From positions 1-38,774 of IMG/VR virus record IMGVR_UViG_3300042527_000114: a stretch of 38,774 bases of DNA, one strand, 5' to 3'. Numbering within the stretch: the stretch's first letter is position 1; each line of letters begins with the position of its first letter. The notes beneath the pieces were generated by a model, which was not told where the DNA came from, did no database searches, and saw only the letters and a program-made list of their open reading frames with translations. This DNA comes from a virus. The position numbers and the translations under genes were made by a program. Below are positions 1 to 38,774 of the stretch, in pieces.

Positions 1-252
1 ACTTGTGTATTTCCACATTGTGTTCTTCCATCATCAAGTGCACTATCGGTGTCGGCTCGTAGCCTTCCCGTATTCTGTCCTTGAGCCAGATGAACTGACC
101 GTCAGTCAGTTTAACATTCCCCTTGCGGGTCATGAAGGAACCATCTGCTGACTTCTCAATCTTGTTGCGTGACAGCAACATTTGAATCCGATTCTCATCT
201 TGAATCAGTCGCATGCCTCTGTCCCATTCCGTCAAGAAACGAGCGAACTCTT
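1..252. repeat. Terminal repeat, left copy (circle overlap)
   Basis: Positions 1-252 repeat at 38523-38774 with three differences: 75/38597 C/T, 119/38641 C/T and 125/38647 G/A. A gene crosses the point where the copies would join. This fits a circular or circularly permuted genome whose contig ends overlap, with a unique length of about 38,522 bp. It does not fit true physical terminal repeats well, because neither copy alone would then hold the whole gene. Confidence 0.95.
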
Positions 253-418
253 CTCTTGTGTACGGTGGTGAGAAATCAATCAGCCTCGCTACAAACTCTC
301 CGTGTTGAAGGTCTGAAGGAACGGTGGTTTTGATTGGAACTGGGTTCTTTACGACTACATCGCAAAGGCAATGCTCGTTGTGACTGCGAACCCCACAGCC
401 GGTTTTTCTCCTTGTCAT
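1..418 (-). CDS. HTH protein with N-terminal Cys/His cluster, 5' part (continues at 38522)
   Basis: This is the N-terminal part of a 159-residue protein split by the contig end; its last 62 bases are 38522 down to 38461. The ATG at 418-416 follows an AGGAAA ribosome site. The start reads MTRRKTGCGVRSHNEHCLC, a Cys8/His13/His16/Cys17/Cys19 cluster that could bind zinc. The C-terminal third (KLTDGQF...SYVSKLRRRMKE) looks like a winged-helix or HTH DNA-binding segment. It is the first gene after the leftward promoter at 526-554 and heads the replication module, so a regulator or replication-initiation accessory role is plausible. That role is inference; I do not recognise the family. Confidence 0.8.
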   Translation of the reverse strand, partial: MTRRKTGCGVRSHNEHCLCDVVVKNPVPIKTTVPSDLQHGEFVARLIDFSPPYTREEFARFLTEWDRGMRLIQDENRIQMLLSRNKIEKSADGSFMTRKGNVKLTDGQFIWLKDRIREGYEPTPIVHLMMEEHNVEIHK

Positions 419-443
419 ACGCTTTCCTGTGTACGCAAGCGCA

Positions 444-461
444 CCGCACCCTGAGGTGCGG
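444..461. other. Hairpin in leader of the HTH gene
   Basis: A perfect 7-bp stem, CCGCACC (444-450) with GGTGCGG (455-461), and a CTGA loop. It lies in the roughly 100-base leader between the promoter at 526-554 and the ATG at 418, about 15 bases upstream of the ribosome site. No T-run follows on either strand, so it is not a classical terminator. It could modulate translation or be recognised by a protein. Confidence 0.45.
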
Positions 462-525
462 AGCGCAACTGGTCTGGTGCCCCCACCCCCTGTAGTCCCC
501 CTCCCCCGTCCTGCGACAGGGGAGC

Positions 526-554
526 ATAACAACAAGGGGTGGCGAGAATGTCAA
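526..554 (-). promoter_or_regulatory. Leftward sigma70-type promoter
   Basis: On the minus strand there is a consensus -35 TTGACA (554-549), a 17-base spacer and a -10 TGTTAT (531-526). An alternative -10, TATGCT, lies 3 bases further on. The -35 overlaps the stop codon of the 46-residue zinc-ribbon gene. Transcription would start near 518-520 and run through the circle junction into the replication genes. Confidence 0.6.
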
Positions 555-691
555 CGCTTGTTGACCGGCACCATCTGTACGGGGTGATTGCCCTTGTGAT
601 TTGTGCAGGTTGGTGACACAACCAACCGCACATACACGACGGTCTCTTGACCGCACCTAGGACACCGCCAGCGCTCTTGTAAGGCTCTCAT
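551..691 (-). CDS. Small zinc-ribbon protein (46 aa)
   Basis: The ATG at 691 overlaps the TGA of the Rpf-like gene as ATGA, and the gene stops at 551. The product begins MRALQERWRCPRCGQE and continues to a CTNH pair, giving a Cys-x2-Cys ... Cys-x2-His zinc ribbon. Tiny CPRCG-type proteins of this kind are common in actinophages, and their role is unknown. It closes the leftward accessory operon. Its stop codon lies inside the -35 element of the next promoter. The tight overlap and the intact metal site support a real gene. Confidence 0.75.
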   Translation of the reverse strand: MRALQERWRCPRCGQETVVYVRLVVSPTCTNHKGNHPVQMVPVNKR

Positions 692-1209
692 ACGCCTTTA
701 CCCCACGCATCCTTCACCGGAGGGTCTAGGTACTCACGGTTGCGAATACAGCCCCAGCCACGGTACCCAGCAGGGTAACGGAACTTGCCGGACGGTCTTG
801 TCCAGCCACGGATTGCGATGCGGTTAGCCACGATGATTTGGTGGCGTCGGCTAGCGAGCGAAGGGTGAGGGGCGAATTCGCCACCACCCCAAGCAAGCCA
901 TGTCTTATCAAAGATGCCGAGACCACCAGCCCATCTGCCTTTGTCCTGCCAGTTGCTAGCGGTTTCGCATTGGGCAACCTTGTCCCAATACTCGTCGGCT
1001 GGCACAGGCAGTTGCTTGAACCATTCCGGTGACCATTTCTCAGGCTTCGGTTGTGGTTCAGGTTTCTCGTAAAGAAACACAGCAGAGGTAAGGCGTGTGA
1101 TTTGGTCGGGCGGGGCTTGCGCCACTACTGGACTGACTACGCCAGTCAGCATCAGTAGAGCGCACGCTACCGCCTTGTACTTCAGGAGTCTTCTCCGCTT
1201 AAAGCGCAA
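688..1209 (-). CDS. Secreted Rpf-like transglycosylase
   Basis: 173 residues. Residues 1-32 form a signal peptide: an RFKRRRLLKYK n-region, a hydrophobic core ALLMLTGVV, and a cleavage-like VVAQA. Residues 74-156 match the resuscitation-promoting-factor transglycosylase fold: WDKVAQCE with the likely catalytic Glu82, then NW, GGLGIF, W, HQIIVANRI and a closing GWGC. Members cleave peptidoglycan glycan strands outside the cell and occur almost only in Actinobacteria and their phages, which is the main clue to the host. The start is a TTG overlapping the upstream gene by 28 bases, with no clear ribosome site, so the exact N-terminus is uncertain. It could aid lysis, entry or virion release. It is separate from the M15 endolysin at 32078. 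Confidence 0.85.
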   Translation of the reverse strand: MRFKRRRLLKYKAVACALLMLTGVVSPVVAQAPPDQITRLTSAVFLYEKPEPQPKPEKWSPEWFKQLPVPADEYWDKVAQCETASNWQDKGRWAGGLGIFDKTWLAWGGGEFAPHPSLASRRHQIIVANRIAIRGWTRPSGKFRYPAGYRGWGCIRNREYLDPPVKDAWGKGV

Positions 1210-1409
1210 GCAAGAACAGACTCACATTCGGCTTTCGCACGAAAGAGAAGCAAGTATTCACTTGCAATGTCGTCTGCTTTGCTGTTGGCTCCAAGCCGTT
1301 GCACCTTCTTGGCAAGTTGGTCTGCGCCGATAGACAATGATTTGACTACGGCACGTAACTCTTGCAAGGTAAGTGAAACCTCGAGGGTTGGTTCGTACTT
1401 GTTGTTCAT
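1182..1409 (-). CDS. Unknown small helical protein (75 aa)
   Basis: The ATG at 1409 overlaps the upstream stop as ATGA and follows an AGGAAG ribosome site. The sequence is mostly charged heptad-like helix (LTLQELRAVVKSL ... LAKKVQRL) with two late Cys and no recognised motif. It sits between another unknown and the Rpf-like gene in a coupled operon. I do not recognise it. A coiled-coil adaptor is possible. Confidence 0.7.
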   Translation of the reverse strand: MNNKYEPTLEVSLTLQELRAVVKSLSIGADQLAKKVQRLGANSKADDIASEYLLLFRAKAECESVLACALSGEDS

Positions 1410-1687
1410 GATGCTTCCTGTTCTGATGTTTCTGTGAAGATGAGGTCAAGGTATTTCTTGACTGCGTCTCTGTCCCATACAGAGTAGTTCGTGTTGCCAA
1501 ACACAGACGGATACAAACCAAGTTTGTGAACCATCATTGACTCACTAATACACTCAAATGTCACATTGCAGAAATCGTAGGAAATGTTTAGTTTCCAATA
1601 GCGACTTCCGTCACATGGCTCCATTTCTAGGGCAGAAACAAGCATGCCTCTACCTAGGTCTGTGTCTAGAAAGATTTGTTCTTTCAT
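1406..1687 (-). CDS. Unknown protein (93 aa)
   Basis: Start ATG at 1687, sharing TGATG with the stop of the upstream 179-residue gene. It begins MKEQIFLDTDLGRG and alternates hydrophobic and polar residues in a way that suggests a small alpha/beta domain. It has three scattered Cys and no signal peptide or membrane segment. Coupling on both sides argues for a real gene; I cannot assign a function. Confidence 0.7.
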   Translation of the reverse strand: MKEQIFLDTDLGRGMLVSALEMEPCDGSRYWKLNISYDFCNVTFECISESMMVHKLGLYPSVFGNTNYSVWDRDAVKKYLDLIFTETSEQEAS

Positions 1688-2226
1688 CAGAACACCACCC
1701 GTGAGTTGCCGTTCTGGTCAATGCCGATTGTTGCAGCAGACTTCTCTACATCAACACCATCTTCTATCTCCGCCTCAACACACTTGGCAATCCTGTCATA
1801 GACAGTCTTGATTATGGAATGTTGTACATCTTGGATACCGCCAGACTTAGCAAAGATTGTTGCCAACCAGCGAGCCGTGATTGTCGGCAACTCTGTTGTC
1901 GGAGTGCCGTTGTCATCACGAACAAACTTGCCGTTGCTGTTCCAGCCATCAACCAAGTCATCAAGACCGATACGACGACCAATCGTGTAGGCGCTGTTGC
2001 TTCTTGTGCCGATGTTCCTGTACTTGCGAGACACCCATTGGTCTTGCCTAGTCCATTCCACTATACGGTCTTGGAACTGTTCACGAACAGCATTCATTGC
2101 TTCGCAGATGAAGTTCTCAGCGTCGTTGCCTGCTTGCCAATTTGTGTCGGCTTTGACAACAATTCTGATGCTTGTGTCAACGACCCATGTCTTGAGTTCG
2201 TTGGTTGGTTCTTGTTCTGTAGTCAT
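1687..2226 (-). CDS. Unknown protein (179 aa) downstream of the amidotransferase
   Basis: I chose the ATG at 2226 (MTTEQEPTNELK) because an AGAAAGAGAG sequence lies upstream, the same kind of ribosome site seen before several other genes in this block. An in-frame ATG at 2286 (MSAYDRL) would add 20 residues but has no site. The protein is soluble, with WVVDTSIRIVVKAD near its start and WTRQDQWVSRKY in the middle. The end, ATIGIDQNGNSRVVF, has no known motif. Its place right after the amidoligase/amidotransferase pair makes it a candidate partner or substrate, which is inference from position only. Confidence 0.7.
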   Translation of the reverse strand: MTTEQEPTNELKTWVVDTSIRIVVKADTNWQAGNDAENFICEAMNAVREQFQDRIVEWTRQDQWVSRKYRNIGTRSNSAYTIGRRIGLDDLVDGWNSNGKFVRDDNGTPTTELPTITARWLATIFAKSGGIQDVQHSIIKTVYDRIAKCVEAEIEDGVDVEKSAATIGIDQNGNSRVVF

Positions 2227-2299
2227 TGTTGACTCTCTTTCTTGTGGTTGTATTAATTGTGGGATGAGTCTGTCGTATGCACTCATGATTGTTGTTTGA

Positions 2300-3211
2300 T
2301 TAGACGGCACGGCTGTACCCAAACTCTAGGTCATCTTCGTCGTCCCACTTGGGCAGATAACAATCATGCGTGGAAGACCACACATAGTCTTGCGGTTCAT
2401 ATGAACGCATCTCGTCAGGGAAACAATCACAGTCACCGGACAAGGCGCTCATCTCGCAGTAGTAACAAGTGAAACACTTCGGACACGAAAGTGTGTCGTC
2501 AATGTTGTACTCGTCTACCTGCTCAACATGACCGCAGAAGTTGCATGACCATTCCTCTTGGAAATGGTATGTCTGCTCAGGTTCTGTCTTGCTGACAGTC
2601 TTGGTTGACGGTTGCCAGCCAGACGCATACATGCCGTAGCCCACATTTGAGTATGTGCGTGTCCACTTGTATGAACTGTTAGACCACCACACACCGTTGA
2701 CCCAATGACCTAGGTTCTCGTTGATGATGTAGTACGGTTTCTTGTTGTTCTTGTTGGCTGTCAAGATGACCAACTTGGAACCCTCAGCAAACTTGGAAAT
2801 CTTCTTCCGCATTTTCTTGGAGTCCAAGATAGGCGTGCCACCGCTTGCAGGCAGAATGTCTTCGGCAAAGACACGAGTGTCAGAGCGACCATTCTGTTCT
2901 TCTAACGGCAACATACCGTTGTGAGCAAGCACAGAGTGCTTGTCACGACCAATCTGGAACGGGTGACAGTTAGCCTTGTTCGTGCCACCATGCGTAGTGA
3001 TACGAGAGTGGAACAAGGCGGGACCGCTGTGCTTGTTGCGTTGCTTCATGAACTCATTAAGCACCTGCTCAAACACCATGCCGTGACCACGAAGAACCGT
3101 AGACCCAGCATGTATAGCCCAACCGAAACCGTCGGGATTGTTGTCGGCACCGACACGCAAATCTGTATCGCTTGCGGTGGTTCCTTCTTGCATGAATGTA
3201 AGTAGACACAT
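2300..3211 (-). CDS. Class II glutamine amidotransferase with C-terminal zinc ribbon
   Basis: 303 residues from the ATG at 3211. I prefer this over the ATG at 3217 because it places the nucleophile Cys at position 2 (MCLLTF), as Ntn-type GATase II enzymes require, and because AAAGG is then 9 bases upstream. Visible family residues are DGFGWA (27-32), FHSR with Arg70, THGG, HPF and the oxyanion/substrate motif AHNGM (96-100). Such domains hydrolyse glutamine and deliver ammonia to a partner synthase. Residues 222-262 carry a Cys-rich ribbon (CNFC, CPKC, CYYC, CDC), and the tail is acidic. No synthase domain is fused. The natural partner is the amidoligase immediately upstream in the operon. 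Confidence 0.9.
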   Translation of the reverse strand: MCLLTFMQEGTTASDTDLRVGADNNPDGFGWAIHAGSTVLRGHGMVFEQVLNEFMKQRNKHSGPALFHSRITTHGGTNKANCHPFQIGRDKHSVLAHNGMLPLEEQNGRSDTRVFAEDILPASGGTPILDSKKMRKKISKFAEGSKLVILTANKNNKKPYYIINENLGHWVNGVWWSNSSYKWTRTYSNVGYGMYASGWQPSTKTVSKTEPEQTYHFQEEWSCNFCGHVEQVDEYNIDDTLSCPKCFTCYYCEMSALSGDCDCFPDEMRSYEPQDYVWSSTHDCYLPKWDDEDDLEFGYSRAV

Positions 3212-3213
3212 TG

Positions 3214-4413
3214 TCATACACCTTTCTCTGTTGCGTATTCGCTGAATGTTGTGTAGCCCTCGTCAGTAGCGAACTGACGGAACTTGTCCCAACTGTAGGA
3301 CTGTTTGATATTGCCCTTGTACACCATGTTGCGTGCAAAGCGACACGCTGCATCGACGGCTTCGATGCGAGCGTTGAGCGACTTCGCATTGAGCGTACCC
3401 TTAAAGAACCGCAACTCAATAGTTGCGTGGTTCTGCAAGTTGAGTGCAACATAGCGGTCAAAGTTTGCGGACTGACCGATACGACCATGAGTGGTGATGT
3501 ACCTGATGTAATCCATCATGTTCTCACGCTCTTGGTCAGACCAGCGTGCGTAGGTTGACTCGCTACGACCAGCAATCTTGCGCCATTGCTCATTGTTCGC
3601 ATGGAACAACGCCATGAAGCGATACATGCTGGTGATGTTCTTCTGGAAATACTTACGACCCACATGAATGTGAAGACCGCAAGTGTTCGTGTTAGAAGAA
3701 CGCATACCCATGTTCGCCAACTCACGAAGACGAGTTGCATCAACACGCTCACGCCAGTAATCAAGCGTGAACGGGTGAGTCACAATCTCGTAACCGTTGT
3801 TGAGTGAACCGTCGCTCTTGAGATACGCAAGACTGCCAAAGATTTCTTGGGCAAGACGAGCGCCATCGTAACGGTCACAATGAACAGCCTCTGCTTCTAA
3901 CTCAATGCCAAGCGTCGGCTTGTCAACCGAACTAGGCATGGCCATAGCGTTAGACAAGATGACTTTCTTGCCGTGACGAGTGGACACAAAGTGGAACTCG
4001 GCACGAGGCTTGTAACCATAACCCTTGATGAGACCTTCGTCTTCATCTTCTTCTGGGTCATCTTCGCACCGGTAACAACCGTTGGCGTTTGTGTGGTGGT
4101 AGTCGTGTCGTGAACAGTAATCAACACGCCTGTCCCAACAGGTCTCGCACCAATAATCATCGTTGTCATCTAGCCAACGACAATCCTCGGTGAAGAACTG
4201 GTCGCCACAGTAACAACAACTAGTTGTGTACTCGCACATACAGTCTTCGCAGATGTTGCTGCTTTGTATCTCAAACGATGGTTGATACTGATGTTCGTCT
4301 GACTCGTCCGTGTCATTGACAAGGAAGTCGTTACAACATGAGTCACACGACCATGTTTCTGGTGGTTCTGCTTCGTTGTTGATTTCTTCTGGTGTTTCGT
4401 TTATGTCAGTCAT
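3214..4413 (-). CDS. Amidoligase-family (COOH-NH2 ligase) enzyme with N-terminal zinc fingers
   Basis: 399 residues. Residues 21-116 hold many Cys pairs (CDSC, CEDC, CCYC, CETC, CYRC) that look like stacked zinc fingers. An acidic linker follows (117-127). Residues 166-360 match the glutamine-synthetase-fold amidoligases: TLGIELEAEA (Glu171/Glu173), DGSL, GYEIVTHP, CGLHIHVG with HIH at 248-250, and IELRFFKGTL with Glu333/Arg335. These enzymes make amide or peptide bonds between carboxylates and amines using ATP. ATG at 4413 follows AAAGGAAA. The gene is coupled to the class II amidotransferase downstream and preceded by a palindrome 39 bases away. Substrate unknown; peptidoglycan or a protein tag are candidates. 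Confidence 0.9.
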   Translation of the reverse strand: MTDINETPEEINNEAEPPETWSCDSCCNDFLVNDTDESDEHQYQPSFEIQSSNICEDCMCEYTTSCCYCGDQFFTEDCRWLDDNDDYWCETCWDRRVDYCSRHDYHHTNANGCYRCEDDPEEDEDEGLIKGYGYKPRAEFHFVSTRHGKKVILSNAMAMPSSVDKPTLGIELEAEAVHCDRYDGARLAQEIFGSLAYLKSDGSLNNGYEIVTHPFTLDYWRERVDATRLRELANMGMRSSNTNTCGLHIHVGRKYFQKNITSMYRFMALFHANNEQWRKIAGRSESTYARWSDQERENMMDYIRYITTHGRIGQSANFDRYVALNLQNHATIELRFFKGTLNAKSLNARIEAVDAACRFARNMVYKGNIKQSYSWDKFRQFATDEGYTTFSEYATEKGV

Positions 4414-4451
4414 GACATTTCCTTTCTGTTGTTTGTTGTGTTTGTGTTTCT

Positions 4452-4469
4452 GTTATACATCTGTATAAC
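4452..4469. promoter_or_regulatory. Palindromic operator-like site A
   Basis: A perfect 8-2-8 palindrome, GTTATACA TC TGTATAAC, 39 bases before the amidoligase start codon. Near-identical palindromes lie at 5519-5536 and 6244-6261, always ahead of leftward genes and outside long coding sequence. The shared form suggests binding of a dimeric regulator, or a phage promoter element with TATAAC as a -10. Confidence 0.65.
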
Positions 4470-4482
4470 GAGATGTGTTGGT

Positions 4483-4551
4483 TCATTTGTCTGCAAACCA
4501 CATCATGATAAAAGCCAGCATGATTAGCCAGCCCACAATCAAGTATGTCAT
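4483..4551 (-). CDS. Tiny membrane peptide (22 aa)
   Basis: The ATG at 4551 overlaps the upstream stop as TAATG, and a strong purine-rich site (GGAGGTGAGG) lies just before it. The product begins MTYLIVGWLIMLAFIMMW and ends FADK: one hydrophobic helix of about 18 residues with a charged C-terminus. Its position just ahead of the amidoligase and its good ribosome site support translation. A role in membrane anchoring or regulation is possible but unproven. Confidence 0.6.
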   Translation of the reverse strand: MTYLIVGWLIMLAFIMMWFADK

Positions 4552-4760
4552 TATTCCTCACCTCCCATTTCTGCAATCGTGTCATGAACCCAGCGTATGC
4601 AATAACCGTAGGTGCCTAAAGCACCGGCGACTACATCGTCTTTGCGAAACAATGTGCATTGCCATTCGCCATGTCGCATGATGTTATCCGTTTCGGTATG
4701 GCGGTACGCCGGTTCCGGAACGATAACATAAGTGAACTCACCTAGTTGTTGGTAACTCAT
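4551..4760 (-). CDS. Unknown protein (69 aa)
   Basis: I chose the ATG at 4760 (MSYQQLGEFTYV), one base after the upstream stop, with AAGAAAGG upstream. A longer frame from 4862 would overlap a real gene. The protein is soluble, rich in aromatic and His residues (YRHTETDN, MRHGEW, RWVHD), with two Cys. No family recognised. It is coupled to the 22-residue membrane peptide. Confidence 0.65.
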   Translation of the reverse strand: MSYQQLGEFTYVIVPEPAYRHTETDNIMRHGEWQCTLFRKDDVVAGALGTYGYCIRWVHDTIAEMGGEE

Positions 4761-4761
4761 G

Positions 4762-4923
4762 TCATGCCAACCTTTCTTTGCACCAGTCGCACTTGCGACC
4801 CTCGTACAACAGCGTGTCTCCTTCGTACAAGTCTTCTGATGAGATGACTTGACTACGACCATGAGACAGACAGTATGTGTACCGCCCGTTCTTCCACGCT
4901 TTCGGTTCTTTCTCGTTACTCAC
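4762..4923 (-). CDS. Small putative zinc-binding protein (53 aa)
   Basis: A GTG start at 4923 overlaps the stop of the 104-residue gene (GTGAGTAA), with AAAGAGGA 5 bases upstream. The sequence contains a CLSH pair near residue 18 and CDWC near the C-terminus (KCDWCKERLA), consistent with one zinc site. It is one of several tiny Cys-pair proteins in this genome. Function unknown. Confidence 0.65.
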   Translation of the reverse strand: MSNEKEPKAWKNGRYTYCLSHGRSQVISSEDLYEGDTLLYEGRKCDWCKERLA

Positions 4924-5230
4924 CTGTGTCCTCTTTCTCTGCTGCAAGTTCTTTGTTTCTTGTATTGTGAACAGCCAACACACCGTGAGTAATAATGTTC
5001 TTCGCATTGTTCCACATCTTCAGTTCTTCACCGTCAATGTTCACGATTACATTGCCATTCATGACAATGGTCAATTCCTTGGTGACACCATCTAGTCCAA
5101 TGAATTGTTCCATGACAATTCCACCAGAAATACCTGTAACAGCAACTCCGTCTTCATCTGGAAGTATCTCCAGATTGCCAAAATCTGGATACTCTTCGTA
5201 GTGTTCTATCTTTGCCCAGTTGTTATTCAT
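4916..5230 (-). CDS. Unknown protein (104 aa)
   Basis: ATG at 5230, overlapping the upstream stop as TAATG. The sequence is acidic with alternating hydrophobic residues (GVAVTGISGGIVMEQFIG, LTIVMNGNVIVNIDG), which suggests a mostly beta fold. The tail is helical and charged (NKELAAEKEDTGE). No signal peptide, membrane segment or known motif. It is coupled to its neighbours on both sides. Confidence 0.7.
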   Translation of the reverse strand: MNNNWAKIEHYEEYPDFGNLEILPDEDGVAVTGISGGIVMEQFIGLDGVTKELTIVMNGNVIVNIDGEELKMWNNAKNIITHGVLAVHNTRNKELAAEKEDTGE

Positions 5231-5463
5231 TACTTCACCTCATCTGCGTATACAGGCGACAACAAACAACCAGCACTCTCAAACTTGTTAAGAGTGTCGG
5301 TCTCCTCGCACGAAGTGAACGAAGACCACTGCAACCAATTCGTATCCACGAAACGGAAAGCACGATAGCCAACCACCTCACGATTATTACGACGGTAGTA
5401 ATCCATCATCTCCGAAGCGGTAGGCAACGCCGGACGCTTGCTGTTATCTATTTGTGTATTCAT
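5230..5463 (-). CDS. Unknown protein (77 aa), first gene after palindrome B
   Basis: ATG at 5463 with AAGAAAGAAA upstream. The product begins MNTQIDNSKRPALPTASEMMDYYRRNN, then a compact hydrophobic part with two Cys, and no recognised family. It opens a run of coupled genes (5463 to 4551) and is preceded by a 60-base leader carrying an operator-like palindrome. The leader resembles the one before the 145-residue gene. Confidence 0.7.
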   Translation of the reverse strand: MNTQIDNSKRPALPTASEMMDYYRRNNREVVGYRAFRFVDTNWLQWSSFTSCEETDTLNKFESAGCLLSPVYADEVK

Positions 5464-5484
5464 TGTTATTTCTTTCTTGTATTT

Positions 5485-5546
5485 GGCTAGCCGTTGTGAT
5501 TAGCCACCACTACCCACCGCTATACAACTGTATAACGGTGAGCAGT
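5485..5546. repeat. Intergenic leader repeat, copy B (shared with 6210-6271)
   Basis: About 62 bases resemble 6210-6271 along their length: a GG(C/A)TAG(C/T)CGTTGTGA block, a CCACAACC-like block, CCCACCG, the palindrome, then G(G/A)TGAGC. The two copies precede the 77- and 145-residue genes at similar distances. They may be a duplicated regulatory module. Confidence 0.55.
5519..5536. promoter_or_regulatory. Palindromic operator-like site B
   Basis: GCTATACA AC TGTATAAC, one mismatch from the perfect palindrome of site A. It lies 56 bases before the ATG at 5463 and inside the leader repeat. Confidence 0.6.
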
Positions 5547-5561
5547 AATAGACAATCAGAC

Positions 5562-5726
5562 TCAGTAAGTCTGGTGCCATTCTCCTTCCTCGTCTTGCCA
5601 ATCGTAAATGAAACCATCACGCCTCTCACGCATGATGTCCCACTTCATAGTTGCCCACGCAGAAACAACCACAACAACCGACACAAGACCAATCGTTGCG
5701 AGAATGTCACGAATAACCATTTCCAT
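5562..5726 (-). CDS. Small single-pass membrane protein (54 aa)
   Basis: ATG at 5726, ten bases after the upstream stop, with GAGG 7 bases ahead. It starts MEMVIRDILATIGL and runs into a Val-rich helix (residues 8-26, including LVSVVVVVSAW). The rest is charged and soluble (MKWDIMRERRD ... DEEGEWHQTY). One transmembrane helix plus a cytosolic or external tail of about 28 residues fits a small membrane effector or holin-like protein. There is no family match by eye. Confidence 0.7.
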   Translation of the reverse strand: MEMVIRDILATIGLVSVVVVVSAWATMKWDIMRERRDGFIYDWQDEEGEWHQTY

Positions 5727-5734
5727 GACCAACC

Positions 5735-6172
5735 TCACTTAGCCTTGCGAGCGTTGGCGAGCAAGAAACGAGCGTAATCCTCAATCTGGCTCGGTGACAT
5801 TTCGTTGCGGAGACGACGCAAGTCGTTCTCGGCACGCTGAACCGGTGTTGCCTTCTTCTTACGCTTGTTGCCATTGTCATCGTTGTACGACGCTTTCGTC
5901 GTGCGAAGATGAGACATGGACTTAAACTCAGAACGCTTGTAGCCCATCTCATTAGCCCACTTGACATAGCCAACCATCTGACCAATCGTATTCTCTGACC
6001 AATCATCATTGACCGACGCCTTAGCGTATTCGCTGACCGTCTCTGCACCAGAGACAACGAAATCTGCATAAGCGTTCCACCAACCTTCTAACGCTGTAAG
6101 TGAGCCAGCGTTAATAAGCCCGATGATGTTCTTGCTCGTGAAGTTTGACTTCACCTTCTTGCTAGTAGCCAT
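5735..6172 (-). CDS. Basic, probably nucleic-acid-binding protein (145 aa)
   Basis: I chose the ATG at 6172 (MATSKKVKSNFT) because AAGAAAGAA lies upstream and palindrome C ends 72 bases before it. The N-terminus is basic and helical. Residues 40-90 are acidic or aromatic (SVNDDWSENTIGQMVGYVKW). A Lys-rich patch (NKRKKKAT) follows, then RAENDLRRLRNEMSPSQIEDYARFLL. The composition fits a DNA- or RNA-associated protein. No family recognised. Confidence 0.75.
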   Translation of the reverse strand: MATSKKVKSNFTSKNIIGLINAGSLTALEGWWNAYADFVVSGAETVSEYAKASVNDDWSENTIGQMVGYVKWANEMGYKRSEFKSMSHLRTTKASYNDDNGNKRKKKATPVQRAENDLRRLRNEMSPSQIEDYARFLLANARKAK

Positions 6173-6209
6173 TGTTCTTTCTTTCTGTTTGTACACGCTC
6201 TTGCGTGCT

Positions 6210-6271
6210 GGATAGTCGTTGTGACTAACCACAACCGCCCACCGTTATACAACCGTATAACGATGAGCGAC
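6210..6271. repeat. Intergenic leader repeat, copy C (shared with 5485-5546)
   Basis: Second copy of the leader module, described at 5485-5546. It contains palindrome C and sits between the 52-residue zinc protein and the 145-residue basic protein. Confidence 0.55.
6244..6261. promoter_or_regulatory. Palindromic operator-like site C
   Basis: GTTATACA AC CGTATAAC, one mismatch from a perfect 8-2-8 palindrome, flanked by CC and G. It is the farthest upstream of the three sites, just after the stop codon of the 52-residue gene. Confidence 0.6.
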
Positions 6272-6280
6272 AGTCGCTAT

Positions 6281-6439
6281 TCACGAAAGGCGAGACTCAA
6301 CACTCAACAAGATTTGCTCGTGCAACTCAACCGCCTCGTCACAATGCGAACAAGTAAGTTCCTCGTAATCGCACATGCCACCATTCGGGCAAGCGTCACG
6401 CAATGCGTCAATACGCTTCCACATAATTTGCTCGTTCAT
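6281..6439 (-). CDS. Small putative zinc-binding protein (52 aa)
   Basis: I chose the ATG at 6439 (MNEQIMWKRIDALRDAC) with a GAGAAAGAGA ribosome site upstream. A longer frame from 6583 has no such support. Residues 17-33 hold C-x5-C-x6-C-x2-C (CPNGGMC ... CSHC), a likely zinc site, followed by an acidic helix (DEAVELHEQILLSVESRL). Function unknown. Confidence 0.7.
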   Translation of the reverse strand: MNEQIMWKRIDALRDACPNGGMCDYEELTCSHCDEAVELHEQILLSVESRLS

Positions 6440-6750
6440 GGATAGGTTCTCTTTCTCTGAGTGCAGGATTTCGTTCCTGCAGAGCGCCCCATTGTCGGAA
6501 CTCTCACCCTTATTCTGGCGGGCTTTTAGCCGGTTCATGTTGCCCGTGTTTATTGGCGGAAATGCGTGCGTGTGCGTGCACAAGAACCACCCCCCCTAGG
6601 GGCATACGACCCCCCCGTACCCCCAAACATCAAAGGGACTCATTTGAGCCAGAGCCGGACAGGTTTGCGGATAGGCGGATAGGGGGTACCCTTTGTTTGG
6701 TTTGGAGTCCCAGACGTCTTATATGGCGTTCTGGTGCGTCTGAGAGGGTC
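6440..6750. other. Non-coding interval between two leftward genes
   Basis: No convincing gene on either strand in 311 bases. Visible structure: a hairpin of GCAGGA and TCCTGC near 6463-6480; C- and G-runs around 6588-6623; a short direct repeat GGATAGGC/GGATAGGG near 6669-6684; and a leftward -10-like TATAAG (6723-6718) without a good -35. It probably separates two leftward transcripts and may contain a promoter for the genes that follow. Confidence 0.4.
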
Positions 6751-7065
6751 TCAGGAGCCTTTTACCCACTTGCGATTTTTGGGTTGTGCTGTTTTGCTGG
6801 GGGACCATTTCACTCGGTCTGCCCAGTAGGCTGCTGACATGGGTCCACGTGCGATGTTTTTGGCGTGGCGTGATTTGAAGGCTTCTCGTTGACCGGCTGT
6901 CTGGTTGGTTTTGACGCCTTGTTGTCCGAAGCGGATGGTTTTAACTTGCCCACCTGATTTGGCTACTACAACATGGGACTTGGTGGGGTGTCCGGGTGTG
7001 CGCTTTGGCTTGTTGTATCCGCTCACGCCTGCTCTTGCCAGTCTGGGGTCTTTCTTTGCTGCCAT
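6751..7065 (-). CDS. Small basic conserved phage protein (104 aa)
   Basis: ATG at 7065 with GGAG upstream. It starts MAAKKDPRLARAGVSGYNKP. RTPGHPTKSHVVVAK, IRFGQQGVK, FKSRHAKNI and MSAAYWADRVKW make a pattern I recall from small basic proteins of aquatic phages, often annotated only as a DUF. It is strongly positive and lacks acidic stretches, so nucleic-acid binding is likely. The function is unknown. It is the third of a trio of basic proteins at the left side of the divergent region. Confidence 0.8.
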   Translation of the reverse strand: MAAKKDPRLARAGVSGYNKPKRTPGHPTKSHVVVAKSGGQVKTIRFGQQGVKTNQTAGQREAFKSRHAKNIARGPMSAAYWADRVKWSPSKTAQPKNRKWVKGS

Positions 7066-7081
7066 TAGTCAATCTCCATAC

Positions 7082-7110
7082 AACCGCACCGACAGGGGCG
7101 GTTATTTTTT
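7082..7110 (+). terminator. Possible rightward rho-independent terminator
   Basis: AACCGC (7082-7087) pairs with GCGGTT (7098-7103), followed by ATTTTTTC. Read rightward this is terminator-like, but both flanking genes are leftward and the T-run is partly Lys codons of the next gene. It may stop antisense transcription or be fortuitous. Confidence 0.3.
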
Positions 7111-7260
7111 CTTACGCTTCTTCGCAGTCGCTTTGCGTTGCTCTGAAAGAGCAATCGCAATTGCCTGCTTGCGTGATTTAACAACAGGTCCACCTTTGCC
7201 AGAGTGGAGTGTGCCGGTCTTGTATTCACGCATCACCTTCTGAACTTTGGTCTTTTTCAC
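7102..7260 (-). CDS. Small Lys-rich protein, DUF6496-like (52 aa)
   Basis: A GTG start at 7260 overlaps the upstream stop (GTGA). It reads VKKTKVQKVMREYKTGTLHSG, followed by VVKSRKQAIAIALSEQRK and a run of Lys/Arg. The KVMREYK ... SRKQAIAIALSE pattern matches a widespread tiny phage/bacterial domain I know as DUF6496. That label is from memory. It is probably nucleic-acid binding; function unknown. Confidence 0.75.
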   Translation of the reverse strand: MKKTKVQKVMREYKTGTLHSGKGGPVVKSRKQAIAIALSEQRKATAKKRKKK

Positions 7261-7361
7261 TTAGACTTCTTCTTTGGGGGGTAAGCCGAAGGCTTCATCC
7301 CGCTGGTCTTTGCCTTCTTAGCCTTGGCGTGTGAATCAACAGACTTGTACTTAACTGGCAT
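7257..7361 (-). CDS. Tiny Lys-rich protein (34 aa), first leftward gene
   Basis: ATG at 7361 with AAAGGGG 5 bases upstream. It begins MPVKYKSVDSHAKAKKAKTS and ends MKPSAYPPKKKSK. Lys-rich and probably disordered. It is translationally coupled to the next gene by GTGA. As first gene of the leftward block it should be made early and abundantly. No function can be assigned. Confidence 0.65.
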   Translation of the reverse strand: MPVKYKSVDSHAKAKKAKTSGMKPSAYPPKKKSK

Positions 7362-7385
7362 GACTGCCCCTTTCATGTAACGGTT

Positions 7386-7411
7386 CGGGCTTCGGCTTTT
7401 TGCCTCGCCCG
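7386..7411. other. Hairpin in the divergent intergenic region
   Basis: CGGGC (7386-7390) pairs with GCCCG (7407-7411), with an inner GGC/GCC stem and a TTTTT loop. It lies 25 bases upstream of the first leftward gene. Confidence 0.4.
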
Positions 7412-7428
7412 ATGTGTACGCCTCTTGG

Positions 7429-7457
7429 AACCGCCGTTCCCTTAGGAACGGACGGTT
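7429..7457 (+). terminator. Strong stem-loop before the late promoter
   Basis: AACCGCCGTTCC (7429-7440) pairs with GGAACGG-ACGGTT (7445-7457) through 12 base pairs with one bulged A and a CTTA loop, ending in TTTT (7456-7459). Read rightward it resembles a terminator that would insulate the late promoter from upstream read-through. Leftward it lacks a T-run. Confidence 0.45.
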
Positions 7458-7471
7458 TTCCCGTCCCCCCC

Positions 7472-7477
7472 TATAAT
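7472..7477 (+). promoter_or_regulatory. Late promoter -10 element
   Basis: A perfect TATAAT lies 61 bases before the first late ATG, in a C-rich stretch. No TTGACA-like -35 is seen at 16-19 bases, so the promoter may need an activator or a different factor. Confidence 0.45.
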
Positions 7478-7494
7478 CCCCCCCAGCCGTTACC

Positions 7495-7509
7495 TGAGAA
7501 TGATTCTCA
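7495..7509. promoter_or_regulatory. Fur/Zur-like 7-1-7 palindrome
   Basis: TGAGAAT-G-ATTCTCA is a perfect 7-1-7 inverted repeat, matching the TGAnAATnATTnTCA form bound by Fur-family metalloregulators. It lies 18 bases after the -10 TATAAT, about where a bound repressor would block early elongation. ATTTTATTG follows, so an RNA hairpin role is the alternative. Confidence 0.5.
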
Positions 7510-7537
7510 TTTTATTGTGACGAATACAACCCTAGAT

Positions 7538-7966
7538 ATGAACGAGAATCTTGAAGTCGTACTGACCCAAGCCCAGACTGATTATCTAGATTGGTTATGC
7601 ACAGCCCCCAGCGAGCGAACGCCACCTACCAAGGTGAAGTTTGCTGACATGGTTGGAGTGGATGTCAAGACACTCCGACGCTGGGAGAAAAAGCCGGTGT
7701 TCCGTGATGAGTGGGAACGCCGTGTGAACCACATTCAGGGGTCGCCTGAGCGTACACAACGCTTGCTGGACACCCTGTATGCCAAGGCTCTTGATGGGGA
7801 TACTAAGTCTGCCCAGTTGTACCTTCAGGCTACGAACCGGATGGCTCCGCAAACTTTGGAGATTAAGTCTGATAAGGCTGCTTCCCAGTTGTCTGATGGT
7901 GAGTTGGATGAGTTGATTGCCGCTATGGCGGCTCGTGAGAAGCAGGCTCGGCTCAAGGTTGTGTGA
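7538..7966 (+). CDS. Terminase small subunit-like HTH protein
   Basis: 142 residues from the ATG at 7538 (MNENLEVVLTQAQ). An upstream in-frame ATG at 7400 would run through the promoter elements and is unlikely. Residues 30-60 form an HTH (KFADMVGVDVKTLRRWEKKP) followed by FRDEWERRVNHIQG and a helical SPERTQRLLDTLYAKALDGDTKSAQLYL. That is the arrangement of phBC6A51-type HTH proteins, which serve as small terminase subunits recognising phage DNA. The tail is charged and helical. It opens the late operon; the large subunit lies 5 kb downstream, separated by the fibre genes. Confidence 0.75.
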   Translation: MNENLEVVLTQAQTDYLDWLCTAPSERTPPTKVKFADMVGVDVKTLRRWEKKPVFRDEWERRVNHIQGSPERTQRLLDTLYAKALDGDTKSAQLYLQATNRMAPQTLEIKSDKAASQLSDGELDELIAAMAAREKQARLKVV

Positions 7967-8079
7967 TGGAACTGGAAGAGTGCCAACGGTGCGGGGAAGA
8001 GTTCCCGGCTAATTGGCAGGGTTGCCCGTACTGTGACTCTGGTGAGCAGTATGCGCTTAAGTTTCGGGTAGATGATTAA
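7966..8079 (+). CDS. Tiny zinc-ribbon protein (37 aa)
   Basis: The ATG at 7966 overlaps the stop of the HTH gene (TGATG). It begins MELEECQRCGEEF, then GCPYCDSGEQ, making a Cys-x2-Cys ... Cys-x2-Cys ribbon with a 12-13 residue gap. It is coupled to the small terminase-like gene. Function unknown. Confidence 0.7.
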   Translation: MELEECQRCGEEFPANWQGCPYCDSGEQYALKFRVDD

Positions 8080-8112
8080 AAGTAACGAACGCTTTTACTG
8101 TAGAGGTCTTTG
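8080..8112 (+). other. Late intergenic gap with the recurring GTAACG motif
   Basis: AAGTAACGA (8080-8088) precedes the fibre gene, then AACGCTTTT and an AGAGG ribosome site. The same 9-mer occurs at 14501-14509 and 24566-24574 in other late gaps. GTAACG also occurs at 7377 and 16873. Confidence 0.35.
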
Positions 8113-9954
8113 ATGGGTAACAAGAAAGTAACTGAACTTGATGCTCTTGCTACGCTGACGACTGACGACCTGTTTTTGGTTGTTGACAACATTCCGGGCA
8201 CACCAGTTAGTAAAAAGATTAGTGCTGCCACTCTTGCTTCGTTCTTAACAACTCAAGGTCCACAAGGTGCACAAGGCGCTCAAGGTGCTACCGGTGCGCA
8301 GGGCGCTACCGGTGCACAAGGTGTTCAAGGCCCTCAAGGTTCGCAAGGTGCCATAGGTTCACAGGGACCTCAGGGTTCTATTGGCTCTCAAGGTGCGCAA
8401 GGTTCTATTGGTGCGCAAGGAACACAGGGCGCTCAAGGCGCACAGGGTGCGCAAGGTCCACAAGGTTTAACTGGTCCACAGGGTTCTACTGGTCCTCAAG
8501 GACCTCAGGGTGTTCAAGGTCCGCAGGGTGTCCAAGGAGCAACGGGTCCACAAGGTTCACAAGGTTCAACTGGTCCGCAAGGAACGCAAGGACCGCAGGG
8601 TGTTGCCGGTACTAGTGTAAACATTCTTGGCGAGTACGCTGATTATGCTGCGTTGGTTGCTGCGCATCCAACTGGCAGTTCTGGTGATGCGTATCTTGTT
8701 GCCAATGGTGACCTGTATGTTTGGTCAGCGAATACAAACAGTTGGACAAATGTTGGCAACATTGAAGGACCTACTGGTCCACAAGGAACACAAGGACCAC
8801 AAGGCGTTCAGGGTCCTCAAGGTGTACAGGGTGCTCAGGGTGCTACAGGACCCCAAGGTTCTCAAGGTCCTCAGGGAGTACAAGGACCTCAGGGTGTTCA
8901 AGGTGCCCAAGGTCCTCAGGGAGATGTTGGACCACAGGGTTCTCAGGGTCCGATTGGACCACAAGGTGTTCAGGGTGCTGTTGGACCTCAGGGTCCACAG
9001 GGAGATACCGGACCGCAAGGTCCACAGGGTTCTCAAGGTGCTACTGGTCCTCAGGGTTTGCAGGGACCACAGGGTGATACCGGTTCTCAGGGACCGCAAG
9101 GTCCACAGGGTGCTATTGGTTTAACAGGTCCGCAAGGTCCCCAAGGTGTTCAGGGACCACAAGGTGCCACTGGTGCTGGTGGAACCATTGCGTACTGGGG
9201 TTCGTTTTGGGATACAACTGACCAGACTGCTGCTGCAGCAAACACTGCTTACCCTATTGCCTTTAACAGTTCGGACCCTGATGGTGTTGGTGTAACTCTT
9301 TCAAACACATCTAGAGTTAATTTTGGGTATACAGGCATTTACAGCCTGACATTTTCTATTCAGTTTAAGAATACCGATACACAGATTCATGAAGCCAACG
9401 TGTGGTTGCGAAAGAACAATGCTGGTTCTTCTGGGGATGTTCCTGATACGGATACACGTTTGTCTGTACCAAACAAGCACGGCGGTGTAGACGGTTTTGG
9501 TTTGATGACTGTTAACTTTGTAATGAAGTTGACTGCTGGTGATTACATTGAGGTTATTTGGGCAACAACCAGTACCCAAATTTCAATTGATTCAAGTGCA
9601 CCCGGCACTTCTCCGGTTTCACCTTCAATCCCGGGTATTGTGTTTACTGCTACACAGGTCACATATACTCAGGTTGGACCTCAGGGACCGCAGGGTGCAA
9701 CTGGAACCCAAGGTCCGCAAGGTGCCACTGGTTCTCAGGGTCCCCAAGGCGCCCAAGGCGCTCAGGGACCACAGGGGCCTCAAGGTTTTACGACGCTTTC
9801 TGCTGCGACGGATGTTGCGATTACGTCCCCCGTAACGGGTCAAGCATTAGTGTATAACTCTTCATTGTCCAAGTGGGTCAACACAACGGCATCCACCGAC
9901 CCAATGAACGACACTAAGTTTACCGCTATCATTACTATGGATGTAGGAGTTTAA
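8113..9954 (+). CDS. Collagen-like tail fibre
   Basis: 613 residues from the ATG at 8113 (AGAGG 7 bases upstream). Residues 1-48 are a short N-terminal attachment domain ([12 protein letters not shown] ... [10 protein letters not shown]). Three blocks of Gly-x-y triplets, mostly G-P-Q and G-A-Q, follow at about 50-165, 221-350 and 522-560. A small insert with [13 protein letters not shown] sits between blocks 1 and 2. A beta-sandwich domain resembling C1q-type heads sits between 2 and 3 ([12 protein letters not shown] to [10 protein letters not shown]). Gln takes the place hydroxyproline has in animal collagen. Such phage proteins form trimeric fibres for host binding. The triplets make this DNA internally repetitive and recombination-prone. 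Confidence 0.9.
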
Positions 9955-9956
9955 TT

Positions 9957-10289
9957 ATGGCTGTTGGAGACAGGACAGAGACACGACTGGTTGGTCCAGT
10001 TCAGTTGACCGCCAGCGATGCTGGCGTTGGTTCCGCTGTCCCTGCTAACCGTGTGTGGGTTTTGAAGCAGGTTGTCTTTTGCAATACTGGTGGCACGGAG
10101 CGTTTGGTGTATTTGGGCATTGGTAGTGGTACCGCCAACCGTGTTGTACACGCATTACCCGTAGCGCAGTATGACACCGTTGTGTGGGATACCGCTTTGG
10201 TATTGGCTGCTGGTGAGCAACTATATGGCTATAGTGACACGGGTTCAGTTGTGAATGTTATTGTTATGGGTTGGTCTAAGGAAGTTTAA
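9957..10289 (+). CDS. Small beta-rich virion protein (110 aa)
   Basis: ATG at 9957 with GGAG upstream. It begins MAVGDRTETRLVGPVQLT and has alternating hydrophobic residues throughout (VWVLKQVVFCNTGG, LVYLGIG, VVNVIVMGWSKEV). That fits a single beta-sandwich decoration or fibre-tip protein. It sits between the collagen-like fibre and three paralogous fibre proteins, so a receptor-binding or head/tail decoration role is likely. No named family seen. Confidence 0.75.
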   Translation: MAVGDRTETRLVGPVQLTASDAGVGSAVPANRVWVLKQVVFCNTGGTERLVYLGIGSGTANRVVHALPVAQYDTVVWDTALVLAAGEQLYGYSDTGSVVNVIVMGWSKEV

Positions 10290-10291
10290 TT

Positions 10292-10852
10292 ATGGGTATT
10301 TCTGCCGCATTAGGTACTGCTAGTTTGCAACCGGCTGTTTGTACTTCTACGACTCGTCCTGCGTCCCCTTATGAGGGGCAGATGATTTATGAGACGGACA
10401 CTGACAAGGTGTTGGTGTACAACGGGTCAGCGTGGTACGCAAACTGGAATCTTCCGTGGGGAATGGTCAAGTTCGTGTCATCCATATCCGCTGCCTACAC
10501 ATTCACGGCTGGTGGCGAAGTTGACCTTGCGGCAACAGGGTCTTTTACCGCTGTAGCAAACAGGCGATACAAAGTCCACGCCGAATGTTACGGTGCCAAG
10601 TCAACCGCCGCAGGAAATATGTACGCATGGTTGACGGATGGACCTGCAACATCGGCATCAGCGTTGCAAACAAACCTAACTAGCATGGACGGTGGTTACG
10701 GTTTGACAATGCACTTGTTATGGACGGGTACGTTGTCGGCTGGGTCGCATGACATTTATTTGCGTGTTGGAGTCAGCAATAACGGTGCCGTATTTGAGAG
10801 TTCGTCTACCAAACCAACCGTCGTAACTGTTGAGGATGTAGGACCGGCGTAA
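10292..10852 (+). CDS. Fibre paralogue 1 (186 aa)
   Basis: First of three adjacent genes sharing a module of about 45 residues: CTSTTRPASPYEGQMIYETD then VLVYNGSAW (residues 14-50 here). The remaining part is unique: FTAGGEVDLAATGSFTAVAN and a C1q-like beta pattern ending VVTVEDVG. The shared module probably docks each protein to the same virion site or trimer, and the variable part presents a surface. The gene starts two bases after its neighbour and ends in a TAATG overlap. Confidence 0.8.
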   Translation: MGISAALGTASLQPAVCTSTTRPASPYEGQMIYETDTDKVLVYNGSAWYANWNLPWGMVKFVSSISAAYTFTAGGEVDLAATGSFTAVANRRYKVHAECYGAKSTAAGNMYAWLTDGPATSASALQTNLTSMDGGYGLTMHLLWTGTLSAGSHDIYLRVGVSNNGAVFESSSTKPTVVTVEDVGPA

Positions 10853-11529
10853 TGGGTATCAGCAACATCTCTAACGGTTGGCGACCAGGAATCTGCACCA
10901 GCACCACACGCCCAACCGCACCCTACGAAGGGCAAATGATTTACGAAACCGACACGAACCGTCTTGTTATCTATGACGGCTCAGCATGGGTCTACATTGC
11001 CGATACTGACACCCCGCCAGGGTTGGAACTTATAACTTCAACTACGTTTACGAACTCTAACAACCTTTTGATGAATGGCGTATTCAGTAGCACTTATGAC
11101 AACTATGTTGTGAACGTAAATCTCACTTCTGTTAGTTCCGCCACAACAGTCTTTATGCGTCTAGCAAACGGGACCACCGTTGATGCCAGTGGTATTTATT
11201 TGTATGGTGGTTTTGTTTCATATATGGGTTCTGGAATTCTTACTGCCATTAACAGTGGTGGTGCCACTACAGATTGGGCTTTAGGAGTACAAGAAGGAGC
11301 ATTTGGATACGCTAATACACCAATGCGCATTGAGATAATGCAACCAATGTTGTCTTATAGAACAGCAATTTTTTCATCTGGTTTTCAACCAGTGAACCCC
11401 TTGCCGTATTATCGCCATCTTGGTGGAGTAACAAGCAATACCTCTACTTATGATGGTTTTACATTAATTGGCAACAACAGCAGTTTTACCATTAGCGCAA
11501 CAATTAGCGTTTACGGTTATAGGAAATAA
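10852..11529 (+). CDS. Fibre paralogue 2 (225 aa)
   Basis: It begins MGISNISNGWRPGICTSTTR, then PYEGQMIYETDTNRLVIYDGSAW, the same module as its neighbours. The C-terminal 170 residues (LELITSTTFTNSNN, FMRLANGTT, IEIMQPML) form a different beta-rich domain. Its second half is visibly more AT-rich than the start, consistent with domain exchange. The TAATG overlap with paralogue 1 suggests coupled expression. Confidence 0.8.
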   Translation: MGISNISNGWRPGICTSTTRPTAPYEGQMIYETDTNRLVIYDGSAWVYIADTDTPPGLELITSTTFTNSNNLLMNGVFSSTYDNYVVNVNLTSVSSATTVFMRLANGTTVDASGIYLYGGFVSYMGSGILTAINSGGATTDWALGVQEGAFGYANTPMRIEIMQPMLSYRTAIFSSGFQPVNPLPYYRHLGGVTSNTSTYDGFTLIGNNSSFTISATISVYGYRK

Positions 11530-11531
11530 TC

Positions 11532-12140
11532 ATGGGACTTTCTAATTATACACCATCCAGTCGCATTAGCCAGTCAGGTGTATGCACATCATCCACTAGA
11601 CCAGCCACACCTTATGAGGGTCAGGTTATTTATGAAACTGACACTGACATGGTTGCTGTTTGGAATGGCACAGCGTGGCGTTACATTGCTTCAACCACTG
11701 CAACAAGCGGCACAGTGTTGCAAGTTGTAAGCAACCAAACAACAACACAATCCGCAACAACTTCCACAACATACGTTGATGCAACAAACCTAAATGCAAC
11801 AATTACACCAAAATCTTCATCAAGCAAAATCCTCATTACTGCGTCCGTAGGAACGGGCCATGCGGAAGGAACAGGTGGATTTCTGCGTTTGTTGCGTGGA
11901 AGCACAGTTATCGGGGCGGACCCTCAAGTGTGGTTTTATACGGGTTCAACAGGCAGTCTTTATTCTGGTGCGCAAAGCACGTTTGAATACCTTGATTCGC
12001 CTGCGACCACAAGTTCAACAACGTACAAGATTCAGTATCGTGGAGAAAATGCTTCAGGCGTGTCTATCAACCGTGCTTATTCAGGTGTGGCCGGTCAAAT
12101 CATGGCAAGCACAATTACATTGATGGAGATTGCGGGCTAA
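11532..12140 (+). CDS. Fibre paralogue 3 (202 aa)
   Basis: Begins MGLSNYTPSSRISQSGVCTS and carries the PYEGQVIYETDTD ... VWNGTAW module (residues 18-52). The rest matches a beta-sandwich common in phage tail proteins: TSTTYVDATNLNATITPKS, SSKILITASVG, FLRLLRGSTVIG and a late TTYKIQYRGEN. It is the last fibre gene before the glycosyltransferase. Confidence 0.8.
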   Translation: MGLSNYTPSSRISQSGVCTSSTRPATPYEGQVIYETDTDMVAVWNGTAWRYIASTTATSGTVLQVVSNQTTTQSATTSTTYVDATNLNATITPKSSSSKILITASVGTGHAEGTGGFLRLLRGSTVIGADPQVWFYTGSTGSLYSGAQSTFEYLDSPATTSSTTYKIQYRGENASGVSINRAYSGVAGQIMASTITLMEIAG

Positions 12141-12159
12141 CAAGCCACATAAATGCATC

Positions 12160-12936
12160 ATGCATATTGCAGTAATAACAACTGCCTATAAAACACCAGA
12201 CTGGATTCTGGCAAGAACATGGGCAAGCCTAAAAAACCAGTCCAATCAAAATTGGACATGGTTTGTGTACGATGATTCACCAACAGATTTTGATGGCGTA
12301 GCCAGACAAATCTATGGGTATCAGTCAGACGAGCGTTATGTCGTGCATTACCTGAGACCGCCCACGGCTAGCGGTGGCAACATTGGTTTGGCAAAGCACA
12401 ATGCTTTCATGTGGGCGGAAGGAAACATTCTTCTGGAACTTGACCATGATGACGAACTGACACCAGATGCCTTAATAGAAGTACGCAACACATTTGTAGA
12501 CGCCGAAATTGGTTTTGTGTACTCAGACTGGTGCGAAATCCTCCCAGACGGAACCTCAGGCAAATACCCTGACGGGTGGGCGTTCGGCTACGGCGACCAC
12601 TACTGGGACACCGAGCACAACGTGTGGGCGATGAAAGCCCCACCCGTCAACGATGTCACACTGTCCCACATTGTGTCAGCACCTAATCATCTGCGAGCAT
12701 GGCGTTCAAGCGTATACAAAGAACTGGGTGGTCATGACGCAACCCTTGAGGTTGCGGATGACTACGACCTTGTTGTTCGTACTGCTGCGGTCACAAAAAT
12801 GCATCGCATACCCAAAATGCTGTACAAACAACACATTGGACCAATGACCGCCCAAAGGGAACGCAACGCTCTTATTCAAGAACTGGTTGCACAGATAAGA
12901 GCAAAGCATCCAGAGGTTATTTATGGACTTGAGTGA
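12160..12936 (+). CDS. Family-2 glycosyltransferase
   Basis: 258 residues. I chose the ATG at 12160 (MHIAVITTAYKTPDW) because it begins at the first beta strand of the GT-A fold; no good ribosome site is visible. The metal/nucleotide-sugar motif is LELDHDDEL near residue 92, preceded by SGGNIGLAKHNAF. The likely catalytic region follows (HLRAWRSSVYKELGGHD ... ADDYDLVVR). Such enzymes transfer a sugar from a nucleotide sugar to an acceptor. Placed between fibre genes and terminase in the late block, it could glycosylate virion proteins or modify the host surface against superinfection. No membrane segment, so cytosolic. It overlaps the terminase by 14 bases. Confidence 0.88.
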   Translation: MHIAVITTAYKTPDWILARTWASLKNQSNQNWTWFVYDDSPTDFDGVARQIYGYQSDERYVVHYLRPPTASGGNIGLAKHNAFMWAEGNILLELDHDDELTPDALIEVRNTFVDAEIGFVYSDWCEILPDGTSGKYPDGWAFGYGDHYWDTEHNVWAMKAPPVNDVTLSHIVSAPNHLRAWRSSVYKELGGHDATLEVADDYDLVVRTAAVTKMHRIPKMLYKQHIGPMTAQRERNALIQELVAQIRAKHPEVIYGLE

Positions 12937-14506
12937 ACTATTAAACGAGCGTGAGTGGCGCAAATGTCGTGGCCCAGAGAACGCAACGCCAGAAGAACTG
13001 GCAGAAGCGTTCGCATACTTTTGTTCTAACTATTGGTTTATTCGCCACCCTGAGCGTGGACGCATTCTCTTTGAGATGCGTGAAGCCCAAACCGAAACAG
13101 CCCTAGCATGGATTAATCACCGCAGAACCATTGTTCTCAAAGCACGCCAGATTGGATTCTCCACTCTGGCTGCAGCGTTTGCGTTCTGGGAAATTTTCTT
13201 TTGGGCTGACCGACCCGAGGTTATGTTGAGCCGTACAGAGCGTGAGGCTGCAAAGTTGTTGCAAAAAGCCAAGTACGGATACAAGCAGTTACCTGAGTGG
13301 ATGCGCCAGCGTGGACCAGCGCTCATTAGCGACAACCAGTTGAAGATTGTCTTCAACAACGAGTCCTACTTGGAGTCTCTACCTAGCGGTAACGACCCTG
13401 CTCGTGGTGAATCGCTGTATAGAATTTTTGTAGACGAAATGGCGTTCTTGCCCAATAGCGAAGAAGCGTGGGCATCCATTGAGCCAACGGTTGACGTTGG
13501 CGGTCGTGTGGTCTGCCTCAGCACAGCCAACGGCGAAGGCAACATCTTCCATTCGCTGTGGGTTGGCTCGCAGACCGGCACAAACTCGTTCAAAGGTATT
13601 TTTTTCCCGTGGTCTGCCAGCGACCGTGATGACAGTTGGTACGAGGTGAAGCGCCGTGAACTGCCTGATTGGCAGTTGGCGCAAGAATACCCATCAGACC
13701 CCGATGAGGCTTTTATCCGGTCTGGTCGCCCGGTGTTTGACTTGGATGTTATTCGTCAGATTGAAACTAAGGAACCTAGGTGTGGGTACTTACACAAGGG
13801 GATGGGCAGGAATGTTTATGAGTTCAGGGAAGACGGTGGGGAGTTGTCAATATTCGCATTCCCCGAACTTGACGGTGTGTACTGCATCGGAGCGGACGTG
13901 GCTGAAGGATTGGGTCATGGCGACTACAGCAGTGCCCATGTCATTGACGCCTACAATGAGCAGGTTGTGGCTCACTGGCACGGTCACGTTGACCCAGACC
14001 TCTTTGGGTCAGACGTCTTGTACGCATTGGGGGCTTGGTATAACCAAGCCTTGATGGGTGTAGAAAACAACAACCACGGTCTGACTACCTTAAAGGCTCT
14101 ACAGAGGACAGGGTACAAGAACATCTACAGGCAGCGCAGGTTGGCTCAGCGGAACCCTCAGGCTACGGAGATTCTAGGTTGGCGTACTACTGCTGCGTCT
14201 AAGCCCTTGGCTGTAGACGAATTATCTAAGGCTTTGCGTGACGACGAGTTGTATGTGCCATGTGCGAAGACCCTTGGGGAGTTGAGAACATTTGTTCGGG
14301 AAGCCAGCGGAAAGATGCATGGGTCCCCCCACGACGACAGAGTGATGTCTTTGGCTATTGCCAACCAGATGCTGAAGCATGTCTGGTTGCCCGAGTATCA
14401 GGTTTCTTTAACCCCTCCGAAGAACAGTTTGCTGTGGTTTGAGCAGTTTATTCCTACGGAGCAGGTTGAAAGAATCCGTGTTGGGGCGTTTAACGTCCGT
14501 AAGTAA
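12923..14506 (+). CDS. Terminase large subunit
   Basis: 527 residues. ATPase motifs: a Walker A-like KARQIGFST (73-81) and Walker B IFVDEM (168-173), with a following LSTANGEG coupling motif (199-206). The C-terminal RNase-H-like nuclease shows GADVAEG with Asp325, VENNNHG (380-386) and SPHDDRVMSLAIA (468-480). It cuts and pumps phage DNA into proheads through the portal. Length and order are normal. It is translated from an ATG overlapping the glycosyltransferase end, and it precedes two small membrane genes and the portal. Confidence 0.95.
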   Translation: MDLSELLNEREWRKCRGPENATPEELAEAFAYFCSNYWFIRHPERGRILFEMREAQTETALAWINHRRTIVLKARQIGFSTLAAAFAFWEIFFWADRPEVMLSRTEREAAKLLQKAKYGYKQLPEWMRQRGPALISDNQLKIVFNNESYLESLPSGNDPARGESLYRIFVDEMAFLPNSEEAWASIEPTVDVGGRVVCLSTANGEGNIFHSLWVGSQTGTNSFKGIFFPWSASDRDDSWYEVKRRELPDWQLAQEYPSDPDEAFIRSGRPVFDLDVIRQIETKEPRCGYLHKGMGRNVYEFREDGGELSIFAFPELDGVYCIGADVAEGLGHGDYSSAHVIDAYNEQVVAHWHGHVDPDLFGSDVLYALGAWYNQALMGVENNNHGLTTLKALQRTGYKNIYRQRRLAQRNPQATEILGWRTTAASKPLAVDELSKALRDDELYVPCAKTLGELRTFVREASGKMHGSPHDDRVMSLAIANQMLKHVWLPEYQVSLTPPKNSLLWFEQFIPTEQVERIRVGAFNVRK

Positions 14507-14523
14507 CGACTTTGACTCTAGGT

Positions 14524-14751
14524 ATGGCAGTTTTCACCTGTGAAGTATGTGATTCTAGATGGGTTGAGGACCAACTTCCTCGGCGTGGTTCCATTTGCTT
14601 TAAGTGCCATGTGAAAAACATTCGCATTGGTTTTACTCATGGCAAAGATGACTTTCATGGACCGACCGTCCGTGAACGTCAGCAGCAACAGGTCAAGGAA
14701 GCGACCGCTGCAGGAATCAACGCCGAACCTGTCGGGACACGTTGGATTTGA
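14524..14751 (+). CDS. Small zinc-finger protein (75 aa)
   Basis: Starts at the ATG at 14524 (MAVFTCEVCDSRWVED), 17 bases after the terminase stop and preceded by AAGTAACGA. CEVC and CFKC (residues 6-9 and 25-28) form a zinc ribbon. The rest is basic (VKNIRIGFTHGK) and ends in a Gln-rich helix (RERQQQQVKEAT). It lies between the terminase and portal genes, so a packaging accessory is possible. Not recognised as a named family. Confidence 0.75.
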   Translation: MAVFTCEVCDSRWVEDQLPRRGSICFKCHVKNIRIGFTHGKDDFHGPTVRERQQQQVKEATAAGINAEPVGTRWI

Positions 14752-14757
14752 TGCGTC

Positions 14758-14961
14758 ATGTCTGCTTGGTTGGTGCCCATCATAGTTGCGGTCATAACAG
14801 GACCAGTGGTGGTTTTGCTACAAAAGTTGCGCAATGAGAACACTAATCAGCACGCAGAATCTCGAGGTTTGCTTGAGCACCTGATTGTAAAAGTTGACAA
14901 GGTTGATGACAAATTAGACCGCCACATGGGAGACGACCACAGCCACAGGGAGGCATCATGA
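14758..14961 (+). CDS. Small membrane protein, holin-like (67 aa)
   Basis: One N-terminal transmembrane helix (LVPIIVAVITGPVVVLL, residues 5-21), then a charged helix (LEHLIVKVDKVDDKLDRHMG) ending HSHREAS. This layout, one membrane span plus a coiled-coil tail, resembles actinophage putative holins. The usual place is beside the endolysin, but here it sits between terminase and portal, so the holin call is tentative. It is coupled to the next gene by ATGA. Confidence 0.7.
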   Translation: MSAWLVPIIVAVITGPVVVLLQKLRNENTNQHAESRGLLEHLIVKVDKVDDKLDRHMGDDHSHREAS

Positions 14962-15107
14962 AAACAAACGCATCACGGATACGGGCGCTTATTCGCTCGG
15001 TTCTTGTTCTTGTAACCGCTTTTGGTTTAGACCTCAGCGCTGACCAAGTTGCAGCGGTTCAGTTGTTTGCAGAGGCTGTTCTGCAACTTACATTTAAGGA
15101 TGCCTAA
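14958..15107 (+). CDS. Tiny hydrophobic protein (49 aa)
   Basis: The ATG at 14958 overlaps the upstream stop; the gene ends in TAATG with the portal gene. It reads MKTNASRIRALIRSVLVLVT, then AFGLDLSADQVAAVQLFAEAVLQL. Residues 10-23 and 32-46 are hydrophobic with a polar gap, as in small two-helix holin partners. With the preceding gene it could form a two-component holin. This is inference from size and hydrophobicity. Confidence 0.65.
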   Translation: MKTNASRIRALIRSVLVLVTAFGLDLSADQVAAVQLFAEAVLQLTFKDA

Positions 15108-16876
15108 TGGCTCGTCCAGCATTTAAGGACATACTGACCAAGTGCCGCAAGGCGATTACACAGTCGTACAAGTGGCGTGACGAGGACGGATACGACGACC
15201 TTTGGAATAGGATGATTGACCTGTACCGTGGTCGCCACTACGACCAGTATGAAGATGACGACCGTGCGCTGGTCAATATGGCGTTCTCAACCATCAACGT
15301 GATTGCCCCATCCGTTAGCGTTAATCACCCGAAGATTATTGTTGGTGCACGTCGCCCTGAAGATGGCGACCGTGCCGTAGTCACGGAAGCCATCATTAAC
15401 TATTGGTGGCGTCAATACGAATGTCAGAAAGAGATTCGTCGTGCAGTTGATGATTACCTGATTGTTGGGCATGGCTGGCTGAAGACCGGCTACAAGTTTG
15501 AAGAAGAAGAGCGTGAAAAGCCCAAAGAGCAGGTTGAAGAGACTGGTGAGGTTGAGGAAGGTCAGGAAGAGGTTTCGTTGGAAACCGAACTGATTGTTAC
15601 CGAGGACCGCCCGTTCATTGAGCGTGTGTCACCGTTTGATGTTTTTGTTGACCCAGAGGCAACATCGATTGAGAACATGAAGTGGATTGCTCAACGTATA
15701 CGTCGTCCTTTGCTTGAGGTTCAGAACGACAAGCGGTATAACAAGGCTGCTCGCCAGCAGGCGACAGCCAGCCGGTACTCCAAGTGGTCATCCGAGGAGC
15801 GCAAGCCCCGTATGAGCCGTGACCCGCAAGACGCCTACTGTGACGTTATTGAGTTTTACGACCTGAAGAAGAACACGATGGCTGTGTTCTGTGATGGTGG
15901 AGATTCGTTCTTGATTAACCCAATGGAAGTCCCGTTTGCGTTTGGTCATCCGTTTGTGATGATGCGCAACTACGATGTGCCCGAGCACTTCTATCCGATT
16001 GGTGAACTGGAAGCCATTGAGCCACTTCAGCAGGAACTGAACGAGACACGTACACAGATGATGAACCACCGTAAGCGGTTTTCCCGTAAGTGGCTGTATA
16101 AGGAATCAGCGTTTGATGTTGATGGTCGCTCAGCGCTGGAATCAACCGAGGACAACGTGCTTGTGCCCGTCGTTGGGGACGAGAACCTTGGTGGTGTCAT
16201 CCAGCCAATGCCAGCCATTGTGAACCCACCGGAGATGTACAACATCTCCAATCAGGCTATGGCTGACATGGACCGCATCAGTGGTGTGGCTGAGTTCATG
16301 CGTGGTGGTGTCAGCGAGATTCGTCGCACAGCGACAGAATCCGCCATGATTCAGGACGCCATGAATGCGAGAACCTCTGACAAACTGGCTGAGGTTGAGC
16401 GTTGCATCGCAGAATGTGCCCGCCGTTTGATTGGGCTTGCACAGCAGTTCATGACCGGCGACCAAGTGGTTCGTGTGGTTGGCTCTGGTGCCATGCCAAT
16501 TTGGATTCAGTTTGACCGTGATTACATTGCTGGCAACTTTGACTTTGAGGTTGAGGCTGGGTCTACTCAGCCGGTAAACGAGTCGTTCCGTCGCCAGATG
16601 GCTTTGCAGATGGTTGATGCGATGGCCCCGTTTGTATCCGCAGGCGTGGTTGACATGGGTGCTTTGGCACGCCATGTGCTTCAGTTTGGGTTTGGGGTTA
16701 AGACTCCGGAGGCTTTCTTGGCGGCACCTCAAGCACCTGCTGGTCAATCCCCGATGGGTCCAGAGCAGGGAATGTTGCCCCCGGGTGAGGCACCCATGCC
16801 CCCAGAAGGGGCTGGTGTGCCCCCCGAGATGCTCTCACAGATGCTTGCACAGGGTGGTCAGCCACCGATGATGTAA
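15107..16876 (+). CDS. Portal protein
   Basis: 589 residues; AAGG 7 bases before the ATG. The N-terminal helices (DEDGYDDLWNRMIDLYRG) lead into a core with LVNMAFSTINVIAPSVS and SPFDVFVDPEA. The stem and crown region has FYPIGELEAIEPLQQELN then TRTQMMNHRKR, typical of podovirus portals. Residues 140-160 are a Glu-rich insert. The last 60 residues are Pro/Gly/Met-rich (PPGEAPMPPEGAG) and probably disordered. Twelve copies form the DNA channel bound by terminase and adaptor. Confidence 0.9.
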   Translation: MARPAFKDILTKCRKAITQSYKWRDEDGYDDLWNRMIDLYRGRHYDQYEDDDRALVNMAFSTINVIAPSVSVNHPKIIVGARRPEDGDRAVVTEAIINYWWRQYECQKEIRRAVDDYLIVGHGWLKTGYKFEEEEREKPKEQVEETGEVEEGQEEVSLETELIVTEDRPFIERVSPFDVFVDPEATSIENMKWIAQRIRRPLLEVQNDKRYNKAARQQATASRYSKWSSEERKPRMSRDPQDAYCDVIEFYDLKKNTMAVFCDGGDSFLINPMEVPFAFGHPFVMMRNYDVPEHFYPIGELEAIEPLQQELNETRTQMMNHRKRFSRKWLYKESAFDVDGRSALESTEDNVLVPVVGDENLGGVIQPMPAIVNPPEMYNISNQAMADMDRISGVAEFMRGGVSEIRRTATESAMIQDAMNARTSDKLAEVERCIAECARRLIGLAQQFMTGDQVVRVVGSGAMPIWIQFDRDYIAGNFDFEVEAGSTQPVNESFRRQMALQMVDAMAPFVSAGVVDMGALARHVLQFGFGVKTPEAFLAAPQAPAGQSPMGPEQGMLPPGEAPMPPEGAGVPPEMLSQMLAQGGQPPMM

Positions 16877-16919
16877 CGCTTTTGTGAGTGTTATAGATAA
16901 CCAACCAGAATACGGAGTT

Positions 16920-17714
16920 ATGGAAACTGAATTTACTACTGAGGTTGCGGAACCCACCGATGGTGGACAAGTCGCAAGCGACGAGACAACTGCCTTTGAA
17001 CAGCAGGAGATTGACTATCTCAACTGGGACGAGTACGGCGACAAGCATGTCAAAGTAACCGTTGATGGTGAGGAAGTTGATGTTCCGCTCAAAGAGGCTC
17101 TTAGTGGGTACCAACGTCAATCCGACTACACTCGGAAGACACAGGAACTTGCTGAGGAAAGACGACAGGTGCAGTTCGCACGGGCAATCCAACAGGCGTT
17201 GGACAATGACCCAGCAGCAACTGTGGAACTGCTGAAGAGCCATTATGGTTTGACGGACAAGCAGGCATCCGACCTTGTGGGTGAGGATGACGATTTGTTT
17301 GCGGACCCGGTGGAGCAGCAGTACCGCCAACTTGAGAGCCGAATCCGTTCCTTTGAGGAACAGCAGGCTTATCAGGAGTTGGAGCGCACCATACAGTCTT
17401 TACAGTCCAAATATGAGGACTTTGACGCAAATGAAGTTGTGTCGGCTGCTTTGGCAAACGGCACTTCGGACCTAGAATCGGTGTACAAGCAAATGGCGTT
17501 TGACAAGTTGTATCAACAGAAGCAGATTCAGCAGCAGATTGCGACTCAGCAATCAGCGAAGGAAAAGCAAATTGTTGACTCTAAGCGTCAGGCTGGTGCG
17601 GTTGTTTCTAGTGGTTCATCTGCAGCAAACACCTCTAATGGGACTGGTCAAATTTCATCCCTTAGAGATGCTTTCTCTGCTGCAAAACAGCAGTTGGGTA
17701 TCTCATCTATTTGA
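16920..17714 (+). CDS. Scaffold protein
   Basis: 264 residues. I chose the ATG at 16920 with GGAG 5 bases upstream; a GTG at 16884 would add 12 residues without a site. It lies between portal and capsid genes, is acidic and Gln/Glu-rich, and has long predicted coiled coil (residues 70-220, with QRQSDYTRKTQELAEERRQV). A flexible Ser/Gly/Asn stretch follows, then a basic helix at the end (LRDAFSAAKQQLGI). That is the usual layout of scaffolds that template prohead assembly and bind the capsid protein with their C-terminus. No protease domain seen. Confidence 0.85.
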   Translation: METEFTTEVAEPTDGGQVASDETTAFEQQEIDYLNWDEYGDKHVKVTVDGEEVDVPLKEALSGYQRQSDYTRKTQELAEERRQVQFARAIQQALDNDPAATVELLKSHYGLTDKQASDLVGEDDDLFADPVEQQYRQLESRIRSFEEQQAYQELERTIQSLQSKYEDFDANEVVSAALANGTSDLESVYKQMAFDKLYQQKQIQQQIATQQSAKEKQIVDSKRQAGAVVSSGSSAANTSNGTGQISSLRDAFSAAKQQLGISSI

Positions 17715-17726
17715 TAGGAGAATATC

Positions 17727-18671
17727 ATGCCTGCAGGTAATGCAAATTTTGATGCACTGTTGTCAACGACGCTTGCGAACTACCGTCCGCAACTCACCGA
17801 CAACGTGTTCACCGCCCGTCCACTCACCTACTTCCTCATGGATAAAGGTCGCATTCGTATGACGAATGGTGGTACGAAGATTGTTGAGCCTCTGATTTAT
17901 GGTCAGAACTCAACTGTCGGTTCGTACAGTGGTTACGACACAATTTCCCTCACACCACAAGAGGGTGTGTCGGCTGCTGAGTACGATTGGAAGCAGTACT
18001 CTGCTTCTATCGCAATCAGCGGTATCGAAGAAGCCAAGAACAATGGTGAGCAGGAAGTCATCAACCTTCTGGAATCGAAGATTATGCAGGCTGAAGAGTC
18101 GCTGCGTGAAGGCTTCAACCAGATGTTCTATGCTGACGGAACTGGCAACAGCGGAAAGAACTGGAACGGCTTGGGCAACCTCGTTGAGTCCGGTAACACC
18201 GTTGGTGGCATTGACTCGTCTGATGCTTTGAACACTTGGTGGCGTTCATACGAGGAGAACACCGCTGGTGCGTTGACACTCCTCCAGATGGGAACGGCAT
18301 ACAACAGCGTGTCGGTTGGTAATGACCACCCTGACATGGTTCTTACGACCCAGACACTGTACGAAAAGTATGAGTCGCTGTTGCAACCACAACTCCGTTA
18401 CACCGACACCAAGACTGCAGATGCTGGTTTCCAGAACCTGCTGTTCAAGTCGGCTCCTGTGACGTATGATGTGCACTGCACCGCAGGCGTCATGTACTTC
18501 CTCAACAGCAAGTACATCACCCTCGTTGGTCACAGTGGCAAGTGGTTCACACAGACCGATTTTGTCCGTCCGGAGAACATGGATGCACGCTATGCGCTCA
18601 TCATGTGCTACGGCAACCTCACGGTTCGTAACCGTAAGAAGCAGGGCAAGTTGACTGCAAAGACCGCCTAG
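17727..18671 (+). CDS. Major capsid protein
   Basis: 314 residues; AGGAG 6 bases before the ATG. The gene sits after the scaffold and before a strong terminator. Features fit the HK97-fold capsid protein of podovirus-like phages: an N-terminal helix with LLSTTLANYRPQLTDNVFTA; an E-loop-like GGTKIVEPLIYGQNS; a spine helix EEAKNNGEQEVINLLESKI then AEESLREGFNQMFY; and a C-terminal beta region (VMYFLNSKYITLVGH, YALIMCYGNLTVRNRKKQG). The terminator behind it would favour its high expression. Confidence 0.9.
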   Translation: MPAGNANFDALLSTTLANYRPQLTDNVFTARPLTYFLMDKGRIRMTNGGTKIVEPLIYGQNSTVGSYSGYDTISLTPQEGVSAAEYDWKQYSASIAISGIEEAKNNGEQEVINLLESKIMQAEESLREGFNQMFYADGTGNSGKNWNGLGNLVESGNTVGGIDSSDALNTWWRSYEENTAGALTLLQMGTAYNSVSVGNDHPDMVLTTQTLYEKYESLLQPQLRYTDTKTADAGFQNLLFKSAPVTYDVHCTAGVMYFLNSKYITLVGHSGKWFTQTDFVRPENMDARYALIMCYGNLTVRNRKKQGKLTAKTA

Positions 18672-18686
18672 TCGGTTACGCAAACG

Positions 18687-18714
18687 GGAGGGGGTCCAGT
18701 ACCCCCTCCTTTTT
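18687..18714 (+). terminator. Rho-independent terminator after the capsid gene
   Basis: A 9-bp GC-rich stem, GGAGGGGGT (18687-18695) with ACCCCCTCC (18701-18709), loop CCAGT, followed by TTTTT (18710-18714). It sits 16 bases after the capsid stop. It likely attenuates late transcription, giving more capsid than tail protein. Confidence 0.9.
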
Positions 18715-18745
18715 GCTGTATGGGGAACGAAGACTCCTATAGGTG

Positions 18746-18967
18746 ATGAATGCAAAACTTGCCCACACCCTCTATGGAGAACCGGCTAGCCGTGGCTCAC
18801 GTCCCGCTGGCAGCGCTCCTAATAGCCGCCTTGCACCGGCCAGCAGTCCTTATCTGGGACGCCAACGCTGCATTGCCAACGAAGACACCTGTGAAGGTCC
18901 ACAGGCTAAAGGGACAGAATACTGCATTGGTCACCTTCGGGCTAAGCAATCCGGAAAGGATGTTTGA
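18746..18967 (+). CDS. Small Cys/His protein (73 aa)
   Basis: Starts at the ATG at 18746; a shifted overlapping frame (18750-19022) lacks motifs and would intrude on the adaptor gene. The N-terminus is Ser/Pro/Arg-rich (EPASRGSRPAGSAPN). Residues 40-65 carry RCIANEDTCEGP then YCIGHLRAKQ, a C-x6-C ... C-x2-H metal site seen in small virion-cluster proteins of other actinophages. It ends at 18967, where the adaptor ATG begins. Role unknown. Confidence 0.65.
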   Translation: MNAKLAHTLYGEPASRGSRPAGSAPNSRLAPASSPYLGRQRCIANEDTCEGPQAKGTEYCIGHLRAKQSGKDV

Positions 18968-19665
18968 TGTCTACAACAGCGGAGTTGACGCAACTAGTAC
19001 GGGATATCACAGATTTAGATGAGGCAGACCTTCCGTCTGCTCTCATTCGCACGTTCATGCGTGACGGCTTTGACCGCATTCTTAATCTTGAGCGTCGATG
19101 GCCGTGGCTTGAGGCGTCTACAACGCTGAACACCGTCGCCAGCCAGCGTGACTATGCAATGTCAACTATTGCTAGCGATACGTTTCGTGAAATCACCAGC
19201 ATTACCGATACCAGCCTTGCTGGTAATCGGTTGCAGTTGATTCCGCTGGAAGATGCTGAGCGGATTTACAACGGTGCATTGGATACGGCCAGTCGCCCAA
19301 TCTATTTTGCTGAGTGGGGTAACGTCATCAAGTTGTATCCGAAACCAGATACTGTGTATCCGCTCGCTATCAGGGGTTATCGTAAGCCGACGTATACATG
19401 GCTCACAAACACCTCGTTAGAGGTGGATTGTGATGACAGGTTGCATACGGCTATTGCGTACTACGCAATTGCTCAGGCATACAAGCGTCAGGAAGATGGC
19501 GAGTTGTCAAATATTTACAAGCAGTCTTACGATGAGGCTGTTGCTTTGGCTCGCCGTGAAATTATGCGTCCTTCGTCCAACCGTCCGATGATTATGTCTC
19601 GTGGTTCTGCGCCGATGAACTGGCGCTATTACATGCAGCAACTTGGTAGGACTCTTGGGCAATGA
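18967..19665 (+). CDS. Head-to-tail adaptor (P22 gp4-like)
   Basis: 232 residues from the ATG at 18967, sharing TGATG with the upstream stop. A helical N-terminus (LTQLVRDITDLDEADLPSAL) leads to LERRWPWLEAST and a beta region with PIYFAEWGNVIKLYPKPD. The helical end is LHTAIAYYAIAQAYKRQEDG then YDEAVALARREIM. This arrangement matches the gp4-type adaptor that binds under the portal in short-tailed phages and supports the nozzle. It is followed directly by the nozzle gene. Confidence 0.85.
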   Translation: MSTTAELTQLVRDITDLDEADLPSALIRTFMRDGFDRILNLERRWPWLEASTTLNTVASQRDYAMSTIASDTFREITSITDTSLAGNRLQLIPLEDAERIYNGALDTASRPIYFAEWGNVIKLYPKPDTVYPLAIRGYRKPTYTWLTNTSLEVDCDDRLHTAIAYYAIAQAYKRQEDGELSNIYKQSYDEAVALARREIMRPSSNRPMIMSRGSAPMNWRYYMQQLGRTLGQ

Positions 19666-21371
19666 GTTCTCTTAGACTTTACCGGCAAGATGACTTTAGT
19701 GGTGGCTTGAATCTTCGGGCTGACCAGTTTCAGTTGCGCCGTAACGAGTCTCCCAGATTGTTGAATGTAGAGATTGACCCACGTGGTGGTGTGTTTAGTC
19801 GTGGCGCTATGCGCAACATTAATACAGTTCCGGTTATCCCGAACTTGCTGCTGCTTGAAGATGGTGATTATGCGTTTACGGAAGCATCTGATTTTATTCT
19901 GTTGAATGGCAACGTGGACTGGAATCCCAAGGCTTTGTTTCATTGGGATGGACCCAATGATTATTTGATATTCACAACAGGCAAGGCTACGAATGATGGC
20001 AAGGTTTTGACATCCACGGGTGGCAACTTTACAGACTTGTCAATTCCGGTTAAGAATCCTTTTGGTGCAACTTTTGCGCCTTGGGGCGAAAAGTTGTTTA
20101 TTGCAACTGGAAAAAATGGTGTTGCTTATCAGTGGACTGGCATGGGTGGTGGTAGTTCAATTACCGCTTCTAATGCTGCCATATGGGGAACCGCAGTTGA
20201 CCACATGCCAGCATCTAACTCCATTGCTTCTCATGCTGGAAAAATCTTTGTGGCGAATACAAAGGAAGATGGAAACTACTTCCCCAATAGAGTTCGTTGG
20301 AGCAACGAAAATAGTCCTTTGCGTTGGGACCAACTGGATTACATTGACGTAAACGAAGGTGGCTCTGAGATTATTGCCATTGTGCCTTTTAATCGTGAAC
20401 TGCTCATTTTCAAACAAAGTGCAGTGTTTTTGTTGACTGGTTATGTTGAGGCAGATTTTGAGATTATTGAACTAACACGTAAGGCTGGGGCAGTCAACCA
20501 GCATGCGGTTGCTGCCACCGAACGAGCCGTTTACTTCTTTTCATATCCATCCGGTATGTTTGCTTATACAGGCGACAGGATTGCAGATGTATCCGAACCA
20601 ATCAGACCAATGCTCATCAACAAAGATGTAAACGAGGCTGCAACGTCGTCCATATTCGTGAACATAGTCAACCGTCGTGTGTGGTTGTCTTTGCCATACA
20701 AAGACATCAACACGACTAATAAGCCCACCACAATATTTGTGTATGACCCAACTCTTTCCAGAAGTGCTGGTGGAGAATCTTTTGGGGTCGATGATGCGTT
20801 CACAGAGAATGGTTGTTGGACAATGTTCAAGACCTACGATGGTTTTGGGATTGCTGGTGGTTGCACATACAGGAATGATTCCGGAACCGTGTACCACGCC
20901 GTAGCGCATCCAATTACGGAATGCGTTGCTGCCGCAGATGTACAAGCACAATACAAAGACAATTTTGGTGGTGGCGATTTCAGTTTTGATTCGTATTACA
21001 GAACAAGATGGTTTGACGCTGACAACTACATCCAGAAGAAAATGTTTAGACGACCTGAGTTTGTCTTAAAACAGGTCCCTCAGGCAACTGACATTAACGT
21101 CAAGGTCTATCATGATTATGAAGAGGCTGAAGGTTCTGAGCAGAAGACTTTTTCTATTTCTTTAGATTCGTCTGGTTCCGGGATGACGTGGGGTGTCGGC
21201 ATGTGGGGTGTCGCTTCTTGGGGTGCTTCAAATCAGGGAGCAGTGTTGAAGACTGGTTCCAACATGGGTCTGGCAAAGAGCGTCCAGATGGAGTTTTACG
21301 GCACAGCAGGAAAGCAGTGGGGCGTTGACAGTTTTACGATTAAGTACAATCCAAGGAGAGTGAAGGCATAA
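19662..21371 (+). CDS. Tail nozzle / stabilisation protein (P22 gp10-like)
   Basis: 569 residues, ATGA overlap with the adaptor. The beginning (FSGGLNLRADQFQLRRNESP then LLNVEIDPRGGVFSRGAM) is a common signature of podovirus nozzle proteins. Repeated blade-like beta segments follow (KLFIATGKNGVAYQWTGMGG, KIFVANTKEDGNYFPNRVRW, LLIFKQSAVFLLTGY), suggesting a beta-propeller. The hexamer closes the portal channel and holds the DNA until ejection. The tail of the protein has Trp/Gly repeats (GMTWGVGMWGVASWG). Confidence 0.85.
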   Translation: MSSLRLYRQDDFSGGLNLRADQFQLRRNESPRLLNVEIDPRGGVFSRGAMRNINTVPVIPNLLLLEDGDYAFTEASDFILLNGNVDWNPKALFHWDGPNDYLIFTTGKATNDGKVLTSTGGNFTDLSIPVKNPFGATFAPWGEKLFIATGKNGVAYQWTGMGGGSSITASNAAIWGTAVDHMPASNSIASHAGKIFVANTKEDGNYFPNRVRWSNENSPLRWDQLDYIDVNEGGSEIIAIVPFNRELLIFKQSAVFLLTGYVEADFEIIELTRKAGAVNQHAVAATERAVYFFSYPSGMFAYTGDRIADVSEPIRPMLINKDVNEAATSSIFVNIVNRRVWLSLPYKDINTTNKPTTIFVYDPTLSRSAGGESFGVDDAFTENGCWTMFKTYDGFGIAGGCTYRNDSGTVYHAVAHPITECVAAADVQAQYKDNFGGGDFSFDSYYRTRWFDADNYIQKKMFRRPEFVLKQVPQATDINVKVYHDYEEAEGSEQKTFSISLDSSGSGMTWGVGMWGVASWGASNQGAVLKTGSNMGLAKSVQMEFYGTAGKQWGVDSFTIKYNPRRVKA

Positions 21372-22096
21372 TGGCAAGTTTGAATCTTCCATATTCATTT
21401 ACAAACAACACAACGGCAGACGCCAATCAGGTTAACTCTAACTTTGCAGCGGTTAAATCGTTTGTTGAATCAAGCGTTGTACAAGCAGATGGCACAGTGT
21501 CTGTTGCCAACTCGTCAATTACATTGGCGAAGTTGGCTGCTGCCGTAGCACAAGCGTTGGTTCCCACGGCAACTGTTGTGCCGTTTGCCGGCACCACGTT
21601 GCCCGATGGGTGGTTGTGGTGCGATGGTGTCGCAATCCCTGTTCAGTACACGACATTGATTGCTGCTGTTGGTGCGAATACACCGAACCTTAAAGGCAAG
21701 ACGATTTATGGTCGTGATACGGCGGATGCTCTCTTTGCGACAATGTTTCAAACTGGTGGTTCAGTTAACGGTGTGGCAAGCCACGCTCACAGCGTGTCTC
21801 TAACAACTGGTCCTGTTGGCAATCACTCACATGGTGGTGCAACTACGAATGCTGGTGGGCACTACCACACATATGAGGTTGCCGGTGTTCTTGGCGGTAA
21901 CCCAGTAGACCAAACATATGTTTTTGCCGGTGGTACTGGCAACGTCTTTGTAACAAGTTCTGTTGGTGACCACGCACACGGAATTAATGCCGATGGGAAT
22001 CATGACCACAGCGTTAATGGCAGCACTGTTTCATATGGGTCAGTTGGTGGGAACCTATCACCATACGTCGTCTTGAACTACATCATTAAGGTATGA
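21371..22096 (+). CDS. Tail collar-domain fibre with HxH motifs
   Basis: 241 residues, TAATG overlap with the nozzle. The N-terminal part is helical (ADANQVNSNFAAVKSFV). Residues 73-115 match the phage collar domain: VVPFAGTTLPDGWLWCDG and TPNLKGKTIYGRD. Five HxH pairs follow (HAH, HSH, HYH, HAH, HDH), which in other phages chelate metal along a trimeric needle. It ends YVVLNYIIKV, a typical end of this family. Probably a fibre or needle at the nozzle. Confidence 0.9.
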   Translation: MASLNLPYSFTNNTTADANQVNSNFAAVKSFVESSVVQADGTVSVANSSITLAKLAAAVAQALVPTATVVPFAGTTLPDGWLWCDGVAIPVQYTTLIAAVGANTPNLKGKTIYGRDTADALFATMFQTGGSVNGVASHAHSVSLTTGPVGNHSHGGATTNAGGHYHTYEVAGVLGGNPVDQTYVFAGGTGNVFVTSSVGDHAHGINADGNHDHSVNGSTVSYGSVGGNLSPYVVLNYIIKV

Positions 22097-22097
22097 C

Positions 22098-22541
22098 ATG
22101 AGCGAATTTGATTACTTGGGATACGAGGGAAGAAAAAGGTCGCTGGGTAGCCAGTACGGTGCGTCGGCTGCCCGTAATGCGTATGCACGTTTTCTTGCTC
22201 AACAACGTGGCGACAGGGCTAGGTTTGATATTGGTCGCAAGTATGAGAAGGCCATGCCTTCGTTTATTGCCGGATACACACGCCGTGGAATTGCAGGTCC
22301 CGGTGTTCGTTCGGGTATTTACAACCAAGGCTTGCAGGAGTTTGGCAGTCAACAGGTTGAGGAGCAGAACCGAGCACGTCAGGACATGCTTGAGGCGTTT
22401 CGTCAGGCTGATTTGACTGAGGCTGACTTAAAGGCTGAGTACCAGACTCAGTTGGCTGAGTTGGAGGCGCAGAAGCAGAATCAGATTGCTCAGACTGCTG
22501 CAACATTAAATTCGTTTAGACCATTCCTAGGAGGGTACTGA
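22098..22541 (+). CDS. Probable ejection protein 1 (147 aa)
   Basis: AAGG upstream of the ATG. The helical protein begins MSEFDYLGYEGRKRSLGSQY. A long helix (QQVEEQNRARQDMLEAFRQA then LKAEYQTQLAELEAQKQNQI) covers residues 90-135. The first of four genes between the collar fibre and the endolysin. Podoviruses place their internal virion (ejection) proteins here, so that role is inferred from position and composition. Confidence 0.7.
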   Translation: MSEFDYLGYEGRKRSLGSQYGASAARNAYARFLAQQRGDRARFDIGRKYEKAMPSFIAGYTRRGIAGPGVRSGIYNQGLQEFGSQQVEEQNRARQDMLEAFRQADLTEADLKAEYQTQLAELEAQKQNQIAQTAATLNSFRPFLGGY

Positions 22542-23626
22542 TGGCTAGTAAAAGAATGACACCAGCACAGACTGGTCAGCAACGTGATGATGAGTTGAAT
22601 CGTAAGCGTCTTGAGTTGGCTAAGCAGCGTGCTGCAGGGGTGACTACTGGTCGTATTACCCCTGCGCAGCCTACTGCTGCTGAGTTGAATAAGTCTCGTT
22701 TGTTTGAACTAAACAAGGAACCACGACCTGCTGTCAGTTACCAATCTCCTTCTATGGCTGGGTACCGTCCGAAAGGTCAGACTCAAACGGTTGGTGTTGA
22801 TGTTTTGACACAACTTGAAGAAGCAGCACGTGAAGAAGCATTGAAGAATATCGGTGCAACTGGTGGCGCTGGTGGACCATCCACCCTTGACCGTTATACC
22901 CAGATGTTGCAAGGCATGTTGAAGCGTGGCGATTACACCAGTGGTTCTCGTGGTGCTCTTGCTGATTACTTGTCAGGTCAAGAACAGATGCGTCAGAACG
23001 AATACGACAGGATGGCTGGGCGTTATCAAACACGTGGTGCTGATTTATTGCGCCAGTTGGGTGTGGTTTCTGGTCAGGCTGAAGGAACTGTCGGTTCAGC
23101 GTTTGACCAGTTGCAGAACTATTTGCAAACAAACCAGTCTAATCCGTATGCCCAGTTTCAGGCTGCTGGGTTGGGCGAGGCTGCGCCTGCGCCAACCGCA
23201 GCGTTGGCTGATGTATTGGCCACACAGGGAGTCAATCGTTCACCTGTAGATGAGTATGCCAATATGCTTACACAACAGAATGCTGCTCAGGCTAATGCGT
23301 TCCAGAACATTGCAAATGTACTGTCGGCTGGACAAGCACAGTCAAATGTTGGGCGTCTACAGGACGTTGCAGCACAGCGTGCTTTGACGATGCGGGATTT
23401 GGCTGGGCAACGTGCCGGTATGCAATTTGGTGTGAATGCTCAGACTCAGGATTTGTTGGACAGGCTAATGGCTGAGGATGCTAAGACTGCACGTGAGACT
23501 GCTCAGTTTGGTTTGGAACAGCGTTTCAACTTGGCTAATCAGGAAGAAGCCCAGCGTCAGAACTTGCTTGAGTTGTTGATGAATGCGGTCGCTAAAGGTG
23601 GTCGCACGAAAGGAAGGTTAATCTGA
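22541..23626 (+). CDS. Probable ejection protein 2 (361 aa)
   Basis: Rich in Ala and Gln with long helical stretches (QQRDDELNRKRLELAKQRAA, MLTQQNAAQANAFQNIANVL, LEQRFNLANQEEAQRQNLLE). A Gly-rich break lies near residue 107 (ATGGAGGPS). No signal peptide or enzymatic motif. The composition resembles P22 gp20-type proteins that are ejected with the DNA. Neighbours on both sides are coupled by one-base overlaps. Confidence 0.7.
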   Translation: MASKRMTPAQTGQQRDDELNRKRLELAKQRAAGVTTGRITPAQPTAAELNKSRLFELNKEPRPAVSYQSPSMAGYRPKGQTQTVGVDVLTQLEEAAREEALKNIGATGGAGGPSTLDRYTQMLQGMLKRGDYTSGSRGALADYLSGQEQMRQNEYDRMAGRYQTRGADLLRQLGVVSGQAEGTVGSAFDQLQNYLQTNQSNPYAQFQAAGLGEAAPAPTAALADVLATQGVNRSPVDEYANMLTQQNAAQANAFQNIANVLSAGQAQSNVGRLQDVAAQRALTMRDLAGQRAGMQFGVNAQTQDLLDRLMAEDAKTARETAQFGLEQRFNLANQEEAQRQNLLELLMNAVAKGGRTKGRLI

Positions 23627-24567
23627 TGGACCCGACACTTTTGGCTTTGCTCGCTTCTGCTAGGGACAGGAATAAGAATGTTTCTGGCGTTTTGGGAAAT
23701 CTAGATAATCCACTGTTTGCTTATTTGGCTGGTGTGTACGACCCGAATACAGAGTTCTCTAGCGGTGCATCAGATATGCCAATGTACTCTCGTTACTCTA
23801 GCGACCCGAATACACCGGAGTTGATTCGAAATATTCTTTCTTCGGTAGAGTCTGGTTACACCAAGTATGACATTGAAGGTCAGATTGACCAGTTGGCTGC
23901 TGCAAATCCCGAACTGCTTGCGCAGACCGGGATGCAGGTTGACACGCTGAAGAGTCTTGCTGGGGAGATTAGCAAAGAGTACTCCGAGGGTGCTGGTGGT
24001 GGTACTTCTAGCAAGACTTGGTGGAAGAAGGCTGGGTTGCCTAACCCTCTTGAGTTGTATACGACTGAGACTGTTCCGCTTGGCGAAACTTCACGCCAGC
24101 AGGTTGCTGCTTTGCGTGAACCTTTGGAGATGCTGGCTTCTAAGAAGGCTGCAAGAGGTGCGAGCGTTCGTGAGACTTTGGATAAGGCTCGTGGTGTGAA
24201 GGCTGCTGTTATGAAGCCTGATGACAATTTTGGTAGAAGCGTTGTTGGTTTTGGTGCCAAGCAGTTGATGAATATTTTGCAGATGCCAAACATGCCGTTG
24301 CCTACCAGTCTTGCTGTGCAATCTGTTAAGGGTAAAACAAAGACCAAGAAGGCTTCCAAGGATTATGTTGATGTGACTTCTCCTGAGTACAAGGCGTATG
24401 AGAAGGCTGCTCTTGAGCGGGCAAATGTGGAGACGGAAATCTCTAACCGCAAGAGGCAGGAAGAGGCGATTCGTCGGGGCAGGCTAAGGGCTTATGAAGA
24501 GTCTGGGAAGACCCCGACAGGTGATGCTATGGCTGCGATGCTTAAGTTAATCACCAAGTCCGCTTAA
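23626..24567 (+). CDS. Probable ejection protein 3 (313 aa)
   Basis: Starts MDPTLLALLASARDRNKNVS. The middle is mixed (KTWWKKAGLPNPLELYTTET) and the C-terminal half basic and helical (KTKKASKDYVDVTSPEYKAY then RKRQEEAIRRGRLRAYEE). No recognised enzymatic motif. Together with its neighbours it forms the set expected for DNA ejection. The stop lies within the recurring AAGTAACGA element. Confidence 0.65.
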   Translation: MDPTLLALLASARDRNKNVSGVLGNLDNPLFAYLAGVYDPNTEFSSGASDMPMYSRYSSDPNTPELIRNILSSVESGYTKYDIEGQIDQLAAANPELLAQTGMQVDTLKSLAGEISKEYSEGAGGGTSSKTWWKKAGLPNPLELYTTETVPLGETSRQQVAALREPLEMLASKKAARGASVRETLDKARGVKAAVMKPDDNFGRSVVGFGAKQLMNILQMPNMPLPTSLAVQSVKGKTKTKKASKDYVDVTSPEYKAYEKAALERANVETEISNRKRQEEAIRRGRLRAYEESGKTPTGDAMAAMLKLITKSA

Positions 24568-24590
24568 GTAACGATTAAGGCTGTTGTTGT

Positions 24591-27500
24591 ATGGCTAGCC
24601 CTATAGATGACCCTAGGTACGCTCTTGCCCGTCTGAGAGCCTCTCAGCAGGCTTCTGGCATCTCCCAAGGGGGTTCTAGGGGGTTGGTACTAGGCAAGAC
24701 CACATCGGCTGATGCAGCCCGTCTGGGTGCGTCTGCTGCGAACCTGATGGTCACTAACCCAACCTTGAAGGACCAGATTGACCGCATCAGGCTCGGTAAG
24801 CCTGCTGACGGTCGTGGCATTACAGGGGCAATTGCTGGGGCTGGCATTGGTGCACTCAAGGCTTTGGATGTATTCGCAATGCCGGGTCGTGCGGTGGTGT
24901 CCGGTATCCGTGAAGGCATTGATTTGTTTGATGCTAACCCTGAAACAAAAGCCTCTGTCAAGGATTTTGTTAAGCAGGTTAAAGACCCGACGTTTGGTGT
25001 TGGTAAAGCGTTTAAGATTGACACGGGCAATATTTGGATTGACCGTGGCTTGGGTTTCATTGGTGACGTTGCTCTTGACCCGTTGACGTATGCGACGTTT
25101 GGTGCTGGCAAGTTTGCTGGTGCATCTGGTCGTTTGGCTTTGGCTGAGAAGGTTCTTACGACTACAGGCGATAATGCTTTGGCGACTTCTGTTGCACGTT
25201 TGGGTCGTAGCGCAATTAAGGATGCTGAGATTCTTGAGCGTGTGGGTGCTAACCGTACTGGTGTGTACTTCTTGGGTAAGCGTATTAAGGTTGGTGCAAA
25301 GGACCAAGGTTGGCGTTTGCCTTTGTCTGGTGCAATTGGTGAACTTGGCGACACCGCTTTGACCAAACTTCGTTTGGCTGCAAGCGATACGAAGTTGGGC
25401 AAATACATGCAGAAGTTGACGACAGCACCTGATATGCGTGCTGCTCGTATTGCTTTGGCTAGAGGTGAGGTGACTCCTGATGCTGGTGGTTTGCTGATTC
25501 CGTTGATTAACTCTCGTAACACTCAGAGGGCTGCTTTGGGCGAGGCTTTGGATTTGGCTAATGTTGAGTTGAAGCAGTTGGTTGATTCGGAGACACCGCA
25601 GTCTTTGGATTTGTACCGCACTACGGTTCACCGTCTGCTTGAGAACCCTGCTGCGTTGGAGACGGCTACACCGGATGAGCAGCGTGCGTTTGAGGTGTGG
25701 AGAAAGTTTTTTGCTGACAAGGAGAATGTTGTTGGCAATGCTTGGAAGGAAGTTGACCCTGAGACTAACTGGCAGGGTGTGCAGAACTATTTCCCGCACC
25801 AAGTCAGCGAGGATGGTTTGCGTTTCAGTCAGGGTGATTCGCTGTTTGCTGATGAGTTGCGTACCACGTTTGGTAATGACCCGTTTGACACCCTTGGCGC
25901 TTTCCGTAGTAGGAAGTTGCGTGAGGGTGACAAGTTCTTCGGATACAAACTGAAGGGCGACGACCTTACGGTCGAACGCCTTAATCAGATTGCCCGTGAG
26001 TATGGCAAGATTGATTTTGATTTCTTTGAGACTGACATTGTGAAGGTTGCTCAGTCGTATGTGAACGACTTTGCTCACCACATGGGTTTGATTGCACGTA
26101 ACAAGCATCTTGCTGATACTGGTGTTTGGAAGAAGATGGAAGACATGCGTGTCTTCAAGACGTTTGTTGACTCTGAGGGTGTTGAGGCTGCGAAGCAGAC
26201 TGTTAAGCGTTCCGTTGATGATGTGAGCGATGCCCTCAAGGGGTCTAAGTCTGCGTTGGAGAATTTGGTTGCTGCCGTGCGTGAGCGTCAGGGTGCGACC
26301 GTGAAGGCGCTGGCTGCAGCAACCGAACCGGTTGTGACAGCCACTGAAGCGTCTGGTCGTTTGACTGCTGCTTTGGAAGCGGTTGTGGATTCACGCACAG
26401 AGTTGTTGCAGGCTCGTCAGAAGTTTGCGACATTGTTTGGTAGTCCTTCTGATTTGAAGCCAGGTGATGTGCCGGGTATTGGTCAGGCTGCTATTGATTA
26501 CATGTCTGAGTTGGATGACCGTATTGCTTCGTTGAAGGATGAGATTGAGCAGTTGGCTACTGATGTGGTTGAGCCTGCTGCTTTGAACTTTGAAGCCAAG
26601 CAAGCCAGACTTGAAATTGTTCTTGAGCAGTTGGAGCAGACTGGTAGGGCGATTGATGCTGCTGAAGCGAACATGAAGCGTGTTGCCGAGTTCGGCAACG
26701 TGCTTGAAGAAAACATGGAGCGCATCATTTCTGGTAAGGATATTGACTCTACGTTTGCTCAGGAAATCAGAAACATTCAAGACATCATTGGTGTTCGTGG
26801 CAAGAGTGCGGGTACAGAACTGAAGAAGGTCCGTCAGGGGATGGGTGTTCGTGGTTCGTTTAAGTCTTTTGTTCAGCGTGATGTGAGGAGCAAGAGGGCT
26901 GACAGTTTCTGGAAGCGTTTCAACGATGTGCCCGAGGTGAAGATTACCCAAGAGGCAGTTGAAGAGGGAATGACTGCCGCCAAGGTGCAGGAGTTCACAA
27001 CCAAGTTGTTCACTGAAAGCCTGAGTTTGACGCAGGTGCGTACTCTCGGCTTACACATGCTGATGACGGATTCCTTTGTGCACGGTGCAAACATTCCAGA
27101 GTTCCTTGTGCCATTTAGGAACACGTTGATGGATGCCTTGGAGAAGGCTAAGACTGCAGACTTTGCAATCAAGATGGATACCCAGTCGGTTGCTAAGGGC
27201 AACCGTACTTCTGCTCTCAGAACATTTGAGTCCACTTGGGAGCCAGCGAACTTGGTTGCCACAAACATCTCTGATGAAATGTCATCCATGGATGACTTTC
27301 TTCGCATCTTTTCTGGTGGGCTGACAGCAGGGACTAAGGCTTCCGAGGAGATGTCACCGTCGTTCATTAACAACCTGAGCCGTAGGTACCCTTGGCTTGG
27401 CGTCATGTTTGACGAGCACATGGAGGGTGCAAGACTGATTGAGTCTAATCAGGATTTGGTTGACCAGATTAAGTTGCGTCGTGCGGAGTTGGGTGAGGCT

Positions 27501-30500
27501 TACGAAGCCCCGTCAATCACGGTCGGTCAGGGTGCAACAGAGAATGTGTACTCGCCACGACAGGTTCTTGAGTTGTATCCGTCGAAGCGTGCGGAAGCAC
27601 GCCGAATCATGTACCCCGCCGGTATAGATTTTGTCGCTACAGCAAAGGAAGACCTGAAACGTGCTGTGATGCAGTACGCAATGTTGTCGGAAGTTGGAAC
27701 ACGCTTTAGTGCGTTGTCTAACGTCCTCCTACCATACGGGTTCATCCCCAGCGAAAGAATGTATTCTGCGATTACAGCAGCGGTTGCTGAGAAGTTCATG
27801 CCAGCGATTGATACGAGACTGGCTGCAATTGACCAAGCACGTTCAATTGTTGATAATATGCGTTCAGCGTATGCTGAGGCTTGGTCATTGGAGCGTCAAG
27901 TTGGTAATGCTAATCGTAAAGTTTCAATCTTTGACAAGGGATATAAAGAGTTTGAGGTTCGTTCCGCTGGTCAAGTGTTCAAAGATGTTGTTCAGCAGTT
28001 CTTGGATGGACCTGATGGTCCAATCCTGCGTGAAGCCATTGGTGAACGTCTCGTCACAATGGACGACCCGTTTGATATTTGGAAGGGTTGGAAGGACGCA
28101 AGTTCTGCTACCAAGCAGGGAAGCAAGTTTGATGCCCGTATTGCTAGCAACAACTGGTACGAAACAAAGGTTAAGCCTTGGTTTGAGGCTACATTCCCAG
28201 ACCAACCGGTAAGTAAGAAGGCTGCTTCGGACAAACTGAAGGCTTTGTACCCGTCCACCTCTAAGGCTGCTGGAAGAAATGTACGTTCAGCATTCTCTGA
28301 TGACGCCACACCAAGCATGGTTAGCGCTTGGTTTGATGACATTCTTGGTGGTGAAGTAAAAGTTGGCACCACTCCCATGAACCGCATGGATGTTGGTCGC
28401 ACTTTGAGCGAACCAATAAAGATTAAAAAAGAAGGTTTGCTTTCTATTAAAACAAAGAAAGATAGACAATTTCAACGGATGCTTGAAACAATGCTTGACC
28501 CCAATATCAACATTGGAGTATTCCTAAATGACCCAACACTTGCACAGTCCACGCCATCGCTCTATGCAAGAATGTTGAACAACCATGCTGATGAATTGCA
28601 AGCGTTGCTTGATAAGCGTCTTGCCTTGGGAGTTGAAAAGCAAGAACAAAGACTTGCAGAACAGGCTTTGGATTTCCAAATCAAGGAAGCACAGAGAAAT
28701 ATCCAAGGTTTGAAGCGTGGACCAAAGACACCACGTGACCAGTACCCATTGGCTGTGACTGGCGAACAGCCGAGCACTTCGGCTCGGACTGTTCTTGGCA
28801 AATATAACGAGGCGATGTCAACGCCTGATTACATGAAGGCGAGAAACGACGAAGAGATTGTCGGAGCGTTGGACCAGTTGGCTCACTTGGACCTCAGCGT
28901 TCACGCTGATGGTTTCATCCTGCGACCTGCTGTCACAGAAACACTTGAGGATGGTTCCGTAGTCACAACTGCCCCCGCTTTGTATGCGACCATTCTGAAC
29001 AAGCAAACCGGTCAGCGTGAGATTATTAAGTTCAGCGAGGCTGAATGGGATTCGCTGTATGCCGGTGTTCCATCTGAGACCAAGATTAAGAAGTTGCGTA
29101 GCGACCTCACCGCATCACGTCGTGATACGGCTCGGTTGCGTCGTGAGCGTGAGGAATTGCTTGCTCGTCGCAAGACCCTACAGGATACGTATGACAGCAT
29201 TGTGCGTTCAAGAGCGGGCACAGAGGTTGCGCTTAGCCCTGCTGCTGAGAAGAAGTTTGCTAAGGCTGTTGGTGATGTTGATAAGCGTGTCAAGTTCCTT
29301 AGTGAGCAGATTGACATTAATCAGAAGTTCAACGATGAGTGGTTGGCTGAACTTGAGGCTATTGCCAACCCCGAGGTTCGTGCTTCCGCTTTGGAAAAGA
29401 TGCGTGTTCTTGTCAACGGTAGTGGTGACCAGCCTGCTTTCTTCACAAAGGAAGAAATCAGTCGGTTTATCAATTTTGATTCGGCAACACAGAAGGCGTT
29501 GAAGGATGCTCAGGGCAGGAATGCTGGTCAGTTCTTGGGTGGTCGTCAACTTGGTAGCCGATATGTTCGTGGTGTTGGTGGCGATGTTGCTAACCGCAAG
29601 TTGCGTCTACAGCAGGCATGGCAGGCTACACCTGAGTACAGGTATTTGAACGATGTTGTCAAGCCGTTGGAGAATGACGCTCACGTTATCATGTATCAGC
29701 AGTACGCAAACAATATTCCGTTGTTGCGTCAGCAGATTGCTGCAGCACGGGCAAAGGCTGACCAGATTGATACTAGGTCTAAAAATATTGTTTCTAAGAT
29801 TTTTGGTGGAGAAGTTACTACAAGAGTATTTGGTGAAGACCAAATTACAAATGTAGTTGGCGAGTATGAGCGTGCTCTTGGAACTCTTGAACGTGGAATT
29901 GAATCTGCTCGGGGGGCTGGCATCGATGTTGCGCCAATTGTTGGAGAGTTTGGTGGTGAACTTGGTCAGGGTGACATTATTGGTGAGTTGAGGCGTATTG
30001 CTGGTGGTCTAGAAACAGCACGTCCTGCTGGTTCACGTATACAAATGGATGATACCGCTAGGTTGGCTGCTGAAGGCGAGCGTGCAGCGCTGGGCGCACA
30101 GCGTGAGCAGGATATCGCCAACGCCCTTGAGGCGTTGTCTCAGGCTGGCACAGCGGGGCGTGAACTTGGTGCTGGTCGTGCAATGGCACGTGAGGCTGCA
30201 GGGAAACTTGAGTTCGCTAGGAAGGTTCGTGCTTCGCTAGAGACGTTCTTGCAGTCAGAGCGTGAAGACCTGCGTCTAGAGATTCCAGAACTGCGCAAAG
30301 CGTATGATGATGCTTTGCTTAATCAAGGCAAGGAAGAGTTCAGCATCATTGCAACGTATGGTTCTCCAGAGGAGTTGAGGCGAGTTATTGCTGAAGGTCA
30401 ACCAGTTGTAGACGCACTGCAATCCGAGATTGATTCGTTGAATCGTCTAGTTGCCGACTTGCCGAAGATTGCACAGAAGAAATCTGGCAAGAACCTGAAG

Positions 30501-32081
30501 AGCGCAGAAAAGATTCGGGAGTTCAACGAGGAAGTTCAGAAGTGGATATTCCAAAACCAAGATGCTTTGCGTGTACTCGCAGAGAATCCTGATGACCCTG
30601 TGGCTAAGGCTTGGGCTGCTGCTTCTGTTGCTGAGTCTCGTTTCTTGAAGGCTCAACTTGCACGCAGCAAAGCCGATGAGGCTTTGTCTGCTGCTAAGGC
30701 GGGCACAATTCAGGAGAAGGTCATCAAGCCTTGGCAACAGTCATATGAGAAGTTGGCTAAGAAGTTCGCTGAAGAGCAGGGCATTGAGTACAAGAAGTTG
30801 ATTTCTTTGCGTGAGTTTGATTTGCCCAGTTACGGCATTGAGCCTGAGGTTTACAGGTTCTTGAAGAATGCTGAGCGCATTCAGACACCGAAGATTGCTA
30901 GGGAGTTGTCTAACTTCTTGGGCGGATACACACGGTTCTTCAAGGCTTACGCTACGCTCAGCCCGGGCTTCCATGTGCGTAACGCAATGAGCAACACTTT
31001 CATGATTTTTGCTGGCGGTGCAGATGTGCGCAACATGTTTGATGGTTTGAAGTTGTATAAGTCAATGGTTGACGCTTTGGCTAATGGCAGAACAATTGAT
31101 GATTGGGTTTCCACTTTGCCGAAGAATGTTCAGCCACGTGCTGACGTTGCAGCCCGTGTCACGATGGCTATGGGTGGCGGTCAGATTACCGAGGCGTTGG
31201 CTGGGTTGCCAACTGGCGGTGGACGCCTGACTGACAACATCGCTTTGCGTGCTTCACGTAAGGTTGGTAAGAACGTGGAAGGTTCCGGTCACTTCATGAT
31301 GGCGTATGACTCAGCCGTCAAGGACATGGATTTCAACACGGCGTTTGCAAGGACAAAGCGGTTCATGTTCGACTACAGCGACCCAACACAGTTGGACTTG
31401 ACTGTGCGTACCATCATTCCTTTCTGGACGTGGATGAGTCGCAACCTGCCGTTGCAGATTGTGAACCAGTGGTCAAACCCGAAGGCTTACGTTGCGTACA
31501 AGCGGTTTGCTAACAACATGGAGAACAGGGAAGACGACACGGTTATCCCCGGATACATCCGTGAGCAGGGTGGAATTAACCTTGGTGGTGGAATGATTCT
31601 TTCACCAGACTTTGGTTTCAACCGTTTGGAGCAGACGATTCGTGAACTCAACCAACCTAGAAGGTTGGCTTCGTATGTGAACCCTGCTTTGCGTGTTCCG
31701 TTTGAGTTGATGGGTAACACAAAGTTGTATTCGGGTCAGCAGTTCCGTGACAAATACATCCCAGTTGAGGGAATGTTCAAGGCTTTGATTCCGGTGCTGG
31801 CTGCTTCTGGTCAGTTGGAGTACAACTCACAGGGTCAGCCGATGATGACGGAGAAGGCGATGTACGGTTTGATGAATCTGGTTCCACCGATTTCAGCAGC
31901 GGAACGTCTGTTCCCGTCAACCGAGCAGTATCAGCGTGGGCATTCATCTCGGGTCGCTTCTTGGTTTGGTTTGCCGTTGCGTGAACTGCCACCGGAAGCA
32001 CAAGGTGACGAGTTGGCTCGTAGAACAAGGGAGTTGGCAGCACTTCGTGCTAAGCAACGAGCGATTGAGGAGGGGAAGTGA
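24591..32081 (+). CDS. Giant internal virion/ejection protein (2,496 aa)
   Basis: One open frame covers 19% of the genome. Residues 73-105 are hydrophobic (ITGAIAGAGIGALKALDVFA). Long coiled coils follow around 570-740 and 1475-1580, and 1830-2080 is charged and helical. From about 2100 a conserved domain is visible: SPGFHVRNAMSN, then RTKRFMFDYSDPTQLD and IIPFWTWMSRNLPLQI. I have seen this in huge phage polyvalent/virion proteins (the LPD type, from memory). The size, position and lack of a tape measure fit a protein ejected to make a channel across the envelope. No lysozyme motif was found. Two AT-rich patches (28390-28700 and 29770-29900) suggest mosaic insertions. Confidence 0.8.
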   Translation: MASPIDDPRYALARLRASQQASGISQGGSRGLVLGKTTSADAARLGASAANLMVTNPTLKDQIDRIRLGKPADGRGITGAIAGAGIGALKALDVFAMPGRAVVSGIREGIDLFDANPETKASVKDFVKQVKDPTFGVGKAFKIDTGNIWIDRGLGFIGDVALDPLTYATFGAGKFAGASGRLALAEKVLTTTGDNALATSVARLGRSAIKDAEILERVGANRTGVYFLGKRIKVGAKDQGWRLPLSGAIGELGDTALTKLRLAASDTKLGKYMQKLTTAPDMRAARIALARGEVTPDAGGLLIPLINSRNTQRAALGEALDLANVELKQLVDSETPQSLDLYRTTVHRLLENPAALETATPDEQRAFEVWRKFFADKENVVGNAWKEVDPETNWQGVQNYFPHQVSEDGLRFSQGDSLFADELRTTFGNDPFDTLGAFRSRKLREGDKFFGYKLKGDDLTVERLNQIAREYGKIDFDFFETDIVKVAQSYVNDFAHHMGLIARNKHLADTGVWKKMEDMRVFKTFVDSEGVEAAKQTVKRSVDDVSDALKGSKSALENLVAAVRERQGATVKALAAATEPVVTATEASGRLTAALEAVVDSRTELLQARQKFATLFGSPSDLKPGDVPGIGQAAIDYMSELDDRIASLKDEIEQLATDVVEPAALNFEAKQARLEIVLEQLEQTGRAIDAAEANMKRVAEFGNVLEENMERIISGKDIDSTFAQEIRNIQDIIGVRGKSAGTELKKVRQGMGVRGSFKSFVQRDVRSKRADSFWKRFNDVPEVKITQEAVEEGMTAAKVQEFTTKLFTESLSLTQVRTLGLHMLMTDSFVHGANIPEFLVPFRNTLMDALEKAKTADFAIKMDTQSVAKGNRTSALRTFESTWEPANLVATNISDEMSSMDDFLRIFSGGLTAGTKASEEMSPSFINNLSRRYPWLGVMFDEHMEGARLIESNQDLVDQIKLRRAELGEAYEAPSITVGQGATENVYSPRQVLELYPSKRAEARRIMYPAGIDFVATAKEDLKRAVMQYAMLSEVGTRFSALSNVLLPYGFIPSERMYSAITAAVAEKFMPAIDTRLAAIDQARSIVDNMRSAYAEAWSLERQVGNANRKVSIFDKGYKEFEVRSAGQVFKDVVQQFLDGPDGPILREAIGERLVTMDDPFDIWKGWKDASSATKQGSKFDARIASNNWYETKVKPWFEATFPDQPVSKKAASDKLKALYPSTSKAAGRNVRSAFSDDATPSMVSAWFDDILGGEVKVGTTPMNRMDVGRTLSEPIKIKKEGLLSIKTKKDRQFQRMLETMLDPNINIGVFLNDPTLAQSTPSLYARMLNNHADELQALLDKRLALGVEKQEQRLAEQALDFQIKEAQRNIQGLKRGPKTPRDQYPLAVTGEQPSTSARTVLGKYNEAMSTPDYMKARNDEEIVGALDQLAHLDLSVHADGFILRPAVTETLEDGSVVTTAPALYATILNKQTGQREIIKFSEAEWDSLYAGVPSETKIKKLRSDLTASRRDTARLRREREELLARRKTLQDTYDSIVRSRAGTEVALSPAAEKKFAKAVGDVDKRVKFLSEQIDINQKFNDEWLAELEAIANPEVRASALEKMRVLVNGSGDQPAFFTKEEISRFINFDSATQKALKDAQGRNAGQFLGGRQLGSRYVRGVGGDVANRKLRLQQAWQATPEYRYLNDVVKPLENDAHVIMYQQYANNIPLLRQQIAAARAKADQIDTRSKNIVSKIFGGEVTTRVFGEDQITNVVGEYERALGTLERGIESARGAGIDVAPIVGEFGGELGQGDIIGELRRIAGGLETARPAGSRIQMDDTARLAAEGERAALGAQREQDIANALEALSQAGTAGRELGAGRAMAREAAGKLEFARKVRASLETFLQSEREDLRLEIPELRKAYDDALLNQGKEEFSIIATYGSPEELRRVIAEGQPVVDALQSEIDSLNRLVADLPKIAQKKSGKNLKSAEKIREFNEEVQKWIFQNQDALRVLAENPDDPVAKAWAAASVAESRFLKAQLARSKADEALSAAKAGTIQEKVIKPWQQSYEKLAKKFAEEQGIEYKKLISLREFDLPSYGIEPEVYRFLKNAERIQTPKIARELSNFLGGYTRFFKAYATLSPGFHVRNAMSNTFMIFAGGADVRNMFDGLKLYKSMVDALANGRTIDDWVSTLPKNVQPRADVAARVTMAMGGGQITEALAGLPTGGGRLTDNIALRASRKVGKNVEGSGHFMMAYDSAVKDMDFNTAFARTKRFMFDYSDPTQLDLTVRTIIPFWTWMSRNLPLQIVNQWSNPKAYVAYKRFANNMENREDDTVIPGYIREQGGINLGGGMILSPDFGFNRLEQTIRELNQPRRLASYVNPALRVPFELMGNTKLYSGQQFRDKYIPVEGMFKALIPVLAASGQLEYNSQGQPMMTEKAMYGLMNLVPPISAAERLFPSTEQYQRGHSSRVASWFGLPLRELPPEAQGDELARRTRELAALRAKQRAIEEGK

Positions 32082-32539
32082 CGGTCAATAAGACTGACTA
32101 CTACAACTGGCAGAAAGCAACACCGTTGGATAAGCAACGGTTTAAGTCTGCATCACCGAACTTGGTAGCGTTGAACGATTACTTGGTCAAGCGTTTCGGT
32201 GGCACCAACTTAGGTATCTACAATCGGCGTGAGGTGCGCTCCGGTGGTGCGCCCTCATCGCACTCGTTCGGTGCAGCGCTGGATTACAGGTACGACTCAC
32301 GCAATGAGGCGACAAAGCACATCTTGCCGTGGCTGGTGAAGAACTCTAAGGAGTTAGGAATCCAAGTCATTCAGGATTATGTGGGCTGTGCCATCTGGTC
32401 GCCACACAAGGGGTGGCGTATCGTGGGTAAGGACGGAGAGTTTGGTCAGTCATGGGCAACATGGTTCCACATTGAGACCACGAAGACCGATTGGAAGAAC
32501 GGTGCCCGTATTGAATCTAGGGGGATTGTACTACCGTAG
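32078..32539 (+). CDS. M15-type peptidoglycan peptidase (endolysin)
   Basis: 153 residues from a GTG overlapping the upstream TGA, with GAGGAGGGG before it. The zinc-binding motif SSHSFGAALD holds His62 and Asp69, and WFHIE holds His131, the arrangement of M15 (VanY / L-Ala-D-Glu) peptidases. It would cleave stem peptides of the wall. No signal peptide and no wall-binding domain, so it needs a holin; candidates are the small membrane proteins at 14758, 14958 and 5562. It ends convergently, 23 bases inside the leftward hydrolase gene. Confidence 0.88.
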   Translation: MTVNKTDYYNWQKATPLDKQRFKSASPNLVALNDYLVKRFGGTNLGIYNRREVRSGGAPSSHSFGAALDYRYDSRNEATKHILPWLVKNSKELGIQVIQDYVGCAIWSPHKGWRIVGKDGEFGQSWATWFHIETTKTDWKNGARIESRGIVLP

Positions 32540-33122
32540 TAAACGGTGACCCTGTGTATGGGTCAAACTTCCCTGCTATTGAGAGCGCTTTTGTGACAAT
32601 ACGTTTTCCAGTAGCGATGTCAACTGACCGATTTCCAAGTAGAGCGTTGAGTGCTCCGAGTGCGTATGGTGCACCGGTTCCCACGGCGTAGATTCCGTTG
32701 CTGTCTGAGGTCCATCCGTAGTCAGATTCGATGACATAAATGATGCCGTGTATCGCAACAACGATTGTTGAATTCTGTTGCGCAAGGTGTTCTTTCTCTT
32801 CGTTGTCGGGCATCGCATACCCTTGAGTTTCAAAACACTCCCGCAGTGCGGGCACAAACTTGTTCGTGATAAACGCATCTAGTCTTTTTCCTTTCGCTGT
32901 CGCTGGCGGTGTCGGCGGTGTAAACGCATGATGGAGAATGTTGATGGCTCGCACGTCACCGGCTGCGCCTAAGACGTACTTGCCATTGGTTCCAAGTTTG
33001 GATGAACCAGCACCCAGCGTTGTGATTTGGTACGCCATACCAGAGGAATCAAATGATGAGATGCGAGAGTCGGTACCCAGCAGTGCGTACCCGTCTCCTT
33101 GGATTGCAACGATGGTTGTCAT
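32517..33122 (-). CDS. Proteasome/HslV-like Ntn hydrolase
   Basis: 201 residues. If the Met is removed, Thr1 begins TTIVAIQGDGYALLGTDSR with Asp17 where proteasome beta and HslV subunits have it. The rest of the pattern follows: a Lys in SSKLG (position 41, after an 8-residue insertion relative to Lys33), YVLGAAGD, and YAVGTGAPYALGALNAL, the conserved Gly/Ser-rich turn and helix (Thr replaces the usual Ser). This is the beta-subunit fold of self-compartmentalised proteases. No unfoldase is encoded. It could form its own ring, join host HslU/Mpa-like ATPases, or have another amidohydrolase role. It is last in the leftward operon (ATGA overlap) and convergent with the endolysin. Confidence 0.85.
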   Translation of the reverse strand: MTTIVAIQGDGYALLGTDSRISSFDSSGMAYQITTLGAGSSKLGTNGKYVLGAAGDVRAINILHHAFTPPTPPATAKGKRLDAFITNKFVPALRECFETQGYAMPDNEEKEHLAQQNSTIVVAIHGIIYVIESDYGWTSDSNGIYAVGTGAPYALGALNALLGNRSVDIATGKRIVTKALSIAGKFDPYTGSPFTTVVQSP

Positions 33123-33400
33123 AGGTCTTCGTATGGGTCAACGTCAGCGTCTGCCAACGCTTCTTCCATTGTGCTCAGCAAAGCAAGCACAAGGTTGATT
33201 GCCATTATCCATGATTCTTTATTACCGTCCTGCATCCTGTTAAGGGTGCGGACGGTCTTCACCATGTCTTCTTCGTACATCATCAGTGTCATCTCGTAGA
33301 AGGTGTCGTGCCCTTTGACGATGCGTTCTGATTTAGCCTGCAACTGTTCCACATCTTCCGGTGGAATCAGGTTCTTAATCCATTCGTTTGGGTCGCTCAT
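33119..33400 (-). CDS. Unknown helical protein (93 aa)
   Basis: I chose the ATG at 33400 (MSDPNEWIKNLIPPED) with GGTGG upstream. An earlier in-frame start at 33445 would lengthen the overlap with the preceding gene. The protein is acidic and helical (KSERIVKGHDTFYEMTLMMY, SWIMAINLVLALLSTMEEAL) and ends in CTATGA, coupling it to the hydrolase. A regulator or substrate adaptor for the hydrolase is possible from position alone. Confidence 0.7.
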   Translation of the reverse strand: MSDPNEWIKNLIPPEDVEQLQAKSERIVKGHDTFYEMTLMMYEEDMVKTVRTLNRMQDGNKESWIMAINLVLALLSTMEEALADADVDPYEDL

Positions 33401-33548
33401 TGTGTACCACCAAGTAGTCATTCGGTATTCCATTAACGGTGACACCTGAACCGATTTCTACGATGTCATACCGTGCTTCTAGCACTCGCTTCAACTCCCG
33501 AATGTCCACTGGCTCTGCAAAGGCGACAGTGAACTGTCGGGTTTTCAC
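33375..33548 (-). CDS. Unknown small protein (57 aa)
   Basis: A GTG start at 33548 overlaps the upstream TGA (GTGA), and the stop is at 33375, inside the start of the 93-residue gene. It reads VKTRQFTVAFAEPVDIRELK, then a beta-like tail (VEIGSGVTVNGIPNDYLVVH). The coupling and clean composition favour a real gene. Function unknown. Confidence 0.65.
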   Translation of the reverse strand: MKTRQFTVAFAEPVDIRELKRVLEARYDIVEIGSGVTVNGIPNDYLVVHNERPKRMD

Positions 33549-33730
33549 TGCGAATCTTCTTCTCCCATTTGACGCTCAATCTCACGGGAGACGAGGACGA
33601 TTTCTTCAACGGCTGCAGGACCGAACTTGCTTTCAAGGAAGTGAATGATTGCGAATACATTTGCGACCAACCATTCAAAGTTGATGACGCCCTCTTCTTG
33701 GGCTTCTGTTGCTTCGGGTGTGTCAGACAT
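33545..33730 (-). CDS. Unknown acidic protein (61 aa)
   Basis: ATG at 33730 overlaps the end of the sigma4-Nmad1 gene (ATGTCTGA). It begins MSDTPEATEAQEEGVINFEW and continues with an amphipathic helix (FAIIHFLESKFGPAAVEEIV). No signal peptide or known motif. Coupled on both sides. Confidence 0.7.
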   Translation of the reverse strand: MSDTPEATEAQEEGVINFEWLVANVFAIIHFLESKFGPAAVEEIVLVSREIERQMGEEDSQ

Positions 33731-34523
33731 AGGTGTCTCCTAGTTGTAGTTGAAATGACCCCTCATTGAACATCAAGGCTATAACACAGTAGCCAACAAT
33801 GTCTTTGAGTGTGTCAACGATTGATTCGTTCTTTGCTTCGGTGCCTCGTGCCAGCAGGTTTGCGTAGCGTTCCACTTTGTCGGACATGCGAACGACGATG
33901 CCGAACATTCCGAAGGCGTTGATGTTGCCGTGACCGTAGTCGTGTTGCTTGGAGCACAGTAAGGTTGCCATGTGTCCTGAGTCCCATTCACCAAGTTTGC
34001 GCAGTTCATGAACGGTTGCTTCCGCAACCATTATGAACAAGCGCTGTGATGGCACGTCTTCGTTGACAACGCAGTCTCTCATCATGTCTCGCCAGTCAGC
34101 CAGAGACCCAGCCAAGTTTGTTGAGATGAGTTTGTCACCCTTGAAAGAGGTTGCCCATTGTCCGGCTGCTTGTTCCCATGTATCCGCCATTTGTACTCGC
34201 TTTCGTATGTCTGGGTCGGCTTGCATTTTCGCTTTGAGTTTATCAAACGCTTGATTTCTTAAGCGCCACACGTGCGTCTTGGTGATGCCAAGTTGGTTGG
34301 CAATCTGCTGGAGGCTGAGACGCTCTGTCATGCAGGCGTTAATAATCCACAGGTCTCGTGGTTCTAGTTCGTCAACATACTGGGCGACCACATCACGAAG
34401 AGCGTTCAGGTCATCGTTGACTTCTCGTGGTTCTTCAAGCGGTGTTGATTCCATCAGCGCTTGGTACTCGTTGAACGGCAGTCGTGCGTCAACGGTGTTC
34501 CACATGCCGTTGATGTCACTCAT
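33723..34523 (-). CDS. Fusion of sigma70 region-4-like HTH and Nmad1-like (DUF1599) domain
   Basis: 266 residues. Residues 51-98 read as sigma region 4: LEPRDLWIINACMTERLSLQ then QIANQLGITKTHVWRLRNQA, a helix-turn-helix with the expected spacing. Residues 185-252 match the nucleotide-modification-associated domain: KQHDYGHGNINAFGMFGIVV then RMSDKVERYANLL and ESIVDTLKDIVGYCVIAL. The connecting part (105-180) is helical. Nmad1 proteins accompany phage and bacterial base-modification genes; the HTH suggests DNA targeting or transcription control. The start is supported by an ATGAGTGA overlap. No core sigma region 2 is present, so it is not a full sigma factor. Confidence 0.82.
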   Translation of the reverse strand: MSDINGMWNTVDARLPFNEYQALMESTPLEEPREVNDDLNALRDVVAQYVDELEPRDLWIINACMTERLSLQQIANQLGITKTHVWRLRNQAFDKLKAKMQADPDIRKRVQMADTWEQAAGQWATSFKGDKLISTNLAGSLADWRDMMRDCVVNEDVPSQRLFIMVAEATVHELRKLGEWDSGHMATLLCSKQHDYGHGNINAFGMFGIVVRMSDKVERYANLLARGTEAKNESIVDTLKDIVGYCVIALMFNEGSFQLQLGDTYV

Positions 34524-34974
34524 CGTAATCAGCGCTCACCATCATCTCCATAACATCTGACGGTTCCAAGATGTACCCCCTTGCTGGATTGTCTGAGTTC
34601 TTTGCGAAGTCACGCATCTCAAGACGCTTGGAGTTCTTCTTGATGAACTTCTTCAAGCGACGTACCGGCACGATTACGAATGTGCCGTCGTTGCGGTCAA
34701 GGGTGAAGACGTACACCCACCACTTTGCCTTGGTGACGATAATGCCTGAGTCTTTCCACATCTGCTCACCGTTGTCATCAACGGTTCGCCGTGGGTTCTG
34801 CATTACTTCTACAGCCATGCGACCGTTCCTATAGCGGTCTGTCTTCACCTCAAAGGCACCGTCGTCTAGCACCTTCAGAAACGAGTTGACCAGTTTCTCG
34901 CCTTGCTTCCCGAACGCTAGGTCTCGTCGGAAGTTGAATCGTTGTGCTGGGATGTCCCAGTCTGACCTGCTCAT
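34516..34974 (-). CDS. Possible PD-(D/E)XK nuclease (152 aa)
   Basis: Residues 19-60 resemble a PD-(D/E)XK fold: LAFGKQGEKLVNSFLK (Glu26), then AFEVKTDRYRNGRMAVEVMQ. A beta strand follows (WWVYVFT), with IVPVRRLKKFIKKNSKR after it. It lies between RusA and the sigma4-Nmad1 fusion in the replication/recombination module. A Holliday-junction or single-strand nuclease role is possible. The catalytic set is not fully clear by eye, so this is tentative. ATGA-type overlap with RusA. Confidence 0.6.
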   Translation of the reverse strand: MSRSDWDIPAQRFNFRRDLAFGKQGEKLVNSFLKVLDDGAFEVKTDRYRNGRMAVEVMQNPRRTVDDNGEQMWKDSGIIVTKAKWWVYVFTLDRNDGTFVIVPVRRLKKFIKKNSKRLEMRDFAKNSDNPARGYILEPSDVMEMMVSADYDE

Positions 34975-35306
34975 TTGCGTACCCTCAGTTCTCGTACTTG
35001 TTTGTCGTCCACGTAGGCGACACCGTTCAATCCGTCAAGGATTGATTTTGCGTAGTTGTCTACATCGCCACGAAGTGTGGGTGTGTCTTGGTCGGTTTCT
35101 TTGATTGTGATTTTCACTTTGTCTTTGCTGAGAAGGATGTCAACAGCGACCGGTCCTTCAAAGCGTGGACCTAGGTAAGCGTCTGCGATTGCTCGCTCGT
35201 ACTCCAAAGTTGTTTTGGGTGTGAAGACACGCCCACGGCGGGTCATCCGTGGACGTGCTTTTACTTTTGGTCTGATTTTGACGGTGACGGTGTATTTCTT
35301 ATTCAT
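34971..35306 (-). CDS. rusA: RusA-type Holliday junction resolvase
   Basis: 111 residues, close to the usual 120. The N-terminal beta strand and basic loop (KARPRMTRRGRVFTPKTT) precede the active-site run GDVDNYAKSILDGLNGVAYV with Asp81, Asp83, Lys87 and Asp91, followed by DDKQVREL. RusA dimers resolve four-way junctions in replication and recombination intermediates before packaging. Coupled by short overlaps to the primase and the putative nuclease. Confidence 0.92.
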   Translation of the reverse strand: MNKKYTVTVKIRPKVKARPRMTRRGRVFTPKTTLEYERAIADAYLGPRFEGPVAVDILLSKDKVKITIKETDQDTPTLRGDVDNYAKSILDGLNGVAYVDDKQVRELRVRK

Positions 35307-36192
35307 TGAAGACTTTCTGAACTATGTTGGCAATCTCCTTGTCACCATCTGGTCGGAGATAGAACTTTCCCCAGCGTTCGTCTGCTGAGCGAACAAGCGA
35401 GAACACTTCATCCGGTTGGAAGTTGTCCTCTTTCAGACGATAAGCCATTCGTATGAGAGTACCAGAACGGTCACTTCCTTCAAGGGGACCGTCACGCCAC
35501 ATGAGAAATGGGATGGCGCTAGCACGACGCAATAACAACTTCACATCATGACTGACTTCGGAGATTCTGATTTGTTGCACAGGTGGAAGACGGAACAAGT
35601 CTGCAATGTCTTGCAGTTCTTCACGGTTGTTTCTGTTGATAATGGCAAGGTCAATGAACCGTTCCAGTTCCAACGGCTTGTCGTCATCGTCCATCACATA
35701 CCTGTTCTCCGGTATGCCTGCGTACCCTTTCGGGTACGGCAGGCGCACGTAGTTGCCGAAGCCCGAGCCGGGGTCTTCCTGTTTGGGGTTGACCTCTTTC
35801 GCTGGGTAGTTGATGGCTTGATGTGCTGACAGCAACGCTCGTCGCATCGTGCTCGCTGGCACGAGCGTATTGGCGAACACCCAGACGTGGTAGCCCTTGC
35901 GTGTGCGTTCAACCCAAGACACGATGTTCTTCATTGACAACGCCATCTGCAGGTTTCGTGCAGCGTCTAGGTCGTCAACATCAATGTCCGTGCATCCCCA
36001 CACACAACCCCAGCCACCTTCAAACGGTACGAGTGGGTACACGCCGATGAGTTCGGAGCCGTTCAGGTGTGATTCAAACACTTGAGGTGTCAGGGGTCTG
36101 CGTACACAGACACCTTCCCAACCGCCGTATGCGTCACCACGCCCACGGAACAACTGGATGAAGTCTTCTAGAAGATTTCTTGTTGTTTCCAT
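35299..36192 (-). CDS. Archaeo-eukaryotic-type primase
   Basis: 297 residues from the ATG at 36192 (METTRNLLEDFI). A longer GTG start at 36243 overlaps the helicase gene by 76 bases and has no better ribosome site. Catalytic features of the AEP fold: DIDVDD (Asp69/Asp71), KGYHVWVF with His102, EVNPKQ and GNYVRLPYPK (146-155). The pattern is closest to primases of the TOTE-type family. It would make primers for the DnaB-like helicase next door. The C-terminal helical part (GTLIRMAYRLKED ... IVQKVFN) resembles PriCT-type extensions. No polymerase is encoded, so host polymerase is presumably used. Confidence 0.85.
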   Translation of the reverse strand: METTRNLLEDFIQLFRGRGDAYGGWEGVCVRRPLTPQVFESHLNGSELIGVYPLVPFEGGWGCVWGCTDIDVDDLDAARNLQMALSMKNIVSWVERTRKGYHVWVFANTLVPASTMRRALLSAHQAINYPAKEVNPKQEDPGSGFGNYVRLPYPKGYAGIPENRYVMDDDDKPLELERFIDLAIINRNNREELQDIADLFRLPPVQQIRISEVSHDVKLLLRRASAIPFLMWRDGPLEGSDRSGTLIRMAYRLKEDNFQPDEVFSLVRSADERWGKFYLRPDGDKEIANIVQKVFNE

Positions 36193-37217
36193 TGTGCGCC
36201 CATGAGGTACTGGTCGGGCAGTTCGTCGTTTCGCAACTGCCACAACTTGCCGGTCTTAATGTTCAACTCAAAGTCCACATCGTCAACGAGCATTCCAGCA
36301 GGACGCTTGTTCTTCAGCAGGCTGAGAGTGATGGTGTATTCGTGGATACGCAACCAGTACTGCAGTTCCTCAAGTCGTTCCTGCGCACGCTCGTTGTGTG
36401 AGCGGTCAAGTTTCTCTTTGAGTTCCTGAATCTCGGATGCAATCTCGTACTTCTTGCGTCGTACACCAATGATGGATGTTGCTTGTTGCTCACCGCCGTA
36501 TGCACCGGATGAGATGGTCAACTTGCGACCCTCCGCACCGGAGGTGCGTGAGGTTTGGTGCAACACCAGCAACGGGATGTCGTGCCGGCGACCGAAACTC
36601 TTGAGGAAGCCAGCCTTCTCAGGGACTTGCTCACCGGCTTCTACGAGTTCTAAGTAGTCAACAACAACGAGGTCTGGTTTGTCACCCCACACATCGCAGA
36701 GTTCCCCGTAAGCCCGTTCCATGTCTGATGGAACAAGAGGCTGGTCGAACACAGCGAGGTTCGGGAATGATTCTTCGGCGGTTGACCTGAGAAGGTCAAT
36801 TGCTTGCTTGTCATCGTCGGCTACACGCTGTTCCAGTTCTCGTGCATCAATGTTGTGATGCATGCATGTCAGTTTGGTGAGGACGAGAGTCTTCGGTTCG
36901 TCGGGAATGAACAACGCAACTTTCTTGTCACGGTTGTTGTCCAATGCGTGCAACAGCACGAGCGTCTTACCGCCGTGGCTGTAGCCCAACATCATTGACA
37001 GTTCGCCGTTTGCGATGCCTCGCATCTCGTTGTCAATCGGTTCAATCCCAAGGTAGATGCGCTGGTTAGGGTTCTGCGCCCAACGCACGAATGAATGTGC
37101 TGCTTCGCTGAGTGGCTTGTACAAGCGGTACTCCCTAGGAATGGCGAGAGCGGAACCTTCCGGTTCCGCCCCCACCGATTCCCACCCTGAAGCAATCTGT
37201 TCAGGGGTAAGTCTCAC
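36168..37217 (-). CDS. DnaB-like RecA-fold replicative helicase
   Basis: 349 residues from a GTG start overlapping the upstream stop (GTGA). GIANGELSMMLGYSHGGKT carries Walker A (78-85). Walker B is DLVVVDY (Asp187), followed by the sensor strand LLVLHQTSR (217-225). A conserved GAYGGEQQATSIIGV follows, then a long coiled-coil insertion (ASEIQELKEKLDRSHNERAQ). The C-terminal motif region includes LLKNKRPAG. The N-terminal part is too short for a full DnaB N-domain. Partners with the primase gene, which overlaps its end. Confidence 0.9.
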   Translation of the reverse strand: MRLTPEQIASGWESVGAEPEGSALAIPREYRLYKPLSEAAHSFVRWAQNPNQRIYLGIEPIDNEMRGIANGELSMMLGYSHGGKTLVLLHALDNNRDKKVALFIPDEPKTLVLTKLTCMHHNIDARELEQRVADDDKQAIDLLRSTAEESFPNLAVFDQPLVPSDMERAYGELCDVWGDKPDLVVVDYLELVEAGEQVPEKAGFLKSFGRRHDIPLLVLHQTSRTSGAEGRKLTISSGAYGGEQQATSIIGVRRKKYEIASEIQELKEKLDRSHNERAQERLEELQYWLRIHEYTITLSLLKNKRPAGMLVDDVDFELNIKTGKLWQLRNDELPDQYLMGAQWKQQEIF

Positions 37218-37615
37218 TTGCGACCCTTCGGTTCCCAGTAAGCCTTCTCCTTGTCATTCACAGCCTTGAACCAAGGACGACGTGGGTTCTGCGCAATGCT
37301 GTCACGGTTGTCGTACACCTCGGTCACACCGTCTGCCTGACAAGCAGCAATGAGCCACTCGGGGAGTGGTCCGTGTTGCTCGCCACGAATCTTGACCTTG
37401 AACTCAGCCTTGGTGCCAAATGCTGACTCCAACATCTCAACTGGTGCGGTGCTGGTCGTGGTTGTGGTTGTGGTTCCACCGAAGATTGCGTCAATCAGAA
37501 GGTCTTTCACCTCTGCGAATTTGAGCGCATAGTCTTCGATGCTGATGTTGTTGATAGCAAGTTCGCTGGCAATCTTTGCCGAAACTTGCGTGACGATGGA
37601 CATGTCCTTATCCAT
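37214..37615 (-). CDS. Unknown protein with Thr-rich linker (133 aa)
   Basis: I chose the ATG at 37615 (MDKDMSIVTQVSAKIASELA) because it overlaps the upstream stop (ATGGATAA). Residues 1-45 are helical, then GGTTTTTTTSTAPVE is a flexible linker, then a small domain (FKVKIRGEQHGPLPEWLIAA ... RPWFKAVNDKEKAYWEPKGR). Two domains joined by a linker beside helicase and nuclease genes suggest a replication accessory. No motif identifies it. Confidence 0.7.
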   Translation of the reverse strand: MDKDMSIVTQVSAKIASELAINNISIEDYALKFAEVKDLLIDAIFGGTTTTTTTSTAPVEMLESAFGTKAEFKVKIRGEQHGPLPEWLIAACQADGVTEVYDNRDSIAQNPRRPWFKAVNDKEKAYWEPKGRK

Positions 37616-38471
37616 TGTTTTCCTCCTGTGGAGTGTTGTCTTGCTCACTTACGTGAGCGCCTTTGCAGATTGACCAGAACGAGCACCACTTCGATGAGCA
37701 GAGATTGTTCTGGTCGTTTGCCAACCACGGCATGTCAACGCTGGTACGCAACCCTTGGGTCACAATGTTTTCAACTTGTCGTTGAATCCATTGTGCATGG
37801 GCTTGTGTGCGCACAACCTTGACAATCTGACCCACACTCTTTGAGGTGCGTGTCATGACGCCGTAGTTGAACTGGACTGGATAATCGCTCCAGCCCTCTT
37901 TTACAACAGCATGGGCGTACACACTCGCTTGAATGCTCTGCTTCTGCTTGTCGTTCTGTGAATACTTTCGGGCTGCTGTCTTCCAGTCCCAGATGACACC
38001 GCTTGGTGTCACATAGTCCATCGTTCCGTTGAACAGAATCTTGACTGGCTTCCCGTTGTGTTGGAGCACGCCATCGAGCGTGCTGAGTTCGTGAGTGAAT
38101 GTGTGTTCAACACGACCGCCAAGTTCAACGCTTGGCAGAATGTCACGCTTGAACGAATCAACCATCAACAAACCAAACTCACGCATCTCGTTGACACCAG
38201 ACATGGAGTTGAACTTGAACGGTTCTTCTTTCACTAGGTCATCTAGTGCGAGTACAAACTCTTCGTTCATGTACACCACGTCAGTTGTGCCGGTCAGTAT
38301 CTTTTCAATCGCTGTGTGAACGGCGGTGCCAAGCACCGTCGCATCACTTGATGAACGCCATGTCGGCAACATGATTGCGAGGCGTGACCGCTCGGGGCAA
38401 ATCATTGCATCGTTCAACCATGACTGGCGAACATACACATTCACCACATCGTCTTTCTCATCAATCTTCAT
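37608..38471 (-). CDS. Cas4/RecB-like Fe-S nuclease
   Basis: 287 residues. The RecB-family PD-(D/E)XK motifs are in order: GTAVHTAIEKIL (His52), FNGTMDYVTPSG (Asp152), IWDWKTAARKY (Asp162, Lys164) and QSIQASVYAHAV (Gln181, Tyr185). Cys25 and a C-terminal trio, CSSKWCSFWSICKG (Cys258/263/269), give the four-Cys pattern of an iron-sulfur cluster seen in Cas4 and AddB-like enzymes. Such enzymes resect DNA ends. Phage copies serve recombination or replication. There is no CRISPR array or cas gene here. It overlaps the HTH gene by 11 bases. Confidence 0.9.
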   Translation of the reverse strand: MKIDEKDDVVNVYVRQSWLNDAMICPERSRLAIMLPTWRSSSDATVLGTAVHTAIEKILTGTTDVVYMNEEFVLALDDLVKEEPFKFNSMSGVNEMREFGLLMVDSFKRDILPSVELGGRVEHTFTHELSTLDGVLQHNGKPVKILFNGTMDYVTPSGVIWDWKTAARKYSQNDKQKQSIQASVYAHAVVKEGWSDYPVQFNYGVMTRTSKSVGQIVKVVRTQAHAQWIQRQVENIVTQGLRTSVDMPWLANDQNNLCSSKWCSFWSICKGAHVSEQDNTPQEENNG

Positions 38472-38774
38472 AGTAGTACTCTCCGCACTCTTTCATTCTG
38501 CGTCGTAGTTTTGAAACATACGACTTGTGTATTTCCACATTGTGTTCTTCCATCATCAAGTGCACTATCGGTGTCGGCTCGTAGCCTTCCCGTATTTTGT
38601 CCTTGAGCCAGATGAACTGACCGTCAGTCAGTTTAACATTTCCCTTACGGGTCATGAAGGAACCATCTGCTGACTTCTCAATCTTGTTGCGTGACAGCAA
38701 CATTTGAATCCGATTCTCATCTTGAATCAGTCGCATGCCTCTGTCCCATTCCGTCAAGAAACGAGCGAACTCTT
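38461..38774 (-). CDS. HTH protein with N-terminal Cys/His cluster, 3' part (continues from position 1)
   Basis: C-terminal part of the 159-residue protein that starts at 418. The frame is open to the contig end, so a start at a TTG inside it (38757) is only an artefact of truncation. This copy differs from the left one by two synonymous changes and one Lys/Arg change. The HTH-like segment (LTDGQFIWLKDKIREGYEPT ... SYVSKLRRRMKECG) is here. Its stop overlaps the start of the Cas4-like gene by 11 bases. Confidence 0.8.
   Translation of the reverse strand, partial: EFARFLTEWDRGMRLIQDENRIQMLLSRNKIEKSADGSFMTRKGNVKLTDGQFIWLKDKIREGYEPTPIVHLMMEEHNVEIHKSYVSKLRRRMKECGEYYYED
38523..38774. repeat. Terminal repeat, right copy (circle overlap)
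   Basis: Right-hand copy of positions 1-252; see the left copy for the differences. Confidence 0.95.

Follow-up and report, generated by a model that had tools for sequence, protein, structure and literature searches.

Two adjacent genes on the minus strand fill positions 2300-4413 of the window (the whole stretch of DNA analysed, the 38,774 bases of an IMG/VR virus record). The upstream gene (3214..4413, 399 aa) encodes a glutamine synthetase (GS)-fold amidoligase of the Amidoligase_2 family. Immediately downstream is the gene for a class II glutamine amidotransferase (GATase; 2300..3217, 305 aa, or 303 aa from its Met-Cys start). The original prediction had given this span exactly, and the order as found. 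The longest GATase frame starts MTMCLL, and from its first ATG overlaps the amidoligase gene by 4 bp, whereas from the second ATG (3211), with the product starting MCLL, the two are separated by a gap of 2 nt. The second ATG is taken as the start probably in use, since the Met-Cys start is conserved in relatives and the Cys nucleophile needs to be at position 2. The amidoligase scores 38.4 bits against Amidoligase_2 (PF12224), above the curated Pfam cut-off of 22, and the GATase 28.4 bits against GATase_4 (PF13230; cut-off 23). Glutamine synthetase models are absent among the Pfam and NCBIfam matches of the amidoligase, and what the two have in common is the fold alone. In PHROGs, the amidoligase falls in phrog_16683 (2e-32) and the GATase in phrog_25883 (2e-37), both families of unknown function.

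Both proteins have a Cys-rich part. That of the amidoligase is N-terminal (residues 23-116; 4066..4347, minus strand). The 'about five' Cys pairs first counted there were close to the mark, and column counts in the alignment of relatives raise the number to six conserved CxxC/CxxH pairs (C23/26, C55/58, C66/69, C89/92, C100/H103 and C113/116). The separate ribbon predicted for the GATase is borne out by eight conserved Cys in its C-terminal tail (C223, 226, 243, 246, 249, 252, 261 and 263; 2423..2545, minus strand), each present in 55-56 of 60 rows. These residues would suffice for three zinc ions in the amidoligase and two in the GATase, zinc being the probable metal. The ribbons come together: among 140 non-redundant pairs, 123 have them on both partners, 4 on the amidoligase only, 2 on the GATase only, and in 11 they are missing from both or incomplete (123 against 11 with 6 mixed gives a Fisher p of 1.5e-11, uncorrected for kinship). 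Their joint presence favours docking between the partners as the putative role of the ribbons, although the partnership itself outlasts their loss (MEP401/402).

The glutaminase (Ntn) domain of the GATase (residues 1-201; 2609..3211, minus strand) has all the features of class II: a Cys after the initiator Met in 60 of 60 sequences, the R, T, N-G and D of the glutamine site, and the Ntn fold. Cys2, H68, R70, T73, G75, N98, G99 and D111 are invariant in the 60-row alignment, and H74 is present in 55 of the rows. The site aligns with the 'HTRWATHG' and 'HNG' motifs of GlmS, R70 falling on R73, T73 on T76 and H74 on H77, together with N98 and G99. In the catalytic domain of the amidoligase (residues 140-399; 3217..3996, minus strand), G169, E171, E173, D201, E209, H248, H250, T331, E333 and R335 are invariant across 59 rows and R283 is found in 58; the ExE, D/E..E, HxH and ExR residues of a GS-type fold are thus all present. 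Its GIELE motif (E171/E173) aligns with YbdK at a low hhalign probability (41%), and H248 falls on 'GSGMHCH' and E333/R335 on 'RRIEVRF' of GlnA at a lower one still (4%). The spacing from D201 to E209 is 8 residues, as in the glutamate pair of GlnA. Because the profile match is this weak, the residue mapping to glutamine synthetase rests on motif, order, spacing and fold together. Mapped in this way, the amidoligase presumably has a residue at each of the six metal-ligand positions defined by glutamine synthetase structures, with Asp at one of them.

AlphaFold models, made from alignments of the window proteins and their relatives, have a pLDDT of 86 for each protein. The closest solved structures to the catalytic part of the amidoligase are YbdK-type ligases (VIA Z 11.8, rmsd 4.3, 224 aligned), with glutamine synthetases at a VIA Z of about 11; Foldseek also returns PafA and Dop. 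Residues 2-183 of the GATase match GlmS (VIA Z 14.6, rmsd 3.5, 171 residues), EgtC (13.8) and PurF (13.4). These fold searches speak for the catalytic parts, the Cys-rich parts being barely covered. A search by sequence brought up no solved Amidoligase_2 structure, though one may still exist. By alignment and by fold model both active sites are intact. The degenerate sites that the original prediction had named as counting against it are not seen, and the notion that the enzymes are degenerate is rejected on the conservation of catalytic residues in both families.

The linkage of the two genes is near-obligate and beyond chance. In viral loci found with the GATase as seed, the amidoligase lies directly upstream in 79 of 80, and the remaining locus starts at a contig edge; with the amidoligase as seed, a GATase is alongside in 69 of 72; and the pair is present in 38 of 39 bacterial genome loci (these counts include some near-copies or loci of the same contig). 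Relatives in which the two are never adjacent, the other finding that was to count against the prediction, are thus not what the loci contain. The genes overlap or are at most 30 nt apart in 222 of 236 pairs. At two loci (L214 and L215) the amidoligase is a distant one and a GATase-like gene lies upstream at some remove, which may represent a rearranged pair. Pairwise distances in the two families correlate at 0.92 (140 non-redundant pairs), which is a measure of joint inheritance, mostly shared descent, and not of contact. Nocardia loci (L106-L142) have two amidoligase-GATase pairs in tandem, in the same order and of separate lineages, with extra copies in some genomes. In the amidoligase tree, and again in the GATase tree, the first pairs form one clade and the second pairs another, so the pair was duplicated and retained as a unit.

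Isolated phages with relatives of the pair are the Marvin-like phages of M. smegmatis and the Methylophilales phages MEP401/402, and an environmental podovirus also has it; phages of Gram-negative hosts are among the carriers. It is also found on mycobacterial plasmids, in 18 of 59 Nocardia genomes and in 3 of 200 genomes across the order. This sparse occurrence led to rejection of a core function in Nocardia, and DUF4192 and prim-pol genes nearby suggest that the Nocardia loci are mobile elements. For the window phage an actinobacterial host is plausible, given WhiB in relatives, an Rpf-type domain in the window and the infection of Mycobacterium by isolated relatives. The ends of the window (1-252 and 38523-38774) overlap, with 249 of 252 bases matching, so the contig represents almost in full a genome of about 38.5 kb. 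In it, the pair belongs to the leftward module, together with genes for an exonuclease, DnaB, a primase and RusA, a setting that makes early expression likely. PADLOC gave no match that would identify the pair as a defence system.

Other genes of the window merit mention in their own right. The window encodes a protein with many collagen-type repeats (8110-9954, plus strand) and, next to the terminase, a family 2 glycosyltransferase (12130-12936, plus strand); the two possibly serve a glycosylated virion decoration. The block of virion genes ends with one for a 2,496-aa protein lacking a Pfam match (24591-32081, plus strand). At 33723-34523 (minus strand) sigma-70 region 4 is fused to DUF1599 (nucleotide modification associated domain 1). 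An HslV-like Ntn peptidase is encoded at 32517-33122 (minus strand; phrog_1040, 1e-20). It was considered as the partner of a PafA-fold ligase and rejected as not obligate, since the 16 records that encode it, out of 35 with the pair, come from a single set of related phages; though present in the window, its gene is missing from the closest relatives of the window, from Marvin and from MEP401.

The two genes, with a probability of about two in three, specify one two-subunit glutamine- and ATP-dependent carboxamide synthase. The GATase would cleave glutamine via its N-terminal Cys and free ammonia. The amidoligase would use ATP and metal ions to activate a carboxylate by converting it to an acyl phosphate, and attack on this by the ammonia would yield the carboxamide (R-COOH + Gln + ATP -> R-CONH2 + Glu + ADP + Pi). 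The Cys ribbons, probably with zinc, would most likely dock the partners, so that ammonia passes between them. The gene pair, its predicted folds, the intact catalytic residues, the linkage and the joint inheritance are observed; the formation of a complex, the transfer of ammonia and the order of steps we infer. The enzymology originally proposed, in which a glutaminase supplies ammonia to an amidoligase and the two act jointly to form an amide, is well supported by the sites, the folds and the near-obligate adjacency.

As to what is amidated, the likeliest substrate, put forward tentatively from context and in itself less likely than not, would be a peptidoglycan stem-peptide precursor, at the carboxyl of D-iGlu or mDAP, the target that the original prediction found attractive. 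The wall peptide leads because host genes with the same wall chemistry decide phage sensitivity: in L. casei, sensitivity to phage J1 falls about 10,000-fold in asnH mutants (PMC3885529), and a murT mutation has been implicated in the SOCP resistance of pneumococci (PMC4652380). Amidation of the wall during infection might then alter the action of competing phages or of hydrolases. In several groups a secreted transglycosylase is encoded some 1-2 kb downstream of the pair on the same strand, and at least three kinds are represented: Rpf-type in 22 loci, SLT-like in 74 (with weak Pfam scores) and SLT/SLT_3 in 5. That of the window (688..1209, minus strand; PF06737, 5e-14) is Rpf-type with an N-terminal hydrophobic stretch, holds the same position in the 22 loci of its group, and is probably the lysin; it is context and not part of the enzyme. 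A lysin neighbour was rejected as proof of a wall role, as the groups share gene order and are not independent, and other groups lack the lysin. Plasmids and Nocardia elements also have the pair, and as the timing of lysis is of no consequence there, a role confined to lysis is disfavoured. Its occurrence in phages of Gram-negative hosts likewise counts against the proposal.

The pair may instead amidate a macromolecule, either a protein (of host or phage) or a carboxylate linked to nucleic acid, with the ribbons binding the polymer and not each other. We consider this unlikely, though several features are in keeping with it. Both proteins have ribbons, the N-terminal part of the amidoligase having up to 22 Cys, and there is a weak profile likeness to zinc-ribbon RNA-binding proteins, LIM domains and TFIIE; those likenesses, however, all have E values of at least 0.03, and several relatives, MEP401/402 for example, keep the pair without ribbons. 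PafA and Dop, which have the same fold, act on proteins; the pair is on plasmids and mobile elements; and DUF1599 is encoded elsewhere in the genome. Nevertheless, no base-hypermodification pathway was found among the window ORFs scanned. A more specific version, that a zinc-knitted two-subunit amide synthase borne by phages, plasmids and Nocardia elements amidates a macromolecule and not a free wall precursor, we regard as improbable. If true, it would be a class of macromolecular amidation borne by phages and without earlier description.

EgtA and EgtC act as ligase and hydrolase in ergothioneine synthesis. By analogy, the GS-fold enzyme could couple an amine to gamma-glutamate, and hydrolysis of the gamma-glutamyl amide would fall to the GATase-like protein. 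EgtC is within 1 Z of GlmS as a fold match to the GATase, and the YbdK branch to which the amidoligase is closest is one of glutamate-cysteine ligase-like enzymes. In one phage group, moreover, the pair is followed some 2.3 kb downstream by a PF06094 (AIG2-like gamma-glutamyl cyclotransferase) gene (L145:10317-10829, and also in L010, L014 and L024). Yet sequence comparison matches the GATase to GlmS and PurF (2.5e-8 to 5e-5), with EgtC absent up to an E value of 10, and retention of the GlmS-type His (H74) in most relatives also speaks against this reading; that the pair adds and removes gamma-glutamate is quite improbable. The least likely proposal, a small metabolite or peptide (secondary metabolite) as the product and not a wall change, comes from the describers of mycobacteriophage Marvin, whom PMC10580990 quotes, and is improbable here, as the neighbour clusters (those inside the pair on the opposite strand being shadow frames) show no precursor-peptide or other biosynthetic gene recurring across groups.

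The carboxamide synthase proposed here has known counterparts. Annotations of Marvin-like and MEP phages already include the pair itself. In Marvin (gp105/gp106) and MEP401/MEP402 it consists of the same two families in the same order, adjacent or overlapping, the proteins being about 21-35% identical to those of the window. Marvin has both Cys-rich parts, as in the window, but a gap of 79 nt between the genes, and the MEP phages lack full ribbons. The idea of wall modification and a block to superinfection is also known, having been proposed for phage amidoligase/GATase genes in 2009 by Iyer, as that work is cited in PMC10580990, PMC11318856 and PMC5498523, and repeated since; phage amidoligases have also been catalogued as auxiliary genes. 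The open-licence literature searched contained no experimental test of wall modification by a phage amidoligase, and no description of the nearly inseparable two-gene branch with Cys ribbons, of its tandem doubling in Nocardia or of its breadth. The two-gene form is the smallest testable version, with isolated relatives available in M. smegmatis phages, and could reveal whether phages rewrite amidation of the host wall or of something else. The Nocardia tandem double pair shows that the function is retained outside phages.

Fold and metal-ligand pattern are common to the amidoligase, YbdK and glutamine synthetase. To our knowledge, the latter two have neither a GATase partner nor Cys ribbons and take ammonia or an amine directly. 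MurT/GatD and AsnB/LtsA/AsnH likewise carry out glutamine- and ATP-dependent amidation, in their case of wall peptides, and their loss or mutation shifts phage sensitivity. MurT, a Mur ligase, is partnered by a class I GATase. The window pair, unlike MurT/GatD, combines a GS fold with a class II GATase, and the GS fold is lacking from AsnB/LtsA/AsnH also. In these last, the class II GATase is fused to an (asparagine-)synthetase domain, whereas in the window protein nothing but the Cys-rich tail comes after the GATase domain. A further counterpart is the 'peptidoglycan modification cassette' of phiEco32, LUZ24 and PSA-HP1 (Iyer 2009; PMC5498523; for UFV-P2, PMC3890496). Like the window, it has Amidoligase_2 together with a class II GATase among early or DNA-metabolism genes, and it too has been proposed to alter the wall and block superinfection. 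Cassettes of the phiEco32/LUZ24 type add ATP-grasp and a COOH-NH2 ligase or second amidoligase, and some a gamma-glutamyl cyclotransferase; no ATP-grasp, COOH-NH2 ligase, second amidoligase or gamma-glutamyl cyclotransferase is among the window ORFs scanned against Pfam. The window pair differs from them also in its Cys ribbons. It is a minimal two-gene version, without ATP-grasp or COOH-NH2 ligase, that has ribbons on both partners and is carried on plasmids as well.
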